Assembly: GCF_016617715.1 (NCBI RefSeq)
Contig: NZ_CP067225.1
Span: 2,672,001-2,736,000 of the forward strand
Direction of reading: 5' to 3'
Source: Paracoccus sp. MC1862
GTDB taxonomy: Bacteria > Pseudomonadota > Alphaproteobacteria > Rhodobacterales > Rhodobacteraceae
DNA length: 64,000 nt
Shown: in pieces, positions 1-64,000 of the stretch
Numbering within the stretch: position 1 is the first letter of the stretch
How the letters are laid out: every line of letters begins with the position of its first letter
Notes under the pieces: generated by a model
Database searches by the model: none
The model's input: the letters and a program-made list of their open reading frames with translations, nothing else
Told to the model about the DNA's origin: nothing
Program-made: the position numbers and the translations under genes

Positions 1-1
1 G

Positions 2-1096
2 GCCGTGCTGGCCGAGGCCGCCATCGAGGCCGCAAGCGCCGCCATGCGGTCCCCTGCTGCGCTGGAATTCGACCTTGCGACCGGTCGGCGCGGAGAGCGT
101 GACGCGCTGGTCGCCCCGCTGATCTGCGAGTTGACCGGGGCCGAGGCTGCCACGGTGGTCAACAACAATGCCGCCGGCGTGCTGCTGGTCCTGAACGCGC
201 TGGCGGAAGGGCGCGAGGCCATCGTCTCGCGCGGCGAATTGGTCGAGATCGGTGGTGCCTTCCGCATCCCCGACATCATGGCCCGTGCGGGTGTCCGTCT
301 GGTCGAAATCGGCACCACCAACCGCACCCATCCCCGCGACTACGCGGGCGCAGTGACGCCCGATACGGCGCTGATGATGAAGGTCCACCCCTCGAACTAC
401 CGCATCGAGGGCTTCACGGCCGTCGTCCCCCCGTCCGAGGTCGCGGGGATGGCGCAGGCGGCAGGCGTGCCGATGCTGAACGACCTCGGGTCCGGCACGC
501 TGTTGGACATGACGCGCTGGGGGCTGCCCGCCGAGCCCACCGTGCGGCAGGCGGTGGCCGAGGGGGCGGACATCGTGACCTTTTCCGGCGACAAGTTGCT
601 GGGTGGCCCGCAGGCGGGCTTCATCGTCGGCCGCGCCGACCTGATCGCCCGGATCAACCGCAACCCGCTGAAACGCGCACTGCGGCTGGACAAGATCCGC
701 CTTGCCGCCATCGAAGCCACGCTGCGGCTTTACCGAGACCCCGACCGGCTGGCCGAGCGGCTGCCGACCCTGCGGATGCTGACCCGCCCGCGCGACGAGA
801 TCGCGTCGCAGGCGGAAAGGCTTTTGGCGCCGATTGCGGCGATGCTGCCCGACTGGCGGGTCGAGGTGGTGGACTGTTCCAGCCAGATCGGTTCGGGCGC
901 GCTGCCGGTGGAAACCCTGCCCTCGGCGGCGCTGGCCTTCACGGGCGAGGGCGGTGATGCGCCGGAACGGCTGGCCGCGCGGCTGCGCGCCTTGCCGCTG
1001 CCGGTGATCGGCCGCATCCAGGGGGGCGCGCTGCTGCTGGACCTGCGCTGCCTGCCAGATGACGGAGCGCTGCTGGGGGCGCTGGCGGCGCGATGA
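2..1096 (+). CDS. selA: L-seryl-tRNA(Sec) selenium transferase, 5' end missing
   Basis: PLP enzyme that converts Ser-tRNA(Sec) to Sec-tRNA(Sec) using selenophosphate. The reading frame is open at the left edge, and the family is about 460 residues, so roughly the first 90-100 residues lie outside the window; the GTG at 5 is internal. Visible family motifs are [29 protein letters not shown] and [13 protein letters not shown]. The Lys of the last motif, about residue 197 of the visible part, is the expected Schiff-base lysine. The stop overlaps the selB start in an ATGA, so the two genes are translationally coupled. Confidence 0.95.
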
Positions 1097-3006
1097 TCGT
1101 CGGGACGGCGGGGCATATCGACCACGGCAAGACGGCGCTGGTCCGGGCGCTGACCGGCGTCGATGCCGACAGGCTGGCCGAGGAAAAGACGCGCGGCATC
1201 ACCATCGAACTGGGCTTTGCCTATGCCGATCTGGGCGGCGGCGGCATTACCGGCTTTGTGGACGTGCCGGGGCACGAACGCTTCGTCCATACCATGCTGG
1301 CGGGGGCCGGCGGCATCGACCTTGCGCTGCTGGTGGTGGCCGCCGATGACGGCGTGATGCCGCAGACACGCGAGCATCTGGCGATCCTCGACCTGCTGGG
1401 CGTCCATCGCGGCATCGTGGGTTTGAGCAAGGCGGACCTCGCCGATCAGGCCCGCCGCACCGCCGTCACCGCCGAGATAAAGGCGCTGCTGGACGGCACG
1501 GGGCTGGACGGTGCGCCGGTCATCCCCGTCTCGACCGTCACCGGCGAGGGGATCGAGGCCCTGCGCGCGGCTCTCGCCGAAGCCGAGGCCGAGACCACGG
1601 CGCGGGCCGAGGATGCGCGCTTCCGCCTTGGCGTGGACCGCAGCTTCATCCTGAAAGGCGCGGGCACGGTCGTCACCGGCACGGTGCTGACGGGCCGGGT
1701 GGCGGTTGGCGACACGGTCATGGTCTCGCCACGAGCGCTGACCGCGCGGGTGCGGGCGATCCATGCCCAGAACCAGCCGGTCCAGGTTGGCGTGGCCGGG
1801 CAGCGCTGCGCCCTGAACCTTGCGGGTGAGGGCATCGGGCGCGAGGCGATTCAACGCGGCGACATGATTGTGGACCCCGCGCTGCACGGGCCGGCCGAGC
1901 GGATCGACGCCAGCCTGCGGGTGCTGGGATCAGAAGCGCGTCCCATTGGCACATGGTTTCCTGCCCGCCTGCACAGCGGCGCAGCCGAGGTCGGGGCGCG
2001 GATCGTGCCGCTGGCCGACCCACTGGCGCCGGGGACCGAGGGGCCGGTGCAACTGGTCCTGGACCAGCCCATCGCCGCGGCTGTGGGCGACCGCTATATC
2101 CTGCGCGACGTCTCGGCCCGGCGCACCATCGGGGGCGGGGCCTTCCTCGACCTGCGCGCGCCCGCTCGCCGCCGCCGCACGCCCGAACGGCTGGCGCAGC
2201 TTGAGGCAGCCGCACGCCCCGATCCGGCCGAAGCGCTGCAGGCAATGCTGGCAGCACCCCCTCATGTGGTCGATCTGACGGCCTTCCTGCGCGATCGCGC
2301 CCTTGGCCCAGACGAGGCGAAGCGGGTGACCGAAGGCGTCACGGTGCTGGAATCAGGCGCTGCAAGGGTCGCGCTGTCGCCTCTGACCCACAGGGGGCTG
2401 GTAGCGGGGATGCTGGACGCCCTTGCCCGCTTTCACGAGGATTCGCCCGAGATGCAGGGCTTGGGGCGCGAGCGGCTGCGGCTGGCGCTGACCCCGCGCC
2501 TGCCGAAAGAGGCCTTCGCCGCTTTCGTGGCCGAGCGGATCGCGGCGGGCGACATCGTGGCCGAAGGGGCCTTCCTGCGCCTGCCCGGCCATGTCGTGCG
2601 GCTGTCCGAGGAGGACGAGGCGCTTTACGCCCGCATCCTGCCCGAACTGTCGGGCGAGGCGCGCTTCCGCCCGCCGCGCGTGCGCGACATGGCGACCGAA
2701 TGGGACGTGCCCGAGGCCGATGTGCGCCGCGTGTTGCGGATGGCGGCGCGTCAGGGGCGCGTGGACCAGATCCGCAACGACCACTTCTTCCTGCGCCCGA
2801 CCACCGCCGAGATGGTCCGCATCATCGCCGATGTTCAGGCCGAGGCCCCGGACGGCTGGGTCACCGCCGCAGCCTTTCGTGACCGCCTGCAGAACGGCCG
2901 CAAGGTGGCTATCGAGATCCTCGACTTCTATGATAGGCAGGGGGTCACCTTGCGTCGCGGCGATCTGCGGCGCATCAATCCCCATCGCGCCGATCTTTTC
3001 GGCTGA
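1093..3006 (+). CDS. selB: Selenocysteine-specific elongation factor SelB
   Basis: GTPase that brings Sec-tRNA(Sec) to UGA codons followed by a SECIS hairpin. The 637-residue protein has an EF-Tu-like GTPase domain with GHIDHGKT at residues 7-14, DVPGH at 57-61 and SKAD at 112-115. Beta-barrel domains follow, then a C-terminal half with the length and character of the winged-helix repeats that bind SECIS RNA. The ATG overlaps the selA stop by 4 bases. The stop codon directly abuts the tRNA-Sec gene, giving a compact selA-selB-selC unit. Confidence 0.97.
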
Positions 3007-3102
3007 GGAGGAGAATCGTCCCCGGTGGGGCGGCCGGACTTCAAATCCGGTTGGGGCAGCGCGCCTGTCCCGGGTGGGTTCGACTCCCATTCTCCTCCGC
3101 CA
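3007..3102 (+). tRNA. selC: tRNA-Sec (anticodon UCA)
   Basis: The 96-nt sequence folds as a bacterial tRNA-Sec. Its long acceptor stem pairs GGAGGAGA with TCTCCTCC and is followed by G and an encoded CCA at 3100-3102. The anticodon arm is CCGGA-CTTCAAA-TCCGG with anticodon TCA at 3041-3043. A long variable arm precedes the GGTTCGACTCC T-arm. It starts on the base after the selB stop, so it is probably cotranscribed with selAB and processed from that RNA. Confidence 0.96.
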
Positions 3103-3109
3103 GATGCGA

Positions 3110-3137
3110 AAGGCCCCACCGGATCGGCGGGGCCTTG
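3110..3137 (+). terminator. Hairpin between convergent selC and the secreted-protein gene
   Basis: AAGGCCCC (3110-3117) pairs with GGGGCCTT (3129-3136). It lies just after selC and before the stop of the minus-strand gene that ends at 3151. The T-tract is short, so it is a weak intrinsic terminator that could serve both directions. Confidence 0.55.
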
Positions 3138-3150
3138 TCATTCGCGCGCT

Positions 3151-3921
3151 TCAGCCCTGCAGGTCGAGGCCGCGCGCCGTCGGGGGCTGCCAGGTCTTGG
3201 ATTCGGGCACAGCACCCGCCGTGTTGGTCCCGATCTGCGAGCCGCCCAGGCCCCCTGTCCAGCCCGTCGAGCCTGCGTTGCCCGGCGCGGTGCCGTCGCC
3301 GGTGGCGCGGTCGGGCGTGGTGGCGGCAGTCGCCACACCTTCGTCCGCCTCGGCCGAGCCGGCAGTGGACTGGTCCGAGGGCGGTTCGATGGCTGCCGCC
3401 GCCTCGGTTCCGGCGGGAACCGCGCCCTGCGCTGTCTCGATGGGCGGCGTGTTGCTGGTGGCAAGCGCCTGGGCCGCGGTCGTGTCACCGGGGGCTGGAG
3501 TGGTCATCGCCTGCACCGTGGTCTGCGGCATTGCCGTCTGCGCCGGCTCGACCGGCACGCCGGCGACCGTGGGGGTCGGCTGGGCGGAGGTGGTGGCGGT
3601 GTTGACGGTCTGCGCGGCCTCGACCACCGGCGCGGGTGGCGGGGTGTAGTCCGAGGCCACCGCGCGGGCGGCGATCGGCGCGGGGACATGGGGATCGTTC
3701 ACGGGAACCGGCGTGAACTGCGGGGCCGCAGGCTCTGTCGTCGCGACAGCGGCTGCCGCAGGCGCGGCTGCAGGCGTCGTTGCGGCCGCAGCAGTGGCGG
3801 CGGGTGCCGCGGTCGCCGGGGCCCCGGCCGGTGCAGAGGTTCCGCCGGGAGCCGTCTGGGCCAGCGCGGGGCCGGCCGTCAGCGCGGCTGCAAGGAAAAG
3901 AACAGTGATGCGCTTGGTCAT
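3151..3921 (-). CDS. Secreted Ala/Thr/Pro-rich protein, function unknown
   Basis: I do not recognise the family. The 256-residue protein opens with a clear Sec signal peptide (MTKRITVLFLAAALTAGPALAQ) and then consists mainly of Ala, Thr, Pro and Gly, which predicts an extended, disordered periplasmic protein. The C-terminal end is more complex, with a Gly/Trp-rich GWTGGLGGSQIG stretch and a terminal SKTWQPPTARGLDLQG. It is the last minus-strand gene before the xox region and resembles other low-complexity segments of that locus in composition. An AAAGAG ribosome site precedes the ATG. A role in the C1 locus is inference from position only. Confidence 0.7.
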   Translation of the reverse strand: MTKRITVLFLAAALTAGPALAQTAPGGTSAPAGAPATAAPAATAAAATTPAAAPAAAAVATTEPAAPQFTPVPVNDPHVPAPIAARAVASDYTPPPAPVVEAAQTVNTATTSAQPTPTVAGVPVEPAQTAMPQTTVQAMTTPAPGDTTAAQALATSNTPPIETAQGAVPAGTEAAAAIEPPSDQSTAGSAEADEGVATAATTPDRATGDGTAPGNAGSTGWTGGLGGSQIGTNTAGAVPESKTWQPPTARGLDLQG

Positions 3922-3988
3922 CGGGTGACTCTTTCAGGCTGATCCGGTTCAACCCAGACTATCACCGCGGGTTCCGTGCGTCACCGGC

Positions 3989-4573
3989 TCATTGCGGAAG
4001 ATGCGCCGCGATGGCCCGTCCCAGCGCAAACAGCCGCTGTTCCAGGATCACAGGGGTCTCGCAGACATAGGTCAGGCTCTGCTGGCGGTCGGTGAAGACG
4101 CGCATGTCCCAGTCAAGCGCCTCCTCCTCGGCGTCGATGGCGTCGAAATCTGGGGGTTCGGCCGCCTGCAGTTCCGTCATGCGGGTGCGCCGGGCCTCGA
4201 CCCGCTCGGCCAGCGCCACCTGCCGGTGGCCATAGCGCGAGATGCCCCCCATGATCGCCGACCGCTGCGCGTCGATGCGCTGGAAGACCGCCTGCATCAG
4301 CATGGCGAGCGTCTCGGCATCCTTGCCTTGCGCAAAGGCGTCGATGGCGGCGGTGGCTTCCTCGACCGGCATCCGGCGCTGCGCCAGCCTTTCGGCCAGC
4401 GCGGCGATCTCGGGCGTCTCACGCGCAGCTTCATGCGGTGGCGGTCCGGTCCAGACCTGCCCCAGCGACAGATGCGGCTGGCGCGCCTGCACGCAGGGCC
4501 AGTCGGGCGTGGGCGTGAAAGCATGGGCCGGCGCGGCCGCCAGCGCCGCCAACAGCATGAGAAAGCGCATCAT
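3989..4573 (-). CDS. Periplasmic hypothetical protein of the PQQ/xox ABC cluster
   Basis: This 194-residue protein has a signal peptide (MMRFLMLLAALAAAPAHA) followed by an all-helical, charged body without a recognised catalytic motif. The mature part contains Cys in DWPCVQ near the start and in YVCETP near the end, which could form a disulfide. The start overlaps the permease stop in ATGA, so it belongs to the same operon. A scaffold or accessory role for the ABC system is inference. The second ATG (4570) is a possible alternative start. Confidence 0.75.
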   Translation of the reverse strand: MMRFLMLLAALAAAPAHAFTPTPDWPCVQARQPHLSLGQVWTGPPPHEAARETPEIAALAERLAQRRMPVEEATAAIDAFAQGKDAETLAMLMQAVFQRIDAQRSAIMGGISRYGHRQVALAERVEARRTRMTELQAAEPPDFDAIDAEEEALDWDMRVFTDRQQSLTYVCETPVILEQRLFALGRAIAAHLPQ

Positions 4574-5367
4574 CCCCCCTTTCGCCGGACGCCGATCCCG
4601 CGGCCCGGATCATACATCATGACCGCGCCGCCGAAGAACAGCGCAAGGCAGCCCAGCACCACCCCAAGGGACAGCCAGTTGACCTGGAGGTAAAGGGCAA
4701 AGCGGATCAGTTCCACCGCATGGGTGAAGGGGTTGAAGCGGCAGATGTCATACAGCAGCACCGAGGATTCCCGCATCCGCCATAGCGGGTAAAGCGCCGA
4801 GGAGGCGAAGAACATCGGGAAGATGACGAAGTTCATCACGCCCGCGAAGTTTTCCAGCTGCTTGATGGCGGATGACAGAAACAGCCCCATCGCCCCCAGC
4901 ATCAGCCCCGACAGGACCAGCGCGGGCAGAACGGCGACAAGCCCCCAGAGCGGCGGGTGGATGCCCCACAGCCATGCGATCAGCAGAAATGTGTAAACCT
5001 GGATGATCGAGACGATCACGCCCGCCACCAGCTTCGATCCCAGCAGGAACCAGCGCGGGAAGGGGCTGACCAGCAGTGTCCGCATCGCGCCCGTCTCGCG
5101 GTCATAGACCATCGTCAGCGAGGACTGCATCCCGTTGAACAACTGGATCATCGCGCATAGGCCGGGGGTGACATAGACCTCATACAGCACATAGGTCTGA
5201 TAGGGCGGCGTGATCGACAGGCCCAGGACCGCCCGGAAGCCCGCCGCGAAGATGAAGAGCCACACCAGCGGCCGCACGAGTGCTGCAAGGAAGCGGCCGC
5301 GCTGGTTGACGAAGCGCAGCGTCTCGCGCCGACTGATGCCGCCGAAGGCCGTGGTCCAGCCACTCAT
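4570..5367 (-). CDS. ABC transporter permease, PQQ-alcohol-dehydrogenase-associated type
   Basis: Membrane subunit of an ABC-2-type transporter. The 265-residue protein has about six hydrophobic segments and ABC-2 features such as VYDRETGAMRTLLVSPFPRWFLLGSK and a late FASSALYPL turn. It resembles the PedC-like permeases found with PQQ-dependent alcohol dehydrogenases. It overlaps the ATPase gene upstream (5364-5367) and the secreted-protein gene downstream by 4 bases each. The substrate is unknown; export of a cofactor, metal chelator or protein factor for XoxF is inference. Confidence 0.88.
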   Translation of the reverse strand: MSGWTTAFGGISRRETLRFVNQRGRFLAALVRPLVWLFIFAAGFRAVLGLSITPPYQTYVLYEVYVTPGLCAMIQLFNGMQSSLTMVYDRETGAMRTLLVSPFPRWFLLGSKLVAGVIVSIIQVYTFLLIAWLWGIHPPLWGLVAVLPALVLSGLMLGAMGLFLSSAIKQLENFAGVMNFVIFPMFFASSALYPLWRMRESSVLLYDICRFNPFTHAVELIRFALYLQVNWLSLGVVLGCLALFFGGAVMMYDPGRGIGVRRKGG

Positions 5368-6095
5368 CCCGGCACCCCGGTCAGATGGAGGAAGGCGCGG
5401 GTTAGATCGCCTTCCGCTGCGGCAGCGGCTTCGCCCGCGGTGCCGGTGAACAGGACGCGGCCGCGGTGGAGGATCACCAGACCGTCCGAAGGCTCGATCT
5501 CGTCAAGGATATGGGTCGCCCAGAGGGCCGAGACCTGCTGATCCGCGATCAGGCGGCGGGTCAGGGCCAGCACCTCGGCGCGGGATTTGACGTCAAGGCC
5601 CACGGTCGCCTCGTCCAGCAGCAGAAGCTCGGGGGCATGGATCAGGGCGCGGGCGATCTCGGCCCGGCGCACCTGTCCGCCGGACAGGGCCGAGACGCGG
5701 GTGCCCTCGCGGTCGGCCAGATCGACTTGGGCCAGCACCTCGGCGATGCGTGGCCGCGCCCTTGCCCGGCTGATGCCGTGCAGGGCCGCGTGATACATCA
5801 GGTTCTGCTGGACCGTCAGGTCGGCATCCAGCGCGCGGGACTGGAAGACGACCCCCAGCCGCCGCAGCGCCTCGGTCGGCTGGCGGCGCAGGTCGTGGCC
5901 TGCGACCTCGATCACGCCCGAGCGATTGGCGTAAAGCCGCGTCACGAGGTTGAAGAGCGTGGACTTGCCCGCCCCGTTCACGCCCAGAAGCGCGGTGAAG
6001 CCCCCGCGCGGCACCACCAGCGACACGTCATCCAGCGCCCGGACGGGGCCGAAGCTGTGGCTGACATTCTGGACGTGAAGCGCAGGCGTGGTCAT
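5364..6095 (-). CDS. ABC transporter ATP-binding protein, PQQ-associated type
   Basis: ATPase partner of the adjoining permease, 243 residues from the chosen ATG. It has Walker A LGVNGAGKST, signature LSGGQVRRAEIARAL and Walker B LLLLDEATVGLD, followed by the switch His in WATHILDE. The frame is open to 6125, but the protein aligned to family length starts at MTTPALHV (6095); neither site has a strong ribosome site. It lies in the minus-strand run that begins with the substrate-binding protein at 8903. Confidence 0.9.
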   Translation of the reverse strand: MTTPALHVQNVSHSFGPVRALDDVSLVVPRGGFTALLGVNGAGKSTLFNLVTRLYANRSGVIEVAGHDLRRQPTEALRRLGVVFQSRALDADLTVQQNLMYHAALHGISRARARPRIAEVLAQVDLADREGTRVSALSGGQVRRAEIARALIHAPELLLLDEATVGLDVKSRAEVLALTRRLIADQQVSALWATHILDEIEPSDGLVILHRGRVLFTGTAGEAAAAAEGDLTRAFLHLTGVPG

Positions 6096-6155
6096 GGGCC
6101 GGGACGGAAGAACTCGGGCGGCCATCGTGACAACCGCCGCCCTCCCGTCAAGGCT

Positions 6156-6713
6156 CTAGCGGATGTTGAACACCGCCTGCTGGCTTTCGCCCGACGAGCC
6201 GGGGATCGACAGCGTGTAGCGACCGGGCTGGATGGCGATGAAGCTGATCAGCGCCTCGCCCGCGGCGTCGAACTCGATCGAGTGGACGCCCATGGGGCGG
6301 ATCTCGATGTCGTTGATGACGACCTCGTTGATCCAAATGGCACGGAAGAAGTCGCCGCCCGAGAGCGCCAGTTCCGCGCTGCCATCAGCCACGATGGGCA
6401 GGCGGTAGAAGCCGCCCGACTGCAGCGCATATTCCTCACCCGCGACCGGCTGCCCCGAGGCGAGCGTCAGCGGCGCCAGATCGGCGCGGTTCGACCGCGT
6501 CATGATCCCCGAGGGGCCGTAATCGTGGTGCTGGACCTGGGTCAGGGGCGCAGCGGCTTCCTCTGCCTCGTCGTCGTCATCCTCGCCCTCGGCCTCGGGT
6601 GCGGCCTGCGCCACCTGCGGCGCGTCGGCGGCAGGTTCGGCGGGGGCGGTCTGGCTCAGCGCGGGCGTGCCGAGCAGGGCCGCCAGCATGGCGACGGTCA
6701 GCAGTCTGGTCAT
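6156..6713 (-). CDS. Secreted protein with acidic low-complexity linker, function unknown
   Basis: The 185-residue protein has a signal peptide (MTRLLTVAMLAALLGTPALSQ). It is followed by a Pro/Ala-rich linker with an acidic run EGEDDDDEAEE around residues 42-52, and a C-terminal domain of about 120 residues that looks like a compact beta fold. No enzyme motif is visible. It sits between the ABC ATPase and the YVTN propeller, so a periplasmic accessory role is likely. The strong ribosome site AGGGAGAAAAAAC supports the ATG. Metal binding by the acidic run is only a speculation. Confidence 0.75.
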   Translation of the reverse strand: MTRLLTVAMLAALLGTPALSQTAPAEPAADAPQVAQAAPEAEGEDDDDEAEEAAAPLTQVQHHDYGPSGIMTRSNRADLAPLTLASGQPVAGEEYALQSGGFYRLPIVADGSAELALSGGDFFRAIWINEVVINDIEIRPMGVHSIEFDAAGEALISFIAIQPGRYTLSIPGSSGESQQAVFNIR

Positions 6714-6734
6714 GTTTTTTCTCCCTGTGATTGA

Positions 6735-7697
6735 TCAGTTCGGCGCGACGACAACGCCCCAGGGCTGCTGGCCCACGGGGATCGACTTGATCGCGGTATT
6801 CGTCGCCACGTCGATCACCGTGACGTCGTTGGAATTGCCGTTGGTCGTGTAGAGATGTTTCTGGTCCGGCGTGAAGCCGAGTTGCCAGACCCGCTGGCCG
6901 ACGAGGATATAATCCGTCACCTCAAGGCTGTCGCCATCGACCACCGCGACCCGGTTCGCCGGGCCGAGGGCCACGAAGATCTTCTTGCCGTCCGAGGTGA
7001 CGCGCACGCCGACCGGCTGGATGGCTTCGGGCAACACGCCGGGGATCTCGAAGCTGATCTTCCTGGTGATTTCCTGCGTGGCCGGGTCGATCACGCTGAC
7101 CGTGCCGCCGATTTCGGAACTGACATACAGCCGCGAGCCGTCGTCCGAGAACTGGGCAAAGCGCGGGCGGCTGTCCACCAGCACGTTGGCGGTGATCTCG
7201 TAGGTGTCGGTGTCGATGAAATGGGCCATGTTCGTCGTTTCCGACGTGTTGATGACCACCTTTCCATCGGGCGAGACGCCCATGCCCTCGGGTTCCACCC
7301 CCACGGGAATTTCGGCCAGAACCCTGTGGGTCTGGGTATCGACCACGGTCACGAGGTTGTCGTCCTCGTTGGCGATGTAAAGCGGGTTGCCCGAGGGGTG
7401 CAGCACGAACAGTTCCGGGTCGGGTCCCGAGGGCAGCGTGTGCAGTTCCTCCATCGTCTGGGGGTCGAAGACGCGCACGAGGTTGTCGTCGGACGCGCAG
7501 ACGTAAAGCTCTGTCCCGTCCGGGCTGATGGTGATGCCGCGCGGGCGGTTGCCGACCGGGTAATGGCCCAGAACTTCCAGCGTGTCGCCGTCGATGACGG
7601 TCACGTCGTTGCCCTTTTCGTTCGAGACATAGACCTTGTTGGCCAAGGCGGGCGTGGCGATCGTCGTCAGCAACAGGATGGCGAGTGCGTGTCTCAT
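6735..7697 (-). CDS. YVTN-type beta-propeller protein, PQQ-catabolism-associated
   Basis: Periplasmic beta-propeller of 320 residues with a signal peptide (MRHALAILLLTTIATPALA). Repeats of about 42 residues follow, each carrying a VYVSN / VIDGDTLEV / PVGxxPxGI pattern, consistent with a seven-bladed propeller. It matches the propeller proteins that travel with PQQ alcohol-dehydrogenase ABC systems. TGAGGGACC precedes the ATG, and the upstream binding-protein stop lies 6 bases away, so it is cotranscribed. The ligand is not known. Confidence 0.88.
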   Translation of the reverse strand: MRHALAILLLTTIATPALANKVYVSNEKGNDVTVIDGDTLEVLGHYPVGNRPRGITISPDGTELYVCASDDNLVRVFDPQTMEELHTLPSGPDPELFVLHPSGNPLYIANEDDNLVTVVDTQTHRVLAEIPVGVEPEGMGVSPDGKVVINTSETTNMAHFIDTDTYEITANVLVDSRPRFAQFSDDGSRLYVSSEIGGTVSVIDPATQEITRKISFEIPGVLPEAIQPVGVRVTSDGKKIFVALGPANRVAVVDGDSLEVTDYILVGQRVWQLGFTPDQKHLYTTNGNSNDVTVIDVATNTAIKSIPVGQQPWGVVVAPN

Positions 7698-7703
7698 GGT
7701 CCC

Positions 7704-8903
7704 TCAGAAGGTGCAGGCGGTTTCGGGGCGGTCGATGCCCAGGGTGTCCAGCGGGCTGGTCTGGTGCAGGTATTCGTCCTGCGGGCTGACGCTGGCCGTC
7801 AGCAGCCCCGTCGTCAGCAGGATCGGCTGGCGCAACTGGTGGTCCCAGTCGCGGACCGTCAGCTTCTGGCCCTTGAAGCCCGCGATCTGGAAATCGGGCG
7901 ACAGGATATAGTCGCGCAGGGCAGCGGGGTCGGCGGACTGGGTGCGGGTCGCGGCCTCGCCCACCATCCGCAGTGCGATCCAGGTCTGGTAATCCTCCTC
8001 GCGCATGGGACGGTTCACTAGGCGTTCGAAGCGGTTCTGGAACTGGGTCGCGCCCCAGGCCTCAAGCGCCGGATGCCAGCTTCGGGGAACAAGGCCCGCC
8101 GAACCCGCGACCAGTCGCGCGTCCCAGGTGTGATAGGGCATGTAGCCCGCGAAGACGCCGTTCTCGTCGGCGGTGATCATGATGTCATGGTCAGGCGCGC
8201 GCTGGGTGAAGACCGGAAGCTGCGCCTGCACCTGCACATGGCCCGAATCAGTGGAGCGCGCCCCGCCGGTATCGGTGAACTCGCGTTCCTCGACGATCTG
8301 CGCGCCGAACTTGGTGGCGGCGCGGCGGTATGCCTCGGCCAGCGCCAGATCCTCGGGGTGGCTGCCGTGGACAATGAACCAGCGCGGCCAGCGCTTCCAC
8401 ATCAGGAACTGCGCAAGCCCGTCGGCCAGCATCGCATGGCTGGGCGCGGTGTGGATGAGATTGGCGCGGCACTGCTCGCCCCGCAGGGCGTCGCCGCGGG
8501 CGGCGGCATTGAAGACCAGCGCACGGTCGCCGGCCTGATCGGCAAGGGCCACGGTCGTTTCGTCGTCGGCGAGCAGGACGACGAACTGGATGCCCTCGCC
8601 CAGCAGCCGGTCGAGTTCCTCCCCGGCGGTCTCGGGGGTGGCGGCGACCTCAACCGCGTCGAAATCCTGCCCCATGAAGCGGCCGGTGGTGTCATTGTCC
8701 TCGATCGCGAGGCGCGCGCCGGCGAAGCCGATGTCCTCGGGCGGCAGTTCCAACCGCGAGATCGGCGGCAGGTCGGGCGTATCGACGCGCAGCACGGCCG
8801 CGCGGATCAGTTGCGACTCGGCTTGGGCCGGGGCTTGCGCCAGCGCCGGCATTGCCGAAAACGCCAGCAGCGCCAGCGCCGCCAAGGAAACGGGTGAACG
8901 CAT
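7704..8903 (-). CDS. ABC substrate-binding protein, PQQ-alcohol-dehydrogenase-associated
   Basis: Periplasmic binding-protein-like subunit, 399 residues, with a signal peptide (MRSPVSLAALALLAFSAMPALAQ). The body has the two-lobed periplasmic binding protein look (VVLLADDETTVALADQAGD in the first lobe). The open frame begins at 8960, but the ATG at 8903 follows a strong GGAGGAG ribosome site and starts the signal peptide, so I use it. It is the first gene of the run 8903-3989. Its ligand is unknown; the family is defined by genomic association with PQQ enzymes. Confidence 0.87.
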   Translation of the reverse strand: MRSPVSLAALALLAFSAMPALAQAPAQAESQLIRAAVLRVDTPDLPPISRLELPPEDIGFAGARLAIEDNDTTGRFMGQDFDAVEVAATPETAGEELDRLLGEGIQFVVLLADDETTVALADQAGDRALVFNAAARGDALRGEQCRANLIHTAPSHAMLADGLAQFLMWKRWPRWFIVHGSHPEDLALAEAYRRAATKFGAQIVEEREFTDTGGARSTDSGHVQVQAQLPVFTQRAPDHDIMITADENGVFAGYMPYHTWDARLVAGSAGLVPRSWHPALEAWGATQFQNRFERLVNRPMREEDYQTWIALRMVGEAATRTQSADPAALRDYILSPDFQIAGFKGQKLTVRDWDHQLRQPILLTTGLLTASVSPQDEYLHQTSPLDTLGIDRPETACTF

Positions 8904-9103
8904 GGACTCCTCCTCCGGCCCGCAGTCTTGAGGCGGGAAGCCGCCGATGCAACCCGCCAAACCTTCCCCCGCCGCTTGCCGAACTTGCCTGCCACCTTCG
9001 GCTGATGGACGCGCGGCGCGACGTGCTTAAGCTGCGCGCCACAGGCCGCGCGCATTTCGACATTGCAAGATGCCCGCGGCACGATCCATCAGGAGAGACT
9101 TGC
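8904..9103. promoter_or_regulatory. Divergent promoter region of the ABC/propeller run and mxaD-like gene
   Basis: This 200-bp gap separates two divergent transcription units of the C1 region and must hold promoters for both. I see the ribosome sites at both ends but no box that I can name with confidence. Coordinated control with xoxF is an inference from function. Confidence 0.5.
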
Positions 9104-9649
9104 ATGAAATCCGTTCTCGCGCTGGCTGCCGCCGCGACCCTGGTCGCCTGCGGCGCGGCGCAGGCGCATGGGCCTGTGCGCCTCAAGCTGGAACTGTCCG
9201 AAACGCTGGACGCCACCCCCGACGAGGTCTGGGCCGAGATCGGCCGCTTCGACGACATGTCCTGGCATCCGGCCATCGCGCGAACCGAACTGACCTCGGC
9301 CGATGCCACCACGCCCGACGGCTCGACCCGCGTGCTGCACCTGAACGCCGAGGGTGATCCGACGATCACCGAGCGACTGACCAAGTGGCAGCCGGACAAG
9401 CGCTGCTACGCCTATATGATCACCCAAGTGGAGGTGACGGTTCTTCCGGTGACGAACTATGCCTCGACCCTTTGCGTGAAGGACGCGGGCGGCAAGGCCG
9501 AGGTGGTCTGGAAGGGCGGCTTCTACCGCGGCTATCCCAACAACGAGCCGCCGCCCGAACTGAACGACGAGGCGGCGGTCGCGGCCGTTACCGGCATCTA
9601 CCGTGCCGGGCTGGACGCGCTGGTAGAAAAGCACAGCCGGGCGCAGTGA
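9104..9649 (+). CDS. MxaD-like SRPBCC periplasmic protein
   Basis: The 181-residue protein has a signal peptide ending near AAQAHG and an SRPBCC-type body (ETLDATPDEVWAEIGRFDDM, then RCYAYMITQVEV). MxaD proteins of this type influence electron transfer between methanol dehydrogenase and its cytochrome. The ATG at 9104 follows AGGAGA at 9091-9096, which makes it preferable to the upstream in-frame starts. It overlaps the next gene by GTGA. Confidence 0.82.
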   Translation: MKSVLALAAAATLVACGAAQAHGPVRLKLELSETLDATPDEVWAEIGRFDDMSWHPAIARTELTSADATTPDGSTRVLHLNAEGDPTITERLTKWQPDKRCYAYMITQVEVTVLPVTNYASTLCVKDAGGKAEVVWKGGFYRGYPNNEPPPELNDEAAVAAVTGIYRAGLDALVEKHSRAQ

Positions 9650-10578
9650 TCCGCGCCGTTGCGGCCGGGCTGCTGATACTGGCCGCGATGGGTGCCGCTG
9701 CAGAGGACATCGCCTTCGTCACGGCGCAGAGCGCGAATGAAGTCGCGATCGTCGAACTGGATTCCGGCACGGTCCGAGTGGTGGTTCCCGTGCCGGACGC
9801 GCCGGCCCCGGTCGCCTATGATGCGGCGCGGGGACGGGCGGCTGTCATCGCAGCCGAAACGGGCGAGTTGACGCTGCTGGACACGGGCGGTGCGGTTCTG
9901 GGGCAGGTGGGCTTGGGCGAAGGCGCCTTCGGGCTGGCCTTTGCGCCCGATGGCGATCTGTTCGTTGTGGACTGGTATGGGGCGCGGCTGAGGCGGCTCG
10001 ACCCCTCGGGCCAGCGCGAGATCTGGTCCGCGCCCACGGGCAAGGCCCCGGCGGGCGTGGCCTTGTCGGATGATGGCCGGATCGTGGCGGTGGCGGATCG
10101 CGACGATGACCGGGTGTCGGGCTTCGATGCGGCGACAGGGCAGGCGCTGTGGAAGGCCGGCACCGGCAGCCATCCCTATGCCGTGGCCTTCCATGAGGGG
10201 CGCTTCTGGACGACCGATGTGCAATCCCGCAGCGTGACGGTGCTGGATGCGGCGACAGGCGCGCGGGTCGGCAGCGTGGCCACGGGCGATCACCCCTATG
10301 GCATGGCTTTCGCGGCAGGCAGGGGCTTCGTCACCGATCAATACGCAGGAACGGTGACAGTGTTCGACCCGGTCTCGCTGGAGACGCTCGGCAGCATCGG
10401 AATCGGGGATTACCCGGAAGGGATCGCGGCGCTGTCGGATGGCCGCCGCCTTGCGGTCGCAAGCTGGGACAGCGACGAGCTGTCGATCATCGACGGCGCG
10501 ACACTGGCCATCGAGCGGATCATCGACGTGCCCTCGGGCCCGCGATCCTTCGGGCTGTTCGTCGGCCCCGACCGCTAG
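9646..10578 (+). CDS. YVTN/YncE-like beta-propeller protein, second copy
   Basis: The gene starts at GTG 9646, overlapping the mxaD-like stop in GTGA. This gives a 310-residue protein with a short signal peptide (VIRAVAAGLLILAAMGAAAE). Propeller repeats follow with motifs such as TAQSANEVAIVEL, TGSHPYAVAFHEG and TGDHPYGMAFAAG. It is a diverged cousin of the propeller at 6735. Translational coupling to the MxaD-like gene suggests a shared periplasmic task in methanol oxidation. Its stop codon lies in a CTAG shared with the convergent neighbour. Confidence 0.82.
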   Translation: MIRAVAAGLLILAAMGAAAEDIAFVTAQSANEVAIVELDSGTVRVVVPVPDAPAPVAYDAARGRAAVIAAETGELTLLDTGGAVLGQVGLGEGAFGLAFAPDGDLFVVDWYGARLRRLDPSGQREIWSAPTGKAPAGVALSDDGRIVAVADRDDDRVSGFDAATGQALWKAGTGSHPYAVAFHEGRFWTTDVQSRSVTVLDAATGARVGSVATGDHPYGMAFAAGRGFVTDQYAGTVTVFDPVSLETLGSIGIGDYPEGIAALSDGRRLAVASWDSDELSIIDGATLAIERIIDVPSGPRSFGLFVGPDR

Positions 10579-11102
10579 GGAGAGGTGGCGGGGACGAGAT
10601 CCTCGCCCTCGGCCAGCCAGGCGTCGGTGCCCTCGGGAAACCAGCCGACGCGGGCATGGCCGCGCAGGACGGCGCGTTTGGTAGCATTCCAACTCATCCA
10701 GCAATCGGCCTTGCAGAAGAAGACCAGCGGTGCCGCCCGGTCGCCCCGGGTCAGCCGGTCGAGCGCCGCGAAGAACGTCGCTTCGACCTGGGGCGCAAGC
10801 CGGTCATAGCCGGTATCCGGCAGCCAGACCGCGCCAGGGATCGTGTAATGCGAGGGCTGCCGCCACAGCGTGCCTTCGGGCAGGTTCTTGGGCTTGCGGA
10901 CCTGCGGCATCACGTCGATCAGCACCGCCCCCTGCGCCCGCCAGTCCTCCAGCCCCGCGAGGTCCAGCACGGTTGCCCCCGCCAGCGTCTCGGGCACGGG
11001 CGAGCGGTATGGCTCGCCATGGAAACCCGCAGGCTCGGGCGGGGCGGACATGGCGGGGCCGGCGAGCATCGCAAGCGCCAGCCCCGCCGCCAGCCGGTTC
11101 AT
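10575..11102 (-). CDS. Rhodanese-like protein, PQQ-catabolism-associated Cys-Trp motif type
   Basis: Secreted rhodanese-fold protein of 175 residues with a signal peptide (MNRLAAGLALAMLAGPAMS). The loop FFCKADCWMSWNATKR carries the paired cysteines and Trp that define the family found beside PQQ-dependent dehydrogenases. A redox or sulfur-handling role in the periplasm is likely but unproven. It overlaps xoxJ by ATGA. Its TAG stop shares the palindrome CTAG (10575-10578) with the convergent propeller gene. Confidence 0.87.
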   Translation of the reverse strand: MNRLAAGLALAMLAGPAMSAPPEPAGFHGEPYRSPVPETLAGATVLDLAGLEDWRAQGAVLIDVMPQVRKPKNLPEGTLWRQPSHYTIPGAVWLPDTGYDRLAPQVEATFFAALDRLTRGDRAAPLVFFCKADCWMSWNATKRAVLRGHARVGWFPEGTDAWLAEGEDLVPATSP

Positions 11103-11920
11103 GGCAGCAATTGCTGGCCGTAGTCGTCCACCAGCGGCACCCCGGCCTCATGCAGGATGGCGTTGATCTCGTCCTGGTTGCGGCGGATCAGGCTGTTCAA
11201 TTCCCGCTTCCATTCCTGGTCGCTGGGACGGACGCCCATGGTGATGCGATAAAAGAGCCGCGGCGCCTCTTCCTCCTTCAGCAGCGGCGTGAACTGCAGG
11301 TCCGGGTCGGCCTTGACCAGCGGTCCGGCCAGCGGGCCCCACAGCACGGCGGCATCCAGCGTGCCGTCATGGACGCCCTTGAGCATGTCGCCGACCGGAT
11401 CCTCGATCCGCCGGTCCACGAACAGGTCCCAGCCCCGCATGTCCTTGGCCAGCCCGGCCCGCGCCATGTGGGACGCGGGCGGCGTGCCCGCGACCACGCC
11501 GAGGTCACGCCCCTTCAGCGCCGGGTCGCTCAGGCGGTCCACCCCGGCCAGTTCGCCATCCTTGCGGGTCACGATGCCATAGACCGAGGTGTAGTAGTGG
11601 TTCGTGTTCTGCACCAGCTCGTCGCCCTGGGCAAAGCCGATCACCACGTCGCAGTTGCCGTCGAGCAGCGTCTTGCGGATGAAGCCCATCCCCTGCGGGA
11701 ACCAGAAATACTGGACCGGCAGGTCCAGCCGTTCGGCGATCAGCCCGGCGATCCGGTTCTCGAACCCCGAGCCGTCCTGCGCCGACATCGGCACCGCCGC
11801 CGGGTCCGCGCAGACGCGCAGCGCGGTGGTCGAACGCAGGTCGGCCACCTGCGCCCCGGCGGCACCGGCAAGAACCGCCAGGGCCGCCGCCAGCCGCAGG
11901 ATGCGGATCGGGCGCATCAT
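11099..11920 (-). CDS. xoxJ: XoxJ/MxaJ-like periplasmic binding protein for methanol oxidation
   Basis: Solute-binding-protein fold of 273 residues with a signal peptide ending near AGAAGAQ. The mature part starts TTALRVCADPAAVPMSAQDG and has the lobe motifs FIRKTLLDGNCDVVIGFA and GVVAGTPPASH. XoxJ is a fixed partner of xoxF and xoxG and is thought to help activate the dehydrogenase. The ATG overlaps the cytochrome stop by one base (TGATG), so the genes are coupled. Confidence 0.9.
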   Translation of the reverse strand: MMRPIRILRLAAALAVLAGAAGAQVADLRSTTALRVCADPAAVPMSAQDGSGFENRIAGLIAERLDLPVQYFWFPQGMGFIRKTLLDGNCDVVIGFAQGDELVQNTNHYYTSVYGIVTRKDGELAGVDRLSDPALKGRDLGVVAGTPPASHMARAGLAKDMRGWDLFVDRRIEDPVGDMLKGVHDGTLDAAVLWGPLAGPLVKADPDLQFTPLLKEEEAPRLFYRITMGVRPSDQEWKRELNSLIRRNQDEINAILHEAGVPLVDDYGQQLLP

Positions 11921-12636
11921 CAGCCGTCCATGCAGGAAGCTTCCTGCGCGGCGAACTCGTCGGACTTGTCGGCGCGATTGGCGGGGCGGCCACGGGGAAT
12001 CGCCTCGGTGCCGCGGGCGATCAGATAGACGTAGATGTCATCCACATAGCACCAGACGTTCCGGTTGGTGCCGAAAGCCGGCATCACCTGGTTGGCCGCG
12101 TTGTTCACGTTGTAGATGCCCGAGGCCACGGCCTCCTGATACTGGTAGTAGTCGATCCGGTGGATGACTGAATCCTTCAGGGCCGGGGCATAGGTCGAAC
12201 CCTCGCCATCCGGGCCGTGGCAGACGTGGCATTCAGCGTGATAGCGACGATACCCCGAGAAGGTCGCATAATCGACGACGCCGTTCTCGATATTGGGGAC
12301 CGGGATGCCTTCGACATTGTACCAACGACCGTTTTCCATGTGATCGGCGGTCAGGTCCAGCCCCGGCACCGTCGGCTTGACAACGCCGATGGTCTGGCCG
12401 GCGGTAACTTCTCCTTCTCCGGTCGCGACGGCGGACCCGGCGGCATTGGCCTTCATCTCGACCGAGGTCGCGCCCTCGGGGATCGGCGTCGAGGCGCCGC
12501 GGTTCGGTTCGGTCGCTGCCAAGGGGGCTGCGTCGGCGGCAGGATTGGCGGCAGGCGGGGTCTCGGCGGTCTGCGCGATGGCGGCAGAAGCGCAGACGAG
12601 ACCAACGGCCGCGGCGCGCATGGTCTTTGCGATCAT
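11920..12636 (-). CDS. xoxG: Cytochrome c partner of XoxF (cytochrome c553i-like)
   Basis: Periplasmic c-type cytochrome of 238 residues, probably the electron acceptor of XoxF and equivalent to cycB (cytochrome c553i) of Paracoccus denitrificans. A signal peptide is followed by an unusual Ala/Pro/Glu-rich linker up to about residue 85. The haem domain carries CHVCH, and QVMPAFG probably supplies the axial Met. GGGAGAGAG precedes the ATG. The low-complexity linker is the odd part and could tether the haem domain. Confidence 0.92.
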   Translation of the reverse strand: MIAKTMRAAAVGLVCASAAIAQTAETPPAANPAADAAPLAATEPNRGASTPIPEGATSVEMKANAAGSAVATGEGEVTAGQTIGVVKPTVPGLDLTADHMENGRWYNVEGIPVPNIENGVVDYATFSGYRRYHAECHVCHGPDGEGSTYAPALKDSVIHRIDYYQYQEAVASGIYNVNNAANQVMPAFGTNRNVWCYVDDIYVYLIARGTEAIPRGRPANRADKSDEFAAQEASCMDG

Positions 12637-12657
12637 TCGGTTCTCTCTCCCAGGTTG

Positions 12658-12675
12658 CTCACCCTGACGGGTGAG
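12658..12675 (-). other. Intercistronic hairpin 2 between xoxF and xoxG
   Basis: CTCACCC (12658-12664) pairs with GGGTGAG (12669-12675) around a TGAC loop. It lies between the longer xoxF-proximal hairpin and the xoxG ribosome site and has no following T-tract. Confidence 0.6.
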
Positions 12676-12676
12676 A

Positions 12677-12702
12677 CCGCCCCGAGGTTATCCTCGGGGC
12701 GG
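12677..12702 (-). terminator. Strong hairpin after xoxF
   Basis: An 11-bp GC-rich perfect stem (12677-12687 with 12692-12702) closes a 4-base TTAT loop. It lies 50 bases after the xoxF stop and upstream of xoxG, without a U-run. It may act as a partial terminator or a 3'-end stabiliser that sets the xoxF to xoxG ratio. Confidence 0.65.
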
Positions 12703-12751
12703 CGTTCGCATAGTCACACTTTTGTCTTGTGCGACGGTCCCGCGCTTGTTC

Positions 12752-14899
12752 TCAGTTCGACGTTGCAGGTGCGGTGGTGCCGGCCTGTCCCGTGGCGGCG
12801 GCATCGGCCGCGGGCTCCATCGGAACCCCGCCGGTGGCGGTCGACTTGCCTGCGCCCAAGCCTTCCGCCGGAGCGGAAGGATCAGCGCCCGGCGTGGTGG
12901 CGTCGGTTCCAGCCGCAGCCGCGTCAGCCGCGGGTTCCATCGGCACACCGCCGGTGGCGGTGGACTTGCCGGCGCCCTCGCCTTCGGCGGGGGCCGAGGG
13001 ATCAGAGGGCGCGGGCACCACGGCCGCCGGGTCGGCGGCGCTGTCCGAACCGGCATCCGTTGCCGTCCCGGTGTTGGTCGCCTGCGCCGTGCGGGTGTCG
13101 CCCGGCAGCTCGAACACGGTCAACTGGCCGCCAAGCTCGGTGAAGTCCGACAGCGCAGCATAGCCGCCGACTGCGCCCAGACCCTCGTTCGGGTTGGTCA
13201 GGCCAGCCGCAAGGCCGATCCCGGCCCAGCCGCCCACGCCCGACAGAACCCCGATATACTGCTTGTCGTCATGGGTGTAGGTCATGACGTTGCCGATGAT
13301 CCCGGACGGCGTCTTGAAGCGGTAAAGCTCTTCCCCGGTTTCCGCGTCCACCGCCTTCAGGTAACCTTCCAGCGTGCCATAGAAGACCACGTCACCGGCG
13401 GTCGCCAGCGCGCCCGACCAGACCGAGAAACGTTCCGGCAGCGACCATTTGATCTCGCCCGCGACGTTGTCCCAGGCGATGAAGTTGCCCATCCCGCCAT
13501 GGCTGTTCGGCGCGGGATACATCGACAGGGTGGCGCCGACATAGGGCTGGCCCGCCGTGTAGGCCACGCGGAAGGGTTCGTAGTCCATGCAGACGTGGTT
13601 CGTCGGGACATAGAACAGGTTGGTCTTGGGCGAGAAGGCGGCCGGCTGCTGGTCCTTGGTGCCAAGGGCGGCGGGGCAGACGCCGGTGGTGTTCTCGTCC
13701 TCGCCGTTCTGGGCGGTCGAGTATTCCGCGACCACCTGCGGGCGACCGTACTGGTCGCTGTTGGGGTCCATCTCGACATGGGTTGCCCAGTTGACGGCGG
13801 GGTCGAACTTTTCGGCCACCAGCAGCTCGCCCGTCTCGCGGTCCATCGTGTAGCCGAAGCCGTTGCGGTCGAAGTGGGTCAGCAGCTTGCGCTGGGTGCC
13901 GTTGAAGTCCTGGTCGGTCAGGATCATCTCGTTGACGCCGTCATAGTCCCATTCGTCATGGGGCGTCATCTGGTAGAACCACTTGGCCATCCCGTCGTCG
14001 GGATCGCGGGCCATGATCGTCATCGACCAGCGGTTGTCGCCCGGGCGCTGCGACGGGTTCCAGGTCGAGGGGTTGCCGGTGCCGTAGTAGATCAGGTCCA
14101 GTTCCGGGTCATACGACATCCAGCCCCAGATCGGGCCGCCGCCGATCTTCCACTGGTCGCCTTCCCAGCTGTTGAGCGAGCTGTTCTCTCCGATCGGCTT
14201 GCCAAGGTGCATGGTATTCTGCGGATCAACCAGCATTTCCTCGTCCGGGCCCATGGACCAGGCCTTCCATGCCTCGGTGCCATCGGCCAGGTTCAGCGCC
14301 GTCAGCCGCCCGCGCACGCCGTATTCGCCGCCCGAGATGCCGACCATGACCTTATCCTTGACCGGCATCACGGTCGCGGTCAGCGTCTCGCCGATGGCCG
14401 GGTCGCCGATCTTGGTAGCCCATTTCTGTTCGCCTGTCTTGGCGTCCAGCGCGACGACGGTGGTATCGGCCTGCGACAGCAGGATCATCCCGTCGGCATA
14501 GGCGAGGCCCCGGTTCACCGTGTCGCAGCACATGACCGCGATCACCTCGGGGTCCTGCTGCGGTTCATAGCGCCACAGAATCTTGCCGTCTTCGTTCAGG
14601 TCCAGCGCGAAGACGTTGTTCGGGAAGGGCGTGTGCACATACATGATGCCGTCGATCACCAGCGGCGCGCCCTCGTGCCCGCGCAGCACCCCGGTCGAGA
14701 AGGTCCAGGCGACGCGCAGGTCGCCGACGTTGTCCCGGTTGATCTGATCCAGCGGCGAATAGCGGGTGTTCGCGTAGTCGAGAGTCTGGATCGCGTATTG
14801 GCCGGGATCGGCAATGGCCTGTTGGACGCTGTCATTGGCCAGGATGGCCGAACTGGACAGCAGAAGCGCCATGCCGGCGCCGGTCAGCGTGAGTTTCAT
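12752..14899 (-). CDS. xoxF: Lanthanide-dependent methanol dehydrogenase XoxF with repeat tail
   Basis: PQQ enzyme that oxidises methanol in the periplasm. The 715-residue precursor has a signal peptide, the vicinal disulfide pair C124-C125 ([10 protein letters not shown]) and the sequence [16 protein letters not shown]. In that sequence the extra Asp at 320, two residues after catalytic D318, is the lanthanide ligand that separates XoxF from calcium MxaF. Family members are near 600 residues. Here the enzyme ends near [12 protein letters not shown] and is followed by about 110 Ala/Pro/Gly-rich residues including two 40-residue repeats. GGGAGGGAGACG precedes the ATG. Confidence 0.97.
12781..13020. 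repeat. 120-bp tandem duplication inside the xoxF 3' end
   Basis: Bases 12781-12900 and 12901-13020 line up with a period of exactly 120 bp, matching over most of their length. They encode two copies of a 40-residue unit starting DPSAPAEG, containing [19 protein letters not shown] and ending in an Ala/Thr-rich stretch. The mismatches are largely silent or conservative, so the repeat is maintained as protein. Confidence 0.93.
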
Positions 14900-15070
14900 C
14901 GTCTCCCTCCCCTTTGTGCCAGCGCCGTTCGAAAGCGGCGCGGGCTTGAGAGAGAGTTCCCGCCCAAATCCGATACGTCAACGGCTTAGAACAAGGCTAG
15001 CCGGAAAGTCTTAGTGATTTAGGCAGGCCGGCGGGAAAGTTCGGCATCCCGCCGGTGAGATCGGGGAAAA
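14900..15070 (-). promoter_or_regulatory. Region between fghA and xoxF, probable xoxF promoter
   Basis: The gap upstream of xoxF is less GC-rich near 14975-15020 than the surrounding coding DNA and must hold the xoxF promoter. CCGGCGGG (15028-15035) pairs with CCCGCCGG (15048-15055), a hairpin that could end the fghA transcript, although no T-tract follows. I could not assign -35/-10 elements or an MxbD-type operator. Confidence 0.5.
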
Positions 15071-15904
15071 TCAACCCATCCGCTCGGCGTGCCACAGGAC
15101 ATGGTCGGCCATGAAGGTCTGGACGAACCAGTAGCTGTGATCATAGCCCGGCTGCATCCGGTGCCAGCCCGGCTGGCGGCGTGCGGCCATCGCCTGGGCC
15201 AGCGTTTCGGGCTTGAGCAGGTCGAGGAACTGGTCGTTTGCCCCCTGGTCGATCAGGATCTCGCCCGGGTAGCCCTTTTCGACCATCAGCAGGGTCGAAT
15301 CATGCGGCTTCCAGCTTTCGCGATCCTCCCCCAAATAGGCGGTGAACTGCTTGCGGCCCCAGTCCGATTCGGTCGGGTTGACGATGGGCGCAAAGGCCGA
15401 AAGGCTGCGGTAGCGGTCGGGATGGGTCATGGCGATGGTCAGCGCGCCATGGCCGCCCATCGAATGGCCGGTGATGCCTTGCGCCTCGCGGTCCAGCGCG
15501 AAGTTGTCGAAGACGATGCCCGGCAGTTCGTCCACGATATAGTCCCACATGCGGAAATGCGGCTTCCAAGGGTCCTGCGTGGCATTGACATAGAAGCCCG
15601 CGCCTTGGCCGAGGTCATAGGCCTCGTCATTGGCGACGCCCTCGCCGCGGGGCGAGGTGTCAGGGAAGACCAGCCCGATCCCTGCCTCGGCCGCCGCCTG
15701 CTGGGCGCCGGCCTTGGTCATGGCGTTCTCATGCGTGCAGGTCAGGCCCGAGAGATACCACAGCACCGGGACCGGCCCATAATCGGCGGCAGGTGGCAGG
15801 TAGACGGCAAAGGTCATGTCGGTGCCGGTCGCCTGCGACTTGTGGCGATAGACGCCCTGGGTGCCGCCAAAGCTGCGGTTCTCGGACAGGGTTTCTAGGG
15901 TCAC
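15071..15904 (-). CDS. fghA: S-formylglutathione hydrolase
   Basis: Cytosolic esterase-D-type alpha/beta hydrolase that releases formate and glutathione from S-formylglutathione. It has 277 residues when started at the GTG 15904, which follows AAGGAG and overlaps the GNAT stop in GTGA. The nucleophile Ser148 lies in GHSMGGHG; the Asp in LIDQGANDQFLD and the His in PGYDHSYWF complete the triad. The open frame upstream to 16021 is out of keeping with family length. Confidence 0.95.
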   Translation of the reverse strand: MTLETLSENRSFGGTQGVYRHKSQATGTDMTFAVYLPPAADYGPVPVLWYLSGLTCTHENAMTKAGAQQAAAEAGIGLVFPDTSPRGEGVANDEAYDLGQGAGFYVNATQDPWKPHFRMWDYIVDELPGIVFDNFALDREAQGITGHSMGGHGALTIAMTHPDRYRSLSAFAPIVNPTESDWGRKQFTAYLGEDRESWKPHDSTLLMVEKGYPGEILIDQGANDQFLDLLKPETLAQAMAARRQPGWHRMQPGYDHSYWFVQTFMADHVLWHAERMG

Positions 15905-16422
15905 GTCTCGGCTCCTTCGGTCAGGTCGTGATACATCACCAAGGCATCGACATAGCCTTGGGCGGGATGAAGAAAGGCTTGGGGCAACCGGCCGGCAATG
16001 GCAAACCCGGCCTTCTGCCACGAATGGACGGCATCGGCGTTGGTGGCGACAACGAAGTTGAACTGCATCGCGCGGAAGCCCTGCGCCCGCGCCCAGTCCT
16101 TGGCATGGGAAACCAGCGCTGTCGCCACGCCGCGGCTGCGGGCCTCGGGTGCGGTGGCAAAACTGGCATTGGCGACATGGGAAGCGCCGCCGGGGCGGTT
16201 GCGGCCGACGTGGCTGGTGCCCAGGATACGGTTTTGGTCTTCCGCGACGAAGACGGTGAAGGGGGCAGCGAACCAGTCGGCCAGCGCATCCTCGCGCGAG
16301 ATGTCATGCGGGACGCAGTAGGTCTCGCCCGCACGGTAGACGGGCTCGAGGATTGCCCAGATCGCGTCGTGGTCGGCGGGAGTGGCAGGGCGGATACGGA
16401 TATCCGCCCGGTCAGGGGTCAT
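15901..16422 (-). CDS. GNAT-family N-acetyltransferase
   Basis: The 173-residue protein has the acetyl-CoA loop APEARSRGVATALVSHAKDWARAQGF and the late WQKAGFAIAGRLPQAF strand, as in phosphinothricin-type acetyltransferases. The substrate cannot be told from sequence. It overlaps clpP upstream and fghA downstream by 4 bases each, so it is part of the formaldehyde operon. Whether it acts on a C1-related product is unknown. Confidence 0.85.
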   Translation of the reverse strand: MTPDRADIRIRPATPADHDAIWAILEPVYRAGETYCVPHDISREDALADWFAAPFTVFVAEDQNRILGTSHVGRNRPGGASHVANASFATAPEARSRGVATALVSHAKDWARAQGFRAMQFNFVVATNADAVHSWQKAGFAIAGRLPQAFLHPAQGYVDALVMYHDLTEGAET

Positions 16423-17066
16423 TTCAGGTCGTCCATGCTGCGGATAACCTTGCCCAGCAGGCCGTAGTCCAGCGCCTCCTGCGTGTTCAGCCAGAAGTCG
16501 CGCTGGGTGTCCTTCTCGATCCGCTCGACCGGCTGGCCGGTGGCGTCGGCGAAGATCTGGTTCAGGCGGTCGCGCATCAGGCGGACCTGTTCGGCTTGGA
16601 TCATCATGTCCGTCGAGGTGCCGCCGATCCCGCCCGAGGGCTGATGGATCAGGAAGCGCGTGTTGGGCAGGCAGTAGCGGTTTTCCCGTTCCGCGCCGAC
16701 AAAGATCAGCGCGCCGGCCGACGCGACCCAGCCCGAGCCGATGGTGCGCACGGTCGGGCGGATGAACTTGATCACGTCATGGATCATGTCACCCGATTCG
16801 ACATGGCCGCCGGGCGACGAGATCAGCACGTTGATCGGCTTGTCGCTGTCCTCTGCCAGGGCCAGCAGATGCGAGACGGTGCGCTGCGCCAGCTTGTCGT
16901 TGATCGTGCCCGCGACGATCACCGTGCGGGACTGGAAGTAGAGCTTGTCGATCGAGGGGCTTTGCGGAAGGCCCAGATCCTCGCCCTTCTGGCGGTCCTC
17001 GCGGGGCTCATCCTCTTCCTCGTCGTCGTCATCATCAAGGCGGTGGGGCGGGAAGGGGCGCAGCAT
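16419..17066 (-). CDS. ClpP-type serine protease paralogue with acidic N-terminus
   Basis: Proteolytic subunit of a Clp-type protease, 215 residues from the ATG at 17066. Catalytic residues are Ser116 in GWVASAGALIF, His141 in RFLIHQPSGG and Asp186 in EKDTQRD, so it should be active. The Ser motif differs from the usual QAASMG of housekeeping ClpP, and a DDDDDEEEDE run opens the protein. AAGGA lies 7 bases before this ATG, while the alternative ATG at 17087 sits against a strong hairpin and lacks a ribosome site. It lies between flhA and fghA, an unusual place for a protease. Confidence 0.85.
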   Translation of the reverse strand: MLRPFPPHRLDDDDDEEEDEPREDRQKGEDLGLPQSPSIDKLYFQSRTVIVAGTINDKLAQRTVSHLLALAEDSDKPINVLISSPGGHVESGDMIHDVIKFIRPTVRTIGSGWVASAGALIFVGAERENRYCLPNTRFLIHQPSGGIGGTSTDMMIQAEQVRLMRDRLNQIFADATGQPVERIEKDTQRDFWLNTQEALDYGLLGKVIRSMDDLK

Positions 17067-17087
17067 GGGATCATCCTTTTTCGGCAT

Positions 17088-17120
17088 TGCGGCGGGACGC
17101 CCGGTCCGGGCCCCGCCGCA
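17088..17120 (-). other. Hairpin between flhA and clpP
   Basis: TGCGGCGGG (17088-17096) pairs with CCCGCCGCA (17112-17120). On the mRNA the stem ends directly at the ATG at 17087, which would hide that start. It may reduce read-through from flhA or shield the 3' end of flhA. There is no U-run. Confidence 0.6.
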
Positions 17121-17145
17121 GTCTTACCTAAGCATCCCTGAAGGA

Positions 17146-18273
<1,128 letters not shown>

Positions 18274-18314
18274 CAATCTCTCCTTGGGTTCCGGCCGTCA
18301 GGCCGGGTGTCATG

Positions 18315-18345
18315 CCGAAAGGGCCGGCAAAGGCCGGCCCTTCGG
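18315..18345 (-). terminator. Hairpin between gfa and flhA
   Basis: CCGAAAGGGCCGGC (18315-18328) pairs with GCCGGCCCTTCGG (18333-18345), with one bulged A. It lies between the gfa stop and the flhA ribosome site. It could act as a partial terminator or a processing and stability element, so flhA may be expressed apart from gfa. Confidence 0.65.
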
Positions 18346-18368
18346 GGGCTTGGATCAGGCGGCAGATC

Positions 18369-18962
18369 TCACACGTTCAACGTGTTGAACTTGCCAGATT
18401 TCTTTGCGACATGCGTCGCGATCGCATCCATCAGCGGCGGCGACAGCGCGTCATAGGGTTCAAGGCCGAGTTCCCGCAGCCGGGCACGGACCGCCGGCAT
18501 CCGCTCGGGGTTCACACCGGCTTCGATGATCGAGGACACGAAAGCCGCGAATTCCGGCGCGGCCCAGCCCTCCTTGTCCGACAGCTCGGTATGCACGAAG
18601 TCGAGCCCGTAGAAGGGATGCTCGGTGTTCTCGATGCGGCCATACAGGTGAGTGCCGCAGTCGCGGCAGGCATAGCGCTGGATCGGAGCTTCCTTGTTGA
18701 CGATCTGCAGCTTGTCGCCGTTCTCGACGACTTCGATGGCGTCGCGTCCCACTACGGCGACCATGCTGAAAAGCGCACCCTCGGGCTTCCAGCACTTGGT
18801 GCAGCCGCAGACATGGTTATGCGCCGTCTGCCCGCCCACGCGGACGCGGACGGGGTTCGAGCTGCATCTGCAGGTAAGCTCGTCCCCCGCGAAGTCCTGA
18901 TGCGAAGCCTTGATGCCGTCATCGACAGCGGGGTGGATCCTGATTCCCGAGGTGTCTGCCAT
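18369..18962 (-). CDS. gfa: Glutathione-dependent formaldehyde-activating enzyme Gfa
   Basis: Small zinc protein that promotes or channels S-hydroxymethylglutathione for FlhA. The 197-residue sequence carries the metal cysteines C31 and C33 (CRC), C52, C54 and C57 (CGCTKC), and a later CRDC pair, the pattern of the Paracoccus enzyme. Its gene is first in the formaldehyde run, 95 bp upstream of flhA with a hairpin between them. Confidence 0.95.
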
Positions 18963-19045
18963 GGCCGTCCTCCTTGACCTTTGAAGAAGGTGACGGGCTC
19001 GGCCCCCGCGATCAAGTCCGCCGAAGGTTGTAACTGCTGCCGGTC

Positions 19046-19612
19046 TCAGTTGACAGCAGGCTGCGACGAGACGCCGACTTGGGCCGCCCGCAACAGGCGA
19101 TCATGCAGCATGAAGCCGTTGACCATGACCTGGATGATGTCCCCCGCCTTTGTGCCGGAAACGGGCGCCTCGAACATCGCCTCGTGCAGAAGCGGGTCGA
19201 AGCGGTCGCCGATGACCGGGGCGATGATCTGGATGCCGTGGCGGGAAAAGACGTTCTGCAATTCGCGCAGGGTCAGTTCGACGCCTTCGACAAGTTCGGG
19301 CGCGACGCTGCGGTCGGCCGCATCGATGGCGCGGGTCAGCGCGTCGTAAACCGGAAGAAGGTCGCGCGCGAGCCTGGAGCCGCCGTAGTTCTCGGCCTCT
19401 CGGCGGTCCTTTTCGGCGCGCTTGCGGGCATTCTCGGCATCGGCAAGGGCGCGCATGAAACGATCGCGCAGCTCGTCTCGCTCGGACGTCAAGGCTGCGA
19501 TGCGCGGGTCTTCGCCGTCCATGACGGGTTCATCAAGGGACAGATCGCCGTCCTGCGACAGGTCTTCCAGCGGCAATTCCGACAGATCATTGGGATTCTG
19601 CGTATCGTTCAT
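19046..19612 (-). CDS. grpE: Nucleotide exchange factor GrpE
   Basis: Co-chaperone that exchanges nucleotide on DnaK, 188 residues. It has an acidic N-terminal stretch, a long helical region ([18 protein letters not shown]) and the C-terminal beta domain signature [23 protein letters not shown]. Its start lies 3 bases after the hrcA stop, so hrcA-grpE is an operon. Confidence 0.95.
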
Positions 19613-19615
19613 TTC

Positions 19616-20671
19616 TCATCCTTTGCGGTCGGACAGGACCTTGCCGACAAGCTGGGCCGTGTAATCGACGATCGGGACGATCCGGCCGTAATTCAGGCGC
19701 GTCGGCCCGATCACGCCCACCGCGCCCACGATCTTGCGGTCAGCGTTCATATAGGACGAAACGACGAGAGAGGAACCCGAAAGTGAGAAAAGCTCGTTTT
19801 CAGAGCCGATGAAGATCCGCACGCCCTGCCCCTCTTCCGCCAGTTCAAGGAAACGGGCGATGTCGCGCTTGCGTTCCAGGTCGTCGAAAAGGCTGCGGAT
19901 GCGGTCAAGGTCGGCCGCCTCGTGATCCAGCAGGTTGGCGCGGCCCCGGACGATCAGCCTCGGGTCCGGCGCATCGGCATCCCAAGAGGCCAGCCCGGTC
20001 TCGACAAGCTGGGCTGCCAGGGTGTCGAGTTCCTGACGGGCGCGGGAAAGATGCAGGGCCATGTCCCGGCGCAACTCGGCCAGCGTATGCCCCTCGCCCC
20101 GGGCCGAAAGGAAGTTTCCCGCCTCGCGCAGCGAACTGGGCGTCTGCCCCTGCGGGGGGGTGAACAGCCTGTTTTCCACCCGTCCATCTGCGAAGACGAG
20201 GATCACCAGGGCACGGTCCGGTCCGATGCTGACGAACTCGATATGCTTGAGGGCCGCTTCCTCCTGCTTCGGCATCAGCACGACGGACGCGCCCCGGGTG
20301 ATGGTGGACAGCGCCGTGGAGACGCGGTCGAGCATCGCCCCGGTCTCGGAGGGGACGTCGCCCATGATCTCGGCAATGCGGGAACGGTCCTCGGGACCGA
20401 TAGGGCCAACCTCCATGAGGCCGTCGACGAAAAGGCGCAGGCCACGCTGGGTGGGGAAGCGGCCGGCCGAGACATGGGGGCTTTCCAGCAGGCCCATGTA
20501 TTCCAGATCCTGCATGACGTTGCGGATCGTGGCGGCGGAAACCGGCATCCCGCGGGTCAGCGTGCGCGATCCTACCGGCTCTCCGGTTTCAAGATAGGCT
20601 TCGACCACCCTGCGGAAAACCTCGCGCGAGCGGTCGTTCAGATCGGCGAAGAGATCGGGAGGCTGGGGCAT
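19616..20671 (-). CDS. hrcA: Heat-inducible transcription repressor HrcA
   Basis: Repressor that binds CIRCE operators of chaperonin genes, 351 residues. The N-terminal winged helix has [37 protein letters not shown], and the rest matches the dimerisation and insertion domains. It is divergent from rph across 78 bp. I see no CIRCE palindrome in that gap, so its own operon may not be autoregulated through that box. Confidence 0.95.
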
Positions 20672-20749
20672 TCGGGTTGCAGGGACCGGGACGGAGCCTT
20701 TAGTTTGCGGCAGTCAAAAAGATGGCCCGAGGGCCGGAAAGGATCACTT

Positions 20750-21463
20750 ATGCGACCCTCTGGCCGGAAGTTAGCGGAACTGCGCCCGATTTCAATCGAA
20801 ACCGGGGTGATGACCCATGCCGAGGGGTCCTGCCTGATCCGCATGGGGGGCACGCATGTGCTGTGCTCGGCCTCGATCGAGGAAAAGCCGCCGGCATTCC
20901 TGCGCGGAACCGGTCAGGGCTGGGTGACGGCGGAATACGGGATGCTGCCGCGGGCGACCCACAGCCGCAATCGCCGTGAGGCTGCGGCAGGAAAGCAATC
21001 CGGCCGCACGCAGGAAATCCAGCGCCTGATCGGGCGGGCGTTGCGGGCCGGGGTGGACCGGCTTGCCCTGGGAGAGCGGCAGATCGTGATCGACTGCGAC
21101 GTGATCCAGGCCGACGGCGGAACCCGCTGCGCGGCTATCACCGGCGGCTGGGTGGCGTTGCGGCTGGCGGTGAACCGGCTGCTGGATGCGAAGCTGATTG
21201 CCAGCGACCCCATCCTGGACCATGTCGCGGGGGTGAGCTGCGGCATCTATGCAGGCCAGCCGGTACTGGACCTGGATTATGCGGAAGACAGCGAGGCCGG
21301 CACGGACGGGAACTTCGTGCTGACCGGAGGAATGCGCCTGATCGAGGTGCAGATGTCGGCGGAAGGCTCGGCCTTTTCCCGCGATCAGATGATCACGCTG
21401 CTCGATCTGTCCGAGAAGGGGGTGGCCGAACTGGTCGCGGCGCAGAAGGCGGCCGTATCGTGA
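20750..21463 (+). CDS. rph: Ribonuclease PH
   Basis: Phosphorolytic 3'-exonuclease that trims tRNA 3' ends, 237 residues starting [19 protein letters not shown]. Family motifs include [25 protein letters not shown] and [17 protein letters not shown]. The ATG at 20750 follows GGAAAGGA; the longer upstream frame is an antisense shadow of hrcA. It overlaps rdgB by GTGA and heads an rph-rdgB-hemW operon. Confidence 0.96.
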
Positions 21464-22068
21464 GACGGTTTCTGGAAAGGAAGCTGCTGGTCGCGACCCA
21501 TAACCCCGGCAAGCTGGAGGAGATGCGGGCGCTTTTCGCGCCGCAGGGGATCGAGGTTGTTGGGGCCTCCGGTATGGGCCTGGATGAACCTGAGGAAACG
21601 GAAACGAACTTTGTCGGGAATGCGCGCATCAAGGCGCGGGCGGCAATGTCTGCCACCGGGCTGCCGGTGCTGGCCGATGACAGCGGGATCACCGTGGACG
21701 GGCTTGACGGCGCGCCGGGGGTGCATACCGCCGACTGGGCAGCAACACCGAACGGGCGCGATTTCATGCAGGCCATGCAGCGGACATGGAACGAGCTTGA
21801 GGCTCGCGGCGTGCCGGAGCCCCGGACCGCCCAGTTCCGGGCGACATTGCTGATGCTGTGGCCGGATGGGCATGAGGAGGTGTTCGAGGGCATTGCGCCG
21901 GGGCGCTTGGTCTGGCCGCCGCGCGGGCAGTTGGGGCATGGCTATGACCCGATATTCGTGCCAGAGGGTCACGATAGGACCTATGCCGAGATGACGGCAG
22001 ACGAGAAGAATGCGATCAGCCACCGGGCGGTAGCATTCCGCAAGCTCAAGGCGATGCTGGAGGCGTGA
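21460..22068 (+). CDS. rdgB: XTP/dITP diphosphatase RdgB (HAM1 family)
   Basis: House-cleaning nucleotide pyrophosphatase that removes ITP, dITP and XTP, 202 residues. Motifs are [14 protein letters not shown] near the N-terminus, [17 protein letters not shown] in the centre, and [10 protein letters not shown] and [10 protein letters not shown] near the end. It starts at a GTG overlapping the rph stop and ends overlapping hemW, both as GTGA. Confidence 0.95.
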
Positions 22069-23228
22069 ACGAGTCTGCAGAGCAGGATTGGCTGAATGGC
22101 GGCTTCGGGCTTTATGTCCACTGGCCCTTCTGCGCGTCCAAATGCCCTTACTGCGATTTCAACAGTCATGTTGCGGCGGTGATTGACCAGCGCAGGTGGC
22201 TGGAAGCCTACCGCTTGGAAATCGCCCGGGTTGCGGAGGAAACAAAGGGCCGCGTTCTCCGCAGCATCTTCTTTGGCGGAGGCACGCCGTCGCTGATGCA
22301 GCCGGAGGTGGTCGGCGCTGTGATCGATGCAGCTCGGGCGGGCTGGGGTTTTGCCAATGACATCGAGATCACCCTTGAGGCCAATCCGGGCAGTGTCGAA
22401 CGCGGCCGCTTTCAGGGCTATGCAGAGGCTGGCGTCAATCGCCTGTCCATGGGCCTGCAGGCGTTGAATGACGCCGACCTGCGGCGGCTTGGGCGATTGC
22501 ACAGTGTTTCCGAAGCACGCGCCGCCTTCGAGGTTGCACGGGCCTGCTTCCCTCGGGTGAGTTTCGACCTGATCTATGCGCGGCAGGCTCAGACCCGGGC
22601 AGCATGGAGGGCCGAGTTGCGAGAAGCGCTGGAGATGGCGGTGGATCATCTGTCGCTTTATCAACTGACGATCGAGGACGGTACTGCCTTTGGTGCCCGC
22701 GCGGCGGCGGGTGGCTTGAAGGGGCTTCCCGATGATGACCTCGCAGCAGATATGTATCTGGATACACAGGAAATCTGCCTGTCCAACGGGTTTCCGGCCT
22801 ATGAAGTGTCGAACCATGCGCAGGAAGGGGCCGAGAGCCGGCACAATCTGGTTTACTGGCGGCAGGGCGATTGGGCCGGTATCGGACCCGGGGCGCATGG
22901 ACGGCTGACGTTGAATGGCTGTCGTTGGGCGACCGAGGCCCCCCGCGCGCCCGGCGCTTGGCTTGAAGCTGTCCGCAAAGGTGCCGGAGAAGTTCCACGC
23001 GTGCCAGTGCCGCGGAACGAACAGGCAACGGAATACTTGCTGATGTCGATGCGACTGGCGGAAGGTCTGGATCTGGTCCGCTATGCGCGTCTTGCTGGAA
23101 AACCCCTTTCAGACAATGTCATCGCAGAACTGGTCGAACTGGAATTGATCGACCTGGCACCCGGTCGATTGCAGGTGACAACAAAAGGTCGCCCGGTATT
23201 GAATGCGATCCTGCGGGCACTCGCCTGA
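22065..23228 (+). CDS. hemW: Radical SAM haem chaperone HemW
   Basis: HemN-like radical SAM protein of 387 residues. The [4Fe-4S] motif FCASKCPYCDF lies near residue 23, followed by the GGGTPSLM motif and LEANPGSVE. The short form, beginning just ahead of the cluster motif, marks the HemW haem chaperone rather than a true coproporphyrinogen dehydrogenase. GTG start with a 4-base overlap to rdgB. It converges on parB with 3 bases between the stops. Confidence 0.93.
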   Translation: MNESAEQDWLNGGFGLYVHWPFCASKCPYCDFNSHVAAVIDQRRWLEAYRLEIARVAEETKGRVLRSIFFGGGTPSLMQPEVVGAVIDAARAGWGFANDIEITLEANPGSVERGRFQGYAEAGVNRLSMGLQALNDADLRRLGRLHSVSEARAAFEVARACFPRVSFDLIYARQAQTRAAWRAELREALEMAVDHLSLYQLTIEDGTAFGARAAAGGLKGLPDDDLAADMYLDTQEICLSNGFPAYEVSNHAQEGAESRHNLVYWRQGDWAGIGPGAHGRLTLNGCRWATEAPRAPGAWLEAVRKGAGEVPRVPVPRNEQATEYLLMSMRLAEGLDLVRYARLAGKPLSDNVIAELVELELIDLAPGRLQVTTKGRPVLNAILRALA

Positions 23229-23231
23229 GTA

Positions 23232-24110
23232 TCAGGCACCAGCGCCCAAGAGTTGGCACAGACGATCCAACTGTTCCAGATCGTGGTATGTCACCGTCAC
23301 CCGTCCACCGTCTTGACCGGCATGGTCGATCCGGACGCGCATCTTGAGATGGGCCGAGAGATCTGCTTCCAAGGCACGGGTATCCGAATCCTTGTTGTCT
23401 TTCTCCTGCTTCGGAACAGGTGCGGGACGTTCCGCCACTTGGCGGGCGAGGGCCTCTGTCTCTCGCACGGAAAGGTTGCGGTCGATCACCTTTCGCGCCA
23501 TGGCGATGGGATCTGGCGCGGTGATAAGCGCCCGCGCATGGCCTGCGCTGATTTTTCCATCCCGCACAAAGCCTTGAACCTGATCGGGCAGATTCAGCAG
23601 CCGCAGCAGGTTGGAGATATGGCTGCGGCTCTTGTCCAAGGCTTCCGCGAGCCTTTCCTGAGTATGGCCAAACCGATCCATGAGTTGGCGGAAGGAAGCC
23701 GCCTCTTCGATCGGATTGAGGTTGGCACGCTGAATGTTTTCGATAAGGGCCACTTCCAGGACTTCCGTATCATCCAGCTCACGGACAAGAACCGGAAGTT
23801 CATGCAACTGGGCAATCTGGGCCGCACGCCACCGGCGTTCTCCGGCAACGATCTGGTAGAGATCCGGTTCACTCGGGTGAGGACGGACGATCAGAGGCTG
23901 CAGCACGCCGCGATTGCGCAGGGAGGCCGCGAGTTCAGCCAGTGCTTCGGGGTCAAACTGACGGCGTGGCTGGTCCGGGTTCGGGATGAGCTGTTCGACA
24001 GGAACATTCAGGGTGCTGCGCGACTGGGTTCCCGGCGACAGTTCGACATCGGCCATGAGCGCGGACAGGCCTCGTCCAAGGCCTCCCTTACGGGGTTTTG
24101 GATCAGCCAT
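23232..24110 (-). CDS. parB: Chromosome-partitioning protein ParB
   Basis: CTPase and parS-binding protein that loads origin-proximal DNA for segregation, 292 residues. It starts with the typical basic KPRKGGLGRGLSALM. It has the GERRWRAAQ box of the ParB/Srx N-domain, the helix-turn-helix region around LAEALDKSRSHISNLLRLL, and a C-terminal dimer domain. It overlaps parA by 8 bases. Two parS-like sites lie at 25439 and 27308. Confidence 0.96.
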   Translation of the reverse strand: MADPKPRKGGLGRGLSALMADVELSPGTQSRSTLNVPVEQLIPNPDQPRRQFDPEALAELAASLRNRGVLQPLIVRPHPSEPDLYQIVAGERRWRAAQIAQLHELPVLVRELDDTEVLEVALIENIQRANLNPIEEAASFRQLMDRFGHTQERLAEALDKSRSHISNLLRLLNLPDQVQGFVRDGKISAGHARALITAPDPIAMARKVIDRNLSVRETEALARQVAERPAPVPKQEKDNKDSDTRALEADLSAHLKMRVRIDHAGQDGGRVTVTYHDLEQLDRLCQLLGAGA

Positions 24111-24888
24111 GTGCTGCCTTTCCCTGATCCCGATTCCGGTCGATCAGTTCATTTGCCAAGGCGCGATAAGCAGCGCTGCCCTTGGAAGATGGGTCATAGT
24201 GAATCACTGGCAGAGCATGAGATGGTGACTCTGAAACCCGGACGTTCCTGGGCACCACTGTTCTGAAAACAAGCGAACCCAATGTCTTGCGGGCATCTGC
24301 CTCGACATGCTGCGACAGGTTGTTCCGTGAATCCGCCATGGTCAGAAGAACACCCTCGATCCGCAGGTGTGGATTGGCAGAGCTTCTGACTTCCCGAATT
24401 GTCAGTAGAAGTTGCGAAAGTCCTTCCAAGGCATAGAACTCAGCTTGAAGAGGCACGATCACGCTGTCCGCAGCAACCATCGCGTTAAGGGTAAGCAGGC
24501 CAAGGGCCGGGGGACAGTCGATCAGCACGGTGCCGGTCGCCTGCTGCAACGCATCGGCAAGAAGATGCGTCCGGCGCGCCCGCGAGGCAATGTCAAGTTC
24601 GGCCGATGCAAGGTCGGGCGTGGCCGGAACGATGGTCAGGTTCGACAAGCCGGTCGGATGACGTGCGTTCATCCACTCGACCTCTCCGGTCAGCAGATCG
24701 TAGCTGGTGGTCTCACGTTTGTCGGGATCAACACCCAAGCCGGTGGAGGCATTTCCTTGGGGATCAAGGTCGATGATGGTGACATCCACGCCGATTTCAG
24801 CCAGAGCAGCGCCAAGGTTGATGGCTGTGGTCGTCTTTCCGACTCCGCCCTTCTGGTTGGTGATGGCGATGATGGTGCGGTCAAACAT
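24103..24888 (-). CDS. parA: Chromosome-partitioning ATPase ParA
   Basis: Deviant-Walker ATPase that drives ParB-parS complexes, 261 residues from the ATG at 24888. KGGVGKTT occupies residues 13-20, and DLDPQGNASTGLG and DCPPALGLLTLNA follow. The frame is open to 24984, but those residues overlap rsm[13 protein letters not shown] is the standard start (MFSMFDR at 24897 is also possible). It overlaps rsmG by 8 bases and parB by 8. Confidence 0.95.
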   Translation of the reverse strand: MFDRTIIAITNQKGGVGKTTTAINLGAALAEIGVDVTIIDLDPQGNASTGLGVDPDKRETTSYDLLTGEVEWMNARHPTGLSNLTIVPATPDLASAELDIASRARRTHLLADALQQATGTVLIDCPPALGLLTLNAMVAADSVIVPLQAEFYALEGLSQLLLTIREVRSSANPHLRIEGVLLTMADSRNNLSQHVEADARKTLGSLVFRTVVPRNVRVSESPSHALPVIHYDPSSKGSAAYRALANELIDRNRDQGKAAHG

Positions 24889-25459
24889 GCTGAACATTCC
24901 AGATCTGCAGGATGGCCGCGCCGTCCTCTGTATTGCTTGGATGGACCTGCAACTCGAAGCGCCAAGAGTTTCGCGCGGGATCAAGTTCGGTTTGCCAACT
25001 GCGACCCTTCATGAGCCAAGCGGTTCCTTCTGGCGCCAGATGCCTGTCGAGATATGGCATGAGGCGGTTGAGAGGTGCAAGCGCACGCGCGCTAACGATG
25101 AGAGCCTGCGCGGGAGCTAGGTTTTCAATGCGCGCTGCCTCGGCCGTGCAATTCGAAAGCGATAACTCGCGGATAACGGTCTGCAGAAAAGCAACCTTGC
25201 GGTTATCCGAGTCCACAAGCCGGAAAGGGTTCTGAGGGCGGCAAATGGCCAATATCAGGCCCGGCAATCCCCCGCCGCTGCCGATATCCAGCCATGAGCC
25301 TTGAGTGGACGGTGCGAGATCGTTCAGTTGAAGACTGTCCTGGATGTGGCGCGTTTCAAGATCATCGACGGAAGACCGTGCCACGAGATTGATGTTTGGG
25401 TTCCATCTTCTGATCAGTGCTGCATACTGCTCCAGCTTCGCTTCACGTGAAGCATTCAT
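24881..25459 (-). CDS. rsmG: 16S rRNA (guanine527-N7)-methyltransferase RsmG
   Basis: SAM-dependent methyltransferase (GidB), 192 residues. It has the SAM loop [17 protein letters not shown] and the [12 protein letters not shown] motif. It overlaps mnmG by 4 bases and parA by 8. Its first codons (MNASREAK) coincide with a parS-like palindrome. Confidence 0.95.
25439..25454. promoter_or_regulatory. parS-like ParB site over the rsmG start
   Basis: CGCTTCACGTGAAGCA matches the common parS sequence TGTTTCACGTGAAACA at 13 of 16 bases, and its central CTTCACGTGAAG is a perfect palindrome. It encodes the codons just after the rsmG start. Position near parAB and the origin supports it, although the mismatches may weaken binding. 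Confidence 0.65.
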
Positions 25460-27324
25460 GCCGCAGTTCCCGATCGCGTACGTAGAAGGGCGATCAGAAG
25501 GCTCAGCGCTGCCGCAGTCATACCTTCAACTATAGCGGCTTGAGCGATGTTTGCGGGTCGATGACCGGCCAGTTTCATGCGCAATTCCTTGGACAATCCT
25601 GCCACTTCATCGAAGTTGAGTTCGGCGGGAATGAGGAGGCTTTCATATCGGCGAATGTCGGCCGCATCACGCTGCTGCCGCTCTGTGAACTGCACATACA
25701 TCGCTTCGTTGCAGACAAGATCTAAAGCTTCCCTGTCACCAGCGATGTCGGTCGGCAACAAAGGTACGATTTTGGAAAAATCTACGTCACTCTGGCCCAA
25801 GAGACTGAAGACCGTCCGACGGTTTCCGTCTTGCCGAACAATGATGTCACGCCTTCCGAGTTCCTGTGGTGTAAAGCTGATAGCCTGACAGGACCTTTGA
25901 ACGTTCTTGAAGCGTTTCAGCTTTTCTTGGAATCTTGTTGCACGTTCTTCCCCCACAAGACCCCATTCAATCCCTTTCGGAGTCAGACGTCGATCCGCGT
26001 TGTCGATTCGAAGGGAAAGACGGAACTCTGCCCGCGACGTGAACATCCGATAAGGTTCCGTCACGCCACGCGTTAGTAGATCGTCGATCATCACCCCGAT
26101 ATAGCTTTCCGTCCTGCTGAACACAGCAGGTGGTCTGCTTTGAGCGGAGAGTGCCGCATTGAGACCAGCTACCAACCCTTGGGCTGCCGCTTCTTCATAG
26201 CCTGTGGTTCCATTGATCTGACCGGCAAGATAAATGCCACTGACCGACTTCAACTCCAACGTCGGGTGCAAGGCCCGGGGATCGATGTAGTCGTATTCTA
26301 TCGCATAGCCTGGTTGAACAATCTCGGCGGCTTCGAGGCCCCGAATCGATCTTACATATTCCAGTTGAACTATCTCTGGCAGAGAGGTTGAAAGCCCGTT
26401 GGGATAGACCAGTTCGCTGTCATGACCTTCAGGCTCAAGAAAGATCTGGTGGCTGGTCTTTTCAGAGAACCGCACCACTTTGTCTTCCACAGACGGACAA
26501 TAGCGTGGGCCCTTGCTGTCGATCTGGCCACCATACATCGCTGATTGATGCAGATTTTCGCGAATGATCTTATGGGTTCTTTCGTTCGTGTGGGTGATCG
26601 CACATGCAACTTGAGGTGCTTCCGGTGCAACAGTCATGAAAGACATCATGACTGGATGACGGTCTCCCGGCTGCTGCTGCAGGCTGTCCCAATCTACGGA
26701 ACTGCGCAACAACCTTGGAGGTGTTCCGGTTTTCAAGCGCCCGAGTGGAAGTTCCAGTTCAAGCAAGGCTGCCGCCAAGCCTGCAGAACGATCATTCCCC
26801 CACCGGCCAGACGGTCGAGTGACATCCCCGATATGGATCACCCCATTCAAGAAGGTGCCTGCGGCCACGACCACTGTAGCGCATTTGATTTCGTCGCCTG
26901 TGGCCAGGATTATACCCTTAATCCGCATGTTCTCAATGGTAAGGGACGACACTTCGCCAATTACAAGCTCAAGCCCTAAAACTTTGGCAAGTTCTGCGGC
27001 GGCAGCTGTCCGGTACAATACGCGGTCAGCTTGGACCCGTGGCCCCTGAACCGCAGGCCCCTTGCGCCGGTTGAGAAGACGGAACTGGATCCCTGCAGCA
27101 TCTGCGACACGACCCATCAACCCATCCAGTGCATCGATTTCCCGGACAAGATGCCCTTTCCCGAGACCACCGATCGCCGGATTGCACGACATGGTCCCCA
27201 CGTCCTCGGGACGCATCGTCACAAGGCCCACTGACACGCCCAAGCGGGCCGCGGCAGCTGCAGCTTCAAGCCCCGCATGACCTGCCCCAATCACAACAAC
27301 ATCAAAATGTTTCACGTGAAGCAC
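25456..27324 (-). CDS. mnmG: tRNA uridine-5-carboxymethylaminomethyl modification enzyme MnmG
   Basis: FAD enzyme that, with MnmE, modifies U34 of several tRNAs, 622 residues. The FAD motif [20 protein letters not shown] is at the N-terminus, followed by [20 protein letters not shown] and the family motif [13 protein letters not shown]. It lies directly downstream of mnmE with adjoining coordinates. The start codon and first residues MLHVKH are encoded within a parS-like site. Confidence 0.97.
27308..27323. promoter_or_regulatory. parS site at the mnmG start
   Basis: TGTTTCACGTGAAGCA matches the common parS sequence at 15 of 16 bases. It overlaps the second and third bases of the mnmG start codon and encodes the first residues of the protein. 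About 2.4 kb from parA and 3.2 kb from the probable origin, it is the best ParB-loading candidate in the window. Confidence 0.85.
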
Positions 27325-28575
27325 CTACTTCCCTATGCAGAAGCGTGAGAAGATCTCGTCAAGATAATCATCCACTGCGATGCGACCAACAACCTCGGTC
27401 AGCCGCTGTGACGTATGCCGCACAATTTCTGCAAGCAGCTCGGGAGGCAGATCAGGCCCCATGTCAAGCGCTTCTGCTGCAGTCTCCAGACACTCCGCCT
27501 GCCGTCGCCGCGTGATGACGCCAGCCCCGGCCACGCGTTGACTCAGCCGATCCTTGACCTGTTCCAACATCTTGGGAATGCCCGTACCGGAAACAGCCGA
27601 GATCCCATTCCCTCCCAGATCGGCCTTGGTACGAAGAACCAAGTCATCACGCTGCAGAAGATCCTGGACGGGTTGTCCATCTTCAGACAGGTGTATTCTC
27701 AGGTCTGCATTACGCGCCCGATCCAGCGCCCGCTTGACTCCCAGGAATTCGACCTGATCCTGCGTCTTTCGAAGCCCCGCCGTGTCCAGGAACGTGACCG
27801 CCAACCCCCCAAGATCGGTATGAAGCTCGATCACATCGCGGGTCGTTCCGGCAACATCGCTGACCAGTGCCAATTCCCGTCTTGCAATCCGGTTCAGCAA
27901 GGATGACTTGCCCGCATTCGGAGGACCGACGATCGCCACCTCAAAACCTGTCCGTATCCGCTCAGCTGCGGGATAGCCGGCAAGTGCCGCTAGAATATCG
28001 CCACGGACACCTTTCAGCAGATCAAACACCTCTGCTGGAACGTCTTCAGGGACTTCTTCATCGGCGAAATCCACTGAAACCTCGATCAACGCTCCTGCTC
28101 GGACAAGACGTTCGCGCAGGCTCTCGGTCCATCGGACAAGCTCGCCCGACATGACCCGCATCGCCTGCTGACGCTGAGCCTCGCTTTCAGCGGACAGAAG
28201 ATCGGACAGGGCTTCGACCTCGCTCAAGGCGATCGCGCCGCTCATCAGCCCTCGGCGGGTGAACTCTCCGGGTTCCGCCATCCGGGCGCCATGCCGCCGC
28301 AATGCCGCTTCAAGCCGACGCACCACGACGGGGGCGCCATGAATCTGGAACTCGACAACCTCATCGCCAGTGAAGCTCGATCCCTGGTCGAAACGAATGA
28401 CCAGGCCCCGGTCGATCAACTCGCCATCCCGCAGAGATCTCAACTCGGCCCTGCGAGCCTCGGGCAGCGGTCCGGCAAGGGCCTCGCCAATCAGACGCGC
28501 CTCGGGTCCGCTCAGGCGGACAACAGAGATTCCGCCTCGGCCAGGAGGCGTCGCTTCGGCGTAGATCGTGGACAT
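27325..28575 (-). CDS. mnmE: tRNA modification GTPase MnmE
   Basis: GTPase partner of MnmG, 416 residues, slightly shorter than the usual 430-450. An N-terminal tetrahydrofolate-binding domain begins MSTIYAEATPPGRGGISVVRLSG. The G domain has GPPNAGKSSLLN, the DVAGTTRD switch and DTAG. The essential C-terminal CIGK ends the protein. It sits 7 bases after the rho stop. Confidence 0.96.
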   Translation of the reverse strand: MSTIYAEATPPGRGGISVVRLSGPEARLIGEALAGPLPEARRAELRSLRDGELIDRGLVIRFDQGSSFTGDEVVEFQIHGAPVVVRRLEAALRRHGARMAEPGEFTRRGLMSGAIALSEVEALSDLLSAESEAQRQQAMRVMSGELVRWTESLRERLVRAGALIEVSVDFADEEVPEDVPAEVFDLLKGVRGDILAALAGYPAAERIRTGFEVAIVGPPNAGKSSLLNRIARRELALVSDVAGTTRDVIELHTDLGGLAVTFLDTAGLRKTQDQVEFLGVKRALDRARNADLRIHLSEDGQPVQDLLQRDDLVLRTKADLGGNGISAVSGTGIPKMLEQVKDRLSQRVAGAGVITRRRQAECLETAAEALDMGPDLPPELLAEIVRHTSQRLTEVVGRIAVDDYLDEIFSRFCIGK

Positions 28576-28582
28576 GCCATTC

Positions 28583-29854
28583 TCAGGCGTTCATCGATTC
28601 GAAGAAATCGGCGTTGGTCTTGGTCTGCTTCAGCTTCGAGATCAGGAACTCGATCGCATCCGTTGTGCCCATCGGGTTCAGGATGCGCCGCAGCAGATAG
28701 GTCTTCTGCAGATCCTTCTGATCGACAAGCAGCTCTTCCTTGCGGGTTCCCGACTTGAGGATGTCCATGGCAGGGAATACCCGCTTGTCGGCAACCTTCC
28801 GGTCCAAGACGATCTCGCTGTTGCCGGTGCCCTTGAATTCCTCGAAGATCACTTCGTCCATGCGGCTGCCGGTATCGATCAGCGCTGTTGCGATAATCGT
28901 TAGTGAACCACCTTCCTCGATGTTCCGCGCGGCGCCGAAGAACCTCTTGGGCCGCTGCAACGCATTTGCATCGACACCTCCCGTCAGCACCTTGCCCGAG
29001 GAGGGCACGACCGTGTTGAACGCCCGCCCCAAGCGCGTGATCGAATCCAGCAGAATCACCACATCCCGCTTGTGCTCGACCAGCCGCTTTGCCTTTTCGA
29101 TCACCATCTCGCTGACAGCAACGTGCCGCGTTGCCGGCTCGTCGAAGGTCGATGAAACCACCTCACCCTTCACAGAGCGCTGCATGTCCGTCACCTCCTC
29201 GGGCCGCTCATCGATCAGCAGCACGATGAGATAGCATTCAGGATGATTTTTCTCGATCGAATGGGCAATATTCTGCAGAAGCACCGTCTTGCCGGTACGA
29301 GGAGGGGCAACGATCAGCGACCGCTGTCCTTTCCCGATCGGCGCCACCAGGTCGATGATCCGGGCCGAGCGGTCCTTGGCCGTCGGGTCCTCCAACTCCA
29401 TCCGCAGCCGTTCGTTCGGATAGAGCGGGGTCAGGTTGTCGAAGGCAACCTTGTGCCGCGCCTTCTCGGGATTCTCGAAGTTGATCTTTTCGGCCTTGGT
29501 CAGCGCGAAATATCGCTCGTTTTCACCCGGAGCGCGGATCACCCCCTCGACGGTGTCGCCCGTTCGCAGACTGTGCAGGCGGATCATGTCGGGGCTGACA
29601 TAGATGTCGTCGGGACCGGGCAGGTAGTTCGCCTCGGGCGAGCGCAGGAAGCCAAAGCCGTCCTGCACGACCTCCAGCACGCCATCTCCGCCGATCTCGA
29701 AGCCTTCCTCAGCATGCTCCTTCAGCAGCGAGAACATCATCTCGCCCTTCCGCATGGTGGAAGCGTTCTCGATCTCCCATTCCTCGGCGATGGACAGCAG
29801 GTCGGCGGGGCTCTTGGCCTTCAGGTCGGCGAGGTTGAGGCGTTCTTCGGTCAT
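28583..29854 (-). CDS. rho: Transcription termination factor Rho
   Basis: Hexameric RNA helicase, 423 residues from [16 protein letters not shown]. It has an N-terminal RNA-binding domain ([22 protein letters not shown]), Walker A APPRTGKT, Walker [17 protein letters not shown] and the Q-loop near [17 protein letters not shown]. The frame is open to 29905, but the ATG pair at 29857/29854 matches related proteins. Confidence 0.96.
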
Positions 29855-29974
29855 CATGTCACCATGCGCCGGATCGGCCCGGGCCGGGCGCTGCGGCATG
29901 CTCATGTCGGATGGATTCGCCCCGGACGGGACGCAACATGGCAGATAGGCCGAAACGGCCCCTGAGTCAAACCT

Positions 29975-30424
29975 TCAGAACTTCACGATCACCGACAGCA
30001 CGATGATCGCCATCAGCAATGTCGGCACCTCGTTCATCAGCCGATAACGCCGGCCGGTCGATCCTGCGCCGCGTGACAGTTTCTTCCGCTCGATCATCAG
30101 CCAGTGATGGAAGACGGTCATGCCGACCACGGCGACGGCCTTGGTCCATGGCCAGATCATCGACCAGTCCACGATCCCCGGCGTGAACACCAGCGCCAGC
30201 CCCGCGAGCCATGTCGCGATGGACGCCGGTCCCATGATGAACCGCAGCAGCTTGTATTCCATGATCTGCAGGCTGTCGCCCGGCTCTCCGGCCATGGTTC
30301 CGCGCTCGGCATGATAAACGAACAGCCTTGGCAGGTAGAACAGCCCCGCCATCCAGGAAATCACCGCCATGACGTGAAAGGCCTTGATCCACGGGTAAGC
30401 AGTGCCAAGCCAATCGGTGATCAT
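29975..30424 (-). CDS. hemJ: Protoporphyrinogen IX oxidase HemJ
   Basis: Small inner-membrane haem-synthesis enzyme of 149 residues with four hydrophobic segments. The conserved IKAFHVMAVISWMAGLFYLPRL near the N-terminus carries the functional His, and RYRLMNEVPTLLM near the C-terminus is typical. It is the last gene before the origin gap and runs away from it. Confidence 0.94.
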   Translation of the reverse strand: MITDWLGTAYPWIKAFHVMAVISWMAGLFYLPRLFVYHAERGTMAGEPGDSLQIMEYKLLRFIMGPASIATWLAGLALVFTPGIVDWSMIWPWTKAVAVVGMTVFHHWLMIERKKLSRGAGSTGRRYRLMNEVPTLLMAIIVLSVIVKF

Positions 30425-30576
30425 GCGCCATCTCCTTCGCCATCTTATCCTTAAGAAAGGAAAGATAAGAAAGGTAGATGTGGTGGTAGGGCCTGTGGAC
30501 TTCGGAAGGATCGTCTTTTACCGGATTCAATCCACCAAAACTGCCTGTGGGAAAATCCTGTGGAGGCACATCTGTC

Positions 30577-30620
30577 GTTCTAAAGATAATCAAATATTTT
30601 CATGATATTAGACTCTATGT
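30577..30620. other. AT-rich unwinding element of the origin
   Basis: This stretch is much richer in A and T than the flanking genes (for example AATCAAATATTTTCATGATA at 30588-30607) and directly precedes the first perfect DnaA box. Confidence 0.7.
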
Positions 30621-30626
30621 GCATCC

Positions 30627-30635
30627 TGTGGATAA
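30627..30635 (-). promoter_or_regulatory. DnaA box, perfect
   Basis: TGTGGATAA is the exact complement of the TTATCCACA consensus. It lies 6 bases after the AT-rich element. Confidence 0.9.
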
Positions 30636-30683
30636 CTCTGTTAGTCCACAAGGTCGGGATGACTCTGGAACAACTTGTCTTCC

Positions 30684-30692
30684 TGTGGATGA
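30684..30692 (-). promoter_or_regulatory. DnaA box, 8 of 9
   Basis: TGTGGATGA differs at one base from the reverse-complement consensus and has the same orientation as the box at 30627. Confidence 0.8.
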
Positions 30693-30723
30693 CTCCCTTT
30701 CGTTCACCTTCCGTCTCATGGCC

Positions 30724-30732
30724 TGATCCACA
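30724..30732 (+). promoter_or_regulatory. DnaA box, 8 of 9
   Basis: TGATCCACA differs from TTATCCACA at one base and points opposite to the two boxes on its left. Confidence 0.78.
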
Positions 30733-30797
30733 GTCCTCGCGGGCGCAGCAGTTGTCCCATGCCACCGCCCTCCTCCGGCCCTGCCTTTGCACCGCAG

Positions 30798-30806
30798 TTA
30801 TCCACA
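30798..30806 (+). promoter_or_regulatory. DnaA box, perfect
   Basis: TTATCCACA matches the consensus exactly. It lies 66 bp before the aroE start. Confidence 0.88.
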
Positions 30807-30872
30807 GCCGTGGCGCTTCCCCTTGAATGGCGCGCGGGCTAGACAGATGTGGCAGGACGGCGAGGATGCGGA

Positions 30873-31748
30873 ATGAACCACAGCGCGGCGCCGATGATGG
30901 CGGATCGGCAGGACCACAGGGAAACGCAGGTGCCGCTGGCTGGGGTGATCGGCTGGCCGGTGGCCCATTCCCGTTCGCCTGTGCTGCACGGACACTGGCT
31001 GCAGCAGCACGGGCTGCGCGGTCATTATGTGCCGCTTGCCGTCAGGCCCGAACATCTTGCGCAGGTGCTGCAGGGCCTGCCATGCATGGGCTTCGTCGGC
31101 GCAAACGTCACCATCCCGCACAAGGAAGCGGTGCTGGCGCTGGCTGATGTCGTCACCGACCGCGCGGCGCTGATCGGGGCGGCCAACACGCTGATCTTCC
31201 GTCCCGATGGCCGTATCCACGCTGACAACACTGACGGCTGCGGCTTCATCGCCAACCTGACCCAGCAGGCGCCCCACTGGCAGCCCTCGTCCGGTCCCGC
31301 CGCCATCATCGGCGCGGGGGGCGCTGCGCGGGCCGTGGTTGCGGCGCTTCTGGAACAGGGCGTGCCGGAACTGCGGATCGCCAACCGGTCCCGCGAGCGT
31401 GCCGAGCGTATCCGCGAGGATTTCGGCGCGCGCGTCACCGTCCATGACTGGTCGCATGCGGGCGGGATGCTGGAAGGCGCCAGAACCGTCGTGAACACCA
31501 CCTCCATGGGCATGGAGGGCCAGCCGCCTCTGCAGGTTACCCTGGACAAGCTGTCGCCCGCCGCCCTCGTGACGGACCTTGTCTATACGCCGCTCGACAC
31601 GGCGTTCCTGCGCGCCGCCCGCGCGCGCGGCTGCGTCACGGTGGACGGCCTCGGCATGCTGCTGCACCAGGCCGCACCGGGGTTCGAGCGCTGGTTCGGC
31701 GTCAGGCCCCAGGTCGATGACGCCCTGCGCGCCACGGTGCTGGGATGA
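30873..31748 (+). CDS. aroE: Shikimate dehydrogenase
   Basis: NADPH-dependent reduction of 3-dehydroshikimate, 291 residues from MNHSAAP. Motifs are GWPVAHSRSPVLHGHW (shikimate site), FVGANVTIPHKEAVL with the catalytic Lys, NTDGCGF, and the cofactor loop IIGAGGAARAVV. GAGG lies 7 bases before the ATG at 30873; an upstream in-frame start at 30849 lacks support. It overlaps coaE by ATGA and is the first gene right of the origin. Confidence 0.95.
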   Translation: MNHSAAPMMADRQDHRETQVPLAGVIGWPVAHSRSPVLHGHWLQQHGLRGHYVPLAVRPEHLAQVLQGLPCMGFVGANVTIPHKEAVLALADVVTDRAALIGAANTLIFRPDGRIHADNTDGCGFIANLTQQAPHWQPSSGPAAIIGAGGAARAVVAALLEQGVPELRIANRSRERAERIREDFGARVTVHDWSHAGGMLEGARTVVNTTSMGMEGQPPLQVTLDKLSPAALVTDLVYTPLDTAFLRAARARGCVTVDGLGMLLHQAAPGFERWFGVRPQVDDALRATVLG

Positions 31749-32347
31749 GCTTCCGGCTCGGCCTCACCGGCGGCATCGGCATGGGCAAGACCACCACCGC
31801 CGCGATGTTCGCAAGCCGCGGCGTCCCTGTCTGGGATGCCGACACCGCCGTCCACCGGCTCTATGCGGCGGGCGCCGCCGCGGTTGAGCCCGTTGCGGCC
31901 GTTTTTCCCTCGGCGCTCGGTCCTCAGGGCATCGACCGCACCGTGCTGAAGCGTCTGCTGGCCGAAGATCCCTCGCGACTGGCCCGGCTCGAAGCCATCG
32001 TCCACCCCCTTGTCGCTGCCGACCGGCAGGCCTTCATCGGGGCGAATGCCGCTGCGCCGGTCGTGCTGCTCGACATTCCGCTGCTGTTCGAAACGGGGGC
32101 AGAGGCGCAGATGGACGGCGTCGCCGTTGTCTCTGCCCGGGCCGAGATCCAGCGCGCCCGCGTCCTGTCCCGTCCCGGCATGGATGAAGCGACGCTTGAC
32201 CTGATCCTGTCGCGCCAGATGGCCGACGCCGAACGCCGCGCCCGCGCGACCTGGATCATCCCCACCGCGACATTGGCCGAGGCGGAAGCCGCCGTGGACG
32301 CCATCCTTGCCGAAATCGCCGCCCGAAAGACCAGGACCCATGCGTGA
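31745..32347 (+). CDS. coaE: Dephospho-CoA kinase
   Basis: Last step of CoA synthesis, 200 residues. Its P-loop region GLTGGIGMGKTTTAAMF is at the N-terminus, followed by VWDADTAVHRLY and VLLDIPLLFETGAE. It overlaps aroE by 4 bases and dnaQ by 8, so the three genes form an operon. Confidence 0.95.
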   Translation: MSFRLGLTGGIGMGKTTTAAMFASRGVPVWDADTAVHRLYAAGAAAVEPVAAVFPSALGPQGIDRTVLKRLLAEDPSRLARLEAIVHPLVAADRQAFIGANAAAPVVLLDIPLLFETGAEAQMDGVAVVSARAEIQRARVLSRPGMDEATLDLILSRQMADAERRARATWIIPTATLAEAEAAVDAILAEIAARKTRTHA

Positions 32348-33047
32348 GATCGTTCTCGACACTGAAACCACCGGCTTCGACCCCGACACCGGCGACCGCA
32401 TCGTCGAGATCGGCGCCGTCGAGCTGATGAACCACCTGCCTACGGGCCGGCATTTCCACGTCTACATCAATCCTGAACGCGACATGCCGGCCGATGCCTT
32501 CGCGGTCCACGGGCTTTCGACCGAGTTCCTGTCCGACAAGCCGCGCTTTGGCGAAGTCGCCGCCGGTTTCATCGCCTTCATCGGGGACGCCCGGCTGGTC
32601 ATCCACAATGCCGCCTTTGACATGAAGTTCCTGAACGCGGAGCTGCGCCGCGCCGGCCAGCCCACGATGCCGATGTCCCGGGCACTCGACACCGTGGCGA
32701 TGGCACGGGGGAAATTTCCGGGCGCGCCGGTGTCGCTGGACGCGCTTTGCCGGCGCTGGGGAATCGACAATTCCAACCGCACCCTTCACGGTGCGCTTCT
32801 GGACAGCCAGCTTCTGGCCGAGGTTTATCTGGAACTGATCGGCGGCCGCCAGCCCGACCTGGTGCTGGTGCCGCAAGCCGATACCCGAACGGCCGACGGC
32901 GCCGCCTCGGGACCTGTCCGCCCGCGCGCGCCCCGTCCGGCGCCGCTGCCCCCCCGCATCACCGCCGCCGAGCGACAGGCCCATGCCGCCTTTGTCGAAC
33001 GGATCGGCGCCAAGGCCCTGTGGTCGCGCCATGCGCCGGCGGGCTGA
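32340..33047 (+). CDS. dnaQ: DNA polymerase III epsilon subunit (proofreading 3'-5' exonuclease)
   Basis: Proofreading subunit, 235 residues from MREIVLDTETTG. The exonuclease motifs are DTETTG (Exo I), HNAAFDMKFLNAEL (Exo II) and HGALLDSQLLAEVY (Exo III). A Pro/Arg-rich linker and a short helix for the alpha subunit end the protein. The ATG lies inside the 3' end of coaE. Confidence 0.95.
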   Translation: MREIVLDTETTGFDPDTGDRIVEIGAVELMNHLPTGRHFHVYINPERDMPADAFAVHGLSTEFLSDKPRFGEVAAGFIAFIGDARLVIHNAAFDMKFLNAELRRAGQPTMPMSRALDTVAMARGKFPGAPVSLDALCRRWGIDNSNRTLHGALLDSQLLAEVYLELIGGRQPDLVLVPQADTRTADGAASGPVRPRAPRPAPLPPRITAAERQAHAAFVERIGAKALWSRHAPAG

Positions 33048-33068
33048 TCGCCGCACTGGGCATTCCCC

Positions 33069-33968
33069 ATGATCGGCTACCTGCGGGAATCCTGGTCCTT
33101 CGTCGCCGCCCTGTTCGAGCGGATGGACAAGATCCACATGGGCCTGATCGCCGCCGGGGTGGCCTTTTACGCCATGTTCGCCGTCTTTCCCGGCCTTGCC
33201 GCCCTGATCGCCCTTTGGGGCCTCTGGTTCGATCCCGCGATCATCCAGGAATATGACCGCTACGTGGACGAGTTCGTGCCCGGTCAGGCCGCCGAGATCC
33301 TGCACGCCCAGATCGATGCCCTGACCTCGGGCGGACGCACGCAGCTTGGCTGGGCTTCGGCGATCTCTTTCGTGATCGCCACCGTCGCGGCGCGGGCGGG
33401 GGTGGATGCGCTGGTGCGCGGGCTGAACGCGGCTTACGGGGTGCGCTCGCATTCCACGATCGTGGGCTTCGTGCTGGCCTATGCGCTGACGCTGGCCATC
33501 GTGGGGGTGGTGATCCTCGGGCTTGCCACCATCGTGATCGTGCCGCTCGCCTTCAACTTCATGGAGCATGGGCCGCTGCGAAGCTGGCTGATCGGCGTGA
33601 CGCCCTGGGTCGCCATGTTCCTGATCGTGATCATCGGCATCGGCATCCTTTACCGCTACGGCCCGAACGTGAAGACGCCGCGCACCCGCATCTTCACCTG
33701 GGGGGCGTTGTTTGCCGCACTGGCCTGGGCGGCAGCCTCGGTGGCCTTTTCCGTCTACCTGGCGCGATTCGACAGCTACAACCGCATCTACGGGTCGATC
33801 GGTGCAGTGGTGGCGCTGCTGATGTGGTTCTACCTGGCAGGCTTCTCGGTGATGATGGGCGCCCTCATCAATGTCGAGATGGATCGCCACAAGCGGCTGG
33901 TGCAGGCACGCAAGGCCCGCGCGCTGGCGCGCAAGATGACTGAAAAGCGCAAGCAGGCCGCCGGCTAA
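33069..33968 (+). CDS. YihY/BrkB-family inner-membrane protein
   Basis: The 299-residue protein has about six membrane segments and the YihY pattern with AGVAFYAMFAVFPGLAALIALWG early and LLMWFYLAGFSVMMGALINVEMDRHK near the end. The function of the family is unsettled. It follows dnaQ by 21 bp and converges on the stress kinase gene with 6 bp between stops. Confidence 0.88.
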   Translation: MIGYLRESWSFVAALFERMDKIHMGLIAAGVAFYAMFAVFPGLAALIALWGLWFDPAIIQEYDRYVDEFVPGQAAEILHAQIDALTSGGRTQLGWASAISFVIATVAARAGVDALVRGLNAAYGVRSHSTIVGFVLAYALTLAIVGVVILGLATIVIVPLAFNFMEHGPLRSWLIGVTPWVAMFLIVIIGIGILYRYGPNVKTPRTRIFTWGALFAALAWAAASVAFSVYLARFDSYNRIYGSIGAVVALLMWFYLAGFSVMMGALINVEMDRHKRLVQARKARALARKMTEKRKQAAG

Positions 33969-33974
33969 CGGCGG

Positions 33975-35750
33975 TCAGTGCCGCGCTCCCTCGCGCGCGG
34001 CCGAGGTCAGCACCACTCTGCGCTCCTCCGGCTCACGCAGCGAATATGGCGCGTCCGGGCTGAAGCGCATGTGCAGCGTGAACACGTCATCCGTTGCCGT
34101 CACCTCGGTTTCGGTGTCGAGCTGCATCGCGAATGCTTCGATCAACTGGCTGCCAAGACCGGTGCCTTCCAGGTTGTTCAGGGGCTGGCCCAGCGAATTC
34201 TCGATCGTCAGTTCTGCCTTGCCTTCGTCATCCACCCGCAACTGCACCCGAACCCAGGCCCTTTCCTGTCCTTCCGCCTTTCCGGCGTATTTGAGCGCGT
34301 TGGTAAAGGCTTCGGTGGTCAGCAGGGTCAGCGGCACCGCCTGGTCCGGCAGCAGCACCAGCGGGTCAAGCCGGGTGTCGATCTGGATCGACTGGTCGTT
34401 GACGACAGTCGCGGTGGACATCTGCCCGATGATGTCGCGGATCAGGCGATCTGCCTCGACCGAGTCCAGATGCTCGGCCTGGTAGAGGTTCTTGTAGATC
34501 GTGGCCAGCGACGCCACCCGGTCCTGCACCGACCGCAGCACCCGCTTGGCGTCGGTGTCGTCGATCATCCGGCCCTGCATGTTGATGATCGAGGCGATCA
34601 GTTGCAGGTTGTTCTTGACCCGGTGATGGACCTCTTTCAGCAGCACCGTCTTTTCGGCGACGACTTCCTCCATCGCCGCCTCGTCGCGGATCAGGATGCG
34701 GGCCATGTTGTGGAATGTCTCGCTGACGTCGCGGATCTCGCCCGGCGCGCCTTCCAGGATCGGGGGCGGGGCGTCGCGGTTGCCCAGGGCAAAGCGGCGC
34801 ATCTGGCTTCGCAATTCGCGCACATGCCGCAGCACCAGACGATAGACGGCGAAATAGGCCACGGCGAGAGATACGGCCCAGAGGGCGACGGGAAACAGCA
34901 CGGCGGCAAGCCGCGACACCGTCAACCCGGCAATGCCGGTCAGCTGCGGGCTCCAGCTGCCCAGTGCATAGACCAGGTCGGGCACCACCGCGACAACCGA
35001 AAACACCCGTTGCTCGCCCGAGTTCGAGATGCCGCTGAAGGTCGTGTCCGTCAGCGGGATCAGCGAATCCAGCGTCATGCCTTCCGGCAGGATCGCGGTG
35101 GGATCGTTGTCGCTTTCAAAGTCGCCCACCAGCGACTGGCCGACGCTGTTGAAGGTCAGGATGCGGGCGCCGTCCGACCAGTAGGCCGTCGCATGGGTCG
35201 AACGCAGCAGGTCGTGCGACAAGGACACCGCGACATAGCCCAGCAGGTCCTGTTCGCGGTAAAGCGGCTGCGACACGATCACCACCGATTGCCCCGAGGC
35301 CCGGCCTTTCTCCGCGGCGGTGATCAGCGTTCCCGGCTCACGCATGAACTGCAGGAAATGCGGCAAGTCGCGCATATCCACGACCCTGTCCGCCGAGGAA
35401 CAGGCGTTGCGGCCCGTGATGTCGGTGAACCCGGCATAAACAAAGGTCGCGCTGCGCTGGACGAAATCGCGCATCATCTCGGAACAGGCGGCCGGATCGT
35501 CCAGCAGCGTCAGCACCGAGCTGCCAAGCGCATCGGCCGTTCCGATGGCGCCCTGCAGCAGCGCCCGTTCGCCTGCGGCGGCGGCGGCGGTGCGTCCCTG
35601 GATGGCGATCTCGGACGACCGCTCGGCTTCGCGCGACAGATGCAGCGTCTGCAGGATCGAGATCATCCCGATGGGAAGGATCGCGATGCTCAGCAGCATC
35701 CCCAGCCGGAACCCCAGTGTCCGGGTGAAGGACGCGCCCTTTCCCAGCAC
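33975..35750 (-). CDS. HisKA_2-type sensor histidine kinase of the general stress response
   Basis: Membrane kinase of 591 residues that probably phosphorylates PhyR. A first membrane segment near residues 13-33 and a second near 285-305 enclose a periplasmic sensor domain. A HAMP-like region follows, then the H-box LLKEVHHRVKNNLQLIASIINMQ of the HisKA_2 family and a degenerate HATPase domain (LTTEAFTNALKYA, GTGLGSQLIEAFA). The start is GTG at 35750, 12 bases after the ecfG stop, so it is cotranscribed with nepR-ecfG. The signal sensed is unknown. Confidence 0.92.
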   Translation of the reverse strand: MLGKGASFTRTLGFRLGMLLSIAILPIGMISILQTLHLSREAERSSEIAIQGRTAAAAAGERALLQGAIGTADALGSSVLTLLDDPAACSEMMRDFVQRSATFVYAGFTDITGRNACSSADRVVDMRDLPHFLQFMREPGTLITAAEKGRASGQSVVIVSQPLYREQDLLGYVAVSLSHDLLRSTHATAYWSDGARILTFNSVGQSLVGDFESDNDPTAILPEGMTLDSLIPLTDTTFSGISNSGEQRVFSVVAVVPDLVYALGSWSPQLTGIAGLTVSRLAAVLFPVALWAVSLAVAYFAVYRLVLRHVRELRSQMRRFALGNRDAPPPILEGAPGEIRDVSETFHNMARILIRDEAAMEEVVAEKTVLLKEVHHRVKNNLQLIASIINMQGRMIDDTDAKRVLRSVQDRVASLATIYKNLYQAEHLDSVEADRLIRDIIGQMSTATVVNDQSIQIDTRLDPLVLLPDQAVPLTLLTTEAFTNALKYAGKAEGQERAWVRVQLRVDDEGKAELTIENSLGQPLNNLEGTGLGSQLIEAFAMQLDTETEVTATDDVFTLHMRFSPDAPYSLREPEERRVVLTSAAREGARH

Positions 35751-35762
35751 GGTCCTGCGCCT

Positions 35763-36347
35763 TCAGCGGGAAACGGGGTGGTTCACCGCCATCACGGCCA
35801 GGGTCGCGCGGTCCGTCATGTCAAGTTCCTCGCCCTCGGCCATCTGCAGCAATTCGGCCAGCCGGCGGCGGCCGCGGTTGGCACGCGACTTGACCGTGCC
35901 CACGGCCACGCCGGTCATGTTGGCGGCTTCCTCGTAGGAAAAGCCCGATCCGCCGACCAGGATCAGCGCCTCGCGCTGCTCGTCGGGAAGCTGCGCGAAG
36001 GCCGCCTTGAAGTCGTTCATCGCCAGCCGCCCGTCATGTTCGGGGCGGGTCGCCTGCCGGGCGGCATGGATGCCGTCGGTGTCGCTGACCTCGCGCCGGG
36101 TCTTGCGGCGGGCGGAATAGAAGGTGTTGCGCAGGATCGTGAACAGCCAGGCGCGCAGGTTGGTGCCGGCCTGGAACTTCTCGATATTGGTCCAAGCCTT
36201 GACGATGGTGTCCTGCACGAGATCGTCGGCGGACGCGCTTTCGCGGGTCAGCGACAGGGCGAATGCCCTCAGCGCGGGCAGGTGATCCACCAGCTCGCTG
36301 CGGGGGTCGGGACCGGATTGGGCCTTGCTGTCGGCCGCTCTGGACAT
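35763..36347 (-). CDS. ecfG: EcfG-type general stress sigma factor
   Basis: Extracytoplasmic-function sigma factor of the EcfG group, 194 residues from MSRAADSK. Region 2 has SADDLVQDTIVKAWTNIEKFQAGTNLRAWLFTILRN and region 4 has FSYEEAANMTGVAVGTVKSRANRGRRRLAELL. The ATG at 36347 lies 8 bases after AGGAG, better than the GTG at 36356 or the ATG at 36353. It is held by NepR and freed by phosphorylated PhyR. Confidence 0.94.
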   Translation of the reverse strand: MSRAADSKAQSGPDPRSELVDHLPALRAFALSLTRESASADDLVQDTIVKAWTNIEKFQAGTNLRAWLFTILRNTFYSARRKTRREVSDTDGIHAARQATRPEHDGRLAMNDFKAAFAQLPDEQREALILVGGSGFSYEEAANMTGVAVGTVKSRANRGRRRLAELLQMAEGEELDMTDRATLAVMAVNHPVSR

Positions 36348-36352
36348 CCGCA

Positions 36353-36499
36353 TCACTCCTGCTCGCGCAGGCGCTCGAGAAGGATCAGAAAGCGGTCGGG
36401 GACCTCCTGCTGGGATTCCTGCTCATAGACGCGCCGCAGATTTTCATCGATCTGCTTCTCAAGGGCGGCGCGTTTTCGTTCTTCCCGCCTCGTATTCAT
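36353..36499 (-). CDS. nepR: NepR anti-sigma factor (48 residues)
   Basis: Short gene easily missed by length cutoffs. It encodes a basic N-terminus (MNTRREERKRAALEKQ) and the NepR core IDENLRRVYEQE followed by VPDRFLILLERLREQE, the two helices that clamp EcfG or PhyR. The stop touches the ecfG start region. An EcfG-type promoter lies about 40-65 bases upstream. I see no strong ribosome site, so the exact start could move, but the family assignment is clear. Confidence 0.92.
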   Translation of the reverse strand: MNTRREERKRAALEKQIDENLRRVYEQESQQEVPDRFLILLERLREQE

Positions 36500-36538
36500 A
36501 TATTTGTCAGTCCCGGAAATCTTGTGTGCACGTTGCCC

Positions 36539-36563
36539 AACGGCTACAGGACGTCAAGGTTCC
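36539..36563 (-). promoter_or_regulatory. EcfG-dependent promoter of nepR-ecfG
   Basis: On the minus strand GGAAC (36563-36559), a 16-base spacer and CGTT (36542-36539) match the alphaproteobacterial EcfG consensus. This predicts autoactivation of the stress operon. Confidence 0.85.
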
Positions 36564-36589
36564 CACGGGGATAATTTTGAGGTTACGCC

Positions 36590-37393
36590 ATGTCCGCTGC
36601 TGATCTTGCCCAATCCATCGGCCGCGAGCTGCCCTATCTGCGCCGCTACGCCCGCGCCCTGACCGGCAGTCAGACGGCGGGTGACAACTATGCCGCGGCC
36701 ACGCTGGAGGCCATCCTCAGCGACCGCAGCCTGATGACTGGCGAGGAAACCCGCATCGGGCTGTTCCGCACCTTTCATGCGATCTGGCAAAGCTCGGGCC
36801 AGCCGGTGGCCAGCGACGACCAAAGCTCGCGCGAGGCCGCGGCCCAGTCGCACCTGCGCAGCCTGACCGCCAACTCGCGCGAGGCGCTGCTGCTGCGCAC
36901 GATCGAGGAACTGCGCTACGACCAGATCGCCAAGATCATGCAGATCGACCAGGAAGAAGCCGAGGAACTGGTCCAGATCGCCCTGAACGAGATGGGCCGC
37001 GCCATCCGCGGCCGGGTGATGATCATCGAGGACGAGACGATCATCGCCATGGACCTGAAAGGTATTGTGCAGGCGATGGGGCACGAGGTCACGGGCGTCG
37101 CCCGCACCCATACCGCCGCCGTGGAACTGGCCGGCAACCGCCGCCCCGATCTGATCCTGGCCGACATCCAGCTTGCGGACGGCTCGTCGGGCATCGAGGC
37201 GGTGAACGAGCTTCTGGGCAGCCTCGGCGACCTGCCGGTGATCTTCATCACCGCCTTCCCGGAACGGCTGCTGACCGGCGACCGGCCCGAGCCGGCATTC
37301 CTGATTTCCAAGCCCTATTCGGAAGAGCAGGTCCGTTCGGCCATCAGCCAGGCGATGTTCTTCGCGTCGAGCGAGGGCTTGGGCGCCGCCTGA
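36590..37393 (+). CDS. phyR: Response regulator PhyR, anti-anti-sigma factor
   Basis: The 267-residue protein joins a sigma-like domain (residues 1 to about 135) to a receiver domain (about 141-260). Phosphorylation at Asp192 in LILADIQL exposes the sigma-like part, which takes NepR away from EcfG. The receiver carries the family stretch FITAFPERLLTG and the Lys in LISKPY. It is divergent from nepR, with TGAGG before the ATG. Confidence 0.95.
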   Translation: MSAADLAQSIGRELPYLRRYARALTGSQTAGDNYAAATLEAILSDRSLMTGEETRIGLFRTFHAIWQSSGQPVASDDQSSREAAAQSHLRSLTANSREALLLRTIEELRYDQIAKIMQIDQEEAEELVQIALNEMGRAIRGRVMIIEDETIIAMDLKGIVQAMGHEVTGVARTHTAAVELAGNRRPDLILADIQLADGSSGIEAVNELLGSLGDLPVIFITAFPERLLTGDRPEPAFLISKPYSEEQVRSAISQAMFFASSEGLGAA

Positions 37394-37415
37394 CCTTCCC
37401 ATGGGATCAAGTAAC

Positions 37416-37444
37416 GCGGCGTCCTGACGGGCGCCGCTTTTTTT
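37416..37444 (+). terminator. Intrinsic terminator of phyR
   Basis: GCGGCGTCC (37416-37424) pairs with GGGCGCCGC (37429-37437) around TGAC, followed by seven T residues. Confidence 0.9.
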
Positions 37445-37450
37445 CGTTCT

Positions 37451-38095
37451 TCAGACGCTGATCCAGCGGTCGTCGTCAGTCAGCATCATCAGCTCGCCAT
37501 CGCGGATGTCGTGCCACAGCCCGTGCATCGACAGCTCGCCCGACTGGACGGCATTGGCGACAAAGGGGAAGGTCATCAGGTTGTCCAGCGACACCTGCAC
37601 CGCCATCTTTTCCAGCGCATCGACCTGCCGCTCGGCCGGAAGGCCGGTCACGCGCTCGTAGCCGGGGCGCAGGATGTCCATCCAGCGGCCGACGAAGCTG
37701 GTCGCCTCCTCCAGTTCGGGCGCCTGGCCCGAGCACATGGCATGGCAGCCCGCCACGCCCCCGCACTGGCTGTGCCCCATCACGATCAGATGCGCGACGC
37801 GCAGCGAGCGCACAGCATATTCCACGGCCGCCGAGGTGCCGTGCTGCTCGCCGTCCGGCGCGTAGGGCGGCACCAGGTTGGCGATGTTGCGATGAATGAA
37901 GAACTCGCCGCTGTCAGCCCCGAAGATCGAGGTCACATGGACGCGGGAATCGCAGCACGAGATCACCATTGCCCGCGGGCGCTGGCCGTCGTCCGCCAGC
38001 CTGCGGTACCAGGCGCGGTTCTCGGAATAAGAGGTGGCGCGCCAGCCATGATAGCGCTGGATCAGGTAATTGGGGAGCGAGCGGACGTCGGTCAT
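37451..38095 (-). CDS. Beta-class carbonic anhydrase
   Basis: Zinc enzyme that interconverts CO2 and bicarbonate, 214 residues from MTDVRSLPNY. Zinc ligands are Cys47 (CCDSR), His108 and Cys111 (GHSQCGG), with the Asp49-Arg51 dyad. The ATG at 38095 follows GAGG; one at 38107 adds four residues. It could supply bicarbonate when methanol is oxidised to CO2, which is inference. Confidence 0.93.
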   Translation of the reverse strand: MTDVRSLPNYLIQRYHGWRATSYSENRAWYRRLADDGQRPRAMVISCCDSRVHVTSIFGADSGEFFIHRNIANLVPPYAPDGEQHGTSAAVEYAVRSLRVAHLIVMGHSQCGGVAGCHAMCSGQAPELEEATSFVGRWMDILRPGYERVTGLPAERQVDALEKMAVQVSLDNLMTFPFVANAVQSGELSMHGLWHDIRDGELMMLTDDDRWISV

Positions 38096-38246
38096 GCTTG
38101 GCCTCATGCGGGTCTTGGTCGCGTGGATAGTCCGCGAATGCCTAAAGTTCGAGGCTTTTCTGCGGCCTGCCTCAAGGATTTCTTAGCCGCCCATCCGCAA
38201 TCTCCCCGTGACGTGTGGGACACGGGGCAGGACTGGACAAGGCGGG

Positions 38247-38630
38247 ATGATGGCGGATCTGATGGTTCTCAGCATGCAGGAAGCGGTGCAGGTGGATGCG
38301 CGCCGCCTGGCCGAGATCGTGGACGAGCTGGGCGAGACGGCGGCCCACAATGTCATCTGCGTGGCGCTGGAACAGTTGGCGCAAGGGCTGTCGGACACCC
38401 GCCACGCGGCGCTGTCCGGCGACATGGCCGGGCTTGCCGAACGGTCCGGGATGCTGGCGCGGCTGGCCTGGCAGGTCGGGCTGACCTCGCTGGCCGGGGT
38501 CGCCGCCGACGTGGCGGCCTGCGCGGAACGGCGCGACGGAATCGGGCTTTCCGCCACGCTGGCGCGGCTGATGCGGATCGGCAACCGCTCGCTGACCGAG
38601 ATCTGGGACGAGGGGCGCGACCTCAATTGA
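38247..38630 (+). CDS. Small helical protein, function unknown
   Basis: The 127-residue product (MMADLMVLSMQEAVQ) is predicted mostly helical and rich in Ala and Leu, with DARRLAEIVDELGETAAHNVICVALEQLAQGLSDT-like amphipathic segments. It recalls a four-helix bundle, but no phosphotransfer His motif is clear. An AAGGCGGG site precedes the ATG. It converges on and overlaps the next gene by 8 bases. I cannot name it. Confidence 0.65.
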   Translation: MMADLMVLSMQEAVQVDARRLAEIVDELGETAAHNVICVALEQLAQGLSDTRHAALSGDMAGLAERSGMLARLAWQVGLTSLAGVAADVAACAERRDGIGLSATLARLMRIGNRSLTEIWDEGRDLN

Positions 38631-39237
38631 GCCGCAGGCGCGGATCGGTGGCGGCGCGGGCGCGGACCCATGCGGCCTCGGCCGCGAAATCATGGGGCAC
38701 CTGCGCCGCGCTGCGCGACCCCGACAGCGACTTCGAGGCGAAGAAGTCGAAGCCGTAAAGGCCGAGGCTTTTCAGCGGCGCCCGCAGCAGCAGGTCGATC
38801 GCCATGATCCCGGTGCTGGGCGGCGCCCCGAGCCGGCGGGCAAGCGCATGGAAATCCGCCAGCGGATGCAGGTAAAAGCCGGGGCTGCGGGCGCTCGCCC
38901 AGTCCAGCCGCTTGCGCTTGGGCGACATCCACAGGATGCGCGCAGGGTCCAGCCGCCTGCGGTCCGACTCGGGCAACCGCACGGCCAGCGCCAGCCAGTC
39001 GGTGCGGGTTCCGTGGCTTTCGGCCGCGGTCATCGGTGCCCGGTTGATCCTGACCACCAGCCCCGCCGCGTCGATGGCGGCGCCATGGCCCTGCGCCGAA
39101 AGGGCACGGGCATTGCCGACCAGCGCGACCTGCTTGCCCCCGGCCGTTGCCAGCAGTCCGGTCTGCGGCACCGACAGCAGGGCGAGGGTGGCCTCGTCCC
39201 GCAGCGTCCGGGCAAGATAGAAGCGCAAGGGGATCAT
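38623..39237 (-). CDS. Glycosyltransferase family 29 (sialyltransferase)-like protein
   Basis: The 204-residue protein has the pattern VALVGNARALSAQGHGAAIDAAGLVVRINRAP and a later PSTGIMAIDLLLRAPLKSLGLYGFDFF, which recall the L and S motifs of GT29-like enzymes. Activity on sialic acid is not certain. The ATG at 39237 starts MIPLRFYLARTL; upstream residues in this frame look non-coding. It lies beside GT4 and GT2 enzymes, so a role in an outer polysaccharide is likely. Confidence 0.72.
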   Translation of the reverse strand: MIPLRFYLARTLRDEATLALLSVPQTGLLATAGGKQVALVGNARALSAQGHGAAIDAAGLVVRINRAPMTAAESHGTRTDWLALAVRLPESDRRRLDPARILWMSPKRKRLDWASARSPGFYLHPLADFHALARRLGAPPSTGIMAIDLLLRAPLKSLGLYGFDFFASKSLSGSRSAAQVPHDFAAEAAWVRARAATDPRLRLN

Positions 39238-39325
39238 CGCGCGCCCCCGGATCGGCCCTGCGGCAGCGGCAATGCGGCAATCGCCGCATCCCCCGGCCTC
39301 CGGGCAGGATGGAGCTGCGGCCGGT

Positions 39326-40375
39326 TCATCGGGGCGCTTCCAGCAGGCGGCGATACACGGCGACAATGGCGCGGGCCTCGCCCTCAATGGCATGGTTGGC
39401 CTCGACATGGGCACGGGCGGCGCGGCCCGCGGCCTCACGGCCCGCATCGTCGGACAGCCAGCGCTCCAGCGCGGCGGCCAATGCCTCGGCGTCCTCGCGC
39501 GGAACCAGCGTGCCGGTCTCGCCGTCCCGGATCAGCGTCTCATAGGCGCCGACACGGGCCGCGATCACCGGCACGCCGCTTGCCATCGCCTCCAGCGGGG
39601 TCAGGCCGAAGCCTTCCCACCGAGCGGGGGCGGCAAAGAGGTCGAGCGTCCGGTAAAGCCGCACCACGTCGTCCCACGGGATCTCGCCCAGAAAGCGGAT
39701 GCGGTCGGCGATGCCGGCCGCCTGCGCCCTGGCCATCAGGTCATCGACAAAGGTGCGGTTGTCGGGGGTGATGCGGCCGCTGAAGACAAGCTGCGCCCTC
39801 GGGTGGCGGGGAAAGACCCGCAGCGCGGCCTCGATCAGCAGATCGACGCCCTTCTGCGCCCTGACCCGGCCGAAGCAGCCGATCAGCAGCGCCTTGGGGT
39901 CAAGCCCCATCTCGCGCCGCAGGGCAGCTTGGTCGGGAGCGGGATGGAAGACCCCGGTATCGACCCCGTGCAGGATCACCTCTGCCGGGCGTTCCAGATA
40001 GGAGGCCGCCTGCGGCGAGGTGGCGATCAGCGCATCCTGTTGCCGGATCAGCCAGCGGGTGAATCCGGTGTGCCGCCGCTGCGCCGCGCTGGTGAACAGC
40101 AGGCAGTAGCGGCGGCGCAGCAGGTGGCGCAGGACCAGCCCCAGCGCCATTTCCGTGTTCCGCCGCGCGTGCCAGACCCGCCAGCGGTTCCGGGGCAGGG
40201 TGGCGGCGCGCGCAAGCGAGACATGCGGCAGTCCGGGCGGCAATCCGGGGCCGGTCGCCACGATCCCGATCATGCGCGCCTGCACCGGGATCAGCCGCAC
40301 CACGGTCGCCGTGACTCCCGACAGGCGCTGCTTGAGGTTCGGGGCCACCACCTCGATGTCGCGCGGCTCAGTCAT
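39326..40375 (-). CDS. Glycosyltransferase family 4
   Basis: The 349-residue GT-B enzyme starts MTEPRDIEVVAPNLK at 40375, inside the last bases of the MFS gene. It has LIGCFGRVRAQKGVDLLIEA and the acceptor motif APARWEGFGLTPLEAMASGVPVIA with the catalytic Glu pair. It probably adds a sugar in surface polysaccharide or LPS core synthesis; donor and acceptor are unknown. Confidence 0.92.
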   Translation of the reverse strand: MTEPRDIEVVAPNLKQRLSGVTATVVRLIPVQARMIGIVATGPGLPPGLPHVSLARAATLPRNRWRVWHARRNTEMALGLVLRHLLRRRYCLLFTSAAQRRHTGFTRWLIRQQDALIATSPQAASYLERPAEVILHGVDTGVFHPAPDQAALRREMGLDPKALLIGCFGRVRAQKGVDLLIEAALRVFPRHPRAQLVFSGRITPDNRTFVDDLMARAQAAGIADRIRFLGEIPWDDVVRLYRTLDLFAAPARWEGFGLTPLEAMASGVPVIAARVGAYETLIRDGETGTLVPREDAEALAAALERWLSDDAGREAAGRAARAHVEANHAIEGEARAIVAVYRRLLEAPR

Positions 40376-41558
40376 CGGCGGCCTCGGGCGCCAGGCGGTA
40401 AAGCAGGGTCCCGACGACCAGCGGGGCCAGGAAGAACAGGAACAGCATCGCATAGGCCCCCGGCGCCGCAAAGGTCCCCGAGGCCGACTGGTGCAGCGGG
40501 CGGGAGGCGAATTGCATGATCCCCACGCCCCCGATCGAGACCATGTTGAGGAAGGTGACGCCCCGGCCCAGCAGATGCACCGGCAGGAACCCCCGCGCAT
40601 GGGCCATGATCAGCGCGTAGTTGGTCCCTGTCAGCCCGACCAGCCCCAGCAGCGCCACCGCCAGAAGCAGGCTTTCCCCCGGCAGCAGCACCAGCCCCGC
40701 CAGCGCCGCGATGGACAGCGCGTGTCCCGCCATGACCGCGCCGCGCAACGAGCGGCAGAGCCGCACGAAGGGTCCCGCCATGAGGTTGCCGATCACCATG
40801 GCGATCCCCATGACCAGCGTGGCCCGCCCGATCATCGTGTCATCGGCGCCGAAGACGTCGCGCAGGTAGGGCGCGGCCCACAAGCCCCGGATCGCCGCCG
40901 ACGAGGCGTAGCTGACCGCGAACAGCGGCAGCATCAGCCACAGCACCCGCAGCCCCAGGATCTGCAGGACGCTGCCCTTCGGCGCACCGTCCGCGTGATG
41001 CGGGTCGCGCACCACCAACCATTGCAGCAGCGCCACCGCCAGCGTCACCGCAGCCAGCAGCCACAGCGATTCGCGCCAGCCGATGGCGTGGATCAGCGTG
41101 ACAAGCGGTGCCGCGCCGAGGATGTTGCCGGCCGAGCCGAGGCCCACGATCATCCCCGTCAGGCCCGCAAAGGCCGCGCGGGGATATTCATGGGCGATGA
41201 TGTAATAGGCCGCCATCAGCGTCGGGGCGCAGCCCATCCCGATCAGCCCCATCGCCAGATGCAGGTGCCAGACCTCGCCGGCCAGGGCGAAGGCCGCGGC
41301 GCCACCGCCGCCCCCCAGCGCCAGAAAGGCGGCCGAGGTGCGGCGCGGGCCCAGGTGGTCCAGCGCCCAGCCGACCGGCATCTGCATCAGCGCGAACCCC
41401 AGGAACCACATCCCCGAGGACAGCGCGAGATCGCCGGGGCTTGCCCCCAGTTCCGCCTGCAGGGTCGAGCTGAGCACCGCAAGGAAGGCGCGGTAGAACT
41501 GGCTCAGCGTATAGCCGAGCGTCAGCGCGATCAGGCCGGCGTTCAGGATCAGGCGCAT
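40368..41558 (-). CDS. Major facilitator superfamily transporter
   Basis: The 396-residue protein has about 12 membrane segments. The loop MPVGWALDHLGPRRTSAAFLAL is the MFS motif A. It lies between glycosyltransferase genes and overlaps the GT4 start by 8 bases. The substrate is not known; a sugar or small organic compound is possible. Confidence 0.88.
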   Translation of the reverse strand: MRLILNAGLIALTLGYTLSQFYRAFLAVLSSTLQAELGASPGDLALSSGMWFLGFALMQMPVGWALDHLGPRRTSAAFLALGGGGGAAAFALAGEVWHLHLAMGLIGMGCAPTLMAAYYIIAHEYPRAAFAGLTGMIVGLGSAGNILGAAPLVTLIHAIGWRESLWLLAAVTLAVALLQWLVVRDPHHADGAPKGSVLQILGLRVLWLMLPLFAVSYASSAAIRGLWAAPYLRDVFGADDTMIGRATLVMGIAMVIGNLMAGPFVRLCRSLRGAVMAGHALSIAALAGLVLLPGESLLLAVALLGLVGLTGTNYALIMAHARGFLPVHLLGRGVTFLNMVSIGGVGIMQFASRPLHQSASGTFAAPGAYAMLFLFFLAPLVVGTLLYRLAPEAADD

Positions 41559-41615
41559 GGAGACTCCGGTTGAACGGCGGCGAAGCTGCGGCAGGCGGGC
41601 GGCGGTTGCAAGGGA

Positions 41616-42572
41616 TCAGACCCGCCCCAGCGCCGCCGCCACCCACAGCGTGGCCTGCGAAAGCCGCCCCTGCCGGTAGAAGCCGCCGCGCCGCATCGCC
41701 TGCAGGCGGCACAAGGGGCTGGGGCCGTTCAGCGCCGCGAACCTGTCCAGCACGCAACGGTTCTCGGGCGTCAGCCAATCCTGCAGCCGCTGCATCTCGC
41801 GCAGGTTCGCATGGCTCCAGTCGCGGTGCAGGCCCCGCAGCATCCGCGTGAGGCTGGCCAGCCGCGCCAGCGGGCCGTCATTGGCGCCCACGACGTTCCT
41901 GCCGTGCTGGCGATACATCAGCGAGGGCGCGGAATCGTGGATCACCCGTCCGCCGACGCCGGTCACCAGTTGGTAAAGCCACCAGTCATGCATCACCACC
42001 CCGGCCGCCCCGATGGCCGCCCGGCGAGCCAGTGCGGCGCCCGCGGGATTCAGCACCGCCGTGTTGCCGGGCACGAGGTTCTGCACCAGCGCATGCCGGA
42101 ACGAGGGCAGACGCACCGGCAGGCGCGACAGGCCCAGGGGACGCAGCGTCTCGTCGCGGATCTCGACCCGGCTGCAGTAAAGCGCGGGGCCATCCGCCCC
42201 ATCCAGCGCCCGCAGCGCGCGCGCGAGCTTGTCGGAATGCCAGACATCGTCCTGATCGGCCAACGCGACAAAGCCCGGCTCGGTGGGCAGCCCTGCCAGC
42301 AGCGCCAGGAAATTGCCCGCCGCGCCTTTTCCCGGACCTGTCCTGACAGCGACGCGCCCGCCCCATTCCCCGGCAAAGGCCCGCAGGATCTGCGGCCCCG
42401 CGTCGGTCGAGCCGTCGTCGCCGACCACCAGCCGCCACCGGACCCGCTGGGCCGCGATGCTGTCAAGCTGTTCGCGCAGGAACCGCTCGCCCTGATAAAG
42501 CGCCATCAGCACCGTGACGGGCGGTCCGGGTGGTGGCGCCTGCAAAGCCGGATCTGGCAGACAGCGCCGCAC
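41616..42572 (-). CDS. Glycosyltransferase family 2
   Basis: The 318-residue GT-A enzyme has VTVLMALYQGERFLREQLDSI, VVGDDGSTDAGPQIL and ALADQDDVWHSDKL, with the metal-binding DQDD. It resembles rhamnosyltransferase-like GT2 proteins that decorate surface polysaccharides. It follows an MFS gene by 3 bases, so they are cotranscribed. Confidence 0.91.
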   Translation of the reverse strand: MRRCLPDPALQAPPPGPPVTVLMALYQGERFLREQLDSIAAQRVRWRLVVGDDGSTDAGPQILRAFAGEWGGRVAVRTGPGKGAAGNFLALLAGLPTEPGFVALADQDDVWHSDKLARALRALDGADGPALYCSRVEIRDETLRPLGLSRLPVRLPSFRHALVQNLVPGNTAVLNPAGAALARRAAIGAAGVVMHDWWLYQLVTGVGGRVIHDSAPSLMYRQHGRNVVGANDGPLARLASLTRMLRGLHRDWSHANLREMQRLQDWLTPENRCVLDRFAALNGPSPLCRLQAMRRGGFYRQGRLSQATLWVAAALGRV

Positions 42573-42575
42573 GTC

Positions 42576-43826
42576 TCAGGCGGGGGTGGCCGCAAGCCCG
42601 CGCGAGGGCGCCTCGCGCACCGGCAGGTGGATCAGCGCGGAGAAGGCTCCGACGCCGACGCCGACCCACCAGACCGTCGTGTAGTCGCCGTGGATGTCAT
42701 AAAGCCGCCCGCCCAGCCAGACGCCCAGGAAAGACCCGATCTGGTGAGACAGGAAGACGAAGCCGTAAAGGGTCCCCATGTAGCGCAGCCCGTAGATATG
42801 GGCGACCAGCCCCGAGGTCAGCGGCACCGTCGCCAGCCACAGCGCCCCCATCGACAGCGAGAAGAACACCACCGTCGGCGGCGTGATCGGCGTCAGGATG
42901 AACCAGGCCGAGATCACCGTCCGCAGCGCGTAGATCCCCGCCAGCAGGTACTTGCGGGTGTATTTTTTCCCAAGCCATCCCGCCATGATCGAGCCGCCGA
43001 TATTGGCCAGCCCGATCAGCGAAATCGCGATGGCCCCCAAGGCCGAGGTAGTGGTGATCCCCAGCGCGGCCAGCCCGCCGTCGGGCGCGATGGGGCCGCA
43101 CATCTCGGTGATCATGGCCGGGAAATGCGCGGTGATGAAGCCGAGCTGGTAGCCGCAGGAAAAGAACCCGACGAAGATCATCAGGTAGCTCGGGTCGGTG
43201 AAGGCGCGGCGCAGCACCGTGCCCATGCCTTCTTCCAGTTCGTGGCGCGGCGCGGGCCGGCTGTTCCCCAGCATCGGCAGGAACAGCAGCACCGACAGGA
43301 TCAGCACGGCAAAGACCATGAAGACCTGCTGCCAGGGCATGACGGCCAGCAGCCCCTCGGCCAGCGGCGCGCCGATGACCTGCCCGGCAGAACCCGCGGC
43401 AGTGGCGATTCCCAAGGCGAGGCTGCGGTTTTCGTCGCTCGCCGCGCGGCCGATCACGGCCAGCACGACGCCGAAGCCGGTGCCGGCGATGCCAAAGCCA
43501 ACGGCGATTTCCCAGAACTGCATCGCTTCGGGCGTGGCCGCCACGGCCGTCATCAGCAGTCCCAGCGAATAGAGCGCAGCGCCGAGGATGATCGCCAGTC
43601 GGTCGCCCCAGCGTTCGGCCAAGGCCCCGAACAGCGGCTGGCCGAAGCCCCAGGCGAGGTTCTGGATGGCGATGGCCATGCTGAACTCCGCCCGCGGCCA
43701 GCCGAAGGTCTCGGCCACGGGGATCTGGAAGACGCCGAAGCTCGCCCTCAGCGCGAAGTTGATCATCAGGATCATGCAGCCGCCGATCAGGATCGGGGTG
43801 AACAGGCGGGACTGGCTGGCGGACAT
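42576..43826 (-). CDS. Major facilitator superfamily transporter (second)
   Basis: The 416-residue protein has 12 membrane segments with MINFALRASFGVFQIPVAETFGWPRAEFSMAIAIQNLAWGFGQPLFGALAERWGDR-type MFS start motifs and resembles monocarboxylate/oxalate-type antiporters. The ATG at 43826 follows AAGGAG; the open frame begins at 43880 without a ribosome site. The substrate is unknown. Confidence 0.88.
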   Translation of the reverse strand: MSASQSRLFTPILIGGCMILMINFALRASFGVFQIPVAETFGWPRAEFSMAIAIQNLAWGFGQPLFGALAERWGDRLAIILGAALYSLGLLMTAVAATPEAMQFWEIAVGFGIAGTGFGVVLAVIGRAASDENRSLALGIATAAGSAGQVIGAPLAEGLLAVMPWQQVFMVFAVLILSVLLFLPMLGNSRPAPRHELEEGMGTVLRRAFTDPSYLMIFVGFFSCGYQLGFITAHFPAMITEMCGPIAPDGGLAALGITTTSALGAIAISLIGLANIGGSIMAGWLGKKYTRKYLLAGIYALRTVISAWFILTPITPPTVVFFSLSMGALWLATVPLTSGLVAHIYGLRYMGTLYGFVFLSHQIGSFLGVWLGGRLYDIHGDYTTVWWVGVGVGAFSALIHLPVREAPSRGLAATPA

Positions 43827-43889
43827 GGGGGACGCTCCTTGCGGATGGCGCAGATGACTACGGGCAGGGGCAGGGGTCAATGGACCCGC

Positions 43890-45122
43890 TCAGGCCCTCT
43901 GCCGAAGGTGGCGGGCGGCGGCAAGCCCCGCATGGTGGCCGGTGGCAAGGCAGGCGGTCAGCAGGTAGCCGCCGGTCGGCGCCTCCCAGTCCAGCATCTC
44001 TCCGGCAGCGAAGATCCCGGGCAGCGCCCGCAACTCGAGCCCGCGCGTCAGTGCAGTGGCCTCGATCCCGCCCGCCGAGGAGATGGCGCGTTCAAGCCCC
44101 ATCGGCCCCGCATGCCGCAGTGGCAGCGCCTTGATCCGGGCCGCGAGCGTTGCCGCATCCACGGGCAGTGGCCGCCCCCATTCCAACAGCAGCGCCACCT
44201 TGACCGGGTCGCGCAGGGCGCGGCGCAGCCAGTTCCCGACCGACAGCCTGCCGCGCGGCCTTGCCAGCCGCGCGGCCAGCGCTCCGACGTCAAGATCGGG
44301 CATCAGGTCAACCCCGGCCTCTGCCCCATCCCGCAGGACGGCCGAGATTTCATAAACCGCGCCGCCCTCGATCCCGCCGCGGGTGATGACCCATTCGCCC
44401 CGGCTGTCCAGATCGCCCGCCGACAGCCGCGTGCCCTTGACCGCGGCGCCCTGCAGCGGGGTCATCGCCGGCGACCAGTCCACGCGAAACCCCATGTTCG
44501 CGGGCCGGAACGGCGCCACCCCGGCGCCGACCTCGCGCAGCCATGGCACCCAGGCGGCGTCGGACCCCAATCGCGGCCAGCTTGCGCCCCCCAAGGCCAG
44601 CACTGTCACCCCCGCGCGGATGGTGCGCGGCCCTTCCGGCGTGTCGAAGGCCAGTCCGCCCCCGAACCCCGTCCATCGCCAGCGCGTCCGCAGGGTCACC
44701 TTCTGCCCGCCCAGACGTGCCAGCCAGGCCCGCAGCAGCGGCGAGGCCTTCATGCGGATCGGGAACACCCGCCCCGTCGAGCCGGTGAACAGCTCCACCC
44801 CCAGCCCGCGCGCCCAGTCCATGACCTCGGCGGGACCGAACCCCGCCACGATCGCCCGCAGTTCTTCTTCGCCGAAATATCCTGGGGGAGCGCCCGGCAC
44901 GGGCGCGGGGGCAACGCCCCCCTGCAACCGCGCTACGAACGCCTGCGCCGGTTCGTCCTTGGTCAGGTTCAGCCCCGACTTCCCCGCCATCAGGAACTTG
45001 CGCGCGGGCGAGGGCATCGCCTCGGCGATCACCACCGGATGCCCGGCCGCCGACAGCACCTCGGCTGCCATCAGTCCGGCAGGCCCCGCGCCGATCACCA
45101 GCGCCGGAACCTCCTCGATCAC
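43890..45122 (-). CDS. HI0933/YhiN-like FAD flavoprotein
   Basis: The 410-residue flavoprotein starts at GTG 45122 (VIEEVPALVIGAGPAGLMAAEVLSAAGHPV), overlapping holA in GTGA. Family signs are the FAD loop, KFLMAGKSGLNLTKDE and the C-terminal AAGEMLDWEAPTGGYLLTACLATG. The reaction of these proteins is not firmly known. The upstream frame to 45263 overlaps holA and is not used. Confidence 0.87.
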   Translation of the reverse strand: MIEEVPALVIGAGPAGLMAAEVLSAAGHPVVIAEAMPSPARKFLMAGKSGLNLTKDEPAQAFVARLQGGVAPAPVPGAPPGYFGEEELRAIVAGFGPAEVMDWARGLGVELFTGSTGRVFPIRMKASPLLRAWLARLGGQKVTLRTRWRWTGFGGGLAFDTPEGPRTIRAGVTVLALGGASWPRLGSDAAWVPWLREVGAGVAPFRPANMGFRVDWSPAMTPLQGAAVKGTRLSAGDLDSRGEWVITRGGIEGGAVYEISAVLRDGAEAGVDLMPDLDVGALAARLARPRGRLSVGNWLRRALRDPVKVALLLEWGRPLPVDAATLAARIKALPLRHAGPMGLERAISSAGGIEATALTRGLELRALPGIFAAGEMLDWEAPTGGYLLTACLATGHHAGLAAARHLRQRA

Positions 45123-46147
45123 CGGCGCCCCCGCGGCATCATCGCCAGCCGGATCAGCGCCCGTTCCATCACCGCCACCGCCGGCGCGCGAGAGGAGGAC
45201 CGCAGCACCAGGTCCGTGTCGATCAGGTGATGCAGCGCATCCTCCAGGGCCCGCATGCCCCAAGCCTGCGCCTGACGCGCCATGCGGTCGCGCCGCGGCC
45301 CGAAGACCGGTGGCCGCAGCCGCCCGATCCCCGCTGCAGGCCCTCCGGGGTCCGAGGCTGCCGCGTGCAGCGCCCGGAAATGCCGCAGGGCCGCGATGCA
45401 GATCGTGACCGGCACGATGCCCTGAGTCTCGACCCGGCGCATCAGCGCCGCCATGCTGTCCGAGCGGCCCTCCGCCACCGCCTCGATCAACTCGTCCACG
45501 TCGGCCTCGACCGTGGCGGGGGCCAGCGCCGCAATCTCGTCGGGCGTCAGCGGGCTGTCGTCGCCGTGCTTGTAAAGCCCGATCTTTTCCACCGTCTGGC
45601 GGAAGTCGCCCGGGTCGAGCGCACGGGCCAGCGCCGTGAGGTCGCGCATCGACGTCGGCGGCACGGCGCGCAGTCCGGCGTCAGCCAGCCAGCGCGCGAT
45701 CTCCTCCTCGCCGGGCGGATCGTCGTAGATGGGGGCGGTCACGGCCGCCTTGTGCGGCTCAAAGAGCTTGCGCAGCGCCGAGGTTTTCCCCAGTCCCCCG
45801 GCCGTCACCACGATCACCGCGTCGCCATGCGCCCAGGCGTCCAGCGCGGCGGCGATGGCGAGGGCGGCGGTATCATTCGCCTCCTCGACCAACACCACGC
45901 GCGGGCCCGGGAAGAAGCCCACCGCCTTGATCTCGTCCATCAGCGCCGCCGCGTCCTTGCGCAGATCGGCCCCCGAAAGCCGGGTCAGCCGCATCTCGGC
46001 CTCGGCATCGGGGCCGGTCAGCGCGGCCACCGCCTCGGCCCGCTTCAGCGCCACGCGCATGGCGTCCTGGCCGTAGATCAGCAGCGCGGGCCGGGTCGGA
46101 TCGGGGCGCGCGAGATAGCGCGCGATCTCGGCGCCCTTGAGGATCAT
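45119..46147 (-). CDS. holA: DNA polymerase III delta subunit
   Basis: Clamp-loader subunit of 342 residues. It has the three-domain layout with LLIYGQDAMRVALKRAEAVA near the start, VVLVEEAND in the middle and a C-terminal helical collar. It overlaps lptE by ATGA and lies in the leuS-lptE-holA order that is common in bacteria. Confidence 0.94.
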   Translation of the reverse strand: MILKGAEIARYLARPDPTRPALLIYGQDAMRVALKRAEAVAALTGPDAEAEMRLTRLSGADLRKDAAALMDEIKAVGFFPGPRVVLVEEANDTAALAIAAALDAWAHGDAVIVVTAGGLGKTSALRKLFEPHKAAVTAPIYDDPPGEEEIARWLADAGLRAVPPTSMRDLTALARALDPGDFRQTVEKIGLYKHGDDSPLTPDEIAALAPATVEADVDELIEAVAEGRSDSMAALMRRVETQGIVPVTICIAALRHFRALHAAASDPGGPAAGIGRLRPPVFGPRRDRMARQAQAWGMRALEDALHHLIDTDLVLRSSSRAPAVAVMERALIRLAMMPRGRR

Positions 46148-46623
46148 CGGCTTGCAGGCACTGTCGCCAGCAGCCGCGTCACCACCTGGTCGGCCAGCAT
46201 CACCGCCAGCCGGTTCCGCGCGTCCTGCTCGGCGGCGTTCGTCGCGATCACCGTGCCGACGGTCGAGTGGCTGGAGAAATTGCTGACCTCGCCCTGCGCC
46301 ACTACCGCGCCGGTCGCGCTGTCGGTCAGGGCATAGGCGGCGGTGCCGTTCAGCGAATAGCGCGTCGTCACCTCGTCCGGCGTGATCGCCTGCGACACCG
46401 TCGCGATCCGCAGCGCATAGGAAAGCTCATAGCGGACGGCCTGTTCAGGGCCGAGCCGTTCGGTCAGCCGGCGCAGAAAGGCATAATCGTCGGCGGTCTG
46501 CGGATCGGCGACGCGGACCTGCCCCTGCAGCCGGGTGCCCGCGCCGCCCGGAGCGTAAACCGGCTCGAACCCGCAGCCCGTGAGCGCCAGAGCCGCAAGC
46601 AGCGCGAGCCTACGCGACCACAT
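46144..46623 (-). CDS. lptE: LPS assembly lipoprotein LptE
   Basis: Outer-membrane lipoprotein that plugs the LptD barrel, 159 residues. Lipobox LALTGC makes Cys17 the lipidated residue, followed by GFEPVYAPG, a common LptE opening. It starts inside the 3' end of leuS (14-base overlap) and overlaps holA. Confidence 0.92.
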
Positions 46624-49222
46624 TGACGATCCGCCCCGGCACGACGATCAGCTTTCTCGGCGCCTGGCCGTTCAGGAACCGCTGCACGGTCTCGTCGGCC
46701 AGCACGGCCTGCTCGACCTCGGCCTGGCCCATGTCGGCGGGCACGGTGATCTCGCCCCGCCGCTTGCCGTTGATCTGGATGGGCAGCGTGACGGACGCGC
46801 TTTGCAGCAGGCCCGGATCAGCCTTGGGCCAGGGCGCATCGACCAGCAGCCCCTCGCCGCCCCCCAGCGCCCAGACATCCTCGGCCAGATGCGGGACCAT
46901 CGGCCCCATCAGCGCGGCCATGATCCGCAGGACGGCGCGCTTCGGCTCGCCCGAGGCAGAAGACTTGGAAACGGCGTTCGCGAGTTCATAGACCTTGGCC
47001 ACGGCCTTGTTGAAGGTAAAGCCCTCGATCGAGCGCGTCACCTCGTCGATGGCGCGATGGGCGGCGCGCAGCAGCTCCGGGTCCTCACGGTCCTCGCTGC
47101 CCTTGTCCTCGGCCAGCCGGTGGACGCGGGACAGGAACTTGGCGGCGGCCTCGGCCCCGGCCGAGGTCCATTCCACGTCACGCTCGGGCGGGCTGTCCGA
47201 CAGCATGAACCAGCGCGCGGTATCGGCGCCGAAGCTTTTCACGATGTTCACCGGGTCCACGACGTTCTTCTTGGACTTGGACATCTTGGCGGAGGGGATG
47301 ACGTCGAGTTGTTCACCGGTGATGCGCAGGAAAACCCCGTTCTCACGACGCTCTACTTCCTCAGGAAGATAGTAGGTAGGTCGGTAAGGTTTAGCCTCGG
47401 CATCTTCCTGATCGGCTGCCAGACCCGTGCCGAAGATTGGTGCCCCTTTGGGCCGATCGACGTAGATCTCGTGCGTCACCATCCCTTGGGTGAACAGCGC
47501 ATCGAACGGCTCCTTCGCCGTTTCCGGCAGATACCCGGTCTTCACCATCGCCCGGGCGAAGAAGCGGGAATAAAGCAGATGCAGGATCGCGTGCTCGATG
47601 CCGCCGATATACTGGTTCACGTTCATCCAGTAATCGGCGTCCTCGCGCACCGTGGGCGTCAGTGCGTGGGGCGCGGTGAAGCGGGCGTAATACCAGGACG
47701 AATCGACGAATGTGTCCATCGTGTCGGTTTCCCGCCGCGCCTGCCCGCCGCATTTCGGACAGGTTGCCTGCCGCCATGTCGGATGGCGGTCCAGCGGGTT
47801 GCCGGGCACGTCGAAGCTGACGTCGCGCGGCAGCAGGATCGGCAGATTTTCCTTGGCCTCGGGGACCGTGCCGCAGGTCGCGCAATGAACGACCGGGATC
47901 GGGCAGCCCCAGTAGCGCTGGCGCGAGATGCCCCAGTCGCGCAGACGGTATTTCGTGACGGCCTCGCCCCAGCCCGATGCCTCGGCATGGGCGATGGCGG
48001 CGTCCACGGCGGCCTCTCCGGTCTGGTCGCCGGGGCCGGCGAAGCCGCGGACATAGGTGACGGCTTCGGATTTCAGCGGGACATAAGGCTCATCGCCCAC
48101 CAGCGCGTCGGCGTCCTCGATGCTCATCCCCGGCTTGCCGAAGGTGGCCCGGATCGGCAGTCCGTATTTCACCGCGAAGTCATGGTCGCGCCCGTCATGC
48201 GCGGGCGAGCCGAAGATCGCTCCCGTACCGTAGTCCATCAGCACGAAGTTCGCGATCCAGACCGGCAGTTCCCGATCCGGGTCCAGCGGATGGCGGACGC
48301 GCAGGCCGGTGTCGATGCCCAGCTTCTCGGCCTTCTCCAGCGCCTCCTCGGAGGTCCCGATCTTGCGCGCTTCGGCGGCGAAGGCATCCAGCCGCTCGTC
48401 CCCGGCCTCAAGCGCCTTCGCCAAAGGATGGTCAGGTGACAGCGCCACGAAGCTTGCCCCCAGCAGCGTGTCGGGGCGGGTGGTGTAGACCTCGATCCGG
48501 TCGAAGCCCTCGGGCGCGTTCACCGTCTCGAAACGGAACTGCAACCCGCGAGACCGCCCGATCCAGTTGGCCTGCATCAGCCGGACCTTTTCCGGCCAGC
48601 CCTTGAGCGTGTCGAGGGCCGAAAGCAGTTCCTCGGAGTAATCCGAGATGCGGAAGAACCACTGCGTCAGTTCCCGCCGCTCGACCGGGGCGTTGGACCG
48701 CCAGCCCTTGCCGTCGATCACCTGCTCGTTGGCCAGCACCGTCATGTCCACCGGGTCCCAATTGACCACGGCGTTCTTGCGATAGATCAGCCCGGCATCC
48801 AGAAAATCCAAGAACAGCGCCTGCTGCTGGGCGACGTAATCGTCGTCGCAGGTGGCGAACTCGCGGCTCCAGTCGATCGACAGGCCAAGCGGTTTCAACT
48901 GGTCGCGCATGGTGGCGATGTTGCCATAGGTCCAGTCGCGCGGATGGCCGCCCTGTTCCATCGCGGCGTTCTCGGCCGGCATCCCGAAGGCGTCCCAGCC
49001 CATCGGGTGCAGCACGCTGAAGCCTTGTGCGCGTTTATACCGCGCCACCACGTCGCCCATCGTGTAGTTGCGGACATGGCCCATGTGGATGCGCCCCGAC
49101 GGATAGGGGAACATCTCCAGCACGTAATACTTGGGCCGCTCGTCCCGGACGGCGCGGAAGCTTCCGGCCGATTCCCACGCCTCTTGCCAGCGCTTTTCGC
49201 TATGGGCGGGATCATAGGGCAT
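46610..49222 (-). CDS. leuS: Leucyl-tRNA synthetase
   Basis: Class I synthetase of 870 residues. [20 protein letters not shown] carries the HIGH motif, the editing domain lies in the middle, and [13 protein letters not shown] is the KMSKS loop. The start [17 protein letters not shown] at 49222 gives the normal family length; the frame stays open to 49909 but that part overlaps a DUF3576 gene. Confidence 0.97.
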
Positions 49223-49287
49223 GGCGGGACTCCGGGCGGTGAAATGCCCGACGGGTTTAGCCCTGCAAGGGGGACAGGTCCAGCGGC

Positions 49288-49764
49288 TTACAATTGCCCG
49301 TCGCGGACGCGCAGCTGCCGGGCACGGGTCAGGATCGCGTCCTCGACCGCCCGCACCGTGTCGGGCGCGACCGCCGCGCCGCCCGTCCCCTGCAGCGCGA
49401 CCTTGAGGCTGCGCGCATCCAGCGCCGGGTCCGAGACCTTGATCGTCGCGCGGTAAGCCCGGCCCCCGCCCGGCGGCGTGCCGTAGCCGGTCACAATCAC
49501 CCCGGTGAAGGGGTCGATCGACTGGATCGGCAGGAAGTTCAGCACCTCGAGGCTCGCGTTCCACAGATAGCGGTTCACGGCGACGGCCGTGTTGGTGTCG
49601 GTTCGGTTGCCGAACACGTCCCAGATCGTGTTGGTCTCGTTGCGCATGTCGGGATCGACGGGTGCGGCGGCGGTCCGGGCCCGGTTTCCGCCGGCCCCAC
49701 AGGCGGCAAGCGCGGCGCAAAGCGTGATCGCGGTCGCCAGCGTCGCGGCGCGTGCGGTCTTCAT
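49288..49764 (-). CDS. DUF3576 lipoprotein
   Basis: The 158-residue protein has a lipoprotein signal with LAAC (Cys22) and a domain beginning [39 protein letters not shown], as in DUF3576 proteins that often precede leuS in alphaproteobacteria. The role is unknown; envelope assembly is a guess from its partners leuS-lptE. It ends 65 bp before leuS. Confidence 0.87.
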
Positions 49765-50031
49765 GGGCGTCCCCCGTTCCTCGGCTTGGCCCTGCTTTAG
49801 CGCGGATCGTGGCGTTGCCACAAGTCGCCAGCTTCGCGGGTCCGCAGGCCTTGGGCGGCACCTTGTCCTTTCCGGCAGGATGACTGTGGCCGGGGTGCAT
49901 CACAGCCATGCCGAAAAGCCTCGGAAGGGGGTAAGTCGTTGCATCGCAAGGGTGGAAGGGGGAACAAGATGCTCACACCCAGGGTGGTTCATGCCGCCTT
50001 GGGGACGAATGAGACAAGAGGGAACGGAATC
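49765..50031 (+). promoter_or_regulatory. Long leader/promoter region of the porin gene
   Basis: This 267-bp gap separates divergent genes. The porin ribosome site GAGGGA sits before the ATG at 50032, and an open frame to 49939 looks non-coding. I cannot place a promoter with confidence. Confidence 0.45.
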
Positions 50032-51084
50032 ATGAAAAAGGCTCTTCTCGCCACGACCGCAGTGATGCTGTCCGCTGGCGTCGCGGCTGCCGACGTGACG
50101 ATCTCGGGCTACGGCCGGACCGGCGTGATCTATTACGAAGACGGTATCCAGACGGTCGGCAACAATGACTCGCAGGTCATCTCGCGCCTGCGGATGAACC
50201 TCGACGCGACGACCGAAACCGACGGCGGTCTGGAATTCGGCGGCCGCCTCCGGCTGCAGTGGGACCAGGGCAACGCCACCCGCGGCGAAAACGCCTCGAC
50301 CAACGCCGGCAAGCTGTGGATCACCACCCAGGGCCTCACCGTCGAGATCGGCAACGTCGACACCGCGATGGACACCGTCGGCCTGGTCTATGCGACGGAA
50401 CTCGGCTATACCGACCGTTCGGTCGGCGGCAACCCGCTGGGCGCCTTCTTCGCCTATGAAAGCTCGCCCTATGCCGATGATGACCGGCTGGGGATCGGCC
50501 TGCGCTATTCGTTTGACGCGCTGACGGTCCGCGCCTCCTATGTCGACCCGAGCCAGTCGGGCGCTGCGGAAGCCACCGACGGAATCGATCCGGATACCGG
50601 CCTTCCGATTGAGCTCAACCAGAAGGAAGAGCTCAGCATCGGCGCCGACTACAAGTGGAACGATCGCTTGGAACTGTCGGCTGCCGCGTCGATGAACGCC
50701 GCCGGCTGGGACGATCACGACGTCTTCTTCGTCGGGGCCCGCTACGCGGTCATGGAAAACGCCCGCATCGGCCTGAACTTCTATGACAACGGCGATGTCG
50801 GCGGCATCGTCGGCACCGACTCCAGCAATGCGGACTTCGTGAACGTCATCGACGACCTGGGCAACACCGTCACCCTGTATGGCGACTACACCCTGGCCGA
50901 CGGCCTGACCAACATCGAAGCCTATGTCGCCAACAACGACGGCGACTGGTCGCAGAAAGAAACCGATATCGCTCTGGGTATCGGCGTCAACTACGACCTC
51001 GGCGGTGCCCGTCTGGGCGCGTCGCTGCAGCGCGACTATCAGGAGCGCGTGTCCGCCGACATGGGTGTTCGCTTCAACTTCTGA
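50032..51084 (+). CDS. Rhodobacter-type outer-membrane porin
   Basis: General-diffusion porin of 350 residues with a signal peptide (MKKALLATTAVMLSAGVAAA) followed by DVTISGYGRTGVIYYED. Alternating beta strands run through the protein, and it ends in the aromatic residue of MGVRFNF, the usual sorting signal. Codon use and an immediate terminator suggest strong single-gene expression. Confidence 0.93.
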   Translation: MKKALLATTAVMLSAGVAAADVTISGYGRTGVIYYEDGIQTVGNNDSQVISRLRMNLDATTETDGGLEFGGRLRLQWDQGNATRGENASTNAGKLWITTQGLTVEIGNVDTAMDTVGLVYATELGYTDRSVGGNPLGAFFAYESSPYADDDRLGIGLRYSFDALTVRASYVDPSQSGAAEATDGIDPDTGLPIELNQKEELSIGADYKWNDRLELSAAASMNAAGWDDHDVFFVGARYAVMENARIGLNFYDNGDVGGIVGTDSSNADFVNVIDDLGNTVTLYGDYTLADGLTNIEAYVANNDGDWSQKETDIALGIGVNYDLGGARLGASLQRDYQERVSADMGVRFNF

Positions 51085-51107
51085 TCCGCTACCGGATCGT
51101 AAACTGG

Positions 51108-51135
51108 AAAGAGCGGGCCTTGCGCCCGCTCTTTT
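51108..51135 (+). terminator. Intrinsic terminator of the porin gene
   Basis: GAGCGGGC (51111-51118) pairs with GCCCGCTC (51124-51131) around CTTGC, followed by TTTT. Confidence 0.9.
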
Positions 51136-51169
51136 CATTTGCGACCCCCTGATCGCAGGAGGGACGGTG

Positions 51170-51832
51170 ATGAGCCTTGGCGAAATCAGGCAGCGCATTG
51201 CAGCGGCGGCGGCAGAGGCGGGCCGCGATCCGGCGGGGGTGACGCTGATCGCGGTCAGCAAGCTGCAACCCGATGACCGGGTGCGGACGGCGCTGGACGC
51301 CGGGCAGCGCGTCTTCGGCGAGAATTATGTGCAGGAGGCGCAGCGGAAATGGCCCGCGCTGTGCGAGGGGCGGCACGGGATCGAGCTGCACCTGATCGGG
51401 CCGCTGCAGTCCAACAAGGCCCGCGCCGCGGTCGAGACCTTTGACGCGATCCACAGCCTCGACCGGCCCTCGCTGGCCAGGCGGCTGGGGCGGATCGTGC
51501 AGGAGCTTGGCCGCGCGCCCCGGCTGTTCGTGCAGGTCAACACCGGCGACGAGCCGCAGAAGGCCGGCATCCCGCCTGCAGAGGCGGACACGTTCATCGC
51601 CATGTGCCGGGGCCTCGACCTGCCGCTTGCGGGCTGCATGTGCATTCCCCCGGATGAAGAAGATCCCGCACCGCATTTCCGCCTGCTGCGGGACATTGCC
51701 GGCCGGAACGGCCTTTCGGACCTGTCGATGGGAATGAGCGGCGATTTCGAGACCGCCATTGCCGAGGGCGCGACCCATGTCCGGATCGGCAGCGCCATCT
51801 TCGGCGCAAGGCCCGCAGGCACGGACGGCTGA
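51170..51832 (+). CDS. YggS-family pyridoxal phosphate homeostasis protein
   Basis: PLP-binding TIM-barrel protein of 220 residues. Lys31 in LIAVSKLQP binds PLP, and FGENYVQEAQRKW, HLIGPLQSNKAR and SMGMSGDFETAIAEGATHVRIGSAIFG are family motifs. AGGAGGG precedes the ATG; a GTG one codon earlier is possible. Confidence 0.94.
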   Translation: MSLGEIRQRIAAAAAEAGRDPAGVTLIAVSKLQPDDRVRTALDAGQRVFGENYVQEAQRKWPALCEGRHGIELHLIGPLQSNKARAAVETFDAIHSLDRPSLARRLGRIVQELGRAPRLFVQVNTGDEPQKAGIPPAEADTFIAMCRGLDLPLAGCMCIPPDEEDPAPHFRLLRDIAGRNGLSDLSMGMSGDFETAIAEGATHVRIGSAIFGARPAGTDG

Positions 51833-52375
51833 GGCGACCTGACGGGGCATCGTCACCAGCGCGGCTCGGCAGGATCGCCCGCCATTGGCAGCAGGTCTGA
51901 CCCGTGCAGCCGCAGTCCGGGCTTCGCTGCCGCGCCCGCGCAAGGGCGTGGCTGCCGGCCTGCCGACAGGAATCGGGACGGCGGCATGAAGGCTTGGAAC
52001 GGGCATTGGAAATCGCCCCGCCCGGCGGCTCCGCATTCGCGCGCACCAACGAGGCGAAACAGATGAAAGGCCGTGCAATTGAAAGGCACGGCTGAAGCAG
52101 GCAGCCTGAGGAAGCGATTGAGGCCCGCCGGTCTGTAGCGCAGTAAGCGTCGGCTGCAGGAGGGCGTTCATGGGCTATGGCAGGGGGCTCTCCGGGCCGT
52201 GCCTGCATCATTTTCAATCCTGGAGGCCAGCCTCCTTGGTCCTTGCTGCCGCCTCGTTTGGCCCGAAACCGGCAGGCTGCATCCTTTCTCGGACAGATGG
52301 CCCCGAGGCATCAGCCCGGCTCATCCGCATCCCCCTTGCCGCGTCGAGTCATGAAGGCCCAGAAGGGGGTCTTTC
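51833..52375. other. 543-bp stretch without a recognised gene
   Basis: Open frames here are short, run on both strands and have compositions unlike the neighbours (many Arg, Cys and Pro), so I call none. No tRNA, terminator with T-run or insertion-sequence end is evident. It may be a decayed gene or a long 3' region. Confidence 0.5.
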
Positions 52376-53959
52376 TCAGGCGCCTGCGGCCGCGCGCAGG
52401 GGACGGTTGATCGCGTCCTCCGCATCCCGCCCTGCAAGCGGCAGGGCCATGTCGCCCGGCAGCCCGCCTGCCACCGCGGGAACGAACTGCACCATGCGGC
52501 GACCGGCGGACAGTGGGCGCACCCGCCAGGACAGGATCACGCGGTCGGGTCCCGCGATGGCGCCCTGCAGCGGACCCTCGGCCCGTTCCGATCCCAGAGC
52601 CGCGTACAGGCTGTGATAACCGGGGCTGTCCGCCGCGATCCGCCGCCACAACTCGAGATAGCCGCGCAGGCTGTCGGCGGCCTTCGGACCCCATGTGCCG
52701 TCAAACGCCCGGTTGGCACTGAGCACCCGGCCATCCGCGTCGAAGATGGCAACCGCCGCGTCGATGCCATTGAGGATCTCGGCCCCCAGCGACAGCTCGG
52801 CCCTGAAGCGGCGAGTCATCGCGATCTCACCGGTGATGTCCTCGAACAGGAAGGCGATGGCGCCGTCGGGATGGGGCCGGCCGGTCACGCGATAGGTCTG
52901 GCCGCCGGGAAGCGACCAGGTCTCGACATGGCGGCCCGAGGCGGCCTCGGCCTCGAGCGTGGCGATGCTGTTGCGCCAGCTTGCATAGTCCTTGGGTTCG
53001 GGCACCATCCGCAATTCGCGCAACCCGTCCACCAACGCGTAAAGCGTCGGCCGGGCGGTCAGAAAGCCGATGGAAAGGCCCGTCAGGTCCATCAGCGCCG
53101 GATTGAACAGTTGCAACCGCCGGTCGCGGTCGAAGATCGCAAGGCCGGTGGGCAGGTCAGCGAAGGTCTTGGTCAACGTCTGCACGAACTCGCGCAAGCT
53201 GCGCTCGGCCCGCACGGCATTGTCGGCGGGCACCGCGAAGATCGTGCGGTGACCGTTGCCCGGCTGCAGGTGGCAATCGAACCAGCGCATCTGGTCGTCG
53301 CCCCCGATCTGCGCGCGGGGGGTGCCGCCCGTTTCCTGCGGCAGGGTGAACAGACGCGGCAGCGGCCAGCGCACCTCGCCGGTCAACTGCGCCTCGGCCT
53401 CGGCCAGATAGGCGGCGTTGGCCCAGGTGACGGCGCCTTCCGCATTCTCGCGCCAGATCAGCACTGGGGCGCGGTCGACCGATTCACGCAAGACCTCAAG
53501 CTCGTCCTCCATGGCGGCGAGCGAGTGGGAATTGACGGCGATCGCCGCGTGTTCCAGCCGGGGGTCCACGACCTCGACCCGGGTCAGGCCGTCACCCAGG
53601 TCCTGCAGCGTCAGCCGCAGGACCGACATGCCCGCGCCGCCCAGCGTGGCCGTGCCCTCGGCCGCCGCCACATCCAGCAGCCGCTGGGGATCATCGAAAC
53701 GCTGGCAGAGCCAGAGCCAGAGCTTCTGCCAATCGCCTTCGCCTGGCAGCACGTCAAGAAGGGTGCGCGCCGAGCCGGTCGCGTCGGTCAGCTGGCGGTT
53801 GCGGAACAGAAAGGCTATCGGCTCGGCCTCGGGGCGGGCGCGCGTCCCCGCGCGGGGCGAGTGCCGGGGACCGCCGATCCGATGTGCCAGCGCAAGCCCG
53901 ATGAGAACCGAGACCACCCCTGCCGCAAGGGCCATCATCACCGTGATCGCGTCGTCCAT
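52376..53959 (-). CDS. Membrane-anchored PAS-domain protein
   Basis: The 527-residue protein has one membrane segment (MDDAITVMMALAAGVVSVLIGLALA) and a cytoplasmic part with at least two PAS-like domains (PTGLAIFDRDRRLQLFNPALMDLTGL and GIDAAVAIFDADGRVLSANRAF). No kinase, cyclase or phosphodiesterase output is visible, so it may signal by protein contact. The ATG at 53959 is preferred for its membrane anchor. It lies downstream of regB by 79 bp and on the same strand. Confidence 0.83.
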   Translation of the reverse strand: MDDAITVMMALAAGVVSVLIGLALAHRIGGPRHSPRAGTRARPEAEPIAFLFRNRQLTDATGSARTLLDVLPGEGDWQKLWLWLCQRFDDPQRLLDVAAAEGTATLGGAGMSVLRLTLQDLGDGLTRVEVVDPRLEHAAIAVNSHSLAAMEDELEVLRESVDRAPVLIWRENAEGAVTWANAAYLAEAEAQLTGEVRWPLPRLFTLPQETGGTPRAQIGGDDQMRWFDCHLQPGNGHRTIFAVPADNAVRAERSLREFVQTLTKTFADLPTGLAIFDRDRRLQLFNPALMDLTGLSIGFLTARPTLYALVDGLRELRMVPEPKDYASWRNSIATLEAEAASGRHVETWSLPGGQTYRVTGRPHPDGAIAFLFEDITGEIAMTRRFRAELSLGAEILNGIDAAVAIFDADGRVLSANRAFDGTWGPKAADSLRGYLELWRRIAADSPGYHSLYAALGSERAEGPLQGAIAGPDRVILSWRVRPLSAGRRMVQFVPAVAGGLPGDMALPLAGRDAEDAINRPLRAAAGA

Positions 53960-54038
53960 GGCCGCCTTCTGCGTCTGTTCGGCGACCCTGCTAGCATCCT
54001 CCGCCTTAACCAAGGGTTAAGCCGCGAGCCCCATGCGT

Positions 54039-55385
54039 TCAATCGGTGATTGTCGGATTGGGACCAAGCGCCGCACGGTCATCGGCGAGAATCGCGTCTT
54101 CGGGCCAAGACACCCGTGCCACGGCACCGTCCCGGTTGAAGAAGGCCACCGTCCCGCCGCTGCGTTCCAAAAGCGTGCGGGCGATGAACAGACCAAGCCC
54201 CATGCCTTCGTAGGGACCCGCCGCCGATCCCGCCTTGCGGGTGGAAAGATAGGGTTCGCCCAAGCGGCCCAGCAGATGCGGAGGGTAGCCGGGACCGTCG
54301 TCACGGATCTCGACGGTGATCCGCCCGCGCGCGCGGCTGGCGTTGATCTCGACCTGGGCGGCGGCGAAATCGACGGCATTCTGGATCAGGTTGCGGATCG
54401 CATGGATCAGCCCCGCATCGCGCTGGACGGCAAGCGCGCCGGCCGCGCCCAGATCCATCGCGATCCGCACGCCGCGCTGGCTGTGGGGACCTGCGGCCTC
54501 GCCCAGCACGTCGGCCAAGGGCGCCGAATGCAGCAGCAGGTCGTCCTTTCCCGCGCGGCCCATCCCGCGCAGGATGTCGCGGCAGCGGTCCACCGAGCGG
54601 CGCAGTTCGGCGAGGTCGGCGGCGATCTCGGGGCGGTCGGCGAACTCGTCGGCCAATTCCCCCGCGATCAGCTTGATGGTGGCCAGGGGCGTGCCCATCT
54701 CGTGCGCCGCCGCGGCGACCACACCGCCCAGATGCTGCAGCCGCTGTTCTCGGGCAAGCCCCATCTGCGTGGCCGCCAGCGCGTCCGAGGTCGCGCGAAG
54801 GTCGGCCGAGACGCCATAAACGCAGAGCGCAAAGAAGGCCCCGCCGATGAACAGCTCAAGCACCCGGCCGACATGCAAGGCGATCTCGGGGCGCGGGGCC
54901 ATGTCGGGCAGGAAGGTCAGCGGCACCGCCAGCGCCGTCATCGCAATCAGCATGGCCGTCGTGGCCACGGCGAGCGCAAGGATGTGGCGCAACGGCAGCA
55001 CCGTCGCGCCGATGGTCAGGGGCGCCAGCACGAACAGGGCGAAGGGGTTGCCGATGCCGCCGGTCAGCGTCAGCAGCGCCCCCGTCTGCAGCGTGTCGAA
55101 GACAAGCTGCGCCAGCGCATGGCGCGCGTCGACAGGCCGGCTTCGCGCCGTCAGCAGCAGATTCATCGCGATCGCCGCCGCCAGCACCAGCAGGACCGCC
55201 ATCAACGGGAAACGCGCCCCCAGTCCCCAGGCGCCCGCCGCCGCGGCCGCCTGGCCTGCCAGCGCGATCCAGCGCGCGGTGATCAGGCGCCGGGGCCGGA
55301 TGGGACCGGCGCCGGCCAGCCGCCGCAGCCCTGGCCGGGCGGCACCGGGCAAAGGCTCGTGGCGCCCTTGGGACTTCGGTGGCAT
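54039..55385 (-). CDS. regB: Redox sensor histidine kinase RegB/PrrB
   Basis: Global redox kinase of 448 residues with six membrane segments. GGIGNPF at 109-115 is the quinone-binding heptapeptide of the family, the H-box AAAAHEMGTPLA places the phosphorylated His at 228, and Cys268 in DRCRDIL matches the redox-active cysteine. Start MPPKSQGRHE at 55385; the frame upstream to 55544 overlaps the senC promoter. It is divergent from senC-regA-hvrA. Confidence 0.94.
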   Translation of the reverse strand: MPPKSQGRHEPLPGAARPGLRRLAGAGPIRPRRLITARWIALAGQAAAAAGAWGLGARFPLMAVLLVLAAAIAMNLLLTARSRPVDARHALAQLVFDTLQTGALLTLTGGIGNPFALFVLAPLTIGATVLPLRHILALAVATTAMLIAMTALAVPLTFLPDMAPRPEIALHVGRVLELFIGGAFFALCVYGVSADLRATSDALAATQMGLAREQRLQHLGGVVAAAAHEMGTPLATIKLIAGELADEFADRPEIAADLAELRRSVDRCRDILRGMGRAGKDDLLLHSAPLADVLGEAAGPHSQRGVRIAMDLGAAGALAVQRDAGLIHAIRNLIQNAVDFAAAQVEINASRARGRITVEIRDDGPGYPPHLLGRLGEPYLSTRKAGSAAGPYEGMGLGLFIARTLLERSGGTVAFFNRDGAVARVSWPEDAILADDRAALGPNPTITD

Positions 55386-55459
55386 GATGTCGCCCTCGCC
55401 TTGGTGGTCCGCGCTTGATAGCCACCGGAACGCGACGCGGCAATGAAGAGGATCGACCC

Positions 55460-56083
55460 ATGACGGAACGCCGATTGATGATGCTGGGGCTTCTTGCCAC
55501 GGTGCTGGTGCTGCTGACTGGATGGCTGTGGCTGCGTCCGGCATCGGGAGATCAGTTTGCGCAGTGCCGCCGTTCGAACGTGGCCGGCGGCATCGAAGCG
55601 CTGGGTGGCAGCTTCATCCTGACGGATGAGAACGGCGCGCGGGTGACGGATGCCCAGGTTTTCGACCGGCCCTCGATCTTCTACATGGGCTATACTTATT
55701 GCCCGGATGTCTGCCCGATGGACTCGGCGCGCAATGCCGGCGCCGCGGATATCCTGAGCGAGCGGGGAATGTCGGTGAAGCCGGTGTTCATGTCGGTCGA
55801 TCCCGCCCGCGACACCCCCGAACAATTGCGCGACTTCACCGATGCGATGCACCCCGACATGCTGGGAATTACCGGCAGCGTCGAGGAGGTGACGGCAGTC
55901 AGCCGCGCCTGGCGCGGGTATTTCCGTCTGAACGATGAAGAAGACAAGGAGAGCTATCTGGTTGATCATACGACAAACAGCTTTCTTGTTCTTCCCGGCC
56001 ATGGCACGGTCGAGTTCTTTACCCGCGATACCAGCCCGGAGCAGATGGCCGATCAAATTGCCTGTTTTGTCGAGGCGGCCTGA
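55460..56083 (+). CDS. senC: SenC/PrrC, SCO1-like copper protein
   Basis: Membrane-anchored thioredoxin-fold protein of 207 residues. One membrane helix is followed by CPDVCP (Cys81 and Cys85), with His170 in YLVDHTTN, the copper ligand set of SCO proteins. It assists cytochrome oxidase Cu(A) assembly and redox signalling to RegB. Start MTERRLMMLGL at 55460. Confidence 0.94.
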   Translation: MTERRLMMLGLLATVLVLLTGWLWLRPASGDQFAQCRRSNVAGGIEALGGSFILTDENGARVTDAQVFDRPSIFYMGYTYCPDVCPMDSARNAGAADILSERGMSVKPVFMSVDPARDTPEQLRDFTDAMHPDMLGITGSVEEVTAVSRAWRGYFRLNDEEDKESYLVDHTTNSFLVLPGHGTVEFFTRDTSPEQMADQIACFVEAA

Positions 56084-56142
56084 TCCGGTTGCTGGATCGG
56101 CAGGATACGGATCATGAAAACGGCCATTGCAGCGAGATCAGG

Positions 56143-56697
56143 ATGAACGCAGAGAATACGACCGGCATTGGCGACGATCCCAGCCTTCTGCTGGTCGATG
56201 ACGACGAGGTTTTCGTGACCCGGCTTGCCCGGGCAATGGAACGGCGCGGATTTCGCACGGAAATTGCGACCAGCGTGGAAGTTGCGCGCCACAAGGTGGC
56301 GGCCCGCGCGCCCGCCTATGCCGTTGTGGATCTGCGACTTGAGGATGGCAGCGGCCTGGATGTGGTGGACGCGCTGCGTTCCCGGCGCGAGGATTGCCGC
56401 ATTGTCGTGCTGACGGGATATGGCGCGATTGCGACCGCCGTTGCGGCGGTCAAGATGGGCGCGGCCGATTACCTGTCAAAGCCCGCCGATGCCGATGAAG
56501 TGACCGCGGCGCTGCTGGCACAGGCCTCGGCACTGCCGCCTCCGTCTGAAAACCCGATGTCCGCCGACCGGGTGCGTTGGGAACATATCCAGCGCGTGTT
56601 CGAGCAATGCGACCGCAATGTTAGTGAAACGGCGCGGCGGCTGCATATGCATCGCCGGACATTGCAGAGAATTTTGGCCAAGCGCGGGCCGCGCTGA
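56143..56697 (+). CDS. regA: Redox response regulator RegA/PrrA
   Basis: The 184-residue regulator has a receiver domain with phosphoacceptor Asp63 in AVVDLRLEDGSGLDVV, a Lys in YLSKPAD, a short Pro-rich linker and a Fis-type helix-turn-helix (VSETARRLHMHRRTLQRILAKRG). It controls respiration, carbon and nitrogen metabolism with RegB. Start at 56143, 59 bp after senC. Confidence 0.96.
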   Translation: MNAENTTGIGDDPSLLLVDDDEVFVTRLARAMERRGFRTEIATSVEVARHKVAARAPAYAVVDLRLEDGSGLDVVDALRSRREDCRIVVLTGYGAIATAVAAVKMGAADYLSKPADADEVTAALLAQASALPPPSENPMSADRVRWEHIQRVFEQCDRNVSETARRLHMHRRTLQRILAKRGPR

Positions 56698-56767
56698 ATA
56701 TTGCAGTTGCGCGGAGAAACGTTATTTGTCATTCAGTGCTCCGCATTTCGCGCGAAAGGAATGGAAT

Positions 56768-57097
56768 TTGGAACTCGACGTGGACTCGATGTCGCTGGAA
56801 GATCTGCGGGCGCTTCGCACCCAGATCGACAAGGCGATCAGTTCTTACGAAACCCGCCGCCGGAAAGAAGCCATGGCCGCGCTTGAGCGGACCGCCCGTG
56901 ATATGGGGTTCAACCTGTCCGAACTGACAGGCGCCGGGGGCCGCGGCCGCCGTGGCGCCGCGGCGGCCAACGAAGGCCAGCCCAAATACGCTCACCCCGA
57001 CGATCCCAACCAGACATGGTCGGGCCGCGGCCGGCGCCCGCGCTGGGTGATCGAGCAGATCGAGGCGGGCAGGTCGCTGGAAGACCTGCTGGCCTGA
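56768..57097 (+). CDS. hvrA: H-NS-like nucleoid protein HvrA
   Basis: The 109-residue protein has a helical N-terminal half (MSLEDLRALRTQIDKAI) and the H-NS DNA-binding core YAHPDDPNQTWSGRGRRPRW. I choose the TTG at 56768 because AAGGA ends 6 bases before it; the first ATG (56789) would remove 7 residues. It closes a regB / senC-regA-hvrA cluster as in Rhodobacter capsulatus. Confidence 0.88.
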   Translation: MELDVDSMSLEDLRALRTQIDKAISSYETRRRKEAMAALERTARDMGFNLSELTGAGGRGRRGAAAANEGQPKYAHPDDPNQTWSGRGRRPRWVIEQIEAGRSLEDLLA

Positions 57098-57115
57098 CAG
57101 GACGCCGCGCCGGGG

Positions 57116-57712
57116 TCAGCCGTCCAGGCGGGCGGTCAGCGCGGCGAAGCGATCCAGAAAAGCTGCGCGCGTCTCGACAGGCGGGCGCAGCCTGATCCTC
57201 AGCCCGTCCGTGGTCGCGCCACGGCGCAGAGGAAACAGGCGGTCGGCCTCGGCCGGGGTGAAGCCCGCGATCTCGACCGCCTCGAGCCGGGCAGAGATCC
57301 GGTCGGCCCGCTTGATCTGCGCCTTGACCGGCGCCGGGATCGCCGCCGGCAGGCCGAAGCGGCGGTGGATCGCGGCGGCGAGGCGGGTGTCCATCTCGCG
57401 GTATCCCGGACCCAGCGCCGCCTTGACCGGCGAGATCATGTCCCCGATCACATATTCCGGCGCGTCATGCAGCAGCGCCGCAAGCTGCCATTGCGGCGCG
57501 ATGCCGGGGTTGAGACGGGACAGGATCTCCTCGACCAGCAGCGAATGCTCGGCCACTGTATAGGCCCAGTCGCCGCGGGTCTGGCCGTTCCAGCGCGCCA
57601 CAAAGGCAAGCCCGTGGGCGATGTCGCCGATCTCGACATCCATCGGCGTCGGGTCCAGCAGGTCCAGCCTGCGGCCCGACAGCATCCGCTGCCATGCCCT
57701 TGCACGCGCCAT
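57116..57712 (-). CDS. HD-domain phosphohydrolase (YfbR-like)
   Basis: The 198-residue protein has the metal residues His in VAEHSLLV, HD in ALLHDAPEYVIGD and a later Asp in IKRADRISARLEA. It resembles YfbR-type 5'-nucleotidases and related HD hydrolases, so deoxynucleotide dephosphorylation is plausible. GGGAGAG precedes the ATG. It converges on hvrA. Confidence 0.85.
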   Translation of the reverse strand: MARARAWQRMLSGRRLDLLDPTPMDVEIGDIAHGLAFVARWNGQTRGDWAYTVAEHSLLVEEILSRLNPGIAPQWQLAALLHDAPEYVIGDMISPVKAALGPGYREMDTRLAAAIHRRFGLPAAIPAPVKAQIKRADRISARLEAVEIAGFTPAEADRLFPLRRGATTDGLRIRLRPPVETRAAFLDRFAALTARLDG

Positions 57713-57735
57713 CAGCGGCTCTCCCGCAAAGGGAT

Positions 57736-57764
57736 GGAAAAAGGCCGCCCCACGCAGGGCGGCC
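57736..57764 (-). terminator. Intrinsic terminator of secB
   Basis: On the minus strand GGCCGCCC pairs with GGGCGGCC (57757-57764 with 57743-57750), followed by TTTTT. It separates secB from the HD gene. Confidence 0.9.
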
Positions 57765-57789
57765 CGGTCAGGCGATTACGGCGCATGGC

Positions 57790-58335
57790 TCAGGACAGGG
57801 GCTGGCCCTGCGGGCGTTCGGCGCCCGACTGCGCCTCGGCCTGCGCCCGGCGCGCGGCCTCCTGCCGGTAAAGCGCCACAAAGTCGATCGGGTCGAGGTT
57901 GAAGGGCGGGAAGCCGCCGTCGCGGGTCACGTCCGACAGGATGCGGCGGACAAAGGGGAACAGCATCCGCGGGCATTCGATCATCAGGAAGGGGTGCATC
58001 TGCTCCTCCGGCACGCCCTCGATGTGGAAGACGCCGGCATAGTCCAGTTCGCACAGGAACAGCTTGGCCTTGTCCGAGGCGTTCTGCGAGGTCACGCGAT
58101 ACTTGCAGATCACCTCGTACTGATGCTCGACCTGACGCTTGCGGGCGTCGAGGCTGACCTGCACCTGGATCTCGGGCGAGACATCGCCGCCGAGGCCCTT
58201 CTGCGCGACGATGTTCTCGAAGGACAGGTCGCGGGTGAACTGGGCCAGGATGTTCAGGCGGACAGCGGGCTGGCCGGGCTGGGCCTGCGGGGTGGCTGCG
58301 CCGGAGGCGGCGCCGTTCGTGGTCTCGTCAGTCAT
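57790..58335 (-). CDS. secB: Protein-export chaperone SecB
   Basis: Tetrameric chaperone that hands preproteins to SecA, 181 residues. Core motifs are LNILAQFTRDLSFENI, YRVTSQNASDKAKLFLCELDYAGVFHIEGVPEEQ and CPRMLFPFVRRILSDVTRDGGFPPFNLDPIDFVALY. GAGGA precedes the ATG. Confidence 0.97.
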   Translation of the reverse strand: MTDETTNGAASGAATPQAQPGQPAVRLNILAQFTRDLSFENIVAQKGLGGDVSPEIQVQVSLDARKRQVEHQYEVICKYRVTSQNASDKAKLFLCELDYAGVFHIEGVPEEQMHPFLMIECPRMLFPFVRRILSDVTRDGGFPPFNLDPIDFVALYRQEAARRAQAEAQSGAERPQGQPLS

Positions 58336-58390
58336 CTTCCATCCTCGCGTCAGCGGTTCCTGCGCCTGTTAGCATCGCGGCCGCCCCCGC

Positions 58391-58900
58391 TCAATGCTGC
58401 GTCCAGCCGGAAGGGCGGCGCGTTCCGCGCGGCGGCAGCGCGGGCGGCGGCCCGTCCGGGTCTTCGTCCTCGACCACGGCATATTCGGCGTCGATCACCA
58501 TGGGCCGGCCCCGCGGGGTGCCGTGGCGGCCGGTGCCGAAGCCCGCCTGCGTGACCCGCACCCTGCGGCCGAGCGTCCGCAGCACGAGTCCCCGCACCGG
58601 CGGGATCAGCAGCAGTATGCCGAGCGCGTCGGTGAAGAAGCCCGGCAGCACCAGCAGCCCGCCCGCCAGCATGATCAGCGCGCCATGGGCGAGGGGCTGG
58701 CCGGGGTCGCGGAACTCCTCGACCGCGCGCTGCAGGTCGGCCATCGCAGCCGCCCCTTGCCGGCGCATCACCCAGATGCCAAGGACCGCCGACAACAGCA
58801 CCCACAGGATGGTCGCGCCGACCCCGATCTCGCCGCCGATCTGTATGAAGAGCGCGATCTCGAGGATCGGCCACATGACGAACAGGATCAGGAACCACAT
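58391..58900 (-). CDS. fxsA: FxsA-family membrane protein
   Basis: Inner-membrane protein of 169 residues with about four hydrophobic segments and the FxsA pattern (PILEIALFIQIGGEIGVGATILWVLLSAVLGIWVMRRQG; PGFFTDALGILLLIPPVR). In E. coli overexpression affects phage exclusion; its normal role is unclear. It is divergent from the Tim44-like gene. Confidence 0.92.
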   Translation of the reverse strand: MWFLILFVMWPILEIALFIQIGGEIGVGATILWVLLSAVLGIWVMRRQGAAAMADLQRAVEEFRDPGQPLAHGALIMLAGGLLVLPGFFTDALGILLLIPPVRGLVLRTLGRRVRVTQAGFGTGRHGTPRGRPMVIDAEYAVVEDEDPDGPPPALPPRGTRRPSGWTQH

Positions 58901-59006
58901 CGTTGAACCTCGTGATCGGCCCGCAACTGGACTTGGCGGGTTCTGCCACCTACATAATCAGACGTTCAGATCAGACCAGACCTAACGCCAGGGGCGCACG
59001 CGGATA

Positions 59007-59651
59007 ATGTCGAATACGATGCTACAGATCATCGTGCTGGGGGCCATCGCCGTCTTTCTCATCATGCGCCTGCGGAATGTCCTCGGCACACGCGAGGGGT
59101 TCGAGCGTCCGCCGCAGCCGATCCAGGCCAGCCGGCCCACCCCCGTGGCGGCGCCCGCGCCCGAGGAAAGCGACGTGCTGGACCATGCCGAGCCCGGCAC
59201 CCCCGCCGCCGAGGCGCTGACCGCGATGCAGCGGGCCGAGCCGTCCTTTGCCGTGGGCCCCTTCCTTGCCGGCGCCCGTCAGGCCTACGAGATGATCCTG
59301 ACCGCCTTCGAGCGCGGCGACCTGTCCGAGGTCCGCCCCTTCCTTGCCCCGCAGGTGGCCGAGGCCTTCGAGGGAGTGATCCAGCAGCGGCAGGCGCAGG
59401 GCATCCGCACCGAGGTGCAGTATCTCGGCACCCGCGAGACCGGTCTGCAGGGGGCGAGCTTCGATCCGCAAAGCGGCACCGGCGAGATTTCCGTCCGCTT
59501 CGTGGGCGAGCTGATCGCTGTCCATCGCGATGCCGCGGGCAATGTGGTCGAGGGCGATCCCAAGGCCGCGCGCAAGCAGCGCGACGTCTGGACCTTTGCT
59601 CGCCGGATGGGTCAGGACGACCCGAACTGGCAACTGGTCGCGACCGCCTGA
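59007..59651 (+). CDS. Tim44/TimA-family adaptor protein
   Basis: The 214-residue protein has an N-terminal membrane helix (MLQIIVLGAIAVFLIMRLRNVLGTREG), a Pro-rich linker and a Tim44-like C-terminal domain (SFAVGPFLAGARQAYEMILTAFERGDLSEVRPFL). Alphaproteobacterial TimA proteins are the bacterial relatives of mitochondrial Tim44. Its place next to fxsA and secB suits a membrane-protein role. Confidence 0.9.
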   Translation: MSNTMLQIIVLGAIAVFLIMRLRNVLGTREGFERPPQPIQASRPTPVAAPAPEESDVLDHAEPGTPAAEALTAMQRAEPSFAVGPFLAGARQAYEMILTAFERGDLSEVRPFLAPQVAEAFEGVIQQRQAQGIRTEVQYLGTRETGLQGASFDPQSGTGEISVRFVGELIAVHRDAAGNVVEGDPKAARKQRDVWTFARRMGQDDPNWQLVATA

Positions 59652-59652
59652 G

Positions 59653-60288
59653 ATGTCCCGCCGCCGCGGCCGGGGCGGGTTGTCCGAGGATGACAAGGCG
59701 CTGTGGGCACAAGTCGCGCGCAGCGTGACCCCCATGGCCGCGACCGAGCGGCGGCGGATCGTGGCGCCGCCCCTTGAACCCGCGCCGCCTGCGCTCACGG
59801 CACCCGCGCCGCGCCCCGCCGCCCTGCCTCAGAACTTCAGCCTCGGGCGGGACCGGCCATCGCCGCCGGTCCATGTCGCCGTCGTGCCCTCCACGGCCGA
59901 GCGGCTCGCCGCGCAGCCGCTGCGGATGGACGCCAAGACCCACCGCACGCTGACGCGCGGCAAGATGCGGCCGGATGCGCGGATCGACCTGCACGGGATG
60001 ACCCTGGCGGTGGCCAAGGCGGAACTGACCGGCTTCATCCTGGGCGCGCAGGCGGTGGGCCACCGGCTGGTGCTGGTCATCACCGGCAAGGGCAGGGGCG
60101 ACCACGGGCCGCTGCCCTTCCGTTCGGGCGCACTGCGCCACGAGGTGCCGCACTGGCTGCAGATGGCGCCGGTTTCGCCTGCCGTGCTGCAGGTCGTCCC
60201 GGCCCATGTCCGCCATGGCGGCGGCGGGGCCTATTACGTCTGGCTGCGCCGCCCACGGGGGGGCAGGCGCGCCTTAACCCTTTCGTAA
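59653..60288 (+). CDS. Smr-domain protein
   Basis: The 211-residue protein has a basic, low-complexity N-terminal part and a C-terminal Smr domain with RIDLHGMTLAVAKAELTGFI and LVITGKGRGDHGPLPFR, the DLHG and GKG motifs of these putative nucleases. The ATG lies 1 base after the upstream stop, and no ribosome site is clear, so it depends on coupling. Confidence 0.9.
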   Translation: MSRRRGRGGLSEDDKALWAQVARSVTPMAATERRRIVAPPLEPAPPALTAPAPRPAALPQNFSLGRDRPSPPVHVAVVPSTAERLAAQPLRMDAKTHRTLTRGKMRPDARIDLHGMTLAVAKAELTGFILGAQAVGHRLVLVITGKGRGDHGPLPFRSGALRHEVPHWLQMAPVSPAVLQVVPAHVRHGGGGAYYVWLRRPRGGRRALTLS

Positions 60289-60365
60289 CCTTTGCATATC
60301 CGCCCCGCTGATTCGCGGCTAGGAAGGTCCGGCGGCCGTTGCCGCGTTCTGACCGGGGCTTCCGC

Positions 60366-61247
60366 ATGCTCGTCCTGCTTTCGCTTGCCAGCGTGATGAT
60401 GCTGGCCTTCGCCTTCGACCTGACCTCGGACGGCGGGGATGATCAGGACGATCAGGATGATCCCGCAGCCGAGCCGGACCTGCCCGAACCCGGACCCGAG
60501 CCGATCACCGGTTCGGATGCCGGCGAATGGCTGGAAGGATTCGAGCGCGACGACTGCATCGACGGGGCGGGGGGCGACGACGACATCCGGGCGGGCAGCG
60601 GCCATGACCTCGTGTCGGGCGGCGACGGCGACGACGTGATCCATGGCGATTACGCGCTGGACAGTTTCGGCAACGACACCCTGCTGGGCGGTGCGGGCCA
60701 CGATCTGCTGGCCGGGGAAGGCGGCAACGACCGCCTGGATGGCGGTTCCGGCGACGACACCCTGATCGGCGGCGAGGGCGGTGACCTGATGCTTGGCGGC
60801 AATGGCGCCGACTGGCTGTCGGGCTGCGAGGGCAATGACACGCTGCAAGCGGGGGCGGGCACCGACGACCTGTCGGGCGACGCGGGCGACGACCTGCTGA
60901 TCGCGGATGACGAGGATGCCGAGCGCGACTGGCTGCACGGGGGCGAGGGCGACGACACGCTGATCGGCGCCGCCGATGACTGGCTGGAGGGCGGGGCGGG
61001 CAACGACCTGTTCGAGCTTCCCGCCGACCGCATCGCGGGCCAGCCGCCCGCCACGCTGGGCGATTTCGACGCCGCGCATGACCGGCTGGATCTGGTTCTT
61101 TCCAGGACCGATCTGGAACAAGCCCTTGTCACGCTGGACCCGCAACCCGATGGCTCGGCCTATGTGCGCCTCAACGGCACGGCGGTCGTCCATGTGCTGA
61201 ACGCCGCGGGACTCGACGCCGCGCAGATCGGTCTGCGCGCGGCCTGA
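60366..61247 (+). CDS. RTX-type calcium-binding repeat protein
   Basis: The 293-residue protein has an N-terminal hydrophobic segment (MLVLLSLASVMMLAFAFDL), an acidic linker with DDQDDQDD, and at least eight GGxGxDxLxG-like nonapeptides from about residue 60 to 205, then a capping domain (TLGDFDAAHDRLDLVL). RTX repeats fold as calcium beta-rolls. A start at TTG 60339 is possible. The single membrane segment suggests an anchored or secreted protein of unknown partner. Confidence 0.85.
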   Translation: MLVLLSLASVMMLAFAFDLTSDGGDDQDDQDDPAAEPDLPEPGPEPITGSDAGEWLEGFERDDCIDGAGGDDDIRAGSGHDLVSGGDGDDVIHGDYALDSFGNDTLLGGAGHDLLAGEGGNDRLDGGSGDDTLIGGEGGDLMLGGNGADWLSGCEGNDTLQAGAGTDDLSGDAGDDLLIADDEDAERDWLHGGEGDDTLIGAADDWLEGGAGNDLFELPADRIAGQPPATLGDFDAAHDRLDLVLSRTDLEQALVTLDPQPDGSAYVRLNGTAVVHVLNAAGLDAAQIGLRAA

Positions 61248-61379
61248 GGCTTTCTTTCGGCGCAAACTTCGCCTATACGCGCCCATCCGTTCCGGCGATT
61301 CGGGCGGATGACCTCCATGGGCCTGTGCTGGACGACATCCCGGCCTGCGCCATCACCCTTTTGCAAACAGGAGTCCCCG

Positions 61380-61649
61380 ATGTCGATCACCGTCGAGGAA
61401 AAAGCCCGCGTCATGGGCGAATATGCCACCAAAGCCGGCGACACCGGCTCGCCCGAGGTGCAGGTGGCCATCCTCAGCTCGCGCATCGCGACGCTGACCG
61501 AGCATTTCAAGACCCACAAGAAGGACAACCACTCGCGCCGTGGCCTTCTGATGATGGTCGCCCAGCGACGCAAGCTGCTGGATTACCTGAAGAACAAGGA
61601 CGAGGCGCGTTATACTGACCTGATCGCGCGTCTGGGCCTGCGCCGCTAA
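61380..61649 (+). CDS. rpsO: 30S ribosomal protein S15
   Basis: Ribosomal protein that binds the central domain of 16S rRNA, 89 residues. It contains [51 protein letters not shown], typical S15. AGGAG precedes the ATG. Confidence 0.97.
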
Positions 61650-61670
61650 GGCCCTTGCCTTGCCGACCCC

Positions 61671-61700
61671 ACGCCCGCAGCGAAAGCCGCGGGCGTTTCT
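61671..61700 (+). terminator. Intrinsic terminator of rpsO
   Basis: ACGCCCGC (61671-61678) pairs with GCGGGCGT (61689-61696) across an inner GC-GAAA-GC loop, followed by TTTCT. Confidence 0.87.
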
Positions 61701-61806
61701 GGTTCCGGGGGAGGGTTCATGAACCCTTAAAATGCCCGGTATTGGTTTCTGGCATCTTAACGGCCGGGCGGAAATCCTGTGTTCGTGACAAAACGGAGCG
61801 AACATC

Positions 61807-62382
61807 ATGCCCATCAACATTTCCCATACCCCGCCAGGCCAGATTGTCAGTGCCTTGGTGCATCTCATGAACGCGGCGAGGAAGGGGGGCAACGACGCGC
61901 CCCCGCAGGCGCAGAACGGCCCGCAGGCTCCCCCGCCCGCCGAGACCGCGGTCCGGTTCGACCTGTCGGCTCCCGCCCAGCAGGCCGCTGCCGCTTCGGA
62001 CGCACGGGACGCCTTCCCCTCCTGGATGACCGCTACCACGGCGGCCTCGGCCGGGCAGGCGGGGGCGCCTGCCTCCACCCTGTCAGGCAGCCCGGTGGTG
62101 GCGCAGGGGGGGTCCCGCTGGATCGCCGATGCCGCCATCCCGCCCAGGGCGCAGGCTGCCACGGACAACGTGCCGGACCCGGCGATCGGGTTCGACGACG
62201 AGGCCGCGGCGCGCGCCTGGGCGATCCAGTCGCTTGGCCGTGAAAACAGGCTGGGGCTGATCGAGCAGATCGCCCGGATGGCCGAGCGTCCCGAGGCTTC
62301 CCAATCCGCGGCCCCTTCTCGGCCTGCCGCCGCCGTTCCCGTCGCCGAAGCGGCCGAACCCAGGACGCTTGTGCGCGTGTGA
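61807..62382 (+). CDS. Ala/Pro-rich hypothetical protein
   Basis: The 191-residue product starts MPINISHTPPGQIVSAL after a GGAG site and has no signal peptide or known domain. Its middle is Ala/Pro/Gln-rich and probably disordered; a helical stretch (DEAAARAWAIQSLGRENRLGLIEQIARMAERPE) lies near the C-terminus. It interrupts the usual rpsO-pnp pair. Confidence 0.65.
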   Translation: MPINISHTPPGQIVSALVHLMNAARKGGNDAPPQAQNGPQAPPPAETAVRFDLSAPAQQAAAASDARDAFPSWMTATTAASAGQAGAPASTLSGSPVVAQGGSRWIADAAIPPRAQAATDNVPDPAIGFDDEAAARAWAIQSLGRENRLGLIEQIARMAERPEASQSAAPSRPAAAVPVAEAAEPRTLVRV

Positions 62383-62520
62383 CGGACATCGGGCCGGAAA
62401 GGCCAGACGACCACCGAAGGCCGCCTCTCGAGGTGGCCTTCCGCTTGACGCCACGCCAGTCTTGACGGCTGCCTGCCAGCCGCGCTTCCCTTGTTCCACT
62501 GGCTTTGCGAGGAGACGGCC

Positions 62521-63237
62521 ATGTTCGAGGTCTGGCGCATCGTTTCCCGGATGGGACATCTCCAGCGGCTGGCCCCCTTGTGGCTGATCGGGATGGCGGT
62601 GCTGGTGACCCGCTTCCAGCCGGTCCTGCTGGTTGCGCTGGCCTATGGCGTCGCGCTGCAGTTCCTTGTCGAATATGCCATGCACCGCTTCCTGTATCAC
62701 CGCCGCCCGCCGCAGATGCAGGGTCCTTTCAACCAGCTTTACCGCGACCATATCGGCCATCACGAGTTTCCCACCGACCCCGACCTGCTGACAGGCGGCA
62801 ACCGATGGTTCGCGGCGGTCTTCGCTCTGGTCTCGGCGGGGCTGCACACGCTGGCGCTGGCGCTGTTCATGGGGATCGGCGCGGCGGCGGGCTTCTCGGT
62901 CGTGGCGTTGTGGGTGGGGTCGGTCTCGGCCTATGTGTTCTACGAATACTGCCACACGCTCGCGCATGTGAACTTGCCGAAGGGGCGGTTCGGCCGCCAC
63001 GTCACCCGCAGTCATCTGGCGCACCACTACCAGGACCACCATGCGACCTTTCACGTCAGCGCCGGCATGGGCTGGATCGACCGGCTGTTCGGAACCGGCC
63101 ACGACCCGCAAGCGGCCCGCGCCCGCTATGACCGCGACACCATGATGTCGCTGGGCATGGACCCCGACGACCTGCGGCTTGTCCTCGCCCGCAAGGCCTG
63201 GGGTCTGCCGGGATGGCCTGGCCGCCGCCACGGATAA
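62521..63237 (+). CDS. Fatty acid hydroxylase/sterol desaturase superfamily membrane protein
   Basis: The 238-residue di-iron membrane enzyme has histidine clusters in HRFLYH, HIGHHE, HTLAH and HLAHHYQDHH and about four membrane segments. The substrate could be a lipid A acyl chain, an ornithine lipid, a fatty acid or a carotenoid; sequence alone does not tell. GAGGAG precedes the ATG at 62521. Confidence 0.87.
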   Translation: MFEVWRIVSRMGHLQRLAPLWLIGMAVLVTRFQPVLLVALAYGVALQFLVEYAMHRFLYHRRPPQMQGPFNQLYRDHIGHHEFPTDPDLLTGGNRWFAAVFALVSAGLHTLALALFMGIGAAAGFSVVALWVGSVSAYVFYEYCHTLAHVNLPKGRFGRHVTRSHLAHHYQDHHATFHVSAGMGWIDRLFGTGHDPQAARARYDRDTMMSLGMDPDDLRLVLARKAWGLPGWPGRRHG

Positions 63238-63333
63238 GACTTTCCTCACCCCCCGTTTTCCTGTATGCCCGGTCAATCTGCGACGTGAGGCCCGCCCCCG
63301 GCCGCGCTTAAGGATTGGGGGAGGCGGCAATGG

Positions 63334-63357
63334 GGCCGCCATATGACACGGGCGGCC
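63334..63357 (+). other. Leader hairpin upstream of pnp
   Basis: GGCCGCC (63334-63340) pairs with GGCGGCC (63351-63357) around a 10-base loop, without a T-run, about 30 bases before the pnp start. It could be a processing or autoregulation hairpin, as pnp leaders often have. Confidence 0.5.
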
Positions 63358-63387
63358 GGAGGGCCGGCGCGCCCCTGAGGAAACCAG

Positions 63388-64000
63388 ATGTTCGACGAAG
63401 TGAAGAAATCGATCCAGTGGGGGCAGGAAACGCTCACCCTGGAAACGGGCAAGGTTGCCCGCCAGGCTGACGGGTCCGTCATCGCCACGCTGGGGGAAAC
63501 CAGCGTCATGGCCAACGTGACCTTCGCCAAGGAACCGAAAGCCGGTCAGGACTTCTTCCCCCTGACCGTCCATTACCAGGAAAAATACTATGCCGCCGGC
63601 AAGATCCCGGGCGGCTTCTTCAAGCGCGAGGCGCGGCCGACCGAAAAGGAAACGCTGACCGCCCGCCTGATCGACCGCCCCTGCCGCCCGCTGTTCGCGC
63701 CCGGCTTCAAGAACGAAACCCTGGTCATGTGCACGGTGCTGTCGCACGACCTGGTCAACGACCCCGACATCGTCGCGATGATCGCCGCTTCGGCCGCGCT
63801 GACGATTTCCGGCGTGCCCTTCATGGGTCCGATCGGGGCGGCGCGCGTGGGCTTTGCCGGCGGCGAATACGTCCTGAACCCGGACGTGGCCGACATGGAC
63901 CATCTGCGGTCCAACCCCGAGCAGCGCCTTGACCTGATCGTCGCCGGCACCAAGGACGCCGTGATGATGGTCGAATCGGAAGCCTACGAGCTGACCGAGG
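63388..64000 (+). CDS. pnp: Polynucleotide phosphorylase, 3' end missing
   Basis: Phosphorolytic exonuclease of the RNA degradosome. The first 204 residues ([21 protein letters not shown], later [27 protein letters not shown]) are in the window, and the rest of the about 700-residue protein lies beyond the right edge. GAGGA precedes the ATG. Confidence 0.96.

Follow-up and report, generated by a model that had tools for sequence, protein, structure and literature searches.

The 448-bp gene-free gap between the divergent genes hemJ and aroE (positions 30425–30872) is very probably, with a likelihood that we put at about 95%, the oriC of the main chromosome of Paracoccus sp. MC1862, to judge from its sequence features. 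The window, i.e., the whole stretch of DNA analyzed, covers 64 kb (C1:2672001–2736000); the genome has 3.63 Mb in seven contigs, and contig C1 (3,307,010 bp) is assumed to be a circle. The original prediction of a probable oriC at this place is supported by a reversal in the orientation of the octamer GGGCAGGG around the gap, by the sole cluster of DnaA boxes in the sampled part of C1, by a layout conserved among relatives, and by boxes that remain linked to hemJ. The anatomy of the gap, its conservation and the switch of strand polarity are observed directly. With this assignment, the gap would set the probable origin, the two arms and the likely terminus of this Paracoccus chromosome. The locus adds an origin of a well-known type; general knowledge of origins is unchanged.

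Anatomy of the Gap

Two perfect DnaA boxes (TTATCCACA) lie in the gap, one at 30627–30635 (minus strand), adjoining an AT-rich stretch, and the other at 30798–30806 (plus strand), which is the best conserved of the set. Two further boxes have a single mismatch: TCATCCACA at 30684–30692 (minus strand) and TGATCCACA at 30724–30732 (plus strand), the latter with the letters of the Caulobacter G-box. A weaker DnaA-like box with two mismatches, TAGTCCACA, is found at 30642–30650 (plus strand). The four boxes within one mismatch span 180 bp. The claim of two perfect and two near-perfect boxes in one gap is confirmed. In 2,000 mononucleotide shuffles of the 448-bp gap, boxes that match TTATCCACA with at most one mismatch average 0.07 and never number more than 2, so that no shuffle reaches four. 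The core TCCACA/TGTGGA occurs seven times in 30425–30881, against 0.22 expected from shuffles; beyond the four boxes, it is found at 30494, 30559 and 30645. The whole window holds nine sites within one mismatch of TTATNCACA, against 8.57 expected, and four of the nine are in the gap. Since the window total is at the chance level, it is the clustering of the boxes, and not their number, that is unusual. In the sampled 1.261 Mb of C1, clusters of at least three boxes were found in the hemJ–aroE gap only. Tandem DnaA-trio runs were searched for on the plus strand of the gap, and none was found there.

The AT-rich stretch that had been claimed beside the boxes is indeed there, as the 50-mer of lowest GC in all 64 kb (30568–30617; 26% GC). 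It is a probable DNA unwinding element and stops 9 bp short of the first perfect box (30627), within a gap of 52.7% GC as against 66.6% for the window. The lone TGTGGA cores at 30494 and 30559 flank the AT-rich stretch on the side away from the box cluster.

The gene calls agree with the description of gene blocks running away from the gap. Leftward, all on the minus strand, are hemJ (29975–30424; PF03653 above the cut-off, TIGR00701 with 134 bits, slightly below its cut-off of 138.05), rho (28583–29905; TIGR00767), mnmE (27325–28575; NF003661), mnmG (25456–27324; TIGR00136), rsmG (24881–25459; TIGR00138), parA (24103–24984) and parB (23232–24110; TIGR00180 above the cut-off). The displayed matches of parA are to ParA/MinD-type ATPases and all fall under their cut-offs; its probable identity is taken also from the adjoining parB. 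Rightward, on the plus strand, are aroE (30873–31748; NF001312; ATG at 30873, with an in-frame GTG upstream at 30849), coaE (31745–32347; TIGR00152) and dnaQ (32307–33047; NF004316). The locus thus has the gene order of a Rhodobacteraceae-type oriC (parAB-rsmG-mnmG-mnmE-rho-hem gene / aroE-coaE-dnaQ). Among named relatives, those nearest by AroE belong to Paracoccus (a Paracoccus MAG with 93% and P. chinensis with 82%).

The partition genes parA and parB sit 5.4–7.2 kb to the left of the gap. A parS-like site with one mismatch, TGTTTCACGTGAAGCA (27308–27323, plus strand), lies 3 kb from the gap, and no other site in the genome comes this close (one mismatch) to TGTTNCACGTGNAACA; a weak parS-like palindrome with three mismatches, CGCTTCACGTGAAGCA, is found at 25439–25454 (plus strand). 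The parAB genes and parS-like sites that were said to be nearby are therefore within 8 kb. The lack of an adjoining dnaA is likewise true (dnaA is near the start of the contig, at C1:1365–1571, about 0.6 Mb from the gap if C1 is circular), yet it is ordinary for this class of origin. The gap is bordered by hemJ and not by hemE, which is at C1:1856348.

By analogy with the known class of oriC, DnaA binding, melting and bidirectional firing may be expected at the gap. DnaA, encoded elsewhere, would bind the strong and weak boxes in 30627–30806 as well as the flanking TGTGGA cores, and the bound DnaA would melt the adjoining AT-rich stretch (approximately 30568–30617). Two forks would depart in opposite directions toward a terminus near 0.93 Mb, and the new origins would then be segregated by ParAB together with the parS-like site, which is 3 kb off.

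Strand Polarity of the Chromosome

We examined strand polarity in spaced stretches of C1 together with the window (1.261 Mb, or 38% of C1). Polarised motifs were ranked in 28 training stretches without the candidate region, with the arms assigned as indicated by the skew. First among the strand-polarised 8-mers of these stretches is GGGCAGGG (112 leading, 16 lagging), a form of KOPS, the E. coli motif that guides FtsK (letters GGGNAGGG). The 8-bp KOPS point from the origin to the terminus (PMC2680272, in excerpt). The orientation of GGGCAGGG reverses within 2.6918–2.7122 Mb, an interval that includes the gap (2.7026 Mb); any origin in 2.675–2.715 Mb gives a fit at most two sites off the best. 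With the origin at 2.70265 Mb and the terminus at 0.93145 Mb, 234 of the 278 sites fit, and the replication arms are 1.54 and 1.77 Mb long.

A second flip of GGGCAGGG is seen at approximately 0.913–0.941 Mb, and a dif-like site is inside this interval (0.9314 Mb). The dif-like pattern with two mismatches has one match in the genome versus three for the reversed control. As its letters are weak compared with the control, the case for this candidate site rests on its position. A stricter dif form, derived from the site's own match, is found exactly in 2 of 37 genomes (its own and G013), with no reversed-control matches. In G013 (approximately 3.0 Mb), the strict match occurs once, at 2.776 Mb, about half a turn away from hemJ at 1.224 Mb.

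GC skew had been proposed as a check of the origin, and a skew minimum at another place as a refutation. Raw GC skew in 42 sampled stretches disagrees with the GGGCAGGG flip: it gives its best origin at 2.28–2.30 Mb (t 5.8; terminus at 0.95–1.01 Mb), roughly 0.4 Mb off, an outcome that in part goes against the prediction by its own criterion. No GC-skew minimum was found at the gap in the sampled stretches; such a minimum is a supporting, not a defining, feature of an oriC. The raw GC skew support for the gap as the origin is t 2.6 in the same 42 stretches.

Could the origin be near 2.28–2.30 Mb, with the gap serving just as a DnaA-titrating or DnaA-regulated site? Besides the raw skew split, this reading can draw on pooled motif polarity, which is mixed over about 2.2–2.9 Mb. 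The pooled twelve most polarised 7-mers or 8-mers have no clean flip at 2.70 Mb, and their sum stays close to zero or is mixed from roughly 2.2–2.5 up to 2.9 Mb; the polarity of GGGCAGGG itself is mixed near 2.30, 2.50–2.53 and 2.64 Mb. However, an origin at 2.29 Mb fits only 200 of the 278 GGGCAGGG sites, as against 234 for the gap, and at 2.33–2.47 Mb nearly all sampled GGGCAGGG sites have the left-arm orientation, with one exception (2.3460). The stretches sampled around 2.28–2.30 Mb, a region partly covered, contain no box cluster. The raw skew difference is just 0.026, and nowhere does the GC skew of third positions split convincingly (best t 1.65). We weigh raw skew lower because of this small difference, the missing third-position GC split and the left-arm GGGCAGGG sites at 2.33–2.47 Mb, and also because the best splits in third-position TA skew are closer to the gap (2.48–2.56 Mb, t up to 3.4, with t 2.45 at the candidate). 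Raw and fourfold-site GC and AT skew in the sampled stretches are both weak and not decisive. We judge the octamer to be better resolved than raw GC skew, and consider an origin near 2.28–2.30 Mb very unlikely. The comparison points to an error of about 0.4 Mb in this genome if the origin were placed by raw GC skew only.

We also note that C1 from about 2.28 to 2.70 Mb, including window positions 1–30600, has GC skew mostly of the right-arm sign and GGGCAGGG mostly in the left-arm orientation.

Conservation among Relatives

The same-genus set consists of 30 loci (L010–L039), the best of those from 54 matching genomes out of 61 searched. The order rho-hemJ-gap-aroE is present in 24 of these 30 loci, the Paracoccus sp. 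MC1862 locus included. In a wider set of named loci, hemJ-gap-aroE is found in 63 of 80; the layout is conserved in Paracoccus and other Rhodobacteraceae, and the same gene block is seen in Rhodobacter, Cereibacter, Tabrizicola and further loci compared. The gap counts exclude the 17 loci without an adjacent hemJ; two of these loci have only 954 bp (L095) and approximately 2.3 kb (L124) before aroE. The gaps were bounded by the hemJ match and the aroE match and may include a few coding bases.

If boxes with at most one mismatch are counted, every one of the 63 gaps has two or more, and 52 have three or more. The gaps are either short (374–537 bp, n = 33) or long (963–1101 bp, n = 30). Paracoccus is named in the titles of 32 of the 33 short ones, the remaining one (L115) being given as Alphaproteobacteria only, and the long ones belong by title to other Rhodobacteraceae or unplaced bacteria. 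A perfect box is present in 26/33 short gaps and 10/30 long gaps. We aligned the boxes in 34 gaps (that of the window plus the 33 short ones, with the 30 long ones excluded). The box at 30798–30806 has at most one mismatch in 21 of the 34 and at most two in 30; the corresponding numbers are 13 and 21 for 30627–30635, and 15 and 26 for the weaker box at 30642–30650. With at most two mismatches, the box at 30684–30692 is found in 23 of the 34 aligned gaps and the one at 30724–30732 in only 12.

Relatives in which the locus is rearranged offer a natural way to ask which of the two flanks goes with the origin. Six same-genus relatives (among the best 30 of 54) have aroE away from hemJ. In all six, four or five boxes are upstream of hemJ and none is upstream of aroE. 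In the wider set, 16 of the 17 loci without an adjacent hemJ have no boxes within approximately 1 kb upstream of aroE. A search for hemJ that covered 17 chosen genomes of 36 same-genus relatives found at least three boxes upstream of hemJ in 15 and two in the other 2. Since the boxes remain near hemJ even where aroE has moved, the cluster belongs to a hemJ-side origin and not to an aroE promoter. It might be argued from the position of the boxes between divergent genes that they serve as promoter elements under DnaA control, for hemJ or for aroE, and are no origin at all. The moved copies of aroE, boxless in 6/6 same-genus and 16/17 wider-set cases, speak against a role at aroE; a role at hemJ is compatible with them, but a promoter function at either gene leaves the polarity flip unexplained, and we regard this explanation as extremely unlikely. 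Equally improbable is an origin at dnaA, as in many bacteria: the contig does begin at dnaA, a common convention for such records, but this position fits only 182 of the 278 polar GGGCAGGG sites, the box cluster, parAB and the parS-like site are all at the hemJ–aroE gap instead, and in those relatives that have both genes on one contig (seven of the eight examined), a distance of at least 56 kb separates dnaA from hemJ (in contig coordinates, not round the circle).

Returning to hemJ-linked origins, two relatives can be described individually. In G011, where the hemJ-side cluster is at 212 kb and aroE at 374 kb, the former fits 54 of 65 GGGCAGGG sites and the latter 49; the best flip (57 of 65) is at 358–360 kb, between the two. 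In G007, where the data are sparse, a clear flip at hemJ was not seen, nor was a three-box cluster. A further three-box cluster, with two perfect boxes, is found in G011 away from hemJ (C1, approximately 121 kb; L203).

The Right Edge of the Probable Origin

The Rhodobacteraceae oriC is stated to adjoin maf as a family-conserved feature (PMC4793288, in excerpt). In our data, an origin-side maf is present in 30/30 long gaps and 0/33 short gaps. It is also found in 1 of the 17 wider-set loci without an adjacent hemJ (L095), and in none of the 30 same-genus aroE loci (best 30 of 54) or the 17 hemJ loci. Between the oriC of the window and aroE, maf is absent from the 448-bp gap. Its absence on the origin side is a local departure of the Paracoccus-type loci examined.

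The sole maf of the genome is at C1:15197–15733 (L199). It adjoins a gene which we take to be infA, recognised by eye from its translation. We considered, and rejected, a move of maf to a place next to dnaA; that maf adjoins infA. Where tblastn could align the two (21 of the 30 long gaps), the infA-side maf has only 28–34% identity with the origin-side maf.

The genes aroE-coaE-dnaQ are not beside hemJ or the origin in a number of loci (Paracoccus: L067, L071, L074, L076, L078, L080–L083, L088, L091, L092, L094, L108 and L117; also L015–L019 and L028). It is possible, and we offer this tentatively, that the right edge of the Paracoccus origin is a recurrent break point, where the origin-side maf is missing from all Paracoccus-type loci examined and the whole of aroE-coaE-dnaQ has departed in a sizeable part of them, with the hemJ side remaining linked to the DnaA boxes. 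Were this true, selection to remain linked would act on a single flank of an alphaproteobacterial origin, and the origin could be rebuilt beside new genes.

Comparison with Known Origins

An oriC distant from dnaA and beside parAB-rho-hemJ is a known alphaproteobacterial arrangement. In E. coli, the AT-rich unwinding element of oriC is beside the TGTGGATAA box, and element and box have the same relative orientation in the Paracoccus gap. The E. coli origin has other gene neighbors and is under GATC/SeqA control, whereas only two GATC sites are found in the Paracoccus gap. The Cori of Caulobacter crescentus, like the Paracoccus gap, is far from dnaA and adjoins a haem gene. This gene is hemE in Caulobacter (PMC6650430, in excerpt), and hemJ replaces it here. 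The two origins share the TGATCCACA box, whose letters are those of the Caulobacter G-box (PMC4285127, in excerpt). They differ in that the Paracoccus gap has no full CtrA site (TTAAN7TTAA) and no match within three mismatches to the Caulobacter IHF site. Two IHF forms in all were searched for in the gap, and neither was found.

Excerpts from work on other relatives give a similar picture. In Hyphomonas neptunium, the marker-frequency maximum is near hemE, with parAB approximately 7 kb off and two parS sites (PMC6650430); that origin was mapped experimentally, whereas the Paracoccus one is deduced from sequence alone. In the Rhodobacteraceae, oriC was located in 101 genomes through box clusters, GC measures and proximity to parAB, and eight strains failed (PMC6699656). 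The Paracoccus gap agrees with the oriC of this family in its box cluster and its AT-rich gap near parAB (PMC6699656, PMC4793288) and differs in lacking the reported neighbor maf (PMC4793288). Of 179 alphaproteobacterial genomes, almost all have parAB near the origin, with some exceptions that include Rhodobacterales (PMC8116508). Among the papers listed in our literature searches, none has a title on a Paracoccus origin, which does not prove that none is in print.

Other Features

A perfect DnaA box is also found within the first 110 bases of each of two small contigs (C4:100–108 and C5:70–78); these boxes are perhaps plasmid origins placed at the start of the record. To the right of dnaQ in the window, a histidine kinase of the HisKA_2/HWE type (33975–35750, minus strand) adjoins an ECF-like protein with sigma-70 regions 2/4 and a PhyR_sigma2 match (35763–36356, minus strand). 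By their domain matches, the two look like a general stress response pair near the origin. Further on, the ORF at 38623–39447 (minus strand) matches glycosyltransferase family 29 (sialyltransferase) weakly, with 27.7 bits versus a cut-off of 23 bits, and is beside a group 1 glycosyltransferase (39326–40600, minus strand).
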